From assembly GCA_001574975.1 (NCBI GenBank), contig KQ965834.1, positions 45,106 through 109,105 of the forward strand: 64,000 nt of DNA. The letters are read 5' to 3'. The stretch comes from Gonapodya prolifera JEL478. Taxonomy: Eukaryota > Monoblepharomycota > Monoblepharidomycetes > Monoblepharidales > Gonapodyaceae. The notes below the pieces were generated by a model, which saw only the letters and a program-made list of their open reading frames with translations, ran no database searches and had not been told where the DNA came from. This document shows positions 1-64,000 of the stretch, piece after piece (the first letter of the stretch is position 1; the number at the start of each line of letters is the position of its first letter). The position numbers were made by a program, and so were the translations under genes.

Positions 1-44
1 CAGACCCGGTATATTGCGATCTCGAGTGAGTTTGTCATTCGCCT

Positions 45-777
45 ATGCCATCTTTGGACTGCTACCGAGAGCTCATCGCAAACCTTGACCACTATCCAGA
101 TTTTTATCAACCGGACCCAAACGACGGGTCTTGGGAAGTCAACCTCACAACCCACCTTCTCGGGCTTTCACACACGGGTATCTTCCGGTTCAAATTTCTG
201 GGCACCTCCGTCCCCAGGGAGTTCCTTTTCAACTGCGAGAGTCATCCCATGATCGCTCACCCGCAGGATGGCCCGGGACCCGGACGCGCCTCTTCTGAAG
301 GTCCGAGAGATGTATCCCCACGTGCCGGAATTCAAGGAGGGCAGAGTTCAGGAGGACCCGGACGGAGATTATAATTCGGCGTTCATGGCGATAGCGAGCA
401 TTGCGGCGGTTGCGCTGGACAGTATGTTAACCGTGACGATCGGTGTTCCATCACCTGTGACATTATTTGATCACTGAACGGCATGACAATGCGCGATTTG
501 TGTATTTTGTGATATAATTCTAAGGTTGAGTGTGAGTAATCTGCGTGATTCCGGAAAGACTTGAATAAACCTAACAATGCACGCAGATTCTGTTGTCAAG
601 GTTGTCAACGAAGAAAGAGTTGGACCAGTGGGAATCTTCGAGTTCTCAATGCAAATAGCTGGTAAGATCTCTTTGAAGTCTTGCAAGGAGAATATTTCAG
701 AGTCATATCCAGCTTTAGATTCTGTTCTGTTCCCGCCCGCAGTGACAAGGCCTCTCTTCATCGGAATGGGTAGGTGA
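45..777 (+). CDS. unrecognised gene fragment(s), 5' part outside or unclear
   Basis: Three protein-like segments follow one another on the plus strand in different frames: 45-~250 (residues rich in D/P/Y, beginning MPSLDCYRELIANL), 268-~425 (MARDPDAPLLKVREMYPHVPEF) and 577-~775 (MHADSVVKVVNEERVGPVGIF). Possible introns separate them: GTATGT at about 423, and GTAAGATC at about 662 closing with TTTCAG at about 701. The last piece ends at a GTAGGTGA donor near 770. I recognise no family. The frame changes could be introns of one gene cut by the window edge, or chance open frames. No function is proposed. Confidence 0.22.
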
Positions 778-1514
778 AAACAAAACCAAACATGCCTTGA
801 TCCGATGACTCACACTTGCGACTATATACGTAACAAGCTGTGGGCGAAACTTTGAAAGTCTAAGGGAGAGCTGCCGACGTCATCAAAGGATGGCAGGCGA
901 TGCGTTTCGTTCTGGACAAGGACGAAATTGTAACTGTGAGCTTCAAGACCTTAGAGTATCGTAATTGTACCAGCATCTTAATAAGCGATTCGCGATGCGT
1001 TGAAAATGGTGACAAGAACACGACATTTATTGTGAAAAATATTGTTACGGTTATAGCTAACAGGCAGCCTTAGCTACAAAAAACAGTGAGACAAAAGCAA
1101 GTGTTATTTTCGAACAATGATGTGGGAATAATGGGGGTTACGAGTCCGGAGATCAATGTCCGTGTCAAGCCAGATGCAGAAGAAACATTGGCAAAAACCG
1201 ATGCCGAACAAATGCGCAACATGCGTGCAGTGCAAGTGGCAATTAAGAGACAAAAACGGAATCCCGTGCAAGAGAGTGGAAAACATAAGCAAAAGCGAAT
1301 GTTGGTGTTGGTGCAAGTGGTGGGGTACAAAGTGATAATCGTGGGATAAAATTGCTTGTTGTAAGTGATTCAGGCAGAGAGCAACACGTAGGATAAGGTG
1401 TCCGAGCTGGGGTTCTTGAGGTTCACGGTTCGTACCAGCTAAACGCGCTGAAGATTATGTGGTCACCGACATGAAGCTGATTTGCACTGATTACAAAGCA
1501 TGTAACTCACCACT
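778..1514. other. no recognisable gene
   Basis: AT-richer stretch with only short, low-complexity open frames on both strands (for example 1086-1349, rich in K, Q and V). No tRNA-like or repeat structure was seen. It may hold the end of the gene fragment upstream and the 3' region of the minus-strand gene that ends at about 1515. Confidence 0.4.
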
Positions 1515-2603
1515 TCAGTACTGCACGCGTTTACGCTTCTCGCTCCGCTTGTCCTTCTTGGCGTCTTTGCGAGTCCGTTTACCACTTGGTTTTGCCTTCG
1601 GCGGGGCCAAACCGAGGGCAATCGCCATCTCGTCGTTAACTCGAGACGTCCCCACTCCATACAAGCTGAGGAGGTCGTCGATACCCTTTCTGTTCCCGTG
1701 CGAAATGTACTCCATCTCCTTAACACCGCCGGGGAAAATAATATCGCTCATTGGGGGTAGATAATCCTCGAGACTGTGGGAGAGAAGGCAGTAGACGTCT
1801 CCGAGACTGGTGTAAAAGGCTGCATCAGGGTCGTCGGGGACATCAAGCGGTTCTTCCGGAAGGTACTGTTTCTCCTGCACAGAACGATTTCCATCAGACG
1901 GTCTGTAGATCGGATGCGGAGAGCAATGCGTAGTGTCGGAACCGAGGAGGACAGATGGAGCGAGAAAAGGTCGATAATTTCGTTGTGCGCAGAGCCGCGT
2001 TTGAACCCATTCGATCCGAGGTCGTTCATGATATCGTTCCTCCTTTGCTGCACCAGCAGCGACGCCTTCGGATCCTCCAAATATCCTTCGAATGCCTCTA
2101 ACGCTGATTCGACGAAGATGCCATGACCCCATCGAAATGACCTGCGAATGCTACTTTGGGTACCTCACATGGTAGAGGAGCGTCGCGAGAGGCGCGACTC
2201 GCAGAGGACTGCACCAATCGTTCGCGCATTTCCCACAGACCGGGGCGCCTTCGGGGTGACCGCAACCGAGACAACGACCCTTCAGAGCGCCCTCAATTAT
2301 GATTGCGAGGGGCACTTTGCGGTCGTTGGCAAGGGCAAGGAGGACAGAAGGGGAATGCGAAGCTGAGGCGACAGAGCCAGGAGAACAGCAGTCGCCAGTT
2401 GGATGTTGACGACAATGCGGAAACACGCCTTGGACGTGCACGCGACGAATCGGACACTTTTGGCAGGGAGGACGGTGAAGATGCAGGAGAGAATATTCAT
2501 TTTGGGAAAGCGATGGAGCGGGAACGGGGCGGTGGTCCTTCTGTGGAGGCAGGTAGAGACAGGTATGTAAGAGGCAAGAAGGGAAGAGTCCCCGGCCGAG
2601 CAC
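1515..2603 (-). CDS. unrecognised multi-exon protein with Cys-pair segment and basic C-terminus
   Basis: Minus-strand pieces read like one spliced protein. The piece at ~2340-2170 has two Cys pairs (CLGCGHPEGAPVCGKC, spacing C-x2-C-x8-C-x2-C), suggesting a small zinc-binding element. A second piece, after an acceptor near 2143, reads VESALEAFEGYLEDPKASLL and is helical. The last piece (~1890-1515) is acidic and ends in a Lys/Arg-rich tail (KSGKRTRK-like, then KRKRVQY), which could be a nuclear localisation signal. The join between the last two pieces needs a weak donor, so the exon borders are uncertain. No family was recognised. The 5' end is not fixed; a further Cys-containing frame lies upstream at ~2480-2380. 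Confidence 0.35.
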
Positions 2604-3475
2604 GTTCCAGGCACGTCAAATCCGAACACACCTACACCGACCATGCAATCGTGAACATAACCCAGCGACATGACCGTCGCTCGTGAACGCTTGTCACGTC
2701 TGCTCTCCCATTGACGGCTCTGATCCGGTGAGTTTCCCCTCCCCCCTGTCCTGGTTGGTGGACACATACTGACGCTCGCTTCATTGGACTTCAGAACGTG
2801 TGAAGGCGGTGCTGGAAAACGCGTGGCGCCATGCCCCTTTTCTGTCATCCAACCATCTCACTAAAGAGCTTGTCAACGTTGTGCCTGGTCGGTGTCGGTC
2901 AAGAAGGCGAGGGCCAAGGGCAAGGGACGAAGGAGGGGGACGCAGGTGAGCTTTCGCGCGGGATACGCCCCGAGTGGGCCGTTCACAGAGCCATCCTCCT
3001 CGGTCTTATTCCGGGTGCAAGCTCATTTGGACTCGTGGATGATTCAGGATTGCCCGGACGAAGACAGCGTTGCCTTATTCCACGTATATGAATAGGAAAA
3101 AGACGAAATACAAATAGGCTGAGAAGACGCTGCCGTCCAGTTTCAGTCCACCAAGTTGCGTCGAATGCACGAATCGTTCTCGCCCTTTACCCCGTCCAGC
3201 TCCTTCAACTACTCATACTCACGTGCTGGAGGCCTATAACTCCCATAGCTTAGGTCTTTGCAGGCCCCACGGCTCGTGTTCAGACCACGGGAAGGGAATT
3301 GAAGTCGCTCTTCAGGGGATTGGCAATAACGTAGGGAAAGCCTCCTCCCATATTATTTCTCTATAATACTACCATGCTCTAAACTGTCGTGCTTGATACT
3401 TACGAACGCTCCATGTCCAAATTGCGGTTGCAACATTATGTTCGCCATCACCTTCCGAAAGTGTGAACATCCCCG
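2604..3475. other. unassigned stretch; possible short plus-strand exons
   Basis: A plus-strand donor GTGAGT near 2729 and acceptor TTCAG near 2796 would join CHVCSPIDGSDP to ERVKAVLENAWRHAPFLSS, which looks coding, but I could not follow a gene in either direction. The rest holds only short frames. The 3' flank of the Erd1-like gene starts at 3475. Confidence 0.2.
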
Positions 3476-5226
3476 CTACACAACCATCACCCCCCTCGGA
3501 TGCGCCGCCTGGGCCATCCCAACATACTCCTTCTCCACCCTCACGTACACCCACACCCACCGCCGCGCCACCTCGACCACCTTGAGCGCCGCGTCCAGAC
3601 CCGCCAACGCGTCCAGCGCCGCCCACGTTGCTTCAACGTCAGAGGGGCGGTCGACGTCCCGTGCAATGGCGTAGTATACGGGAATGAGTTTTACGAGGAA
3701 AGCGAACCGCCCGAAAGTGTCCAGGATGAGGACGATGTAGTAGACGACGGGCGGGCGGAAGCGCAGGGTTGGGCGGAGAAGTGGCGGGAAGCTCGCGCTC
3801 CCTGAGGCATTTAAGGGAAGAGCAGCACTTGTGGCAGTAGCAGCGTCAGGCCAGTGCCCAAGATCCCAATCCATCCTCACATCCCACCACAAACCATACA
3901 CCGCGCTCACGACGCTCGTCGCGAGCCACACCGTGACTGCTCGATTCAGGTGCCAAATGGCGTCTTGTTCCTCCCCCTGCGGTGCGTTACGGGCGCGGTC
4001 TTGGGCTCGAGCGGCCCACGTTGCGGCAACGATGGGGAGGAGCGAGACGACGTATTTGAGCGTGTTGGCGAGGTGGCGTCGCCGGTCGGGGTGTTTGGTG
4101 GGGAGGAGGAAGTATTCGGAGAGGCATTGGCGGATTCGGATTATGGGTGGGATGCTTTGAAAGCCCAGAACGGTGGTGATCTGAATGGGTTTTCCATTCT
4201 AAGCGCAAGAAATTATCTACATACCTCACAAAGATCGTGAAGACGACATCGTGAGTCCTCCACAGAGGTTCCGTCCACTGGGAGAAGCTCGGTTCGGCGT
4301 CAAACAAGAGCTCTTTGATACTGACATGAAGATCCCCGAAAACGCGAGAGAAGGAGCACAAGATATCGGCCAGGACGACGTCGGAGAAGGGCACGATTTG
4401 CAAGATGCGGATGTCGATGATTCGGAGGAGAGCGCTTTTGGTATTTGAACAAAGTGGGTAAATGTGAGCGTGGCTTATTTGGAGGTAAATTTTGCGAGAC
4501 TGACACTCACTCGACAAATTTTTGACGCTCTTTACGCTCCACAATGTCCAGCGGCATGAACACCAGTCCTAGAACCAGCGCCCACGTAATTGGAGGGACC
4601 ATGGCTGCACTTTCCTCATGAGAGGTGGAGAGCAGGAAGGTGTACAGAGTAATGGAAAGGAGGGTGATGGAGGATAGCGCGATAGAAATCGAGTAGAGAG
4701 ATCGGGTAGACGCGAAGGAGTCTGCTAATCCCGGTTCCGAAGCTAGGAGTTTCGGTGAAGGGGATCGTGTCACTCGGCTCGGCGAAACGAGTTCCGTCGT
4801 TTCCTGGTCGACTTCGAGAACGGCAGTGCTCTCGCTTTTCTCAGACACAGTTCGTTGCGTCAAGGACGGTGTCGCCGAATGTCTAGTCGGCGACGGGATG
4901 GCAACATTTCCCCCAAGCCGTCCATTCGCATGTCCAATCCCCGTCACCGCAAACACCCTCTCCACATCAATCCCCGCCCACACAAGTCCTGCCACATTAG
5001 CCGTCCAGCACCACACGCCCAACACCGCGTACAGGAGCACATGGTACCCCGAAGGCAGGGAGGAGAGGAAGAGCGCGAGCGAGGGTAGGGATGTGAGGAG
5101 GACGATGGCGAGGATGAGGAAGGCGGCGAGGGAGAGGAGGCGTAAGAGGGGGGGCATGGAGGGTGGTGAAGATGGTGGGTGCGTGGCGGGAACGGGTCGA
5201 ATTTCGTCGTTGGAGCGGCGGCCCAT
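3476..5226 (-). CDS. ERD1: Erd1-like EXS-domain membrane protein
   Basis: Multi-pass membrane protein of the EXS family (Erd1/XPR1). Erd1 acts in the Golgi, where it is linked to phosphate recycling and retention of resident proteins. Exon 1 (5226-4511) starts MGRRSNDEIRPV and has several hydrophobic segments (LLSLAAFLILAIVLL; YHVLLYAVLGVWCW; WALVLGLVFM). It joins through a GTGAGT donor to exon 2 at 4434, which carries the family hallmark VPFSDVVLADILCSF. The next exon begins near 4160 with IRIRQCLSEYF and continues with NTLKYVVSLLPIV, YGLWWDVRMDWDLG, RPPVVYYIVLILD and VARRWVWVYVRVEKEY, the conserved EXS string in order. The stop is TAG at 3476. A longer polar loop rich in Ser and Glu lies between membrane segments of exon 1. 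The true C-terminus could extend if another short intron exists near 3510. Confidence 0.85.
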
Positions 5227-5557
5227 GGAGGCCGGTGATGCAGGTTGCCTACGTTGCCTACGTTGTGCAGTGGATAATCACGCGAGGTGTTATAATCGGT
5301 CCTCGGTATTCATTCCGAGGGCGGGAGAAGACAGCAAGGTTGAAGATTTCGGCTAAATTTTTGGTATCGTTTTCAGAGTTGCGACTTTGAATTCATCAAA
5401 TGCGAAACAACAATGCAAATGCAATGTGCTAAAATGCCAAAATGCGACCCCGAAGCGTCCAGCACTACCGGGTTCTGACGCGTATCAAATGCGTTGATGC
5501 TCATGCTCATGCCAAGTACTCCCAAGACCAACACCCCCCGTCCAGCGGAAAGTCCCT
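5227..5557. other. intergenic, between two minus-strand genes
   Basis: Holds the promoter of the Erd1-like gene and the 3' flank of the zinc-finger gene. Only short frames were seen and no distinct motif. Confidence 0.5.
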
Positions 5558-7352
5558 TCAGTGCTCCCGCCCGTTCGGAGCCGAGGACCCAGCCCTCCAA
5601 TCATCCGTGGCGTACTCTCCTTGCATCATCTGTCGCGGCGGGGGTGGTGCTTGGTCGACGGGGTACTTTTGATAGCTCCGAGATGGAGATGCAGCGCCGT
5701 AGCTGTACATGGGCCCCGGCGCAGCACCGGCGTTCATGTATGGGTCGTGTGGTGGTGGTAGCCCGGGTGGGTAGGCGTACACGGGACCGGTGCCTGCGTG
5801 TGGTGGGAAGACGCCGGCGCCGTGTGGAGGAGACGGCGCATATTGCATATGTGGTTGCATGTAGGGTCCAGATGCAGTGTTGTATGCCATTGTGAATTGT
5901 GCGTTCGACCATCCCTGCGGAGGCGGGCCGTACATGTATGGCGGTGGGAAGGGAGGTACTGGTGCTAACCCCATTGATGACGGTCCCCAAGCTTGTCCCA
6001 GTAGCGCTGCATTGGGTGGCATGAACGAAGGTCGTGAGAGGTAAGAGCCAGTGGGGTACGGAGTTCGTTGGCTCATGTGTGCAGTATTCGGCCTGTGGTC
6101 GTAAACATAAGCCGACGGGTTCAGTGTCCCTGCAGCTCCAGCAGACGCCTCCGAATCCGGCGCCACGACAGCCGCCGCCATTGCCAGAGTCGACAACGAG
6201 TCCGCGTTCGACCCTTCGTCGTATTGTGAGACCGAGGTCTTTGCCTTTGAGGGATCCGTAGGAGAATTAGGCGCGGACCGGGACGGTTTTACTCCACAAT
6301 CAAAGGCGCCACCGGCCTGTCCGCGCAAATCAGGCATCGACATCGACACGTTCCTTAACGTCGCAAGCCCAAGCCCACTCGCGCTAGTCTCAGGGTAGGG
6401 GGAGGTCTCGCGACTACGCGGTTCGTATGGTGAGTTCGAACTCTTGATGACGACCGAGGGGGGCGGGGATGGGAGTGGTCCGTTGCGTACTCGGGTGTGC
6501 ACGTGTACAGCGGAGGCGGCGGCGGCTTGGGAAGCCGGAGCTGATCGCAACGGACCCCCGCCGAGCCCGGGGCATTTTCCGTTCTCGATGTGTTGGCGCA
6601 TGCGGTCTTGTCTGGAGTTGGAGGGGTCGGAGGAAGGGGAATGGAAAGCGGTGAGAAGAAGTTTGCAATAGAAAGACACGTCAAGTCATGCAATACGCTC
6701 CACGAAGAGTACACCGCTCCACGGGCCGTAATTCGCCTCGGTCAGCAACTTCGTGCTTAGTCCTCCGGTTCGCTCCGCGACAGAGTCCTCAGTCAGCGCC
6801 TTACGGCACTTAGGCCTCGTCCCCCGCCACCCCCTCCCGCCTCCCCACCCAAAACCCACCTCGCGAAATCCTTCCCGCAGTACTCGCACACAAACTGCTT
6901 ATGCCCCAACTCATGCAATTTGGCGTGTCTCTTGAGATCCCCTTTACGGTAGAAGGTGCGACCGCACCATTCGCAGGACGCTTTTTCCCGCTCGGCGGCG
7001 TGGATCGACATGTGGGCTTGGAGGTTGAATTTTCTGTAAGGAGGGGGAGAGGTCGCATGTGAGTAAGCGTATCTGCCAACCAGTATAATAAGTTTATCCG
7101 GACGCACCGAGCGAATGCCGCGCCGCATACCTCGCACACGGCCTCGCGGACGACGAGGTTGCCGTTCTGGTCGACACCTTCGTAAGCGCCCAGGCGGTTT
7201 TTGGCGACCAAGGTGGCGGTCTCGTATTGAGGTTCGTGGCGCCCTTGGTCGGGGTGCATGACGATAGGATGGGTGATAGTCTCCACGGGCGGAGCGAGCA
7301 CCCACGGCGGTGCGGTCGGGTTGTGAGATAGGTGAGAGATTGCGACTGCCAT
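5558..7352 (-). CDS. C2H2 zinc-finger transcription factor
   Basis: Three exons: 7352-7108, 7033-6860 and 6611-5558, with introns of 74 and 248 nt. Exon 1 (MAVAISHLSHN...) ends inside finger 1 (CEVCGAAFAR, then FNLQAHMSIH after the intron). Exon 2 holds finger 2 complete (CEWCGRTFYRKGDLKRHAKLH) and the first half of finger 3 (CEYCGKDFAR). Exon 3 completes finger 3 as DRMRQHIENGKC, so finger 3 is C2HC rather than C2H2. The remaining ~350 residues are low complexity, rich in Pro, Gly, Ser, Ala and Tyr (PYMYGPPPQG, GPVYAYPPG), typical of a disordered activation region. It is probably a nuclear DNA-binding regulator; targets are unknown. Transcribed divergently from URA3. The second intron contains two copies of a hairpin repeat described separately. 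Confidence 0.85.
6736..6818 (-). repeat. intronic hairpin repeat, copies A1 and A2
   Basis: Two units in the second intron of the zinc-finger gene, read on the minus strand: 6818-6787 (arms AGTGCC / GGCGCT, loop GTAA) and 6765-6736 (arms AGCAC / GTTGCT). Each is framed by GAGG at both ends with CTGAC before the last GAGG. Between them lies CGCGGAGCGAACC (6779-6767), which recurs exactly in the Mps1 intron at 37754-37766. Confidence 0.7.
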
Positions 7353-8205
7353 GTTGTGGCGATGTGGTTCGGTCGGGGATTGGGTTTGGCGGCTGCGGCA
7401 GGGAACAAGTGGGGATCCCGATCGGGTGGATGGGTGGCCTCGTATACGACAAAGGCGGGGCGAAAACTGTTCTCTGCTTGAGAAGTAGCTCAGAGCGTGT
7501 GTCTTGGTGGGTTGGACGAGGTGTGCTAGAGGAGTTAGTGGAGGCGTGTCAGTGTGACGCAGTTGAGGACACCGTCACCGCTCGGTGAGGCGACGCGGCG
7601 CCGCATCGGCTCGTGAAGAGAAGGGGAATATGTTCTGTATCCGTGTGCTCTCTGGCGATTCCCGGCCATGATGGAGTTATGCCGCTCGGTCGGGGTGGCT
7701 TCCAAAGCGGCCCCAGCCCATTCAAAGGGGACCCAAAGACCCCACGGAACGACGCCCGCCTCCCGCCCTAGTCCCGATGGACGGTCAGTAAAGCCGTTCC
7801 CGGTCCATTCTTACCGTGACTGCGAATTCTGGCTGCGAGGGTGGAGCGGGGTGATTTCGAATCTGCGGTCGGGACCTGATAGTCCAGGAGGCACCACAGC
7901 CTCTTTTTTCCTGGCCAGAGATGCGGGGAAAAGGGAATTGGGACCCCGGAAGCGCGATTGGTAGAAGAAGTAAAACCAGATTGATTGTATTCCAGAACCC
8001 GGCGCTTGGTGGGCTGCAATTGGTGGTTTAGCTCTCTCGGCTGAGTCGAAAGCACGCTTCACGACCTTAACTTCATGTGCAGCTGAACTAAACCTACTCT
8101 GGATAAGGACAATTGTTATGATTGCTCTGCCGGTTGGTTGGCTTGACGTGTTCCATACCATCGACTGTGGTCCGCTGGTACCCATTTTATCTTCAAAGTG
8201 ATTCC
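7353..8205. promoter_or_regulatory. shared divergent promoter region, zinc-finger gene / URA3
   Basis: About 850 bp separates the start codons of the minus-strand zinc-finger gene and plus-strand URA3. It is GC-rich on the left, with only short frames. No specific binding site can be named from sequence alone. Confidence 0.5.
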
Positions 8206-9198
8206 ATGTCTTCCACCAGCCCCACACCGCAATCGCCCCACTCCTCCCCATTCGCCCGCCTCTCTTACGACACCCGGGCCCCCACCTTCCCCAACCCGAC
8301 CGCGCGGCGTCTCCTCTCTCTCGCATCCTCCAAACGAACCAACCTGTGCCTCTCCGTCGACGTGACCTCGACACAGCTCCTCCTTGACATCGCAGACGCA
8401 GCGGGGCCGTATATATGCGCGCTCAAGACACATGCGGATATTGTGGAGGATTTTGAGTTTGAAAAGACCGTTGGTGGGAGCAAGGGGTTGAAGGCGGTCG
8501 CGGAGAAGCATGGGTTTGTGATTTTTGAGGATCGCAAGTTTGCTGATATCGGTGCGTGTTCGATGTCGTCTTTTATTCAATCAATCGCCGAGAGATAACC
8601 AATCAACCATTTCTCCGCACGCCGGGTCCCAGGCAACACCGTGCACCTCCAATACTCCTCCGGCGTCCACCGCATCTCCTCCTGGGCCGACCTCGTGACC
8701 GCGCACTCTGTCCCCGGCGCCGGTATCGTCTCGGGTCTCGCAAAGGCCGCCAAACCGCTCGGGCGTGGCGTGATCCTCCTGGCGGAAATGTCGTCCAAGG
8801 GCAACCTGTGCGACGAAACGTATAGGAAAAAGACGTGGGAAATGGCCAAGGAGAATAGGGATGTCGTCGTGGGGTTCATTGGGATGCAGCGGTACTTCGA
8901 ATCCCCCCCTGCCCCTGCCGCCGACACAGACGCGACGGACTTCCTCTACCTCACACCCGGCGTTTCCCTCACTGCCTCATCCGACGGTCTTGGTCAGCAG
9001 TACCGAACTCCCGAGGACGTTGTGGAGAAGTCTGAGTGCGACTTTATCATTGTTGGGCGCGGGATCTACGCCGGTATCGAGCAGCACTTGGATGGAGGAG
9101 TGCTCAACGCCGCTGGAAAAGATCTCATCCGGTCGAGGTGCGAGGAGTACCGGAAGAGGGGGTGGGATGCCTACGAGCGTAGGATAGAAAAATCGTAA
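8206..9198 (+). CDS. URA3: orotidine-5'-phosphate decarboxylase
   Basis: Converts orotidine 5'-phosphate to UMP, the last step of de novo pyrimidine synthesis, in the cytosol. Two exons: 8206-8551 and 8633-9198, with an 81-nt intron (GTGCGT...CCCAG). The catalytic signature [13 protein letters not shown] (Asp-Lys-x-x-Asp) is assembled across the splice: DRKFADI lies before the intron and [10 protein letters not shown] after it. SVDVT and [10 protein letters not shown] near the start and [10 protein letters not shown] near the end are the other conserved blocks. The length fits fungal enzymes. The ATG at 8206 is preferred because the family N-terminus ([12 protein letters not shown]...) follows it; an open frame continues upstream without homology. 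The stop is TAA. It converges with the SH3 membrane protein gene 210 bp downstream. Confidence 0.96.
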
Positions 9199-9408
9199 TG
9201 TGTATGTGTATTACTATGCGTTTTGTTGGAAGAGGCCCAACGGTGGCATCATGACACACCTCATGTTTTCAAATTGCTTTCACTATTTGTTCCATAAACA
9301 AAGAAAACTTCCTCCAAAATAATGCAATTACTTGATCACACAAAGCTGCCAACAATTAAATCCAACATGCCACTTGCCACTTGCCACCAACAAAAGTACA
9401 TCCCTCCC

Positions 9409-12247
9409 TCAATACCCCTGCCTCTCCCCTCCCCACGCCTCCCTCCCAAACGACAATCCCTCCACATTCTTGAACCCCTCAGAATAATACCCATACCCAC
9501 TCCCCGGCGTCGGTGCGCCATACCCAGAACCCGAACCCCCCACATACTCCACGGCCACATTCGACCCCAAAAGCGGCACGGCCCTGGACCCTTCTAGACT
9601 CTGCCTCCGCGACGTGTACACTCCCATCCCCACCCCGCCACTTCCTTGCCCCACGAGGCTCACAGGGGAAGGCGCACCACGCACGTCGAACACCACCGTC
9701 CCGCTTCCCGCGCTCCCACTGGAAATGGACCCCGGAGCTTGCCCCACGACAATCGAGCCCAGAACGGTGCGCTGGGACCGCACGTGGGCGGCAATGGGTG
9801 GGAGCGCCGATTCGCCGCGCAGGCGGTTTGTGAATGGCGCGCCTGCGGAGGGAGTGAGAGGGCCGGGTGCGACTTGCTGCAGGTCGAGGCAGTCGAGAGG
9901 GCTTAATGGGCAGCATGTGTGAGGCGTTGATAGTTTAAAACACATGTGTGGGATTGAAGGTTTTGGGAACTTACAAGGCGCCGTATGCTCCTGTTGCGAG
10001 CTGGCCGTAGTGGTGGGAGACGAGGGATTGTGGGATTTTCGGGACTACCAAATAACAATCGAGCACCAACGTTTTTTCCTATCCCCCACCCGTCACGGAA
10101 GACCCAGGCCAGTTCGACCCTAGGACCCGAACAGCGTCGTATCAGATCATGCCGAAGGGTGATAACTCCGTGAAACAGCTTTGGCTCACCTGTTTCCGAC
10201 AAACAGCGCTAACTCGTCTTCCTGCGCTGGTGAGTGCTAGCAATCGTGGAGGATGAATTGAGTGGACCAAGTGGACCAAATGTGATAACCACGGGATAAG
10301 GACTCACGGGAATGGCCACCGCTAACGGATCACCGCGGTAATTGACCGTGCCGTCATTGACCACCGAGTACACACCCTTGGCGTACGTGAAGAACCACTG
10401 CATACGTGCCACGGAAACACCATTACACCTTGTCGTTCTCGTTTCACAAACCTCACACGACAACCCAACAACTCACATGAACCACAGGCCCAGACATCGT
10501 CCTATCCGTTCCGTCCGACAGCGCTTCTGATGTAGGCAACAGAGGCACAGCGGTTTCCACGGGGCTGGGTTTCAGTCCCGCGGGGGACACGGGCGTGATG
10601 AAGGACGGAGCCAGAATGGAAGAGCCGCCAGTGAGGCTTATCGGTCCGGATGGGGAAGAGGTAGATGGCGGACCAGGTGGAGCTGGTGTCGCCCGGAATG
10701 TGGGTTTGGGTGTCTTGTCGGAGCTGTTGGCGGGGCATTTTACGGTTTGTCCATATCGATCGATATCACAGGACCAGTCGTCAATACCCTCACTGCCCCA
10801 CTCACTTCTTCTTTCGCACAAAGTACACCGCACCCACAAAGATCACCAACGCCACCACGCCACCGACCGCACCGCCGACAATCGCGCCCAAGTTACTGCC
10901 ACTGTCGCCTGCTGGAGGGCCGCTTCCAGCCCCGCCGCGTGGAAGCCCGGCAAGATCCACAGACTGGGTAGACGACAAAGGCGGGACAGCAGTTCCGGTG
11001 CCGGTTTGGGAAGCAGGTGCGGCAGTGATGGGCGCGGATGGGGAAGTGATGAGCATCATTGTTGTTATGCCGTTGGAGACAGTGAGCATTGTCATAGTCA
11101 CAATGTCGCCTGTAGTGGTGGTCGTTGGTGAATCAGGTTTCGCTTTGATGGAGTGAAGCGAATACAGACCTCCCCCGTCAGTCGCAGATGCAGTCGATAG
11201 GATATCTGCTGTGGAACCAGGAGGTGGGGCGATGGGGCTTTCTGGGACTGTGGTTGTGTGTTGTTCCAGGATAACGTAAAGGATAGTGTACCGCAGCGTA
11301 ATACGAAACGTTGTGTTAGCAACAGCGATATGTGTGCATTTCATGACACACAACCTACTTGGTCCGGATGGAGTCGGCGGGGCCGCAGGGGGTGCTATTC
11401 AAAGGGATGCCTTGAAGAAAATTGTACTCGTAATCTCAATCTAGCGCACTCACGAGGCGCAATGGGTATTGACGGCGGGGGAACTGCAGGTGGTGGAACT
11501 GCAGGTGGTGGAACTGCAGGTGGTGGAACTGCAGGTGGTGGAACTGCAGGTGGTGGCACTGGTGGAGGTGGCACTGGAGGTGGTATTGGCGGAGGTGCGG
11601 GTGGTGCTGAAAGTGGTGTGATTCAGTTTTTTCCTTCGAAAATTGCTCAATATCGGCGCTCACGGATTGTTGGAGGTGGAGCTACGACCCAGTTAGTACG
11701 GAAATGAGCATTGATGTACCCCATTTGATATCAAACCAGCTCAACTCAACTCACCTACTGGCGTGGGAGGTGGTCTGGGAGGGGGCGTTGGCGACGGCGG
11801 AGGACGGGGAGGGCTCGGTGAAGGCGGAGGTGGTGTTGTTCTGGTCACGCACAGCCCATCCTCCGGCTTCCCCGTGCTTGAAACACAGTTTTGACTAGGG
11901 CTGCAGCAGCCGCCGATGCCGCAGCAGGTTGCGCTCGCGCCTGCTGCGCAGCTCCAGTAGTTGCCAGGAGAAAGGAAGTTCGGACAGCACTTGAAGGAGT
12001 TGGAAAGACATCCGGCATCGTCCGCGCCAGAAGTCGGGCAACTATCGAGTGTCAGCGATTATTGGTGAGAGGGGGTCAGTATGCAGATGCTACGGCACAC
12101 GAACTAGATGAATCCGCTAGGGCAAGATTGTCGCTTGAAAAACTGCACGTGAGGCTTCCTGGACTCGGACAGAACACCTCGCGCGATAAGGGGTAGAAGA
12201 ACGATGGCGCAGAAGAGCGACCATTTTAGAGCGACGGGTGCACGCAT
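9409..12247 (-). CDS. single-pass membrane protein: Cys-rich ectodomain, Pro-rich repeats, TM, SH3
   Basis: Multi-exon gene starting at 12247 with a signal peptide (MRAPVALKWSLFCAIVLLPLIA). The next exons give a Cys-rich ectodomain (~12030-11850: CPTSGADDAGC, KCCPNF, CCGIGGCCSP, GLCV) and then Pro-rich exons, one holding five AVPPP repeats. A Ser/Thr-rich exon (11353-10802) ends in a transmembrane helix, GAIVGGAVGGVVALVIFVGAVYF followed by VRKKK, giving type I topology. The cytoplasmic part carries an SH3 domain spread over three exons: DELALFVGNR (~10220), VFRDGWGIGKN (~10100) and LATGAYGALPLDCLDL (from ~9990). The C-terminus is Gly/Ser-rich and stops at 9409. The layout suggests a surface or cell-wall sensor that recruits Pro-rich partners inside, but no orthologue can be named. 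Exon borders in the middle are approximate. Confidence 0.72.
11476..11561. repeat. 15-bp tandem repeat encoding AVPPP
   Basis: About five near-perfect copies of GGTGGTGGAACTGCA on the plus strand. Read on the minus strand in the frame of the membrane-protein gene, each copy encodes Ala-Val-Pro-Pro-Pro. Flanking units degrade to VPPP and IPPP. It forms part of the extracellular Pro-rich stalk and is likely to vary in copy number. Confidence 0.85.
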
Positions 12248-12487
12248 CGCGCGATTGGGCTTGTGAGTGACGACAGAAATGAAGACGCAAAGCAAAAGTG
12301 CTTGTGGACTGGGGCCGAACTGCGGCCGTACAGCCACCAACCATCTTCGTTTTTTCCGTCACGGACGAGATAGACTCTTCAAAATACGAAAGTCATAGTC
12401 ACTAGTACAATCCGGACGTGACACGGTCCTAGTCACAGCAAGACAACCATGATCATCAACACTGAACACATAAAGTTTTCGGTACTC

Positions 12488-13759
12488 TTAACCGGCCAGT
12501 CGCCCACCGGTCCTCACAGCATCCGGTCTAGAGTAGTTAAAACAATCCACACATGACCAGGTCTCGTCATCCCCCCCGTGGTACACGCGGATCCTGACGC
12601 ACATCATGCATGTCCGTTTCCCACAAATTCTGCACTTTCCCATTGTTATACGTTCAGTACACATGGCGCAGCCAGATGGGACGCCGCAAGTCCCACAGCA
12701 GATCTTAGATGAACAACTTCTACATAGCAATTTGCATGTAGAACATTTGTGCAATGTGCATAAAGCCGCGTAGTCACCGCATTCACCGCATGTCCCGCTG
12801 CTGCACCACGGACAAAGTTGCATACCGCATCGAGGATCCGAGCAATACGTCCAACCAACAGAATTGCGACATTCCGGACACATTTGCGTCCGCTGTTTGC
12901 ACGGGTATTCGCATTCCACGTAGAAATGTACGTCCTCATCTGTTTGAATGGTCTGACATTGAAAACATTTGCCTAGGTCAGTGCAGAAAAGGCAGTGCCC
13001 GGGCGTCATCCACGAATGCGATGCATCGGCGTTGCATTTACAGCAGAGGAGCGGGTACGCCTCAACGGACGTCCCCCGAAACAGATCTTGGAACAACGTG
13101 ACTTCTTCCTCCGAATCATCGTTAAAGAGTCGTCCCCACACCAGAGCGTCCTGCTTGTGGCGCTTTCTCCGTGGCCCGAATTCGATTTCTCGCAGCCTCT
13201 TCTCATCTTCGGACAAATCCAAAAGACGTAATGTGCCCCTGGATATCCACCCGTTTGAGCGACCGTCCGCGGACGCCATCGTAAAAAAGTCCATTCCAGA
13301 TGCGAGACACCCAACAAAGCGGGTCTCGCGAAGTCCGGTAAAGGTGTCGAGAATGCGGCCAATGATATTGACATTGATGGGGAGGTAGTCTCGATCCAAC
13401 GTGATCGATGTCACTCGAGATACGAGGTCTGTTGATGGGCTGGTCAGGGTCAGACACTGAATTGCCCCGGCGGTGCGTTTGACTGCCTTTTCGAACTCCT
13501 CAGGGGAGGAATACACCTTTTCGAGGCGGATGCAGTGGTCGTACCAGATGCTTTCGTTCTGCAGGGCAACGGCCCTTATTCGTCGGCTGGTCTGGCTCAT
13601 CATCACAATCGAGTCTGTGGAAAGGTGAGAGAGAATGGCGTCGATGGTTTCCGTTGGAAGTTGAAGCAGGTGATTATCGCGTTGAAGTTCCGGGACATGA
13701 CTCTCGCCCGAAGACGCCATGAAAGCAACTAGCAGTTCGCAGCGACGAGACGATGCCAC
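12488..13759 (-). CDS. F-box protein with Cys-rich zinc-binding C-terminus
   Basis: Intronless, 423 codons. An F-box lies at about residues 32-75 (LLQLPTETIDAILSHLSTDS, then MMSQTSRRIRAVAL), which would bind Skp1 and make this a substrate-receptor subunit of an SCF ubiquitin ligase. The C-terminal half is packed with Cys pairs (LLCCKC, CLFC, CFQC, CPEC, CPWC, CGEC, CSTC, CRSC, CGTC, CAMC, CRIC, CMMC, CVDC), consistent with a string of zinc knuckles that may contact the substrate. No known substrate-binding repeat (WD40, LRR, Kelch) is present. A start at residue 14 (MASSGESHVPEL) is an alternative. Divergent from the plus-strand gene starting at about 13889, 130 bp away. Confidence 0.8.
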   Translation of the reverse strand: MASSRRCELLVAFMASSGESHVPELQRDNHLLQLPTETIDAILSHLSTDSIVMMSQTSRRIRAVALQNESIWYDHCIRLEKVYSSPEEFEKAVKRTAGAIQCLTLTSPSTDLVSRVTSITLDRDYLPINVNIIGRILDTFTGLRETRFVGCLASGMDFFTMASADGRSNGWISRGTLRLLDLSEDEKRLREIEFGPRRKRHKQDALVWGRLFNDDSEEEVTLFQDLFRGTSVEAYPLLCCKCNADASHSWMTPGHCLFCTDLGKCFQCQTIQTDEDVHFYVECEYPCKQRTQMCPECRNSVGWTYCSDPRCGMQLCPWCSSGTCGECGDYAALCTLHKCSTCKLLCRSCSSKICCGTCGVPSGCAMCTERITMGKCRICGKRTCMMCVRIRVYHGGDDETWSCVDCFNYSRPDAVRTGGRLAG

Positions 13760-13888
13760 AGTGCTGCGAAAAGAGGGGAACGAAACTGAGCGAAGGAGAG
13801 AGACGCAAGTGACTCAACGTAATTCAGCCGAGCGACGATGTTCACGAAGGTCTTCACAAGAACAGCTGCTGAGCTCTGAGTCCACTAA

Positions 13889-15271
13889 ATGTCGCTACTC
13901 TTCGCTGATATCGAGTTTCCAGAAGAGATCTACACAAAAGAGTACGTGTTCGTGCAGCGTGATGGTTGGTGGCAAATGCTAAGCTGTCTCGGTCCGCTTC
14001 TCTATCCGACCACCGTTGATGCTGCAGTGGTTCTTTCACCCCAGCCATTCGAAACCTCATCGACCTGTCAGCTCGAGTTGCCGACGCTCATTTATCTGCG
14101 GCCAAGAGGTCGGAAACACTTTTGAAGTCGATGCAGCCTGGGAGCTCCACCCCATCACGCATTACACAGACACCGCCGAGCGCAAACGGGAATGCAAACG
14201 GATAAACATCCGCCGGAACACCTCAGCCTTCTGCCGCTGCCCGAACAGGGAGCAGCTGGAGCAGCAGTTTGAGAGAGTTCATTGCCCCGGATGTAAAGGA
14301 GGCCGCGTGCGGCCCGGCGAATGGAAGTAATGCAACTGGAAAATGATTTTGTTTGCTCCACCGACTGTCGAAACCGTGTGGGAACGGCAACAGCGCGAAG
14401 AGAGGACCCGGAGAAGGGCAGCAGAGGCCAGCATGAATTCAAAACAACGAAAGGAGAAGGAAAAGCCTGTAAAAAGCAGAGCGAAAGCACCGATGAGGAG
14501 AAGGACGCCCAAGAGACCAAATCCTCTAAGACCGCAAAATCCAACTCGGCCTCGGACCTCTCCCGCGTCCTCATCCCCAGAGCCATGGTCGTCGGGGGTG
14601 CCGTCGTGTCCGCCGCATCCACATACTTCGCATCACGCAACGCCGGGCATGTTCAGTTCCTGGGTGGATTCAGACAGGTCATGGAGGACGCCGAAGCCGC
14701 ACTCGAGTCAGCACAGGATTGGGTGCGGGAGCGGGAGCGCCTGGACTTGCCCGTGCCCCAACTCGCGCGCGAGGATATTAAAAAGCTCAAGGACTTGTGT
14801 GACCTGTGCTACCGTCTGGACGACTCTTCTGATAGGTGGAAGTTGGTTTTTTGGATATGTGATTATGGGACTCGGGGGCATCAGTGTGGCAGCTGCGGCG
14901 CTGACTGGGGATATGGTCGACAAAACGACCGGCGCCCTTGTCCTGAACATGGCGGCGAAAGGTGGGGCGGCTGGTGTGTATGTTGGGACTGCGTGGGTCG
15001 TGGGGGTGCTTGGTGAGTCGATCCTGGGAATCACTGTTTGGAGCCTCGTGTCGTCTAACGTCTCTCTGTCTATATCGCAGGCCTTCGATCTTCTTCCGTC
15101 TATACCTCCTCCTACGAGGTCTACGCCTCCCGCGTCATCTCCACCATCTGCGCCCCTGCCTGGGTCAACACGAACTACACGCCCGTGCCGTTCGAGAACA
15201 GCTTGCAGCGCCCAAGCTTTACTCTCAGACTCATGTACCTCCGGCGGCTGTTCCAACCGGGTTCGACCTGA
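13889..15271 (+). CDS. unrecognised multi-exon protein with hydrophobic segments
   Basis: The likely start is MSLLFADIEFPEEIYTKEYV at 13889. A protein-like frame follows an acceptor near 14025 (SGSFTPAIRNLIDLSARVAD...). From ~14480 a long frame runs through KSNSASDLSRVLIPRAMVVG and a helical segment (EDAEAALESAQDWVRERER) to about 14835. A 48-nt intron (GTGGAA...CATCAG) would then join it to VAAAALTGDMVDKTTGALVL, hydrophobic and Ala/Gly-rich (AAKGGAAGVYVGTAWVVGVL). After a GTGAGT intron (~15012-15080) the last exon reads LRSSSVYTSSYEVYASRVIS and ends RLFQPGST at a TGA (15271). It is possibly an organelle membrane protein; no family was recognised. Frames between 14100 and 14480 need unproven introns. 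Confidence 0.45.
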
Positions 15272-15730
15272 AGTTCGGGAGGCAGCCTTCCAGATGTACC
15301 GAGCGACGGGCCGCTGATTGATTTGGACAGACCACCGAGTCTTTTAGGAGGTGAGCTATGGTGATTTTGTGTCACAAAATGTTCCTGGTGTGACGATTTG
15401 GACCATAGTGGGTGTGGGCATACCAGGATATCGGACTCGACAACAAGAAACTCCCAAGCTTGAGCCCCTATCAATTTAATGCGCCGAATTTTCCTTTCGA
15501 CATCAATTTTTTTTGTACTATTGATGGGTGTAGATAGCGATTTTTTTGATGGACCCACTAGTGGCCTGCAACTCGGACCAAAGCCCGCTTGCTGTTTGAC
15601 ATAAAGCACGACACGATCCATTACGCTCCGCCGTCCCTCACAACACTTCTTCCACCATCTTTGCTCTTATCTCCGCTCTCAAACACCCACAAACACCGTC
15701 GCGCGACCCCACGATCACCGACAGTTTGTG

Positions 15731-18700
15731 ATGTCACCGGCTTCACCGGCCGAAACGAAGCGGCGCCTCGACTACTACTACAGCGTCGTCTCGTCGCTGA
15801 TTCTGTCGCGGCAGAGTGCTGTCACGGGGCTGATTCCAGGTGAATGGCGGCGATACGTTGACGTGACATGTCGCAATCGCTCATGGCGCCTTTCCACTCG
15901 TTTTTCTTCTAGCGTCTGTTGCGGTGACGACACATGGAGATTACAGGTAGGATTTTGCTCTGCTGGATGGGAAGTGACACTCCAATCATGGGCTATTTGT
16001 GATCGAATGACAGGGATGCCTGGGTCCGGGACAACGTTTACTCAATTTACTGCGTGTTCGGGCTTGCTCTTGCGTATCGGAGGCTTGACGATGATACTGG
16101 ACGGGCATGTACGTTTCGCGCTAGTTTTTGAAGCTCTTGGGGTTGAAATATTGATATCTTCCCTGGACAAATTCTCGGCTTGCAGACGAGCTGGAACATT
16201 CGACCGTAAAGTGTATGAGAGGCTTGCTGTTTTCGATGATGAAGCAGGCACATAAAGTCGAGAAGGTATTTCCTACTGACCCACACACGACAGGCGTTGA
16301 TTCCGAGCCTAATTCGTATCGATGAAATGACAGTTCAAGCACACACAGAATCCCCTGGACGCTTTGCACGCAAAGTACAATACGCAGTCTGGAGACCCTG
16401 TGGTTGCTGATTGGGAATGGGGACATCTTCAAGTTGTGTGTTGAACCGCACCATTAACCATCCCCGCTTCTTCTGTTGTTCTTACAATTCTTGACGTATT
16501 ACAAGGACGCCACGTCCATTTTCGTCCTTGCTCTCGCGGAAATGACAACAGCTGGGCTGGTGATCGTTTATAATCAGGACGAGGTAGATTTCGTACAGAA
16601 CCTTGTGTTTTACATCGAGCGCGCTGTGAGTATCATGGGTTGCATATTCTCATTATTCAGGCTAACAACTTTCTTGTAGTACCGCACTCCAGACTACGGC
16701 ATATGGGAGCGTGGCAATAAGATTAATCACGGCCAACCCGAGCTCAATTCCTCGTCAGTTGGAATGGCGCTGGCCGCCTTGCAAGCCATCAATGGTGTGA
16801 ATCTCTACGGCGCTCGTGGGGGCGCTGGCTCTGTCGTGCACGCGTATCCGGACGAAATCACCCGAAATTTCATGACACTTGTTTCTGCCCTGCCCCGTGA
16901 ATCGAACTCCAAGGAGGTAGACGCGGCGCTCTTGAGTGTGGTCGGGTGGCCAGCGTTTGCGATCAATGATCAAGAGCTTGTGAATTTGACCAAGAATGAA
17001 ATCCGGGAGAAGCTGCAGGGGAAATATGGTTGCAAGAGATTTTTGCGTGATGGGCATCAAACGGTTTTGGAGGATAACAGCAGACTTCATTACGAACCGC
17101 ACGAGCTCCGAAGGTTTGAGAACATTGAATCGGAGTGGTAGGTGTATCGTATCACCCCAACTTCCAACGAAAACTAACTATACCATCCAAAGGCCACTCT
17201 TTTTCACATACTCACTCATAGACGCACTATTTGTCAATGACACCAAGAGTGTCCAAGAATACTCGGAACTCCTAAAGCCTCTCCTGGTCTTATCTTCTTC
17301 CCACAGGGATGAAGGCGTGGAGACGAAACCAGAAGATGGTTTCCATATGGGGCTTGTACCGGAGCTGTTTATTGTCCCACACAACAGCATAGAAGCCGAA
17401 AAGCAGAGTCCTGGCAGTCAGAGGCGTGTTCCTGGTGAGAATGTACCATTGGTGTGGGCACAGGTGAGGGCTTTTGATTTACAGAACGGCGAGCTTTTAT
17501 TGTCTTACCTGTTAAACTTTCCAGTCATTGTATATCATATCGCTTCTTCTCATGGATCGCTTACTGCACCCGTCGGACATTGATCCACTTGGACGTCGTC
17601 TCATTCCGGCCAGCCAAACGCCAATACCTACAGTCCAAGTGGTGCTTCTTTCCGATTCACCCCAGCTTCAAGCGCTCCTAGCAACTTTCGGCCTTCCTAC
17701 ACAAACACTCGCAGAAGTGCAACCTGTTACCGTTGCGCCTCCTAGCGCACTGAGAGATGCTTTGACTAATTTGGGGCGAAATTCCAAGCTTGGTCTGACA
17801 GGAAGAGTAGGTAGGCCTATGGGAGCTTTGAGTACCAGTCGGCTGTACAGGTGTCAAGGACGCCTGTAAGTGTGGCGTCCCATTACCCGTCCAATTTGGA
17901 GCCATAATACCTCACGCCTCCTTTTACCAGGTACTGTTTCCTGCCGCATTTTCTCGACAGGGAGGAGTTCTACATGGTTTCAGACGAAAGCTATCTCCTG
18001 AATGTGTTTGAGTCGACTCTTGGCTTCCTTCGAAATTATTGGACGGGTGTCGGGAGACCAACCATGGTTGTCTTGCTGAACGAAAGCATGTTTGGCCCAT
18101 CCCTCTCGGCTCTGAGAAACCGTGAAATTATCAAGGCCCGAGATTCACGTCTCAAAGAAAAGCGCACTCTGCTTGATCTCGGAATGCAGTTGAAGGAGGG
18201 TGCTGTTAATGGTGTCAAGGTTCGACTGGGAAGGTTGCAGGAAATGAGTAAGTGCAATGGTCAGTTTACGTGTACGGTAACTAAAATTCTGCGTATCAGT
18301 TCCAACATCTCAGGTTGAGTCGCTAGACTTCCTTGCGTCAAAAGCACCAGAAAAGGGTGATCTGCATACCATTTTGTCTGGGGGGAACCGATTGGGAAGC
18401 AGGATGCTACCGACGCGACTAAATTTGTCCAGGCGAGCTACCGAGGAAGGCAGACGTGTTCGCAAAAAGAGCACCTTTGTTCGAATCCGCGAGGGCTCCA
18501 TTGGCGGGTTTGTGAGTCCGACAACACCACTTCTTCCATCGACACCCTTTGGCCTTCCCATTGCAAGCCAAACGTCCACAACATCGATCTCGACCCCTCT
18601 TGCGCTTGCATCGTCGCTATCATCTTCAATCAATAGTGCTAAAATGCAATCCTACTTTGATGGAGTGTCGGTAAAACCGTTCGAACCTGTGAGTTAAATG

Positions 18701-21214
18701 AGCTCTTGACGTGTGTATCTTTCTTATCTTCGATCACCACGATAGACTTCGAGTGAAGATGCAGAACCGCGAAATGGCGACGTGGAGAAAAAGAGAAAAC
18801 CCAGATCTCCGGGAACTCTTGGTTTGGTTCAGACGTTTGACGTGAACGATCTCAGAAGCATTTCCGATGCCGCTAAAGCACTTACTGGGACTTCTGATCT
18901 ACACGAACAAGGTTCGTATTCCCAGGGAAAGGGATCCGTGGTTCGCTCGTTTACCACGTACTTGTAAAATTTCCGCTTTAGCCGACCTCCTCCAGTATAT
19001 TTTCAGCCTTAAAGGCAAAGACTTCATCGTGGAAAATTTTCATGCATCAGTTGGTCAGCTTCTTGAAGAAGTCTACATCAAAGCGCGCGACCGCCGGCGA
19101 GTACTATTGAGCTCGGTCACTGAAATGTTTCATTCATATACTACTCCTCAGGATCTGGGATGTTGTCCGACAATCAGCGGGTGTACTTTCCAAAATGGTC
19201 AATTCCCTTACCAGTAATCTGACAGATTTGCTCGTCCGGAAGATTCCGGTATTTGTTCCAAGTTCGGGGTTGGAAGCGAATTCAGTTGACACTCTTCGCA
19301 GGTCTCGGTAGGCTTTGGGAACAAGGAATTCCTCATAACATCATCCATGAACTTGAACCCCGTCAGTCTTCGTGAGGCGATATTTACACAGTGAGCCCTT
19401 TGCTATGAAGATTTGTGCATCATCCAATCATAATGTTCAAATATTCAGTACATCCGATGCTCGCGACGGTCCCTTAGTAGAAGAACTCATCACTTACCTC
19501 GGTGGCTTTATCAGATCGGACCCAGTATGGTTCACAGGAATCTTCCGTCTCCGTACTTTTTACCTCGTGGCTGCAATGCGAGATGAAATTTCTAGGTCGT
19601 ACGGATGCCTAGAAGAAGACGCACATCGAAGGCTTATGGAAGTGAGTCTCAACGCTGGCACTGCATCCATTTATAGGATAGTTCAAACCCTTCGTTATCT
19701 TTTCAGTCGAGCCCCTTTGAGATCTTCACTCTTGTGCGCCAAGTCCTCACTGCCCATCAAGAAGTTGACCCCATTTCCCCGAGCACTGGGTCCGCGCAGA
19801 GCCCTGTCCGAGGGCTCCGCTCCCACGTTTCTGCGGTCCAAGATGCATCATCCATTCCATTGATTCGCACTCCGTCGCCATCGCTTCCTTTGAACATCGC
19901 CAAGGCTGGTCGCAAGGGGCTGCCTTCACAGCTCACTATTTCTGTGCAGTCCGCCCACGGAGGGTTCGTCAACGTTCATGTCGTAGTGGACGGTCACCCC
20001 GAAGTCCTGCCAGACGGTGTTCTGGCACTTCTCACCCCCGGAACCCGTGGTATTCTCATCATCACCATCGACTTTATCAGTGGCACTATCGAAGATGGCG
20101 TCCTCTTCGACACTCACTTTGCAGTGACTGAGTCTGCTGAGCTGCTCAAACACCTCCATGACCTGGACGACGGCAAGATTATCATCGTGGTCACTCTGGA
20201 CGAGGTCTGTCAGAACCTCACCCCCGTCGCACGTCGCGAGCTCGCGAAGCTCGGAAGCCGCAACGCCGCGGACCTCCGCCCCATGGATCTGTGGGTCATG
20301 GTTGCTCAGGTTGGCAACCCTGCCGAGTGCGTCGAGCACGCGATTGGAGCCGGGTTCCAAGAGAAGCACCTTTGCGCCGTCGAGAAGACAGTGGATCTCG
20401 CCGGCCGGAGAAAGGATCTCGATTTCTTGGCCATGGCGGAGAAGGAGGAGATTGCCAAGAGCACAGTCATGGCCATCGTAGGGCCATGTCAGGGACGGTG
20501 GTACAGAAGGAGACGGTTGGACGGAGCGTTGAACAGAGTTCCGGAGAAATTTTATTCAAAGGTTCGTTCTGTTTGTCGGGTGAGAGCAATGTGTGAGGCT
20601 CATAGGTGGCTTTCCTCTGGAACAAACAGTGCTGGGCAGTTCTCAATCGGGTTCGAGGTCTATCGCTCACTTCGGACAAGATACTGTACCGCGACCCACT
20701 CACTTCGGAGAAGACTCCCGAAGAGTTTAACTTCGCTTTGGTGAGCTTCTGTGGATTATTCATTGTTCTAATTGTCTCCCCGTTAAAACGTTGGACTTGA
20801 ATGTAGGTCATTGAGACGTTTTTGGACTCCATTCTCAACATCGGAGAGAGGGCAGCTGCCGTTGAGCTGCTGAGTGTGCTCCACCAGATTTTCGAATCAA
20901 AGGAGGTCAATCTTGGAGATGACATTGTGGATCTTCTTGATGTTATCAGGTGAGCACTCCGAAGTTTCCAAACCGACACAAAGCCGTTTTGACAGTGCCT
21001 CGGCACTTTTAGTGACGCCACGCGGTCGTACTGGAAGACCTGGGTCGAGGAATTCGGGGAAAGCCTCGCACGGTCTGGCGAGGATGGCAGCCCGGACTTC
21101 AACGCGCACTCGAGGTTGGCACGGAGGCTGTTCTTTGATCTGGACAGCGAGAGGATGAAGGCGTTCTTGACGGCCAGTGCGAACAAAGTGGTGTTTAAGC
21201 AGGTCGACAAGTAG
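15731..21214 (+). CDS. phosphorylase b kinase regulatory subunit (alpha/beta type) with inserted ILEI domain
   Basis: Regulatory subunit of phosphorylase kinase, which activates glycogen phosphorylase. About 17 exons. The first ones are 15731-15839, 15913-15946, 16014-16108, 16196-16265, 16334-16435, 16506-16625, 16680-17137, 17193-17463 and 17525-17865; phases agree at each join I checked. The N-terminal GH15-like (alpha/alpha-barrel) part matches closely: [81 protein letters not shown] and [13 protein letters not shown]. The C-terminal part has [14 protein letters not shown], then an ILEI-like domain, then [21 protein letters not shown] and a final exon ending FKQVDK at TAG. There is no C-terminal CaaX Cys, unlike the farnesylated mammalian alpha and beta chains. 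No catalytic gamma subunit is in the window. Convergent with the reductase gene at 21361. Confidence 0.93.
19928..20350 (+). other. ILEI/PANDER-type domain inside the phosphorylase kinase subunit
   Basis: Within one continuous exon-frame. The domain starts near [12 protein letters not shown] and has the family core [62 protein letters not shown], and [10 protein letters not shown] at the end. This is the spacing of FAM3 proteins and the POMGNT1 stem domain (GRGI..., FD, DG-[IV]-[IV], AR...LGS, D-x-W-[AV]). The flanking phosphorylase kinase sequence (upstream [17 protein letters not shown], downstream [17 protein letters not shown]) is in the same frame with no stop, so this is a true insertion in the protein and not a neighbouring gene. 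Confidence 0.85.
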
Positions 21215-21360
21215 AGACGAGCACGTCCCTCGAGCTGATAGAGAGTAGCATCACGCTGTTCGGTCATGTACTATTATGTTCAATCCACGTTAAATGCTCA
21301 GGTCCATCGATATCATCCTTCGGTTATGTGCTACCCAAGATAAATTATCTTTGTACCACA

Positions 21361-22321
21361 TTACAGCGCTGGCTCAGTGTCCTTCCCAAACAGCTCCCCC
21401 ATCTCGGTACCTCGGTGCGTCGCAGCATTGACACAGCTCTCCACCATCCCCCTGAACCCTCCATCCTCGAGGACTTTCAAGCCCGCTGCGGTTGTACCCC
21501 CGGGACTCGTCACCCTCCTCCGCAACTCGGCGCAGTCGACACCTTTCTTTCCCTCTTCCAAGGCCATGCGACCAGCGCCGATACAGGTCTGGGCGGTGAG
21601 CGCGCGTGCGGTCTCCCGGGGCATGCCGAGATTGACGGCGGCGTCTTCCATTGCTTCGAGCAGCAGGAAGAAGTACGCTGGACCGGACCCCGAGAGGCCC
21701 GTCGTAACGTCAATCATGCGCTCCGAGTCGACCCACTCGACAGACTTGGACACGGTCTTGAGCAGAGTTACTGAGAACTCCTTTTGTTGCGCAGTGACTG
21801 CACCGTTAGCGACCAGTCCCGAGGCGCCCTCGAGAAGCAACGCTGGCGTGTTGGGCATCACTCTGACGATAGCCAGAGACCCGCCTAGCCATCGTTCGAG
21901 ATCCACGCTCCGGATCCCGGCTGCGATGGAGACCACCAGAGGTTTCACCTTCTGCACGGCACCGGCGACGCCTTTCGCGACCAACTGCATGACCTGGGGC
22001 TTTATGCAGAAGAGAACCACGTCCGCAGGGCCGCCCGATGGGTGTCCTAGGACGGCCTGATCGTTGGACGAGGCATTCAAAGTGCCGAACTGGGTTTGCA
22101 GGGACCGGGCGAGGTCCGCGTTTGGCTCGAACACGGTGATGTGGGTGGTGGGGTATCCGGCGTTCACGAGACCGCCAATGATGGACGAGGCCATGTTGCC
22201 TCCACCTTGGAAAGAGTGGATTGGGGTGATCGTGATTGGATGTGAGGAAAGGGGGTTTCGTGGGCTTCGAAAGAAAGTAGTGCAGGTACACACCGACGAA
22301 TGCAAGACGTTTCTGTGCCAT
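21361..22321 (-). CDS. PRO3: pyrroline-5-carboxylate reductase
   Basis: Reduces 1-pyrroline-5-carboxylate to proline with NAD(P)H, the last step of proline synthesis. Exon 1 (22321-22294, MAQKRLAFV) joins exon 2 (from 22205) through an intron of about 88 nt with donor GTGTGT and acceptor CCAAG. The splice completes the Rossmann glycine motif FVGGGNMASSIIGGL. Later blocks are VRVMPNTPALLLEGASGLVA, TGLSGSGPAYFFLLLEAMED and RRRVTSPGGTTAAGLKVLED, the ProC signature. The length (about 280 residues) is normal. The stop is TAA at 21361. It faces the phosphorylase kinase gene tail to tail, 147 bp apart. Confidence 0.94.
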
Positions 22322-24094
22322 TGCTCGGAACTAGTGGAGCTGAAAGGTTTGTTGGGTAAACTAGAAATTGGTGACCACAGTTGCAACAAATGTGCTCTGA
22401 TCAAAAATTTATATCTTTCTTCAGAAGTTAAACACTTGCGCAAGTCCATGAAAGAAAGCAAAAGCAGCCTTCCATATGAATTTCCCGATATTGCAAGCGT
22501 GTTGAACTAAGGCACACGCCGGTTATGAATCGTTCTCTGGCACCCAACGTCTTAAAAATCCTAGGACGCTGCACCTCTTGGGTTACTTGCACGGTGCTTG
22601 ACGTGATAGTGTCCCGATATCCCAACGTTCTGGCGTTGTTAAGTCCCAGATTCCAGTGGTCAGAACAAGGTCTCCATGATGCCAAAACTAGAAACCGTGT
22701 GTTCTATTTCAATACATCCGTGAGTTTGGAAAATGGTTCTTGACTTCAAGGTTTGACAGTTGGGCGTCACTTAAACTCGTAACGCCCCAACGGAATGAAA
22801 GTTGTTTACGTTTTCCTTGCGCAATATAATATCGAGTCACCTATTATGTGGAAGAAGACACACACAGTCGACTTATATGCGCCGTCCTTGGCAGTCGGCA
22901 GCGCTTGGCCACGGAGGCCCGAGCGAGGACCCTTGATATCCACGAGTCACAGCACCGCACCCCTGCTCAGTATCCCACCCTCTCCGACAGCTTGACACAA
23001 AACTCATTTCCGTCACTTTGCAATCTTGGGTCAGGCCAATCCTATTGATCGTGCCCACGCTTCCCGTGCTCAAAGGACAGTCGTTTGCATGTTTCAAGTA
23101 ACCGATATCATTAAATTGGTACGATCTTGTGATATTAGACCCTTTGATACGAGCGAGTCACAGACCCGAATTACCTTTTCAGACGTGCTCCAACGCCACT
23201 TGAAGCGAACTGCGTGTCGCTTATCGCTGCGCGCAGCTTCACCCGACATTGTTGCGTTCGTACATCCTCACAGAGGCCTTTGCCGCTTTCCGCGCGCGAC
23301 CAGCTCCCCATCTCCTAGTCGTCTGCAATCGGACACCGACATGCTCACAACGTGCGCCCCGGGATCTCCTGCTTACCGTCCGGCCTCCTTTGAGTCTGGG
23401 CCCCAGGCGCCCCTTTTCTTCTCCGGAATACCGAGTAGCACGCACAGGATCTCCAGCTGTTGCAACAAGACAGCTTATCACCGTAGAGGACGTTAGCTAC
23501 GTATGGATGAGTTTTGGACAGGGAGTGCAGGGTGGGGAACAGCTTATAGCGCTCATCGTGATCCATTCAAGCACGACGTAAACTGGAGTTTTTGGGCTCG
23601 GTTAAAAACTCACGCTCAGTTCCTGGAGCCAGAACCGGCACCCCCAATGTGTCCGATCCTGGCGATATCTTTGTGACGATATCCAGACGCCGGACGGTCG
23701 ACGGACTTGTTGTCACAGCACGGACTCTCTTTCCCGACTTACTTAATGTTTTTGATCTTGTCGACGTCGTCTTGGTTCATTGCATTGTATTGGAACCTGA
23801 ATGCAGATTTTGTTTTGAAACATCAACGTCAGTCGTGATCACGGAGCTGCCGTACTTTTGAGTGGAATGAATGTCACATGTCAACAGATCAACTGACGCC
23901 ACAAGAATTGCAGCAGAAAATGACGCGTGAGACTTCGAAGGATCAGATCGATGATGCACGTATGGCAAATATACGACTTCAAAAAAGACATCCAACAATA
24001 AAGTCTGAACTGAATAAAGGCAAAAAAACACCACTCAAAGCCCGTCCAACACCCCTCCTCTCCCCCTCTACCTCCTCTCCCCCGTTCCCCCACA
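22322..24094. other. intergenic, no convincing gene
   Basis: About 1.8 kb with only short overlapping frames. No conserved motif, tRNA-like structure or repeat was noticed. It probably contains the promoter of the reductase gene and the 3' flank of the peroxidase gene. Confidence 0.45.
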
Positions 24095-25518
24095 CTACTT
24101 CCCAATCGAATGCTCCGTCTTATCGCCCGGATTCGCCGCGAGCTGCTTATGAATCTCGGCCCACTTTGGATCCTCCTTCTCGAGCGCGGCACCGAATTGG
24201 GACTTGTAGTACAGGAGATAGGGGAGTGGGATTGACCTGTTTGGGGTGGGGGGGATGGGGGGGGCGGGGCAGGAAGAGGGGGGAGTGTCAGGGAAGAGGT
24301 TTGAGAATTGAAATTTGCTCAGCACAGCACAACACAAGTACGTTTATGTTGTACTACATGAGACGTACCAATGACTCTGAAACTCATCCGGTACCCTTTC
24401 CTCCTGGAGCATGGACCGTGCAAGCGTCTCGGGGATCTCCGTGCCGGTGCCGAAGATGGAAAGCACGAAGGCAACTTCGCCGCTGTCGGTAGAAGGCAAA
24501 ACAAAGGAGGAGGCGATAATGAGGATGAGGAAAGGAGGACAGGGGGAAACAGAAGGGAATTTGTGTCGCGTTGAGTCCGTGATATCGCTCCGAGAGTACT
24601 GCAGCCATATATTTCCCTTCGAGGTCAGCGCGGTCAGCACAATTGCACCTACACCTCGGCTCGCTGCGCTTGGGGGGTCAACTCCACTTCAGGCGACTTC
24701 GACAATTTCCTTCCGCCTTTCCCTTCTCCTCCCCGCCCCCCGCCCCCCGCCCTCAGACACTCACGATATCGACTCGATATTCGCAAACCGAAACGGCGGC
24801 TCATCTTTGACACTCTCATAATTCTTGAGCGTCTTCTCCACTCTCGCCTTCCTGTACTTTGCCAACTCGGCAATCCCAATAACTTTCCCGCCTTTCCCGT
24901 CGTCACGGGCGTAGGACAGGAATTTTTCCACGAGGGCCTTGTTGGGCTTTGTCTGGTCGGCGCCCGTGATGAGGTCTTCGCGGGTCAGACTTGCGTTGTG
25001 CTCGACTGGGAGGGTGGGGTGCTGGAAGTCGTGCAGGTTCCAGGGGTACTGACAGACCGTCGCGAGATGTGGTGAGAGGCGTCCTACGAGACGATGTCCG
25101 GGGAATCGACGGTGCTTACCGTTTTGACCTTGTTGTTCACCCTCATGAGCAGAGGACCGCTTATGCTGTCGAAGCCAGAAGGCCACACTGTTAGCACCGG
25201 CAAACACCACCACCCACCCCGTCTACTCACTCGAGTCCCACGCCGAACAAGTTCCACAACCCGGACGCGAGATCCCACCATGTGACGTTCTTGCCGTCGC
25301 GCGGGATGTAGCCGTGGTTTGCCAGCATGTTCTACGCCACCACCCGCCACGGGTACTGTGTCAGCTGCCACTCTATACGGAGACAGCATAACGAGCAGAG
25401 CGACCCCACTCACGATTGCAGGACAGGGGCAGCGGTGGTCGTCCTCCCCTGGAGCCTGGAACTCGTGCGCGCCGGAGTTGAAGCGTGTCTTGCCTGCGAC
25501 GGACGTGGTTGTGGCCAT
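24095..25518 (-). CDS. heme-thiolate peroxidase (chloroperoxidase / unspecific peroxygenase family)
   Basis: Enzymes of this fungal family use H2O2 for halide oxidation or oxygen insertion, with a Cys-ligated heme. Exon 1 (25518-25414) starts MATTTSVAGKTRF and contains HEFQAPGEDDHRCPCPAI, where the Cys of the PCP motif is the heme ligand. Following exons give NMLANHGYIPRDGKNVTWWD and LHDFQHPTLPVEHNASLTRE. Next come EEFxxYxK-like helices (KYRKARVEKTLKNYESVKDE, PPFRFANIESIS), GEVAFVLSIFG and a last exon ending TEHSIGK. The acid-base motif is usually E-[GH]-D; here it is E-H-N, with Asn in place of the Mg-binding Asp. No signal peptide is seen, so it may be intracellular, whereas many characterised members are secreted. 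Several short introns; borders are approximate. Confidence 0.83.
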
Positions 25519-26306
25519 GGATGGAACGTGCAGTTGGTCGATCGTGTGTGAGACGTCCTTTATGGGGCCTTTTGGGGCTGAGGGCTGCCTCGATATATGT
25601 GGGCAGTGTATCAGATACTATATTGTGCGTATATTCGCTCCGCGTGTGGCGAACGAGAGCAAGCAGCAAAAATAAAGGAAAATTCAAGGTCAAGTGATAT
25701 AAAAGGTATTAGCGCCGCGATACATGGGCCTCTTGACGGCATTCTTGTACCCTCCCTTTCAGATAATTTGCATTCAACAAACAGCCGTGAAACATCTCAA
25801 CATTGTGGTGAATATTACATAAGAAAAATCTACAACTTGCTATCTATCTTCGAAATCTGCCTCTTTGACCACGCCCTCGCGACTGCACGTCCGTGTGGTT
25901 CCCGACGACCGACGACGGACGTGTGCTCCAGCGGCATGATCCTGTGTCGGTTCCGACGACGCGCACCAGAAATCCCAGAGCTACCTGACGCTGCACGGGC
26001 TGGCGCTCGATACGCCAGTTCAGTCTGTCGGCGCCGGCGCCAAGAAGTTCGGCGTGGCAGGGTTTGTGGGGGTTGTTTTTGGCGGATCGGTTTTTATGGT
26101 GGGCCCGGTGGTAGTGTTTGTGGTATGGATGAGGAAAAGACGTGGGCAGGTTGAAAAGGCGGGAAACAATACGTTGGTGGTGGATAAGACGGCTTCAATA
26201 ATTTTTAGTGGAATGTATACAATTATACCGTGTGAACAGACTATTACGAGGCGCGAAAAACGATTCACGATGTGTTTCCACTACTTGTTGCAGCTCTCGT
26301 AAAATT
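25519..26306. other. intergenic with a short hydrophobic open frame
   Basis: A plus-strand frame at ~25968-26302 reads SYLTLHGLALDTPVQ, then a strongly hydrophobic run (FVGVVFGGSVFMVGPVVVFV) followed by MRKRR, like a membrane helix with a positive inside flank. No start codon or upstream exon could be fixed, and a stop lies just upstream in frame. It could be the last exon of a small membrane protein or chance. Confidence 0.25.
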
Positions 26307-27963
26307 CACTTCATCTCCTCGTCGTCTTCGTCATCCCGCACCACGTCGACACCTTCCGAAGCACTGCTCCATTTGGACCGAAAGAACTCAAACACGTCAT
26401 CGACAGCGCACGGCGTCGTATACTCAAATCAGGCGATGGTGACAGAAGTGTTCGGCCGTTCTCACTCCGCAAGATGAACGAAAATGGAAGGGGGGATCCG
26501 AGCAGCCCCCACCTCGTGCATGTGATGTCCCGCTCCTGTCGCCCAGCACCTTACCGACGGGTTCCTTTGACGCGATGAAGTTTATGGTGTTCTGGAAGCG
26601 TTGGTGAAACGGGGCGACATTGTTTAATGCAAGGTTTCAGCTGACTGGAAAAAAGGACGGCTCACGCACCTCTTCGTACCACGGCAATCGCGGACGAGGG
26701 ATCTGGTAAGATGAGTGGATCGAGTCTGAGAATGATACGGCGGAGATGCGGAGGGTGGATTCGGGGGCTGAAGAAACGGGGCCGGGGTGGGCGAGGTCGA
26801 CGGTTTAGGGTCGTCAGTGTCCCCAAAAGAAGGAAGATGAAACTCACCGCGGGATTCGATCATGTCCACGGTGTGAGCCCCGCCGGCGGAGTGGGCGACA
26901 ATGAAGATGGAGGAGGTAGGGGAGGGTCTAAACCACTTCTCGGAGGTTATCAATGAGCATCGCGCGCCGCACACCAGATTCAAACCCTCGCACAAGCAAG
27001 CCAGAAAATGCTACTCACGCAATGAAATTGTCCCACACGTACGCCAGATGTTGTCCCGGGACCCGTTGTGCGAGACACGGTGGACTCCACCCGCGGCGTC
27101 CGTCCATGAGTTGCCGTTGGTGTTGAAGACGAGGAGGGCGTACCCGTCGGAGATCGCGCGGTCGACGTATTCGAGGACCGAGCCGCGCTGGTGGGAGTGG
27201 AAGGTGGTTGGTCTGCTTGATTTAGGTGTGGAGGGGAGGGGAGGGAGCCTCGGGAGAGAAGAAGGGGAGAACTAACGTACGTATATGCTGTCGTTCATGA
27301 CGATCTTCCTCGCCCATTGTCCCACGCGGATGTTGGATCCGGGGACAAGGACCATAAGGCGGCCGGTGTGGGATGTGACATTATCGCTGAGTGAGTGAGC
27401 GGGGGGCAGTAGTAGAGGGAGAGCCGACGGTGTTGCAGGAACGACAGAAAGGTTCGGAAAGAATCTCCGTAACCACCTCGCGAATATATAGGAATGCGGG
27501 TGGTCTTCGGGAGTGCCAATGCGGAGAACGATCTTTCTGAGCCCGCGGCCTTCCAGTCTTGACTCGATAGCTTTCGTGACGGCGTCTCTGCAATTCCAGT
27601 TCGCCATCGCTTTGTGAGGCCGTCCAAGGCACCACCATCTCCCCGCAACAGCCGGTTTCAACTGGCAACCCACCCCAGCGCCTCGTAGTGAGCCTGATTG
27701 TATCGCCCTGTCGCCCTTCTGACCTCGAACACGAATCGCTCGCCGGACTCCTTCTGCCTGAGCTCACCCGTGTCGTTGATTTCGTATCCAAACCGTCGAG
27801 TGTGGGCGGGAACGACAGCGACCCAGAGTTTGCGGATCCTGTGTTGTACCCGAGTCTGGACATGTCGAAAGTCATCGTGATTTCGCTGATTGTCTCTATC
27901 GGACGTTGCATCGATTGAAGAAAGCGAGACCACGACTCGAGTGGCCTGGGTGACTCGAATCAA
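26307..27963 (-). CDS. Arb2-domain protein (FAM172A/Arb2 type)
   Basis: Alpha/beta-hydrolase-like Arb2 domain. In fission yeast Arb2 belongs to the Argonaute chaperone complex, and FAM172A is its animal relative. Blocks in order on the minus strand: FGYEINDTGELRQKESGERF and YNQAHYEALG (~27790-27670), RKIVLRIGTPEDHPHSYIFA, GRLMVLVPGSNIRVGQWARK, GYALLVFNTNGNSW, SSIFIVAHSAGGAHTVDMIE (nucleophile-elbow-like AHSAGG), LRISAVSFSDSIHSS, NTINFIASKEPVG and a last exon DVFEFFRSKWSSASE with an acidic tail, stop at 26307. Two N-termini are possible: the in-frame start at 27963, or MSRLGYNTG... at 27863, whose SLSFPPTLDG fits the family better but needs one extra base at the AAA run near 27790. At least seven exons. 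Confidence 0.75.
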
Positions 27964-29293
27964 ATCAACTAAAAATGCCCGGTGGTGCCCCAGCTACAGG
28001 CGCCGGTCGATACCGCGCACTTCTACGCTTTCTGCTATTGTTTCAGAGACGTTTCCTCTCGCTGGTGGGTTGGAGAGGTGTCGGTCTGACACGTCAGCGC
28101 TCTCACTCAACGGATTTATAAACACCCTCACGCAGGCGTCGTGGGTCTCATGTTTGCTTTCAGCTGGGTTCATGTTGCGAGTGCCTTCTTTACATCACAC
28201 ACAGGGGTCTGCTCACATAGGATCGCTATTCGGTTGTGACATCGGATACGCAATTTTCTCCTAACGATACCAGAGGGCGCAAATTTGCTGCCAGCCCTTC
28301 AGGAGCACAGATATCAGTGTCGTCAGCTCAGTTCCACGTACGTAGGAGGTGTAACCTGGTGTTTCCGTCCTTAATTGATGACGTTTCCGTTTCAAGGATC
28401 AGCCAACCCTTGCTACCAATGGCAGGCAAAATGCAGGCAAAATTAAGTCATGTGACACGTAGCTAGGACCTCTTTGAAAGAGGATGATGTAAAGGGTGAC
28501 AATGAACAGTTTTCTTGGCGCACATTGCAATAAACTTTGAGATGACTTTTGCAGTGCAAATTCAATAGTGATTGTGCTTTTTCTGTAACCTTGATCTGGG
28601 GTGAGAGGCTTCGTATGCTTTGTACTGTGCCTTTGGAGAACGGGACCCATTAGATCAAGCGACGCATCTTGAATCTATGAGCTGATTTGTGCTGTATGCC
28701 TTGCTCGAGACAACAATCGTGTATTGTAACACTCTTTTAATCATGAGAAATAAAGACGCAATGGCACGGACGTGACGTGGCTGCACGCTCTGTCCACTTA
28801 CAGAACCTCAGCTTCAACTCTTTCTTCTTCCTGTGCCGAGAATCAACTAGCCGTCTTGTTAAATACTGCTTTTGCGCTTCCAAATAAACGGAGGTGATGA
28901 CTAGAGGGCGCCAGCATGCGCGGCTTGCGACCTGACTGTGACGTCAGAAGTCGCCGATTGCGGGGACTCGCATCATTGCGGGTCAAATCGCCAAACAAAC
29001 AGCGAAAGCACCAACAAAAGCAAATTTGATTGAGGCTGAGGGGTACCACATGATCGGTACTGTGCTTTTGGATGGTGTGCTGGATAATTCCTCGCCGTTG
29101 CCAGAAGAAAGCAGAAAACTAAATGATTCGTATATATGATGCACACTCGTAAAAGCTCGCTTAAAACCATCACATGAGTATACGTAACATCGAAAAGAAG
29201 AATCTTGACTTCTCTTCAAACATCAATGTCGTTCCTTCCGCATATGTGTCCCTCTTTGCTAAAAGCGAATCCAAGTTCATGAAAATGAGCTGT
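27964..29293. other. intergenic, no convincing gene
   Basis: A small plus-strand frame near 27975 begins MPGGAPATGAGRYRALLRFL and stops after about 48 codons. Its basic hydrophobic start resembles a mitochondrial presequence, but nothing supports it further. The remainder is AT-richer, with no recognisable features. Confidence 0.35.
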
Positions 29294-29874
29294 TCAACTT
29301 TTCTCCGGCTGTGCTTTCCTCGAATTCGTATCCAGCCATTCCAACATGTCCGCAAACCCTTTCACCTCATCCTCCCGCAGCGCCCGCATCTTCTTCCTCT
29401 GCGCCAAGACTCTCGATTCGTGCATCACGAAAAGCGTCGCCAACACCAGCATCTTCACGACGGGAAAGTAGGCCCTGTACTTCCGATTGGCGAACCACCA
29501 CGGCTCGTTGTAGCTCCCGCCACTCCCTGATGTGTAAGCGCCCCGCCCTCCCGCACTATGGTACTGGTGCTGGCCGATCGTTGCCAACGGCTGTGGTTTC
29601 GTAAGTCGTTCGTAGGCTTCTGAGACACGGAGGAATGGATCGGGCCCCTGCGCCCGGGAGACATCGGGATGGGTCTCCTTCGCGAGCAGGATGTAAGCTG
29701 CGTGCGATGCGATCGCCCGATTGCGTCCGATGTGGTGCAGATTTTGTTCCATTGAGATAAGTGGATCGATGGGAGACAGAACCCACCAATCGCATGTCAC
29801 TCACCGGCCTATATTTCTGTAAGCGTCGCCGTCGATGAAATGTTGAGAACCCTTCGGGCTTCGTCGTCCCTCAT
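29294..29874 (-). pseudogene. J-domain membrane protein with in-frame TAG in the J domain
   Basis: DnaJ-type co-chaperone for Hsp70. Exon 1 starts at 29874 (MRDDEARRVLNISSTATLTE), the first J-domain helix. A GTGAGT donor at ~29806 and a CACGCAG acceptor at ~29698 join it to exon 2, AYILLAKETHPDVSRAQGP, with the diagnostic HPD motif, then PFLRVSEAYERLTKP. A hydrophobic segment follows (YFPVVKMLVLATLFVMH), then a basic stretch; the stop is at 29294. Spliced in the only frame that aligns with the family, codon 22 is TAG: TLTEI-stop-AAYILL, where other J domains have Lys, Arg or Gln. The rest is intact. It is either a nonsense allele, a recent pseudogene or a base error. The single-pass layout suggests attachment to a membrane, possibly mitochondrial. 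Confidence 0.65.
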
Positions 29875-29972
29875 CGAGTGTCACCTATTACAAATGTGGA
29901 CCCAATTTTGGCCACAGCGTCCTTATTCGTTTAGAAATGCGGGAGCATTCGCAAGCTTCACGTTACAAAAAG

Positions 29973-30311
29973 CTATGCAGCAGCAGCCTCAGGGGCTTCT
30001 CTATCGTCTGCATTGAAGGGTTGCGTTCCTGTTTCCCGTGGGTCAGCCTCATATCGTCATCGCCAGCGTCCCGCCCATAGATTTCCGGATGCTCTCGAAA
30101 ACAGCCTTGCATTTGACGAAACGCATCAACGCAGTCCATTCCTTTGGGCTCCGTGGTGCTTCGCACAAAGCAGGCGAAAGATATTTTGAAAGTTTCACCG
30201 CACGGAGGTTGGACAGCCAAATCACCAAGGCAAGGACACGCCCAGTTGATTGGTTTCTTTGTCGATGAAGAGAACGGTGTCTTTGGATGAAAATTATTCT
30301 ACCTCGGACAT
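29973..30311 (-). pseudogene. MIA40: Mia40/CHCHD4 homologue with frame breaks
   Basis: Oxidoreductase of the mitochondrial intermembrane space that imports and oxidises Cys proteins. The core is intact: redox motif [17 protein letters not shown] at ~30235-30185, then [32 protein letters not shown] (twin CX9C). The ends are broken. The N-terminal piece MSEVE is followed by TAA, then [13 protein letters not shown], which matches the animal N-terminus but sits in a different frame from CPC. After the core an acidic tail ([17 protein letters not shown] at 29973) lies one base out of frame. A 46-nt intron (GTAGAA...CAAAG) from MSE directly to KPINWACPC would repair the N-terminus by skipping the conserved segment. 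Pseudogene, sequence errors or unusual splicing cannot be separated here. Confidence 0.65.
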
Positions 30312-30669
30312 CTTTTTGATTTGCTTTGTTGAGTTCATTGTGATTGCATTTGTCATTGAGGACGGGTGACGACCGTTTCATTCACGCAACGAGTCGAGAG
30401 ACGAGAAGTACTCCGGTCAGACAAGCGGGACTTGGAATGGCTGCTAGAGAACCTATTGTCCAGCGCGGTCGCGTTCCTGTTGTTCCGAAGTAACTCTGAT
30501 AATATGGCAAGCATATTTGTCAGGCATCGTGGCCACAACAAATTGAGCCGAAGTTCCGACGCCCTTTCGCAGCATAAACGACTGGCGAGACTCAATATAT
30601 TTCAATCCTCCCAACTTAAACGATGTAAAAATTGTAATGTGAATAAGGGCCGGGCGCCTACGCTCTGGC

Positions 30670-31877
30670 TCAGAACTTTCCACTCTCCAGTGTCATTTGT
30701 CCAACAATGTTTGTATTTTCGACCGTCTAGAGAGTTGAAGACGAGAACCGTTAGAACTGCTCCTCTTCAGGCTGACCAATCAACCGGTGATCAGCAAGCT
30801 CACCTTGGCGAACTCCTCGAAGGAGATTTTGCCGTCCGCGTCCAAGTCAGCCTCCATGATGGTTTTATCCACGATTTGCTGGAGCTGTTGGTCTTTCAGG
30901 TTGTTCCCCACCATCATCTTCAGTACCAGGAACAACTCCCCGTTGGAGATGTATCCGTCACGGTCCATATCGTAGACTTTGAACGCGACTAGCGAGGCGA
31001 TGGGAAGGTACGTGGTCGAGATTGTGAGTGAGTTTCGAGGGGAGGAATTACGGTGCGTCGCAGGGGATGAGTATTGCTTGTCCGAGCCACTTTACCCCAA
31101 GCTCCCACTTCAACGCGATTCACTCACACCGAAGTTTCTCCTCCTTGTTTCCCTTAACGGTAAACGTACTCAACGCCGAGATGAACTCCTTGAAATCCAC
31201 GTCCCCGCCACCGTCTTCGTCGAAAATGGCGATCATTCGGTGCGCCAGAGGATTGTTTGCGATTTGTGGAAGAGAGAGAAACTCCTCGCGGTCGATGGCG
31301 CCGTCTCCATCCTTGTCCAGCTTCATAAAACGCTGAGTCGAAGGGGGAAGGAGTGTGGTAAGAGAGGGGAACATCGAAGGGCTCCACAACGGTAGGCACG
31401 GACCTTATAAAGCCGTTGAATCTCTTCCGGAGTAACTAACAATATAATTTTTGGAGCGAGGGGGGGATTTCGAAGGTTCAGCAAGTTTGTTGAGGATGTG
31501 GGGTTTCAAGCAATGAATCGAAGGGACGGGCGGCACGCAGTTGTATGAGAACCAAATATCACGCTTTTAACTGGCGTCCGGATGTCTACGGCGTCTGCCA
31601 ATCCGCTATCCACAGCTTCCAGAATTCAAAACAAGCCTAGGTACTCATTCGCCGCAAGGCAGAGACACCGGCGGATGACACGCAGAAAGCAGAGCGGCTC
31701 AATGCACAACGATGTCGTCCAGTTCGAGATGGTGCTCCTGCTCTCGCTGCTCAATCCGCAGGGACAACCTTTTCAACTTCGAACCTCGCCTCATGGCGTT
31801 GGCAGACAGCTCAGCGCTTCCAACTAACAGTTTGTGTTGTTTGCCAAATCATCGAGTGCCGAACTTGTGTTTCCCAT
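30670..31877 (-). CDS. CNB1: calcineurin B regulatory subunit
   Basis: Calcium-binding regulatory subunit of the protein phosphatase calcineurin. Five exons, all phases consistent: 31877-31829, 31435-31404, 31332-31128, 30988-30804 and 30726-30670. The protein begins [20 protein letters not shown], with an N-terminal MGxxxS myristoylation signal, then [13 protein letters not shown]. Four EF-hand loops are visible: [40 protein letters not shown] and [13 protein letters not shown]. The C-terminus is [15 protein letters not shown], stop TGA. The first intron (393 nt) is long for this window. Start and splice choice are fixed by the match to the family N-terminus. It lies 191 bp downstream of the chitin synthase gene on the same strand. 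Confidence 0.96.
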
Positions 31878-32067
31878 CGTTCAATGCCAGGTGGAGAAGC
31901 GGGGAGTGGAAATAGTGACACCCCCAGCGTGAACCCACATCACTCCTCCTTACTTACTTACTTATGTAGTTTAATTCTGTTTTCATTATGCGAGAACAAT
32001 ATAAAACTTTTTTTTCAGAATGTTAAAGAAGCACAGATACGTCTATGGAGTCTCTACTTTCGTTACA

Positions 32068-35000
32068 CTACCACCCCCTCATCAAATCGTCAATCGCACC
32101 ACTTCCTGTCCCACCCGATGGCTTAGCTGGCGCCCCCGGTGCGGCAAAAGGTTGAGATTTCGTTCTTGCTGCCGGTACGGCCTGTAAAGTGGATGTGGGG
32201 GTCAACACAACATTTCAGGATAAATATTGGATCCAATACTCACGGGAGGAGACGGTCGGCCCGACGGAGCTGAAGGTCCAGTGATGTCCGACATGAGTTC
32301 ATCAATGGAGATACCGAGTCCAGTCGGTGACGTTGGGGACTTCAGCTGGGTCAAGGATTGGGGCGGCGACGACTTTGGAGGTGGAGGTGGTCCTGCCGGA
32401 GATGGCTTGGGCGCTGAAGTCGGGATCACTGATGCTGATACAGTACTAGTTCTCGGAGGTGGGTTCGCAACAACAGGCGAACCGCTGCCGGACGAGCCAC
32501 TTGGCGCAGGGGCCCGCCCGCTCGAACCCCGCTGCGGAGGTGTGGCAGAGGTGGGAGAAGCCGACTGGTACGGAGATGTTTGCGGCCCCAAGTTTGGAGA
32601 CGGCGGAGTGAACGTCAGCAAAGGTGGGTTCAGGGGGGCCGCGAGAGCTTCCGGCTGTGGGGGAGCTGCCGGTGCAGGCGGGGTGTTGTGAAAGCTTGAA
32701 GAGCGGGGTGGCGCCATTGAGACTGAGATCGATGGTATGGCTTGAGGCGGGGGCGCCGAAACTGGCGGTGGTGGCGGTGCCATTGTTGGGGGCGGTGGAC
32801 CACTCACAGACCGCATTACCGTTGCAGGTTCCATCGCCGAGGAAGGTTTCGCTCCGCGGAAGTCTCGCTTTCCCTGGTGCCTTCCAAACGCTGCCGCGTT
32901 GGACGTGAGCCCAGACGTCTCGTCGTCTGACAGAAACTCTTCGTTCTCCCTGGCGTCATTGTAGCTTTGCACGTACTCGGCGCTCGCTCTTGGCTTCGGG
33001 ATTTTGCGCATCGGACCAGTGGGCGACGGAAGCTCTTGGAGAGTTGCGTCACTTCCTCCCTTTGATGGGCCGATGCCTCGCTTGTTGAGGAGGGACTGGC
33101 GCCAGGCTTTTTCGTACTCCTCCCAACGCTTGAAGGGGACCGCACGCTGGTCAAACTCGCCCTCGCCAGCGCTGTGGTCGTCTCCTCCTGCTCCGGCGAC
33201 TTGTCGAGTGGCACCCTATCGGCAAGGTCTTAGCGCTAAACTCAAATTCGAGTGCTTAGTCCATCAATACGAACCCAAGAGAAGTCATCAAAGTGCCAGA
33301 ACGCATACAACGGGAGCATAATCTGCCAAATGGGCAGCGCAAGCATGAACAACAGGAACCAGCCCAGATAGCTGATACGCTTGGCCGTGATGAGGACCAG
33401 GAACGACGGAATGAGCAGGGACACAACCATCATGACCAATGGGAAGATCTGCACGGGCGAAAGCGCCAATGCAGACCGAAGCATGATGATGGCTTGAACG
33501 ATGCTGAATTGTGGTGCGATCATTGTCACAACACCAGATTTTGTCGGCTTGCATACTACAGAAACTCACAGGTAGTAAAGCATGACTGTGGAAACAGGAA
33601 GAATAGCAGTTCCCATGAGGTCGAGGAACACAACAAATTGCATTGAAAAACAGAACGTCCCGCAAAGGTTGTTCACGAGGACGAGCTCCATCTGGAGGTC
33701 CGGCGAGCGTTTCATTGAGACAACGGAAGTTGACACACGACAAATAAAGGGGTGCCTACCAAGTTGTGTACAGTTGAGTTGATCCATCGGCGACGCTGGG
33801 AGAGCAACGTCTGGAAATCATCGGGCACGGTGGTCTTGCACACCGCTCGAGGAACGAAGATCTGTTCGAAAAAGGCACACTTCGACACGCAACCCACGAA
33901 GCAAGTATAGTGCGCCAGGCTCACCATTTTTCGGTTCGGGAACTGCCGGAGCATCAAAGTACTCAAGAACCTAAACACCCGTACTCCGATCAACTGGATG
34001 TCTTTCCGATTCGTGGCCTTGTAAGTGAAAAACCCACCGATCCTCTCCTAACAAGAGCAGATTCTTCTGATGCAACGTGTCCGTCTCGTTCGTCGAGTAC
34101 TGATCGACAATGTCTGGTGACACCAGGACAGGAACCCACATCCCGTCCTTGTAGGCTTTGATGCGGTACATGCAGAAACATCCAGGAAGACAGGTGACAC
34201 CACCGAACACAGACTCGAAAGATTTGCCAAGGTGATGTGAGATGTAGTATTCGAAGACTGCAGTCGGGACCGGTCATTGAGCTGACTGAAGTGAAACATG
34301 TTGCCGGCTGCCAATTCACTGACCTTGAATAGCCGTAACCCAGCTCTGTGTCTTATTTGTAATCTTGGTCTCCCCACACAGCCCCATAATCTGCTGATCG
34401 TTGATCATAGCCCTGGTCATGAGCTTGATCGAGTCCGTGTGGACCTTGGTGTCGGCGTCCACCATGAGCACGATCTCGAACTTATCGGGCGTGATGTGCA
34501 TCACGTGGTGGATCTTGCGGAACAGGTCAAAGTCGAGCGGCGTCATGCGTTCGCCCAGGATACAGCGACGGAAGAAATTCATGAGCACAAGTTGGGAGTC
34601 ACGTTTGCCGCGGTTACCTGAGGTGGGAGCAGTCGTTCGTCGTTGGTTTGAAATCAAGCCAGGCGCAAATTTGAAACGAACCTGGCTTCCCCCCTCCACT
34701 CTCCTCCGGCGTACCACACTTGGCCACCAACACCGTCGGCACATTCCTCCCCCTCTTCCTATAATACCCCACATACACCTTGGCCATATTATGCTGCTTG
34801 GACCCACTCGCGACCGCGACGTACGAATACGGCTTGGGCTCTCCAAACGACCTATCCTGATCCATCAACTCCAGAACCAAATCGGGGGTGGGGGCCGGGT
34901 TTCCCTTGCCCTGCACAATCCCATCAGCAACGACCAGCAGCAGCTTTCGCGCGTCGTGGTAGTCCGTGGCGGCCATACTGTCAAACGTGTTCTCGAGTGA

Positions 35001-36598
35001 CTCCGTGCCCTCCGAGTATGCCGTCACCAGCATGACGACAAAGGGTTCGAGCGGGTCGGCTTCGGGCGCGCCAGGGTACCCGTTTCCGGCGCCGCCCTTG
35101 ATGGGACCCAGTTCGATGGCGCCCCCGATTTCACGGAGGAGAGGCACGGGCGCGGGTGCGTAGTCGTGTTCGCGAAGGGCCAGAGCGTCAGGGTGCGGTT
35201 CGCGCGCGAGACGGAAGGAGATGAACCAGTCGAAGATGACGGCGAAGGCGAAGCCTGGGATGGTGGTGGGCGGTTATGTGCGGTTGGTGGGCCAGGGGGA
35301 CGGACTGGGCCGGAACTTACGGGTAAACACAACCCCCATAACAAGAATCAACCCAATATAAAACACAAGCGTGACGGCAAGACACCCCACATCCTGCATT
35401 GCCGTTTTGCCCACGCCGTACTTCTCCACCAGGCACTGGGCGGCTGTTCGGAGTTCGGGAATGGTGCGTTGGAGAATGGTCGCGTCGCGGATACTGACGG
35501 CCGCGCGGAGTGCGACGTCGAGCGGGTTGGTCAGGTCCGGTGTGGGGTTGGCGCTGAAGTAGGTTGTGAGGTCGAGGACCTGTTGGGGGAGAGTAGCAGT
35601 TCGGTAAGAAAAGAGAGGGTCAGGTGAGTCAAGAACAGAAGAAACGTACCGCGTCGTTGAGAACGATGAGGTTCTGGATTCGTGGGGCTTGCCGGTACAG
35701 GTACCCCCAATCGTACACGGGGCTTCCGACAACGGTGAGGTTGAACGTGGACGTGACATAATCGAGCGGGACGCATCCGCCCTGGCTATAACACGGGTTA
35801 TGCTGCTGCACGACGGCGTTATTGATCAAGCTATCCGGTAGATTCGCGCACGACGGCGCCGGTGTTTCCGTGAACTGTTCCGAGACGGAGAACCCCGGTG
35901 GGAGGTTTTCGAACATGTGGGAGAATTCAGGCAGGACGGTGGACCGGTTGTACAGCTGGCCGGCGATGACGAGCGTGTCGAAAGTCTCGACGGAGACCGA
36001 GGAGAGCTGGATGGCGGTTTGTTTGGCGGTGCTGCAGAGGAGTTCTTTGAGGGCCTAGTGTCGAAGGTGGATTTGTGAGGGGTGACGATGGGGTGGCGGG
36101 AAGGAGAAGGAAGGCGGGGCTTACCAGGGTGAAGAAGACGATCAAACACGAGATGAGGAAGACGATGAAGCACAGCGCGACTTTCTCCCGCCACGCCTGC
36201 CGCACACGGTAATCCTTCATACCACCAATCGAACTGAGCAAGAAATTGGGACAGCAAATCGTAATCATCCGCGAAAACGTCGGCCACGGCCCTTTGAAAA
36301 TATCCGTCCGCTCAATAAGCTTCTTGCGAATCGTCGTATGTCGCTCGGTGGCTCTCAGCGGTTTCGTCAGGGTCTTCCTCTCGCTTCTCCCACGGATCCC
36401 GCCGCCGCTCCTCGTGGCCCCGTGACGACCGAACCCGCCCGTCTCTGAGGTCGGGAGTGCTTCGAAGCCGCCCTCCCCGCCAAACACCTTGTTGAACACG
36501 GCGCGCGGGTCGAGCATTTGTCGTACGGTGCCGGCGGTGCGCCGGACGGGGGATGTTTGCTGTACGGGCTCGTCGGAGAGGAAGGGTTCGTAGGACAT
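32068..36598 (-). CDS. chitin synthase, division 2 (class IV-like)
   Basis: Plasma-membrane processive GT2 enzyme making chitin from UDP-GlcNAc, resembling yeast Chs3. About ten exons; the first is 36598-36125. It begins [13 protein letters not shown], has the class IV signature [20 protein letters not shown] and [20 protein letters not shown], and a lumenal loop of ~250 residues with NLTVVGSP. The catalytic part has [38 protein letters not shown] (DAD), [17 protein letters not shown] and [16 protein letters not shown] (QRRRW). Several helices follow ([40 protein letters not shown]). After WHFDDFSWG and [18 protein letters not shown]-like sequence comes a ~300-residue Pro/Ser-rich tail, longer than usual, whose last exon ends IDDLMRGW. 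The stop is TAG. Divergent from the Mps1 gene. Confidence 0.93.
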
Positions 36599-37246
36599 TG
36601 GCTTATTGGTGTGCAGAGGGAGAAGAGGTGGTGGGTGGGGGAGTGGGCTGGACTGGGGTATCGCAGGAAGGAAACAGAGGGGCGGTGCCGAGATTGAGTG
36701 TTCTTCTGGTTTTCTGGGACGACGGCTGCGATTTGGCTCACCTTTTCACAAGAGTGATCCAAAACAGTCTCCGCGATCTCTCGGTCTCGCAAACGATCCT
36801 TTCCGGTGAAGAGTTCTCTTCGGTCTACCTCTTGTCGCTTTCTGCAGTCCTGGGCGTCCAATTCGCCCGTCCTACTTCCCCTCGCGTTCTGAGGGTTTGA
36901 GACCTAGGCGCGACTTGAGTTTTGATGCTTCGGTTGCACAGCCTCACTTGGCCAAACCCGCCCCGGCGGCACTATTCTCAATTAAATTTACGTTCAGTGC
37001 CAAAGTATTCTGCCAAGAACTTGTTCGGCCGTGATACTAGACTGATTTTTTCTTATTTATGTTTTGGATTATGTGGGGAGAGTTTGCAGCAAATTATTAT
37101 CTGGACAAGAGCGAACAAGAAATGGGATTTGTAAGAGTCGTTTTCGGCTACAGTAAGGAAAAAATCAGTAAGGTCTGAGGCTATCGTCCGTGCACCTAGA
37201 ACTTCATGTGTGCCACGATATTTGTGCATGAATCCAAAGACACTCG
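36599..37246. promoter_or_regulatory. divergent promoter region, chitin synthase / Mps1 kinase
   Basis: About 650 bp between two start codons on opposite strands. Only short frames. No regulatory motif can be named with confidence. Confidence 0.5.
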
Positions 37247-40200
37247 ATGGCGACACCGGACGCCTCGACTCGCGACCATCTGCGATACGCAATCATCAAG
37301 TCGCAGCAGGGGCCGAAAGGTGACTTCCTCCTCAATCGCACGTCACCGCCAGAATCCGCTTTACTCTTCTTGCCGCCGCCTCCCCCTTTCTTTGTCACAC
37401 CGATTCCCAACGTCACCCGTCGGTTCAACTCCAAAACCCGACCAGAATGGCTCGCATACCTCCGATTCGAGCGTAACTCCACCGGCTCATCGCCGAAGGG
37501 AGTCTCGCGCATTCTGTCCGTGTGCAAGCAGGCGATGGAGTCGGCAGACATGGCAAGGACGGACGCGCACGTCGAGGTTGCCCTGCTCTGGATCGAGATT
37601 GTCGATGCATTCATGTGAGTCGAGTGGTCGAGCAACGGTCCCACCGGAGCGAGCAGCGCGAGCGGAGGGAGGGAGGACCCGAGGCCTAAGCGCCGTTAGG
37701 CGCTGACCGAGGTGTCCGCCGGAGGCGAGTGAACCGCGGAGCGGAATGTTCCTCGCGGAGCGAACCCGAGGCGTAACCACAAAGTGCCGCCGTTTATTGA
37801 CCCCACACCACCATCAACCATTCCACCATTCCACCCCACAGATCCGCCGGCGCGCCCAAAGACGCCATCCAGTCCACGTTCCGCAAAGCCGGGCGCGCAT
37901 GCTCACCTCTTCGCGGTACGGCCGTCGCGGCGCTGTACAGGAAATGGGCGGCGTTCGAACGAGCGCAGGGCGATCCAGAAAGGGCGATTGGGATCGACCA
38001 GATGGCGCAGGCGGCGGGAGAGTCGGTGAGTCCGTCTCATGGTGAGTCGCATCGGGAGCGCAGCAAGTGGAGCCCGAGGCCAAAGTGCGAAGCACTGACC
38101 GAGGCGTTGGCTGGAGGCAAATTCTCGGAGTGGGCCGCGGTTGGGGGGGGGGGGGGGGGGGGGGGGGGGAGGGGGTTGAAGATTTGTGAAGCTGATACAG
38201 TCCGTTCGGTTCTGTGCTATTCCCCAATCACCCCGATCCTGTATTCTTGCCTACCGTTTTCCAGCTCCATTTGACGACAAAGAAAACCTCCCCACCAAGA
38301 AACACTCTTCCACAGCTACAGCTTCCATCGCCGCCCACCCACCAATCCAATCGTCCCAGAGCCTCTCCTCATTCGCACCTACCACCACACAACCCGCAGC
38401 ACCTGCACCTGCACCCCGCCGCCCGCGCCACGAGCGCCGCCTTCTGGGCCCCCCGAAGCGCGTATCGGGGGAATCGCGGGAGGTCGACGAAGACGAGGAC
38501 CAGCATGCACAGCCGCATCTGCCGAGACGAGGCGGCGGCGGCAGTACGAGCACGAGCACGGCCGATGCGCTGTCTCAAAACTCGCAGGAGACGGCCTACT
38601 CACCGGGAGGGAGCTCGCAGGGATCATCATACGGCCGCTCTCCGTTACCCTCATCTCAGGAATCAGTACCCTCGCCGTCGCCGTCGGAGGAAGCGCTTGC
38701 TACTCGCCAAGCACAAGCACACGCCGGCCGACAGCCGCGGGAAGCGTCGGCGTCGGTTCCATCCTCCGAAGCATTGAACACCACCACCACCACCCACCGC
38801 CCGCACCCGCCCTCCCGCTCCTCTTCCGTATCCAGCGTATCCTCACTCGCATCATCCGCGTCGTCTGCGTCCACGTCCCCCTTGTCTCGCGCCAGCTGTG
38901 CGGAAACGTCTGATTCGGAACTTGTGTCGCCTGTTGAGCGAGGTGCTGGAGCCAGGAAGGGGTCTATGTCGGAGAAAGCCGCGCCGAGGGGGGAGATGGT
39001 GCCCAAAGCTGCGGAGGTTGATCTCATGGAGCACGAGCACGAGCAGGAGCCGAATGGAAGTGCAGCGGCGGTTCCGCGGGAGGAGGGAAGCCCCACGGTG
39101 AGCGCGTTTGTAACTGCTTCTCCCTTGAGCTACAACTCACATTTTCCCTTCAGATCGTCCGAACCCGTCCCACCCCACACCCACCACCCACCCAACCTCA
39201 CCCCACACCTTCCTCCATCACCTCAACCCACCCAACCCCCACCGCCCCAAACTCAAACTCCGCAACCGTCTTCCACGTCTCGCGACCCGCGCCGTCCGGA
39301 ATCGCACTCACGCGGGCTTTCGTGCCGCCTGTGAAGCCACAGCTTGGTGCGCCCGATACGGCGCGGTTGAATGCAGCGGCGGCGGCGGCGGCGGGAAGAC
39401 GACCGCCTGCGTCTCAGGAGCAGGAGCGGGATCATACCGCCCCGCGAGCTGGTGGTGCGTCGTCCAATGAGGTCCCTGCGACGCCGTTTGGGCAGGTGAG
39501 TCTTACGAAGTCACGTTAAGCGGGATTAGGTTGTAGAAGGTGACAGGTTCATTTTTATTGAACCACTCAAGGCGCCGCGGAAGGACAATTTGGGGACCTT
39601 TTCCGCCACGGTGGGGAGCACTCGAGGGGCGATCAAGGTGAGACCACACAAATTTATTATCCCGGGCCACTCCCCTGTTCCGCGCTCACTCGCCAAATCG
39701 CTTGACCAGGTCAACGGAACTCCGTACACAAAGCTCTCCACGCTCGGCCGCGGCGGGACGTCCAAAGTGTACAAGGTGCTCTCACCCAACGGACAAGTCC
39801 TTGCGCTCAAGAAGGTTTCCATCCGCGGCGCCGATCGCAGCGCTGTCGAGGGGTACGTCAATGAGATCCGTCTGCTCAAGAAGCTGAGGGGCAACTCGCG
39901 CATTATTGGCATGACGGACTGGGAGGTGGATGAGCGCGGAGGTGTCATTTTGGTTGTGAGTCCCCACAGTGTCTTTCGGGGTTTCGACGCAGCCCGATCC
40001 CCATTCCACCCTAGGTAATGGAGTGCGGCGACGCAGATCTCGCCCACGTGCTCCGACGGGCCGGGCAAAGACCCACGTTAAACCAGGTCCGGATGTTTTG
40101 GGAGCAGATGCTGCAGGCAGTCAAAGCGCTACATGAGGAAAGCATTGTGCATACGGATCTCAAACCTGCAGTAGGTCGGCAGTATGTGCTTCGTGGGCTT

Positions 40201-41114
40201 TGTAGATGAATGACGCGCATATCTCCCTCTGCGAAGAACTTTTTGATGGTGGAAGGTGGTCTTAAGCTGGTATGTTTCGAAGTTGATCGGGATGTTTTTC
40301 AAATTTCATAAGGACTATCTCTTCTATATTGGACACGCTCTCCGTCGACACGCCTGACTTACGGAACTGAAGATCGACTTTGGAATCGCCAAGGCTATTC
40401 CAAATGATACGACGAACATTCACAGGGATCACCAGGTTCGTCGGACCTCAAACTTTTCCCCTTCGAGCCGTGGTGTAAAATTGTGCGTCTACTCGTAGAC
40501 GGGTACCGTGAACTACATGAGCCCCGAATCGATCACGGATATCAGCGGACAGAGGAGGGATTATCTCAAGGTTCGAATCAATGCTTGCACCCCCATTCCC
40601 CAACGCTCGCTCATGGAAAATTCAGATCGGCCGTCCATCTGACGTCTGGTCCCTCGGCTGCATACTGTACGAGCTCCTCCACGGGCGAACACCTTTCTTT
40701 CACCTTTCCAGCATGGTCTCGAAGCTCCAAGCTATCATCGACCCCAAGTTCGTGATCCCGTATCCTGACATTGACGAACACGCGTCGGATGCGGCGGAGA
40801 TGAAGCTGGCGTGGGAGTGTGTCCGCGGATGCTTGAAGAGGGATCCCAAAGAGCGCATGACGATTGGTGAATTGCTGGGGCATCCGTTTCTGAGTGGTGT
40901 GAATGGAGCAGGTGTGTATCTCCTGAACGGCCCGATTGCGGTCATGCTCCTCGTTGCGGCACTCACTGTGTCTATCACCATAGCTACTTCTCCATCGAAG
41001 TCGACGCTTGATGAAGCTGCGCTCGTGCAGCAAGTTGTCAGCGAAGTTCTTCAAGCGTTTCGACCTGACCGATTGAATTATGGTGACCAAGTTTCTTCGG
41101 TGAGATTTGCGTGA
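37247..41114 (+). CDS. MPS1: Mps1/TTK dual-specificity kinase
   Basis: Spindle-checkpoint kinase that acts at kinetochores. Exon 1 (37247-~37615) starts MATPDASTRDHLRY and exon 2 (from ~37842) carries TPR-like sequence (PEWLAYLRFERN; LYRKWAAFERAQGDPERAI), as in the N-terminus of Mps1 and Bub1 proteins. A long Ser/Pro/Ala-rich linker follows (38270-39500). Kinase domain: LGRGGTSKVYKV (G-loop), LALKKV, then NEIRLLKKL. The hinge MECGDADLAHVL matches TTK, the catalytic loop reads IVHTDLKPA (TTK has HSD), then IDFGIAKAI (DFG) and the activation segment IHRDHQTGTVNYMSPESI. SDVWSLGCILYELLHGRTPF and ERMTIGELLGHPFL close the domain. Many short introns, several cutting the kinase domain (for example ~40170-40240). 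Two introns contain hairpin repeats and a poly-G tract. The last frame ends at 41114; the exact C-terminus may differ. Confidence 0.92.
37681..37766 (+). repeat. intronic hairpin repeat, copy B
   Basis: In the first intron of the Mps1 gene. The unit at 37681-37712 has perfect arms AGCGCC / GGCGCT around GTTA, framed by GAGG and CTGACCGAGG. The shared 13-mer CGCGGAGCGAACC follows at 37754-37766. Confidence 0.7.
38076..38104 (+). repeat. intronic hairpin repeat, copy C
   Basis: In the second intron of the Mps1 gene. Arms AGTGC / GCACT around GAA, framed by GAGGCC and CTGACCGAGG. It differs from copy B in both arms in a way that keeps pairing. Confidence 0.7.
38143..38169 (+). repeat. poly-G tract, 27 consecutive G, then A and five G
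   Basis: Uninterrupted run of 27 G in the second Mps1 intron, upstream of the acceptor TTTTCCAG near 38262. Able to form G-quadruplexes in DNA and pre-mRNA. The length of such a run is also unreliable in any assembly. Confidence 0.9.
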
Positions 41115-41640
41115 AATCAATTACATGGAACACCCGTCTAAAGAGTTGTATTTCAACGCCGTACATTCACTTCAGCTTATTGTCAGTCAACTACGTCGAG
41201 GCTTGCCAATCGACCTATCTTCGTTTGCAGTAAGGGAAGGTAACGGCATTTGGATTCACGGGTCCGATGGAGCACAATGAACCAGGACAATCGTTGTTGG
41301 TTCTGAATAAGACAGAGTTGTAAACTTGAGAATATTTTTATTCCACAATTGATTTGAATAAAAGATTTCTGCTGTTGCGAGCACTGGAAACTTCACTCCT
41401 CAACATTTCAGCTCCATCCCGGACCGCTTTTTGAACTTCATGTGAGCCAAATCACGCTTGGCAAATTTTGTCGGCATCACAGCGTCAGCTGATCGTCCTT
41501 TCCCTCCTCGGCGTCAAATTTCAACTTCACTTACCGTTCCACCTTCAGCTCCCCGCAGTCATCATCACCACACGGTCTCCCCGTTTTTCCTTCTTTGCCA
41601 CTTGAATTACGATGCTGACAGGTGATAGGAGCCGCTCAGC
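41115..41640. other. intergenic
   Basis: Holds the 3' flank of the Mps1 gene and whatever promoter the decayed ankyrin gene had. No feature recognised. Confidence 0.5.
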
Positions 41641-43718
41641 TGTGCACTCGAACGCGTCCCAATCGAAGTCATCGCTCGCATCGGTGACTTCTGTGTCTTC
41701 CGCTTGACTCTCCCTACCGCGACTCTCAACAAAAACCTCGTTAGAATCTTTCGCGCCCCTCGGGGTATTGCAAACAGAGCGCTTTCCCACTACGGAATGC
41801 CCCACCGTGCGCTCTACTTTGAGGCAATACGGGGAAATCCCGATGCGGTATCGCTGCTGTATCGCGGCGTCGATATGAAGAAGCGGGGTGGAGACATTGA
41901 AGCAGATCTGCACAACGCACTCTTCGGGGCTTGCAAAGCCGGGAACGCTGAGGCCGCCAGGACTCTTCTTGCTCATGGTGCTGATATTCACGAGAAATCA
42001 GACAAGGCGCTTGCTCTTGCTGCGTCGGAAGGACACAGTTCCGTGGTGCAAACGCTCCTTGAGTGTGGCGTATCTGTTGACCCATGGCGAAGCGAAGCCC
42101 TCATTCAAGCAGTGATCCATGGCCACGAAGTCATAGTGAAACTGTTGCTGACTGCGAAGCTTCAATTCAATGCCTGGTGTTGCCTTCTGTTTAACAAGGC
42201 AGCAGAGTTTGGACATGCGAAGATAGTCACACTTTTGCTGGATTACGCGATATCAATTCGACACACGTACAGATTACGGCGGTGCACTCATACCAGCATG
42301 TGTGCGAGGACATCTCGAAGTCGCTAGCATCCTGTTGGGTCGAAATACATATGCGGATGGGTGTAAGTCCCGCGCACTTTTGAAGGCAGCGCTTCACGGA
42401 CACAGTAAGATTGTTGCGCAACTCACTCTTCATGGAATTGGTAAAAATAATCACGAGTTCTTCAAGGCTCTTGTGGTTGCAGCGGAAAGCGGAAATATCG
42501 ATTGTGCAAAGGTTCTACTTGATGCTGGCGCTGACATTCACGCATACGATGGCTCCGCATTGAGAGCCCTAAAGGGCGGCTGAACCGAAGTCGTGGAGTT
42601 ATTGACCCACTACGGCGCATTGGAAGGGACCGATCCGAAGGTCGTACTCCTTGATGGTGGATCAAGGCATGGACAGACCTGTGAATCTTTTGCTGTGCAT
42701 TTTCAAAGAGTTACACGGTTTTCTGAAGGTGCTGACGCCTTGCTCGCAGCGGTGAGAGGGGGTTATGGGAAGGTCGCCGAAGTGCCCTTCTCGCACTTTC
42801 AAATCAGCCATGAGGATAAAAACATGGCGCTGGTAAAAGCTTGTGAGCTGGGGTGGCCCATTGTCGCAGTGGTACTTAGTTCCCATGGGAGCCGATGTTC
42901 ACGCTGAAGGCGACAAAGCACTCAGGAATGTATGCATCTTGCGACAGCATGAAGCAGTCAAAGTGCTTCTTGAATTTGGGTCATATACCAGTATTTGCAC
43001 TAATCATCTTCTCATTGAAGCGGCACTCGGTTGGTCTCAGGAGCACACCAAGATTGTTCAATTACTCTTGGAGCACGGTGCGGATGTACACACACAAGGC
43101 GACTTGCCGCTCGCCAACGCATGCTTACATCATCGGAGGATGCGGTTAAAATACTTCTCAGTGGGGGGCGGATATGCATGCCAGGTCCGATAGTGCGCTC
43201 TGGATAGCTTTTCGACGAAGGGATATACATGTACTCAGCCTCTTGTGGGACACGGAAACTGGTCCTCCCCATCTAGGACATGTGTTTCTGAGGGTCGCTG
43301 CGGCAAGGGGTACTGTTCAGCTCGTTGCTGAACTCTTGAACCGAGGAGTCGATGTGAATGGACAGAACGCGAGAGCAGTCTTTGGAGCAATTGATCGTAA
43401 CCATCTCGAAGTAGTAACCACTCTTCTCGATGGCGGTGCTGACATCCATATGCAACAGAACAGGGCTCTAATGGATGCAGTCTGGCGGAGAAATCAGTTA
43501 TAGTGCAACTTCTGCTCACCCAGGGGGCGGATGTTCAGGCTCATGATAACGAGGCTATTGTTCTTGCGGTCAGTGGAGGAGACTACGCTACAGTCAGGAT
43601 ACTATAGGACCAAGGAGCAGACGTTCATGCGAGATCCGATGCAGCTCTTATGATGGCTAAAAGCTTGGGATACATGAAAATTGTGAAGCTCCTTTTGGAA
43701 CGCGGGAGAATAATGTAG
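41641..43718 (+). pseudogene. decayed ankyrin-repeat protein gene
   Basis: The frame opens with an F-box-like start (CALERVPIEVIARIGDFCVF, 41641 on), then about a dozen or more ankyrin repeats: HNALFGACKAGNAEAARTLL, KALALAASEGHSSVVQTLLE, RALLKAALHGHSKIVAQLTL, LVVAAESGNIDCAKVLLDAG, HTKIVQLLLEHGADVHTQGD, VTTLLDGGADIHMQ. Repeat sequence continues across breaks: frame changes near 42250, 42893, 43140 and 43495, a TGA at 42581 (KGG-stop-TEVVELL) and a TAG at about 43606. The last repeats (AALMMAKSLGYMKIVKLLLE) end at 43718. Ankyrin proteins of this kind bind other proteins; an F-box would make it an SCF receptor. No start codon is in frame with the first segment. A pseudogene is the simplest reading. 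Confidence 0.8.
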
Positions 43719-44020
43719 GGCTGTTAGGTAGGATGTTGTTAAGATTACTTAGAGGGTACGTTAGGAGAGTTGGGGTGGACGATGAGACACTTACACATTA
43801 TGCAATTCGGAAATTTTCAAATATTTTTCTAAAAAGATGAACGTATTACTCTCGATTTTGATGCGTTCGACGGCAAGCGAATTTGTTAACCGTTTCGCAA
43901 TATTCAAGAAACCACATACCCCAATTTCATTCTACAATACGTGTAACAACGAGTTAAGTACGTAAGAAACTTCGCCCTCGTATCCCCAACTGCGCTTTCA
44001 GTACAGCCAGCATTAACGGC
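43719..44020. other. intergenic, AT-rich
   Basis: Short AT-rich stretch between the ankyrin pseudogene and the 3' end of the sirtuin gene. Nothing recognised. Confidence 0.5.
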
Positions 44021-46211
<2,191 letters not shown>

Positions 46212-46900
46212 TTATTCGACAATTGAAGTGCTGAACGCACCAAGCAGTTTTGGTCGGGCCAAAGCGTGCACAGTCCCTCAATTATATTGCTCTCTGAATT
46301 TTGAGCATCCGAAACCGAAATGGGCGCTACCGGGCCATCAATCGTGAAATCAATAAGCCTGGAAAATGGGCGATGCTCCGGAGGACCACAATACCGCTCT
46401 CAGGGGGCTACTTTAGTCAGGATATCATTTCTTTGCTATCGCATCCTCCGTTCGTCTGCAAAATTTTCCTCCAGTCAGGAGCCACCCGCTACCACGGAGA
46501 GCACTTCGCAAAGTGACGCAACACCGCCCAGTGGACACTTACCAGAGAGGAGAAAGTCCAGCGTTTCGACCGGAATATCCGGCCCCGCAGTGGGATTTTC
46601 GGGATAAAATCAACAACAGTGAATTACGATAAGCGATTCCAGTGGAAAATTGCCGTGCCAAGCTTTCGCGTGTATTTTTTGATGTCGATTCGACTTTTGT
46701 GGATATTGCTCTGATCTTGAGGCTGTAGTGGGTTTTACATGCAATGCGTCTGCATATTCATTCTCAATTTTCAATTCTTTTAGCATACACTTTCTGGTCC
46801 TTGCTATCGTGAAGGAATCTTATCCTTTGGTGAAAATCCTCACCATATGTTCGTGCCATGAAATGTCCAAGGATCGCTCAGACACTCCAATTGCTTCCAT
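46212..46900. other. intergenic
   Basis: Promoter side of the sirtuin gene and 3' flank of the small secreted protein. Only short frames. Confidence 0.45.
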
Positions 46901-47310
46901 CTAGCATTGAGTGCAGGCGTCTCCATGGGCAGTGCAAGACCCACCGCTTCTGGTATACTGTTCGCAACGTAACGCCCAATTGCCAGCGGTGAGGAATCCG
47001 TGAGACACACATTTGCATATCCGGGAAACTCACCCAACCCTTCGGTAGGTGCGACCGTTGTCAGGACGGTTCACTTGGCAGGAACTGTATCCCGTGTCGA
47101 AGTCAGTAACACACGTCTTTTGAAAAATTGTGATTGTGCGTGATACGTCGCAATGCCGCGGAAACATGAAGCGAGGTGACAAAATCCGGATATCACTTAC
47201 CCTCTGCATCCACCAGCAGACCTAGGGCTGCCATTTGCGCGTTCTTCAGTGGAGGCGGCACTGGCCACGTAGGCAAAGATGGCGAGGAGAAGGAGCGTAA
47301 GAAGACGCAT
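46901..47310 (-). CDS. putative small secreted Cys-rich protein
   Basis: Exon 1 (from 47310) encodes a clear signal peptide, MRLLTLLLLAIFAYVASAA, then STEERANGSPRSAGGCRG up to a GTAAGT donor. Downstream, Cys-containing segments read TCVTDFDTGYSSCQVNRPDN (~47120-47043, GTGAGT donor) and YTRSGGSCTAHGDACTQC with TAG at 46901, after an acceptor AACAG. These look like one small secreted protein with six Cys. The first join is out of phase with the obvious donor and acceptor, so at least one border is wrong or the gene is damaged. No family is recognised; an effector-like or antimicrobial role would be speculation. Confidence 0.45.
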
Positions 47311-49006
47311 TGTATGAGAAGCGGACGTGGACGTGCTCAGCTTTTTTCCCAAGTTGACCATTCCCCGATGTGCCGTTTTTAAACTGAACTTGAACGTCTT
47401 TTCAGGTAATACACGATCACCTGACGACCGGCTTCGTTTTGAACCCATTTCCGGAAGAACTCATCCTTTCCAGAGAAAAAACGGAGAGTTAAGAGAAGCA
47501 GCGTACCGAGGCGACCAATTTCTGTATACAAAAGCCTGTGTCACCTGAAGTAAGGGACACTTGGGGAGCATACTTTTGGTTTTTGTGTGTGTGTGTGTGT
47601 GCGTGTGTGTTTGTATTATGTACTGTCGCTCGATATGAGTTCATAAAAGCCACAGCTGATGTCTCCCAAACCATTCCCAAACCAAACAAAAACAAAAGGT
47701 CCGATACCTTTAAGGCTCATGGTCTATGTATCATTTCCACCGAGAGAAAATCCGAATGGAGCAAACCGAGACGACCAGATCGAAGACGTACTACCACATG
47801 AAACGGACATCAAACGCACACCCAAAGCCTGGTACCGAAATCACCACGCGACGCAAGCAATACGAGTTTCGTCCGTCAGTGGGGGCGCAGCACGCAGTCT
47901 TCAAAGAGTTACGCTCCTCCAATGAGTCGCAGGATTGGAGGCGGAGTTTGGAAAAGAGGCGCTGGAAGGGCGACGTGACGTGATTTGCTTTCGGGTGAGA
48001 AAGGGGAGGATGCTAGAGAATGCCGATTGGGAAGATGGATCAAAGAGGTATGGCGATTTGAAAATGGTTGGACAGCACGAACAGAAACACAAACCCAACG
48101 CACCAACGTTCTCGTCCTTTGTCGACGTCATCATGAGCCCGGCGAGCCCCACTTCAGCCTCGCCCCGTGCATGTACGTTCTGTAGATTTCCTGTCTGCCA
48201 CACGCATCGCTGTGAAGCCCGCGAGGAGCGGTTCGTATCACGCTGCTGCACTTGGCTCAATATCAGCGTCCTCGTCGTTACCCCCCAACCGCCGGTCTCA
48301 TCCTTCAGATCCCACAATACGCATGTGCAGTGTCATGGTCTTCTACGTGGAGGCTGCGGGGTTGGCTGGAAACCCGACTATGCGGAGGGGGCCACTGTGG
48401 GGGAGAGAGACGATGGTGCCGAGCAGTTGGTGTCGATGGAGGTGGGGGAGAGAGACAATGGCGCCGACTAGCGGTTGGTGTCGGGGGAGAAGGTTACATA
48501 ACTGAAGCATCGACAAGTGAAGTGTGACATCGACTGCTCCTACCCTCAACCATTTCTCACAATTCGAACACGTCGTACTCTTCTTTGATGTACACGTCAC
48601 TACGGTTGACCAAATGGACCAACCACAAGGGCAACTTTAGAGGTGGTCTCATTGCACCATCAGCCCCACCCCAACGAGCCCTACTGCCCCCGCCGTCACG
48701 CTGTACATAAATTGAGGCGGGCCCTCGCGCCGCGTGAGGGACCTTGGTTCCAAATTGGAAAAATGAGCGGATGTGCTGCGGTCTGCATTGAACAACTCGT
48801 TTTCGCTCCTCTCTGGTCCACGATCGCACTGCATCGCGCCATTCGAGGTGAACGTCGTCCTTCTCTCTGCGCGTGGCGCTGATTTTTACCGACTAAGCTC
48901 CGGCCCTTCCTTCGTCTCGCAAAGAACGACTCCATGGAATCGGACATAACTACGCATTCGGCACACCATCATCACAACGGAAGCCTCTTCCTGGGCTGGT
49001 CAGATC
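47311..49006. other. long stretch without a recognisable gene
   Basis: About 1.7 kb. It contains the TG microsatellite (47586) and a two-copy imperfect repeat at about 48393-48486 (GTGGGGGAGAGAGAC followed by ATGG and GCCGA, then GTTGGTGTCG). Open frames on both strands are short and low complexity. Confidence 0.4.
47586..47612 (+). repeat. TG microsatellite
   Basis: Run of alternating TG with a single TGCG interruption. Ordinary simple repeat. Confidence 0.8.
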
Positions 49007-49765
49007 ATGGACGACCTGGCGAGAGTGGTGGAGTCGGAAGTTAATACGATTACTGCTGATAAAGTGATACATGCTCTCCTTCGATTCGACAACTACGATC
49101 CATTTGAAGCTCGTAAAACCATCATGCCGCTGCTTAGAAAATATGCCCAACTCCGAGTGGATATTCGTCTTGTTGTGCATGTGGCTGCATAATGCTACTG
49201 CAGAACGTCGCGCCTCAGCAACGTCGGAGATCATTATTTTGAAACAGACGAAAGGCACGGGACTCACGCTTCTTTCAAAATCGCCATCATTGCATTGCCC
49301 AGCTTGGTGAAAATTGTCGCCCGGCCACGAGAAAGAAGGCGGTTCGATTTCTCTCGCATGGCAAAGTCTCTCCAATCGAAAGGGGCACAGATTGAACAAT
49401 CAACCGACAAAGCAATCCAGCATGCTCAACGCACAGCAGGAATCAAATGGATTGCAGTTTTGCCTGTGCCAGAAGGGGAACAGGTCTTTGTCTTTGCCAC
49501 ATGGTTCATTATTCAACTGTCGAGCTGCACTTCCGTTGAACTCTATGAGCAGCTGTTTGGAGGCTCAGCACTACTTCGAAATCTAATGGAATGTGCTTTG
49601 GATTATTTTGGAACTGAGTGGGTTTTCCTTGACACGGGGAACTGGAAATGTTCTGTGGCTCAAGAGTGGTGGAGATTGGTTGAGCACTGTATGGTACTGC
49701 GCGCTGACTATTGCGGAGAGCATTCTGTGAGTGGAAATGTAGATAGCTGTGCGGCAGAGTGCTGA
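49007..49765 (+). CDS. unrecognised open frames, possibly one small spliced gene
   Basis: The first frame (49007-49192) starts MDDLARVVESEVNTITADKV and stops at TAA. A second (49295-49765) includes GIKWIAVLPVPEGEQVFVFA and VELYEQLFGGSALLRNLMEC. Their composition is more protein-like than the surroundings, but I found no splice pair that joins them and no family match. Could be two chance frames. Confidence 0.2.
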
Positions 49766-50264
49766 GGGGGGCGGGGGGAGACAAGGGCTTCAAGACGCGA
49801 CCATGCATATTTCTGATTGGCGCGGTTAGCGTTCCTTCACCGCCGCCACATGGCATTCAGCGTGTGTCTGACGAGCTATGTAAAGTCGTTAGTGTTATTG
49901 GCCGTTGAGTTCTTGCAAGCTCCTGCTGTCGCCGTTACATGGCAATGTGGATACAACAACCGCAACCATGAAAATGACTGAGATCACGACAGGCTCGGCG
50001 AGGAGAGCGAGAGTAGATACCCCAACGAGTGATCGGTGTAGATCAGGATTGCCGGACCCAAAAGCTCCAAGAAGGCACCAGAAAATACCTCGCGGTGGCG
50101 CATTGCATGAATAAAAAGTAATAATTACAATCGAAGGAGTTTCATATGAGTGTAAACTTCAGTCAAGAAAAAAGTCAAGTCGGATTCCGCAGGGGGGTTT
50201 GATGTAGCCGGTGAGGGGATTAGACAGCCAAGTCATAAAGGTAGTGGAAACGGTGTTAAGAGTG

Positions 50265-50990
50265 CTACGAGGGGAGCTTGGACGTTCCGGCGTCAACGGC
50301 AGGCAGCGGTTGCATCACGATATAGTTCTGAGCCTGCCGCCTCTTCCGAATCCTGCGAACGCAGCACCAGATGATGAGGGAGCAACATGTGAGAATGACT
50401 TCAAGAGTTGGTTAACTTGATGTACTGGTCGAAAAACACGTCCCAGGAGACACTCACGAATGGGTGAAACAATGATGTAAACGTAAAACAAAATGCCCGC
50501 TGTCCTTTCCCACTCAATCTTCCCCTGAAATCGCAGTGTATACATGTGCGCATCGTCGTCGAAGTCAACACGAGTATCGTCAGTGCAAGGGAACACGATG
50601 ACTCATGACAAAATCGAAACCGTACTCACAGGACTGCAGCAGTCGCCTCGGTCGCCATGACACATAATCTCCCCAGCATTGCGGCATCCGTAGCACACTC
50701 CCGACGCTCCCGATACTATTACGCATGTCACGTTTAGCGGGTTAGGCCCGCAATCGCTCGTATTGTTGCATTTGATTCCTATTCTGGTTGAGCAGGAGCA
50801 AGTTTTGTACAAAAGGCCCACGTCGGTAGCAGTTGTACCGGGGAAGACACGAGCGGCTCACTCACGGTTCTATCGACGAAGTGTCGCGTGTTCGAAACGT
50901 GTGTGCTAACGATCCAATCGAGAGGGAAAGCGCGAAGAGCACGGCGGCAAAATAGCGTGCGGAGAAATCGGAGAAGACTTTTCTGCTCAT
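50265..50990 (-). CDS. type I membrane protein with small Cys-rich ectodomain
   Basis: Four exons with consistent phases. Exon 1 (from 50990) gives a signal peptide, MSRKVFSDFSARYFAAVLFA, LSLSIGSLAHTF. Exon 2 (~50782-50633) is the ectodomain, IGIKCNNTSDCGPNPLNVTC, GVCYGCRNAGEIMCHGDRGDCC, with eight or more Cys and two N-glycosylation sequons. Exon 3 starts GKIEWERTAGILFYVYIIVS and exon 4 continues LILTCCSLIIWCC, one membrane helix interrupted by an intron, followed by the basic stop-transfer VRRIRKRRQAQNY. The short cytoplasmic tail ends TSKLPS at TAG (50265). It resembles in plan the larger membrane protein at 9409-12247 but has no SH3 domain. Function unknown; surface receptor or wall-contact protein is a guess. 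Confidence 0.65.
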
Positions 50991-51214
50991 TTCTCTAGCG
51001 AATCGAACAGATGCAGGCAGTGTGGCGTGCGGGTTGAGACCGTGCCGACCACAGGGCGCTACCTCAAGATCGTTCGATTTCAATCGGCCTGGGGTCTTAA
51101 AAGCAATGATTATAGCCACGAATGTATCGTGGGGGAGATATCAAGCTATACCTCAATGACAGTTTTCATCGCGTGGGACAGTAGACCTCAAGAGTCACAG
51201 TTCAACAAAAACAA

Positions 51215-52058
51215 TTGATTTACGCTCCCTGTTTACGTTGCCAAATACTCGGACACCACGTTCGTTGTGGGGTAAGTGGGGATGAACCCCACAACCCCAT
51301 CAATGAGCGACGAAACGGCGGACTACGTGACACCGGCCAGATTCTTTCGCTGATGGAGACTCGCGAGGATGGCTACCGGAGAACGATCGCGGAACTGTTG
51401 CGGGTTTGCACACGACGCGGAACACGGAATGGCTGTGACTGGGTTCACTCCCAGTCGTCAGTGGCTATATTCACGCTAGTGCTTATGAAATTGGGTCGCG
51501 ACATTCAAGTACTGGAGGTTCGTGATGTGGAGGAGGTGGAGGAGGTTACTTCAAAGAAAGTCTTGGGACAGCTCTATCCAGCTCGTTTGGAAGAGAGCTG
51601 GCGCGTCACTCATGTTGCGTGGCACCGTCGAGATACTTTATAAACCACCCTTCACCTTTCCTCCAATTACATGCCGATCACTGCGGAGGATGTTGTTGGA
51701 GCCAACACTTTACCTCCTTCCCCAATTCATTCACAACACCACACTTGCGCTCCGGAAAGCACTTCGTGCCGCGTCAGATTCCTCCTTACTCATCAGGGAT
51801 TGTTTTTTCTTCGGCAATCCTCACATCATGTCATCGCTGTTCAATTTGAGCGGGCTCATTCAAACTGTCAAAGTTGGAGGCCTCGTGATCAGTCATGAGG
51901 TCGGCCAAGATTTTGACCGACGCATTCCCTATGCTCATTTCCACCTGTACTCGACCGCACCCGAGAAGCTGAATTTTGTGGGCCGACTTGACGACAAATC
52001 GACCCCGATTTGGGTCCCTCACGATGAAGATACGACGAAGGTCTTTGCATCCAATTGA
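51215..52058 (+). CDS. unrecognised open frames
   Basis: Two overlapping frames: 51215-51643 (142 codons, with ILSLMETREDGYRRTIAELL) and 51522-52058 (178 codons), whose last part from 51828 reads MSSLFNLSGLIQTVKVGGLV and FVGRLDDKSTPIWVPHDEDT. The final segment looks coding. No family is recognised and no intron was established. The region could encode one small protein of ~76 residues. Confidence 0.25.
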
Positions 52059-52134
52059 AAAGATTACAGACAGAAAATTATGGAGCACGCCAAGAAAAGA
52101 CATCGAAATGAAAAAAATTTAAACACTAGTGGCG

Positions 52135-53066
52135 TCAAAATGTGCTCCACTGCCAGTCCGTCGGGACGCTCATGATGGGGAGTGTCGAGTCTGACGGAGA
52201 AATGTTCAGGAATCATGGTGGAACTCGGTGCGGCGCTTGAAGAGGAAGACAGACTCACCATTGGTGTTTCGGTGGATCTCTACGGCCTTGGAGATGGTAG
52301 TTTTTAGGGCCTCTTGCGGGAGAGGGAGCTCTACAGGAAGTGGAGACAATCAATGAAATGGTGGGTCCTGCCGGTGGTCCCAATGCGCGACGCTTGCACC
52401 CATCTGAAACGCACCCATCTGCTCGTCCGTGTTCTCTTTCTCGGTCTTAAACTCGGGCTTCTTGAGTGGAACCAGGAGCTTTTCGAAATCGTCAAAGCAC
52501 TGGTCACAGACTCGACATGGGACGCCTTAGAAGATGGGGCTGGGTCGGGCGGGGCAAGATAGCATAGAAATGGTGTAGTTTATCTACCTCGAACGTTGAA
52601 ATTGCTGAACATCGAGGATTAAGGAGAATCAGATGGGGTGAACTTCCACGAACTCTGACACTTTCAACGCACCAGTTCTGGTCCAATCGGGCCTGCTTCG
52701 CCGAATGCTCCCCGCAAAATATGTTCCCACATCTTCATTTCCATCGTTCACGATCCCAGGAGGGTCGAATCGGTCAGGTCGATCTCCCCACAGGCAAAAA
52801 GCAAATCGACCCTCCCACCGTCTACAATGATGCCGCCTGTTAAGCAGCCCAAACGCCACCTCACACTCGGGCACCTGGCACTCTGTGACCTCGTCGTCGG
52901 GCCGCCAGTGCACCCTACTGGGAGGACCTGTGACAAAGTTTGCTACGTCTGGGGTGGTGGCCCGGGAGGACGTCTGCGAGACTAATTGGTTGCGGGCGAT
53001 GGCGCGCGAAGACGGGTGCGAGGAGCTGCCGGCGCCGAGGCGGACGGAGGCGGGGCGGGCAGTCAT
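52135..53066 (-). CDS. FYVE zinc-finger protein
   Basis: Binds phosphatidylinositol 3-phosphate on endosomal or vacuolar membranes. Six exons, reading frame intact: start 53066 (MTARPASVRLGAGSSSHPSS), a short polar N-terminus, then the FYVE domain. VHWRPDDEVTECQVPECEVA opens it; the first Cys pair has spacing x4 rather than x2. LLNRRHHCRR is the ligand-binding R[RK]HHCR motif and CGNIFCGEHSAKQARLDQN continues after an intron with donor GTGGGA. A 17-nt micro-exon gives NFNVR, then GVPCRVCDQCFDDFEKLLVP closes the domain. The last exons give LPLPQEALKTTISKAVEIHR and, after a 68-nt intron, STLPIMSVPTDWQWSTF with TGA at 52135. The protein is small (about 190 residues) with FYVE as the only domain, so it is probably an adaptor in endosomal traffic. 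Confidence 0.88.
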
Positions 53067-53392
53067 GGTGGATATCGTCGCCGGCTGATATATGGGAACA
53101 CTGCGGATGATCTTTGAACTGAGCAACCACTGGGAAACGTAGCTGTTGTCGTTAATCAGATGCTTGTTGAGCAGCTGATAGCTGATTGCGCATGAGTGAG
53201 TAGTGAAAGTTGAATCAATTCATCTATATTGTACATTTGCTTTCAGCGAGAGCGCTGTTATGAGCGATACTCAACATCTCCCGTGATCATATCACTGCAT
53301 ACGGCGAGCGAGACTGGCTCCGCATCAGAAACCCAATGTCCCGCCTCGACAAAAGTGACGAGCTCACTGCCACGAAAATCCAGGAACGCTCC

Positions 53393-54184
53393 TCATCCCG
53401 ACCTGTTCCGGACTCTCGCCTTCAAGATAACATTACTCCGGTTCTGAAGTGCAGCGCGATGGACGTTAGCCTTCTTCTCCAGAGCCGGACTTGTCCCCGC
53501 GATAACGGCGAGGACCTCGTTGGCAAACCGAAGCGGAAATCCTCCCTTCTTCTTATCCGCCGCCTCCTTGATCCACAGTACCGCCGTCCTCCTCCGTGCT
53601 CGCTCGTGGAGGGGCCACGGGGTGGCGATTCGGGTCGCTCCTCGCGAACTACTTTTGAGCCGCACCAAGGGGGACACGGAGTCTACGGCTCGGACGAGGA
53701 CGTCGACGGGGTTCAAGTTCGTGCGTTGTTGAACGATCCGGAGAGACTCGGTCACGAGTCGTTCCGCGACGGATTTGCGTCCATGTCGCATAACTGTGTT
53801 CACAACGAGACCGACGACCTACGATTGGAAGAAGGGTCGTATAGTCACGTCAATATCCAGACCAAAGATGAAAAGACTCACTGGGTCCCGCTTGAACACG
53901 TCCTGAACAACAGGAGTGGCAGGGTTCGAGGGCAAAGTGCGGAAAGACGAAGGTGGGGCTTGGGATGAAGAGGAAGATGGAGGTGGAGGCGTGGAAGAGG
54001 TCATGGGTGAGCGCAGGAATGACGACTGATGTCGAACTCCTCGTGTCCGGTCATGGGTTGGGAATGTCGTGGAGAAGAGGAAAGAAGGCACGAGGGTTCG
54101 CTCCACCAAGGTTTCCCGAGAAGTGAGAGGAAATTGACGAGTAGCGTGAGGTAGCAAAGCAGCGATTCGTCGCTGGGATGTCAT
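53393..54184 (-). CDS. mitochondrial ribosomal protein uS7m
   Basis: Small-subunit head protein of the mitochondrial ribosome. Exon 1 begins at 54184 (MTSQRRIAALLPHATRQFPL), a basic presequence-like N-terminus followed by a Ser/Pro-rich linker, and ends at QDVFKRDP before a GTGAGT donor near 53887. Exon 2 (from ~53829) continues in phase: VVGLVVNTVMRHGRKSVAER, the bacterial S7 core, then NLNPVDVLVRAVDSVSPLVR, RARRRTAVLWIKEAADKKKG and FANEVLAVIAGTSPALEKKA, ending at 53393. The in-frame ATG at 54436 would add 84 residues without homology, so the downstream ATG is preferred. Divergent from the phosphatase gene at 54754. Confidence 0.92.
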
Positions 54185-54753
54185 TTTGCGCCTGAACTTA
54201 TGGGGACCGTGCATGCCGGGATTTCCTTCGTTGCAGGGTTTTTTGTATGGTAGTGAAAGCGCCACAAACGAACCCGCACTCCCTACCAGCAAGACCTCGC
54301 TGGAACGCAGGCTTGCTCGCACTGTCCTACTGATTTCTTTCCAACCCGTGCAAGTTCGTACGTCCTCGATTCGTGCTCGGGGCTGGAGGCGAATGGCGGG
54401 TTCTGCTTGCCGCACTATATTGGAGCGGGACTTCACGGAAAGGCTGGCCGGACGTGCTGGGGTGTATACGAGCGCGTTGTTGTGTCGGCTTCGAGCGAGC
54501 AGTCAGGGATTTGACACGATATGCCAGGGCAAAGCCGGGCATTGGGGACACCCCTCGCCAACCATCACGCGGGGGTCTGCGGGGCCGTAAACGGGTCAGG
54601 AATACTGTGGAATGCATAAAAGTGCAGGACGGTGTGTCGAGACGCGTCCGAAAGCCTTATTTCCCCCTCTCACACTTGCTTACCCCTATCATCCCGTTTT
54701 GGTACGATTGCTCCACCCTCTACCCCACTCTCCCCACTCACTACGACATAGAC

Positions 54754-56268
54754 ATGGTCTTTAACCAGTCATCTGCTGTTGCCGCTGACGTCTCGGCCGC
54801 CGCTGCTGGCAAGCGAAAGGAAGCCATGCCCTCTTCAACAGGGTCGTCTCGCTCGAAGAACGAGAGAGGGAGCGAGGACGATCGACCAACCAACAGTGCG
54901 TCGAAGAGCGACGCTGCTCCTCCTCCCGCCAAGCGGAAGAGTCTGTTTCGCCAGGCGCTTGGACTGAAAGGTTCGGAGAATCTTCCGACACTACTCTCCC
55001 TTTCACTTACTCACGCGCGTTTTCGCTTTCCGAAATAATTTGCGCACGACTTTTTGGTGCTCGTACCGACAGACTCCAGCAAAGAATCCACCACCCAACT
55101 CATCTCCGAACCCACCCCATCCACCACCGACTCGCACAACATCACCGCCCCCTCCACCTTCTCCGTCCGCTCCGTCCTCTCATTTTTCGCATGCTGTAAG
55201 GGCCCGGAAAGGGAGTTCTCCGAAGCGAGCACAGCCCTGGCCGTGGGAGCCGCCCCCGCCCAGCCTGCGAGACCCAACGGACGTGCCGGCGTGCGGGATT
55301 CTCAGGAACGCTCCACCGAGAACGGAAAGGGTGCACAAGTGGCTACAAAGACAAAGGCCAAAAAGGCGGTCGTGCCACCTGTTGAGGTGAGTACTTGGGT
55401 GGGTCCGGCCAAGTGTGGATGCATGAGCTGATCCCAACCTTCTTCCTTCGCACGTCCAGCCGGACGGCAGGTGGCTCCTGAAACCCATCGCACCTGAGGA
55501 CGTAGGTAAAAAATGCCTCGTTCTGGATCTCGACGAGACGCTTGTCCACAGTTCGTTCAAGGTGCGCGTCACCCCATCATTCACTCCTCGCTTCCGTAAC
55601 TAACGGCACCCTCCCCAGCCAATCCCCAACCCCGACTTCATCGTCCCTGTCGAGATCGACGGCGTCATTCACAATGCGCACGTGCTGAAGCGACCGGGTG
55701 TGGACGAGTTCCTGAGAAAGGTTGGGGAAATGTACGAGATCGTGGTCTTCACTGCCAGTGTCGCTAAGGTGGGTTGGTGTTGATGAATGGACGGAGGTGT
55801 TACGTTCATAGAATCTGACCTTTGTTGATCTGATTTCTTTCACTCCCTCACTTACACCTCTGTTCGGTCCGTTTGATAGTATGCGGATCAGGTGCTGGAT
55901 ATTCTCGACACTTCGAGAGTAGTACGGCATCGTCTGTTCCGTGAGGCGTGCATACTTCACAAAGGAAGTTATGTCAAGGTACGTTTCCTTCTTCGACATT
56001 GCCAACACACCCATCATCCTCACCTGGTGAATTCTATCCAACATCGCAGGACCTCTCCCTCCTCGGCCGTGACCTCCGCGGCTGCATAATCATCGACAAC
56101 GCCCCCGCTTCGTACGCCTTCCACCCCGTCAACGCCGTTCCCGTGACGACTTGGTTCTCGGACCCCCTCGATAACGAATTGGCGGACTTGGGCAGGTTCC
56201 TAGAGGATCTCGCTCGGGTTGATAACGTCCAAGCGGTGTTGGATACCGCGAACGACGACGGATTCTAG
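54754..56268 (+). CDS. SCP/Psr1-type CTD-like phosphatase
   Basis: HAD-family protein serine phosphatase. Exon 1 starts [20 protein letters not shown] and encodes a disordered region ([13 protein letters not shown]). Exon 2 (~55070-55387) has a Cys pair (FFACCKG), which in related proteins can be lipidated. The catalytic exon (~55461-55560) reads [18 protein letters not shown], the DxDx(T/V) motif with nucleophile Asp. Further exons give [66 protein letters not shown] and [20 protein letters not shown] (second motif Asp). It ends DTANDDGF at TAG (56268). The order and length match Psr1/Psr2, which act at the plasma membrane in stress responses, and animal SCPs. Five or six exons, all in phase at the joins I checked. 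Confidence 0.92.
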
Positions 56269-57493
56269 GATGGTGGAGTGGCGTGGCGTGGCGTGGAAGG
56301 GAGCCGCGAGGTGCCGTGGTGTACTTGGGACGGATGTTGGTGAAGCAGCGAAGCGAGCACGGGAGGGTGGGCGGAGCAAGGCGTTGCAAAGTTTTGAAAC
56401 CTGTAGTGGACGGAGGAGTGGATTCGTTGGAACAAGTCGCGCAGCATTGGTATCAGACAGTCGGCCAGCGGCCCTACTCGGCTGCCCCGGTTGTGGGTGC
56501 CTCCGACTTATTCCGCAGGCGGAAAGTGGGGCGGCTGCGGCGCCGTATATCTGCGTCCAGTCGCATGCACTCGGTGGTGGGACGTTTCCCAGCGCCTCAG
56601 TGCGGTGTTCGTAATTGCAGAATTCGGTCTTATGTAATGGTAGTGGTGGCACACGGTGGTTGGCGGCGTAGTACGGACTCTTATCGGATTGAACGAACTT
56701 TTCTTTGTTGAACATGCACCCTCCCCTTTTCGATGAATGGCAATGTTGTAATTGCAGGTGTTGATACATACCAATCTGATGCGAATCTTTGCTGGGGTCC
56801 ATTTCCTTTGTCACTTATGCAAGGTAAGAACCGCCGGACATTCATCAAGAACTGGTTCTGTTCAATTGCCTCGTTGCATTCGCCATCCGAAACGACCCCA
56901 AATGGTTATTGAGCCCACCGGAAAAGAGCCGAAATGTGAGGGGACAGGCCGGAGGCGGCGCGAACTGAATGGGCGTCACCGATTCCTTTGGAGCTGTGGA
57001 ATCGGGTGTGGCGGTATCTCAAGCAGAGTGATCTCACTCATCTTGCACGAGCTGCGTGAGTTGCATATGTTTTTTGTGATTCTTATGAACAAAAAATTTC
57101 ACCGTGTCAGTTGTTCCTCCGTGTTTGGGTTGAAAGTTACAGTTCACAATTTACAGTGATGTAATCCGGATGGTAAGGCTCGAGTGGCAGAGGTATGCGC
57201 TGAGTGTTCGCACTCCACAGTCTTCACCGACGAAAAACCCCTGAAAATTTTGCAGCGTGGCGAAAGAAGTGGGTCGATAATGTCAATCTCACCTCTCGCG
57301 TGTGCGTTTCATTTAAAATCTTCACCAAAATCGCCCTCAGTCTGTCGTAATCCAGGCGGCGGAGTCCGACCAACCGAGATTTTTACGCTCAGGGGCTGAG
57401 AGTATAGGAAGGGCGCCCCATCGAAGCCGTAATCGAGAAAGCTAGTCAAGAGGAAAGTGCTGACGTTCCCCAATGACCAGCTGATGTGCATTG
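56269..57493. other. intergenic between phosphatase gene and retroelement
   Basis: About 1.2 kb. An open frame on the minus strand (56200-56814) is antisense to the phosphatase 3' end and lacks recognisable features. Nothing else supported. Confidence 0.45.
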
Positions 57494-57834
57494 TGTGAGG
57501 GGCTCGGGCGGACCCCCTCACAGTTGCTGTGGTCCATGTCAGCGGAACACGCCGGAACTCATCGGAACTGCTTGCGCAATAACGGACACGATTTGATTAG
57601 CAGAATAAGAAAAGCGTAAACTAGAATTGGAGCTATATACACACTTGTAGAACTGCTAAGAACAAGGCTTTGGACTTCGTCTCACTCATTCCCACTCGCT
57701 CGTCTCGGCTCTCAGGTCACTCGGCGTGACCTCTCGGCTCCCTCTCGGCTCTCTCTCACTCGTACTCAGCTCTCTTGCACGCTGGTCGCATGCCTTCGGA
57801 CTCACTCGGCAACCCCCGCCCGCTCCCCCTGACA
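57494..57834 (+). repeat. probable 5' LTR
   Basis: Starts TGTGAGGGG and ends TGACA, so TG...CA termini. The first 29 bases form an inverted repeat, TGTGAGGGG / CCCCTCACA. A TATA-like GCTATATACAC lies at ~57631. The border is inferred from these features and from the primer-binding site two bases downstream; no second copy is in the window to prove it. Confidence 0.55.
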
Positions 57835-57836
57835 CT

Positions 57837-57854
57837 TGGCGCTCCCGGCTAGGT
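57837..57854 (+). other. probable primer-binding site
   Basis: TGGCGCTCCCGGCTAGG begins with TGG, complementary to a tRNA 3' CCA end, two bases after the LTR. Which tRNA is complementary cannot be decided by eye. Confidence 0.45.
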
Positions 57855-58044
57855 CTGACAGCGACGCAGACCACTTCCACCACGGCCACATCCAGAACCA
57901 TCTTCTGGATCCGTTTATCGCTCGCGGCTCCTCTCAGGCATCAGTTGCGCCGCCACCTCCCCGGACACCCTCACCTACCGGTCCTCGTCTAGTTCCATCG
58001 ACACCGACATCGAATCGTTCTATATCCATCGCTTCTCCGAGTCT

Positions 58045-59271
58045 ATGCCTTATCTCTTGCATCACCCGATTCACGAACTTCGCAACATGCCTGGCAATGC
58101 CAACCCTGTTGTCTCGGACCTCCGCCACCTCAAGATCCTCAACCACCCACTCGACGAATTCAACCCCCGTGATTCCCGTACCAGCCTCCGGAAATTCCAC
58201 GCCTTCATCTCCGCCGTCGACTACGTTTCGCTTTATGGCCTGGGCGACAAGCATCCTCAGGCGATCGCCCTGGTATCCCTGAACGTCCCTGACTCTATTC
58301 GTGACAGCATTCGCATTCGCCTCGCCCACCCCAGCCCGCAACGCTCACCGTCTCCACGTGGAAGAAGTCTCTCGAGATCGCCTACTTCCCTCCGGATCCC
58401 CACATTTGGCACCGGGCACTGGCGAAGCTCGAGTGGGACCCCCAGACCTCTCGTCTCTCCACCCACGTCGCCGAATTCATCTGCATCGCACGTCGCGCTG
58501 ACATTGTCGACTCCTCAAAGTTGGACCCACGAGAACAGCTCTCCTTGCAAAACCTCTGGTACCACTTCCACGACTCACTTCCCCAGCATGTTCGTTTCTA
58601 TGTCACTCTCCTTGGGATCTCCAGCCTCGCCGACTTCACCAGCGACAAAATTGCCCTTGTGGAAAGCAACCTTAACAACATCTCCTCCACGCCTTCAGCC
58701 TCAGTTGCAAGTGTCACCTTCAACCAGCCTCCTTCCAACTCAGAACCTCCCCTGTCACCCATTATCAGCAAAATTGAGGCCACCATCGACCAGCTATTTC
58801 AACGCGCTTCCGCGCTCTCTGTCGCTCCCCCTGTACCACAACCACCACATCAGTACATTCCTCTTGCACTTTGGGGCCCTTCACCTCCCGTCCACACTGA
58901 TGCTCCACCCCCCTTCACCACTGGTTGTGGATGGTGCTGCAATCTGCGACATACCACCCTCACCCATCAGGATAGTCGCTACCTCCCTGGAGGTCCCCAC
59001 TACCGTCAGCACTTTGCGGCCTTTCCCCCACCCACCTGCCAACAGCAACCCTGGACGACGCCCAACCATTGCCAACACCAACTCTTTTGCATGTTGGACG
59101 TGTGGAAGCCCAGAACACCAGAACAGTGACTGCCCTTCTCACCGTCAAGGTGCACCAGCAGCAGCTCCATCTCCCGCTGCAACATATCCCAACAGCATCC
59201 CCACTGGACAGCACCTTGGCAACGTCCATCCTACTCATGTTGCCGCAATCACTGAAGCCCAGGAAAACTAA
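58045..59271 (+). pseudogene. retrotransposon gag, frame-shifted twice
   Basis: The first segment (from ~58045) reads LRHLKILNHPLDEFNPRDSR, ISAVDYVSLYGLGD. From ~58350 to ~58870 the coherent reading moves to another frame (LEIAYFPPDPHIWHRALAKL, then QLSLQNLWYHFHDSLPQHVR, VESNLNNISS). It then returns to the first frame for the nucleocapsid zinc knuckle CWTCGSPEHQNSDC (C-x2-C-x4-H-x4-C pattern) near 59088. The two shifts compensate each other. The end is at 59271. Confidence 0.75.
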
Positions 59272-62200
59272 TGGGGGAGCGGAAATTGTCTGGTGATCCT
59301 CCTCCCACGCAAGCTACCCTAGCACCCCCCACTTCCCCCAATACCACTCTGATACCCACTCCCAGCACACAACCAGCAACGCAAACTGTTTTGGACGGCT
59401 CAGGGCTCTCGGATACAGCTTTGGATTCTACCCCATCTTCCCCTGCCTTGGACCCCTCCGATACCCTCTCCTTTCTTCCTTTCTCCTCACTCGCGCTCCC
59501 CCTCATTGATTTGGATTTGGAATTGCCTTTGTCTTCTACTGAGGGATCTTTTGACTCTCCCAGGACTGTAAGACCACAACCAAATGACCTGCTTTTGCCA
59601 CCCTCCCTGTTGCTTCCACAACTTTCTCATGATCAGACCCCAGCACACAACCAACCTTGCCTCACTCAACTTCATTGCCCTGTCTCTCTTTCCACACATC
59701 TTCAAACTCTCTGCAACTGTCTGCTTGTTTGGATACTGGGTCACCCTTGGACCTTCTAGATGTGGAATACCTCCTATTGGGGACATCTCTGGAACCCATT
59801 CCTGCCAGCCAGCCCCCTCTTCAAGCTCATGGTGGTGAGGCACTGCAGCTCTTAGGGGCCGTGACACTCTCCCTCACCTTCTGCAAGGACTTGACTTACC
59901 ACACCTTTTGCACCACTATCATTGTTGGATGCAACTTTGCTCAACCCCTCCTTCTTGGCATGCCCTTCCTTACCAATCACCACACTAACATCTTGCTTTT
60001 TCCAGCATTCAGCATTGTCAGGCTCAAAGATGGTGGCACCTCCATCAGAGTTCCAGGACACACCACACCAACATAACAGACTCCCCCCACCTTTCCCTGT
60101 CTCCCTCTCTACACCATGTCCACAATCACCATTCCTCCACAAATGATCCAGCATGTTTGCGTCCATCCCCACACAACCTCCTCCTCATTGCAACTACCTC
60201 CAAACACACTAGCACTCCTTGACAACCCCCAACGCCACTGCACCTCCAAGGACCCTTACATTCTTGCAGCCTTTCAGCCACTTGACAACACCTCCCACGC
60301 TCTTGTTCCCATCTGCAACTTGCTCCCAATACCAGTCTGCATTCCTGCCAACTTCCACCTTGCCACCTCTGACCCCAACATCCCTGGGCCCACCCACTCT
60401 TCTCTCCTCTGACCCTGGCAGCTCTCCTGAGATTCCAACCAATGTTCTGCAATGAATCATAGACCTTTCTCCTTGTACCCCTCCCACCAACCCTCCCTTC
60501 ACAGTTCCACTCACAAATCCTCCTGACAATGCCCCATGGACGTTCAACCCTCCTGTGGACTCAACAACTCTCCTCACCAAGGATAACAACATCACCACTC
60601 AAAATGCTGGCATGGACCTTACCTCCACCACCCCTTGTCTCACTTGGACCCAATTCCACTGACTTGCCTCCCTCCTCCTTCACTATAAGGATTGTTTTAC
60701 TGCCACCACTGCAGACCTTGGGCAATTGCACTTCCCATCAGCTTGTGTCCCTCTTGCCACCTCTGATCCCATTGTTGGCTGCCATTACTGCTACACAACC
60801 TAGGTGAGCTGCACGAGCCTGTAAACTGCAGGAACGTGTATATATATGATCAGACATACATAATATGTTGTAGCACACACAGAACTCACCTGCAGGAACG
60901 TGACGCCAAACTTGGGGCACGCCCTGCAGGTGCACTCATCTAAATACATGACCACAGTAGTGGCACAGCACTTAACACCTCACACTATATATACCATGTC
61001 AATGGATGTCACCTGAGGCTATGGTGACAATTACCACCACTCTGCTGTTGAGAATGATCTCATCAAGCAGCACACTGACCAGTACACCAAGGAAAACCTT
61101 CTTGGACCCTTCTTCTCACTGTACTCAGCACCTGTTCTGATGGTTCCCAAGAAGAATGGCAACTTGTGATTTGCAGTTGACTATTGGGAGCTCAACAAGC
61201 ATACCATCCCCAACTGTTACCCCCTCCCCTGTATTGACAACACTCTGGACACCCTTTGTGGACACTTGTGGTTTTTGTCCCTTGATCTCATGTGGGGATT
61301 TTGGAACATTTGACTCAACCCCACCAAGTGGCATAGACTTGCCTTTACCACCACCCATGGACACTTTGAAATGGCTTGTTCTTCCTTTTGGCTTCACCAA
61401 TGCACCCTTCATCTTCCAGCACAACATGGACCTTCTTCTGTCTGGACTTAAGTGGTGGTGCACCCTTGTCTATCTGGATGACATCAGCATTTTCTCCCAC
61501 ACCTTTGATGACCACCTCAACCACCTTGCCTTTGTTCTCCAACACATCTGCAACTACAACCTTGCTCTCAAGCCCTTGAAATGCACCTTCTGCACACTGT
61601 CTCTACCTTATCTTGGCCACCTCGTCACACCAACAGGCACCCACCCCGACCCTGCAAAGATCAAGGCCATCCTGAATGCCCCACCTCCAACCGCATGCAA
61701 CAACCTCTTCACCTTCATCAGTGTCATTTCTTTTCACTTGTCATTCATCCCTGGCTTCTCCACCATCATTGCACCACTTGAAGATCTCTCCCATGCACCT
61801 GGCAAGTGCACCAAACAGTGTACGACAACATCAAGAAGGCTCTCACAAATGCTGAGGAACACACTTTCTTTGACTCTGCCCTCCCCACCATTGCTGAGAT
61901 GGATGCTTCCTTCACTGGCATTGCCACTGTCCTCCTCCAGAAACACCCCAGCCACCCCAAGCCAAAGCCTGTTGTTTGTGTCTCATGTTGTCTTACCCAT
62001 ATGGAGAAACACTATTCTGCCACTGAAATTCAGTGCCTTGCCCTCTGGTGGGCAGTCAAGAAGAAATTCTGTACAATACCTCCACTTGACACCATTCACC
62101 ATTATTACTGACCACTGCACACTTGTTGGGCTCTGGAACTCCTGCAATGCCACCTCTTGCTTATTTTGGTGGTGGGAGGACCTTTGCAACTTCCAGATGA

Positions 62201-63830
62201 CCATTCAGCACCAACCTGGGCAAATCCACCTCCTTCCTGACTTCCTCTCTGGCCACCCCAACCACATGACTCTAACTTTCCCTGGCCTGTCAGCCCTTCC
62301 CCTGCCCCTCCTTCAATTTTCCCCAATCCCCCAGCACAACTTGCTGTTGTCACTGCCATCTCTGCCTCCCCAACATTGTCATCTTCCGCTCCAACCTCCA
62401 CCACACCTCCAGCAGCATCTACCACCCCCTCTATTCCTCTGCAGCTGCTCCATGCTCTCTCCACCCTTTATCACTGTCACCAGCTGCCCTCCTCAATCTT
62501 TCACTCTCAGACCCCCTTCTTTCATTCATTTGTGCCTCCATCACTTCACCACAATCCCCACCACCACCACCACCACCAGACACCTGTCCTGCTGCTTTTT
62601 TCCCCACTCTACATACTAGCCTCATGCTTTTCACTGTCTCCCCAACAACCAGTCTCCTCCACCAGACGTGGATCCCTTCTCAGCCTGGCCACCACCCAGA
62701 TCCCATCTCTCAGCTTGTGCTCCCCCAGTCTCTTGGTCCTGATGTCTTATGCACCCTCCATGACAATCTCACCTGTGGTGCACACCTTGGTTGCAACTGC
62801 ACTTTTGAAGCTGTGCAGCACCATTTCTGGTGGCTGCACATGGCTAGTGATGTTTGTAATAGGGTATGCAACTGCCACACCTGCCAGTCCTGCCAGTCTC
62901 CTCCACAACACCCACCTGGACATCTGGTCCCAAAGGACATTCCATCCCACACACTCAGAATTGACCTCTTGGGACCTTTTAGACACTCTTGCCATGGCAA
63001 TAGGTACATTGTTGTTGTTGCAGATGATGGCAACAAGTGGGCATGGACTGGGGCACTTCCCAATGGCTTCTTACATTGATGAGGAGCAACACAACTGGGA
63101 CCTCCACCTCAACACTCTCACCTTCAGCTACAAAACCTCCTTCCACCCAACTACTCTTGATACTTCCTTCTTCCTCTGTTTTGGACATGACACCCAATTG
63201 CCCTTGGACATCTCTCTTGCTTCCCCATCCCCTGAAACACCCTCTCTGCTACCTACTCTCCACGACTTCACCAGGTCCACTGACCTCCACACCAACATTG
63301 TCTCCACACTGGACTCTGCCTATCAAAGCATTCACTGCAGCATAGTTCACCAGCAACTCTACCAAAAGACGCTCTAGGACCTCCACCCCCAACCTGTCTC
63401 CTACTCTCTTGGGCAATGTGTTCTTGTTTACCCAAGTCCAACAAAGTTGTCAAGCTTCTCCAACCATGGCATGGCCCCTTTCAAATCACTGCTCAGCTTT
63501 CCCCTGTGAACTACGAGGTCCTCATGCTTGCTCAAGGACAGCACAAGAAGGTTGTCACCCACGTCCAATGGCTCAAACCCCTACTATGCCATTGATGACA
63601 CCCCCTCAACATCTTGCAACATGTGGCTTCCCCCACCCTCTGTGGATCTTGGCAACACTGACTCCCCTCCTGATCACCCCAATGATAGTGTTGAACACCT
63701 CTCACGTTTTTCAGAAATGCCTTGCAACTCGCAACTCCCCTCACCTCGACTTGCATTTCAGAGTAAAGAGGTGTATTTTTGCACCTCGGAACTCGAAAAG
63801 GTCATAGCCAAAAGAGGGGAGGAGAGTTGA
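59271..63830 (+). pseudogene. retrotransposon pol, heavily decayed
   Basis: Protease: LSACLDTGSPLDLLDVEYLL at ~59723. RT: VPKKNGNL-stop-FAVDYWELNKHT (~61145-61200), LPFGFTNAPFIFQHNMDLLL, LVYLDDISIFSHTFDDHLNH with the YxDD active site kept. RNase H region: DSALPTIAEMDASFTGIATV. Integrase: HLGCNCTFEAVQHHFWW and CNCHTCQSC (zinc), IDLLGPFRHSCHGNRYIVVV; the central catalytic part is missing between ~63055 and ~63070, where sequence jumps to YIDEEQHNWDLHLNTLTFSY. The C-terminal GPF module follows. Stops replacing expected Arg codons (for example TGA where RFAVDYRELN is usual) fit CpG decay. Confidence 0.82.
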
Positions 63831-64000
63831 GAGTAACACCCAAAACTCGCCTCGCCTCCCTTCCATTACCACGATTTAGGAATGTGCTAAAATATGTGAA
63901 ATTGGCTTTAATGCATTCAAAATTCTGATTTTCAACTTACATGACATATTTTAAAACACTGCTGTATTTCCTCAAGGTGTTGTCACTTTGTGATACAATC
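63831..64000. other. AT-rich end of window
   Basis: AT-rich sequence after the retroelement purine tract, where the 3' LTR is expected. It shows no similarity by eye to the 5' LTR proposed at 57494. Confidence 0.4.

Follow-up and report, generated by a model that had tools for sequence, protein, structure and literature searches.

An ILEI-type domain in the D4–D5 linker of a phosphorylase kinase alpha/beta homologue of Gonapodya prolifera and other early-diverging fungi

Phosphorylase kinase is the standard textbook example of a kinase that controls glycogen, and its alpha/beta family is cytosolic in animals. FAM3- and POMGnT1-type ILEI domains lie in secreted or membrane-anchored proteins. 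A gene in the stretch of Gonapodya prolifera JEL478 DNA analysed here (64,000 nucleotides, hereafter the window) appears to join the two in a single polypeptide, and the question that this locus raises is whether the combination is real, how widely it is shared, and what an ILEI domain might be doing inside a regulatory subunit of this kind.

Gene model and placement of the ILEI domain

The features of the window gene are collected in Table 1. The spliced 1435-residue protein matches Pfam GH15 over residues 11-964 (E 4.3e-74) and KPBB_C over residues 1251-1384 (E 9.3e-18), and along its length it can be aligned with human phosphorylase kinase alpha (E 2e-202) and beta (E 7.3e-187). With a GH15-like D1 and a KPBB_C (D4-D5) part, the gene is, judged from its sequence, a member of the phosphorylase kinase alpha/beta family. 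The order D1 to D5 is the same as in the human muscle alpha and beta subunits (PDB 8jfk), as given in the portions of PMC10978961 used here; we have adopted the domain names of that paper, the borders drawn on the window protein being approximations.

Table 1. Features of the phosphorylase kinase alpha/beta-type gene in the window (positions in the window; residues of the spliced protein)
Feature	Position	Strand	Residues	Evidence or remarks
Phosphorylase kinase alpha/beta-type gene, GH15-like D1 to D5	15731-21214	+		20 exons, 1435 aa; Pfam GH15, ILEI, KPBB_C
Exon 17	19707-20561	+		285 codons in a single open frame that takes in both junctions and the entire ILEI domain
Ser/Pro-rich linker ahead of the ILEI domain	19749-19931	+	about 1006-1066	sequence; omega 0.081 between copies
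ILEI/FAM3-type domain with leading strands	19932-20333	+	1067-1200 (borders approximate)	POMGnT1-stem alignment from residue 1079; omega 0.064
Pfam PF15711 ILEI match	20046-20318	+	1105-1195	E 2e-14, 54.3 bits against a cut-off of 27; genome profile match at the same position
Equivalent of POMGnT1 Arg129	20046-20048	+	Arg1105	R in 120/122 rows, 2 gaps
Equivalent of POMGnT1 Asp179	20199-20201	+	Asp1156	D in 121/122 rows, 1 gap
Place of POMGnT1 Arg207	20283-20285	+	Met1184	R 117, M 3, gaps 2 of 122 rows
KPBB_C / D5 part	20484-21214	+	1251-1435	last part of exon 17 plus exons 18 to 20; KPBB_C match, human alpha match from 1252

The first-pass annotation had described one uninterrupted frame leading from phosphorylase kinase regulatory sequence through an ILEI domain and back again. 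This is borne out by exon 17, which runs from the end of D4 through the Ser/Pro-rich linker and the ILEI domain to the start of D5 and needs no internal splice, and the span then given for the domain, 19928-20350, is close to the one found here. The frame proposed at the time, 19734-20744, does read open (over 19677-20744), but the coding exon stops at 20561, at the donor GTTCGT, and in the gene model the rest of the open frame (20561-20744) consists of intron 17 and of exon 18 in another frame. An hmmscan of that frame against Pfam, the check suggested by the annotation, returned PF15711 (E 6.2e-15, 55.9 bits, cut-off 27, profile positions 1-90 of 90), and in the spliced protein too the profile is covered end to end, 1-90 of 90, with a score above the curated cut-off. 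When exon 17 was compared with PDB sequences using phmmer, it matched FAM3A (1.4e-7), FAM3C (1.1e-5) and the POMGnT1 stem (4.8e-5), and its last 25 residues matched phosphorylase kinase alpha (6.8e-4). A single-sequence AlphaFold2 model had a mean pLDDT of 36.7 and is too poor to be used for the beta-beta-alpha fold of ILEI. From the profile and alignment evidence, the predicted ILEI domain sits in the linker between D4 and D5 of the regulatory subunit.

Of the 19 introns, 18 start with GT and intron 13 with GC, and all 19 end in AG. A frameshift near 19110-19160 in the window copy was considered and ruled out: the GC-donor intron explains the alignment with a second copy of the gene, so that the gene is intact in the present model. 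Intron 13 (window 19097-19151) has its GC donor in the window and a GT in the second copy; introns 1 and 16 have GC in the second copy (positions 686-758 and 4505-4577 of the reverse complement of locus L003) and GT in the window.

This second copy, a diverged one, lies in the same genome on contig C39 (loci L001 and L003); the aligned segment is 85% identical at the nucleotide level. Each of the 20 exons has its counterpart there, bordered by GT/GC-AG, and together they give an open frame of 1433 residues. The two copies are 91.2% identical in exons and 73.4% in introns. Over the 134 codons of the ILEI part the copies differ by 47.5 synonymous and 13.5 nonsynonymous changes (dS 0.73, dN 0.046, omega 0.064; omega for the whole gene is 0.053), and the ILEI codons are free of any frame change. 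The ILEI domain in the window lineage is thus under strong purifying selection, and the same exons together with the low omega in both copies would make it unlikely that the domain is spliced out. A search of the genome with the exon 7 protein gave two copies of the gene and one with PF15711 gave both copies and nothing further, these counts being lower bounds; a KPBB_C family search of the same genome gave no match, probably because introns and the insertion break up the gene.

The second copy extends beyond the gene. It (G000:C39, L003) corresponds to window 15155-23025, where the kinase gene together with its neighbour is 85% identical; the neighbour is a gene on the minus strand (21364-22302) for a pyrroline-5-carboxylate reductase (P5CR_dimer, E 8.7e-38) that is found beside the second copy as well. 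Most of window 45000-46620 (within 45000-47000) also has its counterpart on C39, at 90-92%. The diverged C39 copy suggests either that the genome is a diverged diploid or hybrid, of which these are haplotypes, or that a large region was duplicated.

Spread of the architecture and origin of the insertion

A whole-protein search, in which 8000 candidates were scored and 5078 fell below E 0.001, supplied the relatives used in this study, namely the best 120 of the 5078. According to precomputed database domain labels, 118 of these 120 carry GH15, ILEI and KPBB_C, and the seven relatives whose taxonomy was checked belong to seven phyla (Chytridiomycota, Monoblepharomycota, Blastocladiomycota, Zoopagomycota, Kickxellomycota, Mucoromycota and Mortierellomycota). 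The same fusion, for which a search of other early-diverging fungi had been recommended, is therefore readily found there, and the notion that the architecture is peculiar to one fungus is refuted. The top relative among the matches listed is P0002 from Gonapodya sp. JEL0774, a partial protein 72% identical over 65% of the query; the Spizellomyces punctatus protein SPPG_05434 (P0004) is 47% identical over 96% of the query and has the same three Pfam domains as the window protein, and comes from a species in which transgenic lines are available (PMC7213984). Shorter queries were less productive: the 336-residue frame of the first-pass annotation had no protein match among 4731 candidates, probably since candidates are limited by query length, and residues 985-1300 of the spliced protein matched P0002 only. 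Some of the database entries are already named 'Phosphorylase kinase alphabeta' or 'Phosphorylase b kinase regulatory subunit', so that, with the domain labels, the architecture is already present in databases. In the open-access literature searched, none of the papers listed describes ILEI in phosphorylase kinase, as far as their entries and the openings of their abstracts show. The window gene encodes a modified form of a familiar enzyme subunit, one that is common to many early-diverging fungi.

Two of the relatives, P0065 from Synchytrium microbalum and P0099 from Gorgonomyces haynaldii, lack the ILEI domain and have intact flanks, as hmmscan confirms, their D4-D5 linkers measuring 37 and 68 residues, respectively. 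We looked at their position in a FastTree tree from which the linker was left out (132 taxa, the 122 fungal rows plus 10 of the 80 cyanobacterial ones; 1129 columns). P0065 groups with the ILEI-bearing P0059 with a support of 1.0. The grouping of P0099 with P0062 and P0081 is weak (0.596), but the enclosing group of eight, the other seven of which bear ILEI, has a support of 1.0; in addition, the stretch KDGPTEVI, which comes after the ILEI domain in other relatives, is still present in P0099. The possibility that these two proteins represent an ancestral ILEI-less state is disfavoured, as both nest among ILEI bearers, and loss or a gene-model error is probably the likelier explanation. In the same tree P0002, the window gene and its copy form one group with a support of 1.0. 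The two ILEI-less proteins are also what could be put forward for regarding the domain as an artefact of gene model or assembly, or as a segment spliced out of the transcript. We consider this very improbable, given that the domain is encoded in the same exon in two diverged copies under the constraint described above and that the same architecture recurs in 118 of the best 120 relatives.

The site of insertion can be compared outside the fungi by measuring the linker as the alignment stretch from the end of D4 to the RRR-DG motif of D5. Its median is 236 residues in the 122 fungal rows, whereas 79 of 80 cyanobacterial homologues have 39-45 residues, which is too short for an ILEI domain, and the remaining row, of less than 900 residues, has none. 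PF15711 was not found in any of 10 cyanobacterial genomes picked among those of the 80 loci, in a search whose controls were silent, although the same profile does match the window's own genome. Cyanobacterial homologues such as that of Calothrix (L019) share GH15 and KPBB_C with the window protein and lack a linker of ILEI size. The match to the KPBB_C profile starts at profile position 3-4 in L019 and in the ILEI-less P0065 and at 68 in the window protein, because the insertion splits the Pfam KPBB_C model. The cyanobacterial homologues (L019-L098) cover nearly the whole protein, L019 itself having 1017 residues; the agreement of aligned residues with L019 is 46.7% for the window protein and 50.1% for P0004.

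In human alpha the corresponding linker has 83 residues (967-1049), with no ILEI match reported, compared with 242 (1010-1251) in the window protein. The domain does occupy the place of the human alpha linker, as had been supposed, since residues 967-1049 fall between the second and third aligned stretches. The further proposal that ILEI replaces a phospho-regulatory loop is unsupported: with a linker of 39-45 residues in 79 of 80 cyanobacterial homologues, a long loop as in animals may not have been the original condition. In the window gene a Ser/Pro-rich stretch (about 1006-1066) is retained before the ILEI domain. The name 'multiphosphorylation loop' for the human stretch did not come up in a term search of the portions of PMC2639635 covered. 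One may presume that the ILEI domain would have been inserted into a short linker before the early-diverging fungal phyla split.

Residues of the sugar-contact triad

Whether the inserted domain could bind sugar can be approached through the animal ILEI domains. According to the portions of PMC9802357 used here, Arg129, Asp179 and Arg207 of the POMGnT1 stem directly take part in binding beta-linked GlcNAc; FAM3 members share this conserved triad, as does Fam3L2, a sugar-binding domain of C. elegans FAMP-1. FAM3C, FAM3A and Fam3L2 bound sugars in vitro, Fam3L2 binding GlcNAc and mannose, and Fam3L1, in which Asp179 and Arg207 are not conserved, bound none (PMC9802357). The resins tested carried lactose, mannose, fucose, GlcNAc and GalNAc, and the same portions of the paper do not mention glycogen, maltose or glucose, so that they speak neither for nor against the glycogen targeting suggested in the first-pass annotation.

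To place the triad we numbered the POMGnT1 chain of the phmmer alignment from the Arg of its GRGI motif, taken as 129, which brings the Asp to 179 and the second Arg to 207. The window gene shares the ILEI domain with FAM3A, FAM3C, the POMGnT1 stem and Fam3L2 and has equivalents of Arg129 and Asp179, but differs from them in having Met for Arg207, and so lacks the complete triad of the sugar-binding type. Met at this place is seen in three rows, namely the window gene, its copy and P0002. When these three and the two ILEI-less proteins are left out, the triad is complete in all 117 of the other ILEI-bearing relatives (from the best 120 of 5078). Only seven of 118 ILEI columns are invariant in the 117 rows and the triad makes up three of these; the naive chance of this, 1.3e-4, overstates the case because the 117 rows are related. 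Moreover, mammalian FAM3 and POMGnT1 have the triad as well, which makes structural conservation inseparable from ligand binding.

It is here that the window lineage becomes informative. Among well-conserved ILEI columns (at least 90% agreement) the window protein deviates in 9 of 28, against 73 of 468 columns outside residues 1001-1250 (Fisher p 0.033), a comparison that leaves out the linker pieces, where 4 of 6 deviate. Several of the changes in this lineage fall next to triad residues, namely Asp1157 to Glu, Tyr1183 to Pro, and Ser1186 to Leu or Arg. That strong purifying selection acts on a domain without Arg207 suggests that this residue is dispensable for folding, and its constancy elsewhere may then suggest ligand binding.

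The same observations can be turned the other way. If the window lineage has Met for Arg207 and deviates in the 9 conserved ILEI columns counted above, and the domain is nevertheless retained at the omega given above, ILEI might be a structural or protein-docking module that binds no sugar at all and contacts, for example, the gamma kinase, glycogen phosphorylase or another partner, the more so as it adjoins D5, the gamma-docking domain in human alpha. The intact triad of all 117 other bearers examined argues against this, though the window lineage shows that Arg207 is replaceable under selection, and we regard it as possible but doubtful. As for sugar binding, then, the proposal made from the window sequence receives its support from the 117 other bearers, and fails to find it in the window gene, its copy and P0002, with their change of Arg to Met. 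The broken triad makes 'direct sugar sensing in this fungus' the weakest place for such a claim: a sugar-binding role appears well motivated in the other ILEI-bearing fungi and least safe in the window genome.

Possible roles of a domain beside D5

In the human enzyme, D5 of alpha is the binding site for gamma's autoinhibitory segment, and the subunit is organised by D4 (PMC10978961). An ILEI domain between D4 and D5 could adjoin the gamma-binding interface, and from this we favour a module in the cytosol that binds sugar and thereby either reports on a carbohydrate or tethers the protein to one. The role of the glucoamylase-like domains in phosphorylase kinase is described as still open in the same portions of that paper, and human alpha has the catalytic-site glutamates, yet its glucoamylase activity was undetected (PMC10978961). 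Counting along the human alpha alignment locates the counterparts of human Glu185 and Glu371: both glutamates are present in 80 of 80 cyanobacterial homologues and, one gapped row aside, in every fungal row (121 of 121), and the kept pair may point to an enzyme-like or second sugar-binding role of D1.

One could go further and suppose that the protein is mainly a GH15-type enzyme, or a sugar sensor in its own right, with ILEI as an auxiliary part for binding sugar, comparable to those of carbohydrate-active enzymes. Besides the conserved glutamates and the occurrence of homologues in cyanobacteria, the outcome of the searches for a gamma subunit could be read in this way: a search by kinase gave 106 generic matches in the genome, the best by E value at 38% identity, and the C-terminal half of gamma as query gave no match in the genome, in a search that had no positive control. 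The C-terminus could be read likewise. A farnesylated CaaX motif closes the human chains (PMC10978961), whereas the window protein ends KVVFKQVDK, without one. Of the 122 fungal rows, a few of them partial, 1 fits the strict CaaX pattern and 5 fit a looser one, and 0 of 80 cyanobacterial rows fit the strict pattern; as the cyanobacterial homologues also lack it, CaaX is a trait of the human subunits and not one that defines the family. However, the lack of detected activity in human alpha with the same glutamates, the retention of the KPBB_C (D4-D5) part and the presence of a glycogen phosphorylase locus in the genome (C28) all speak against this reading, and we think it unlikely that the protein is chiefly an enzyme or sensor of the GH15 type.

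The explanation to which we would give about an even chance of being right is that these genes encode a fungal alpha/beta homologue whose D4-D5 linker carries an ILEI domain that is sugar-binding in most phyla, and that in the window lineage has another ligand or a structural or protein-contact role. In most bearers ILEI would be a cytosolic sugar-binding module beside D5 that, on binding its ligand, conveys the carbohydrate status to the kinase or recruits the complex to a glycan. With one of the three contact residues changed, the ILEI domain of the window lineage probably has a different ligand, or serves mainly as a folded module for structure or protein contacts. A more specific version, which we consider rather unlikely, is that the domain is a built-in cytosolic sensor, whose pocket would read an amino sugar or a glycan end and set gamma via D5, thereby tying glycogen breakdown to cell-wall (chitin) sugar; the Monoblepharidomycete lineage would then have lost both the pocket arginine and the control.

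In any case, a conserved domain of the sugar-binding type, found in several fungal phyla beside the counterpart of the D5 that docks the kinase in human alpha, provides a concrete and testable sensor candidate, and the natural change of Arg to Met in one lineage offers a ready comparison. If the proposal is true, phosphorylase kinase would be a cytosolic home for a domain known mainly from secreted or lumenal animal proteins.
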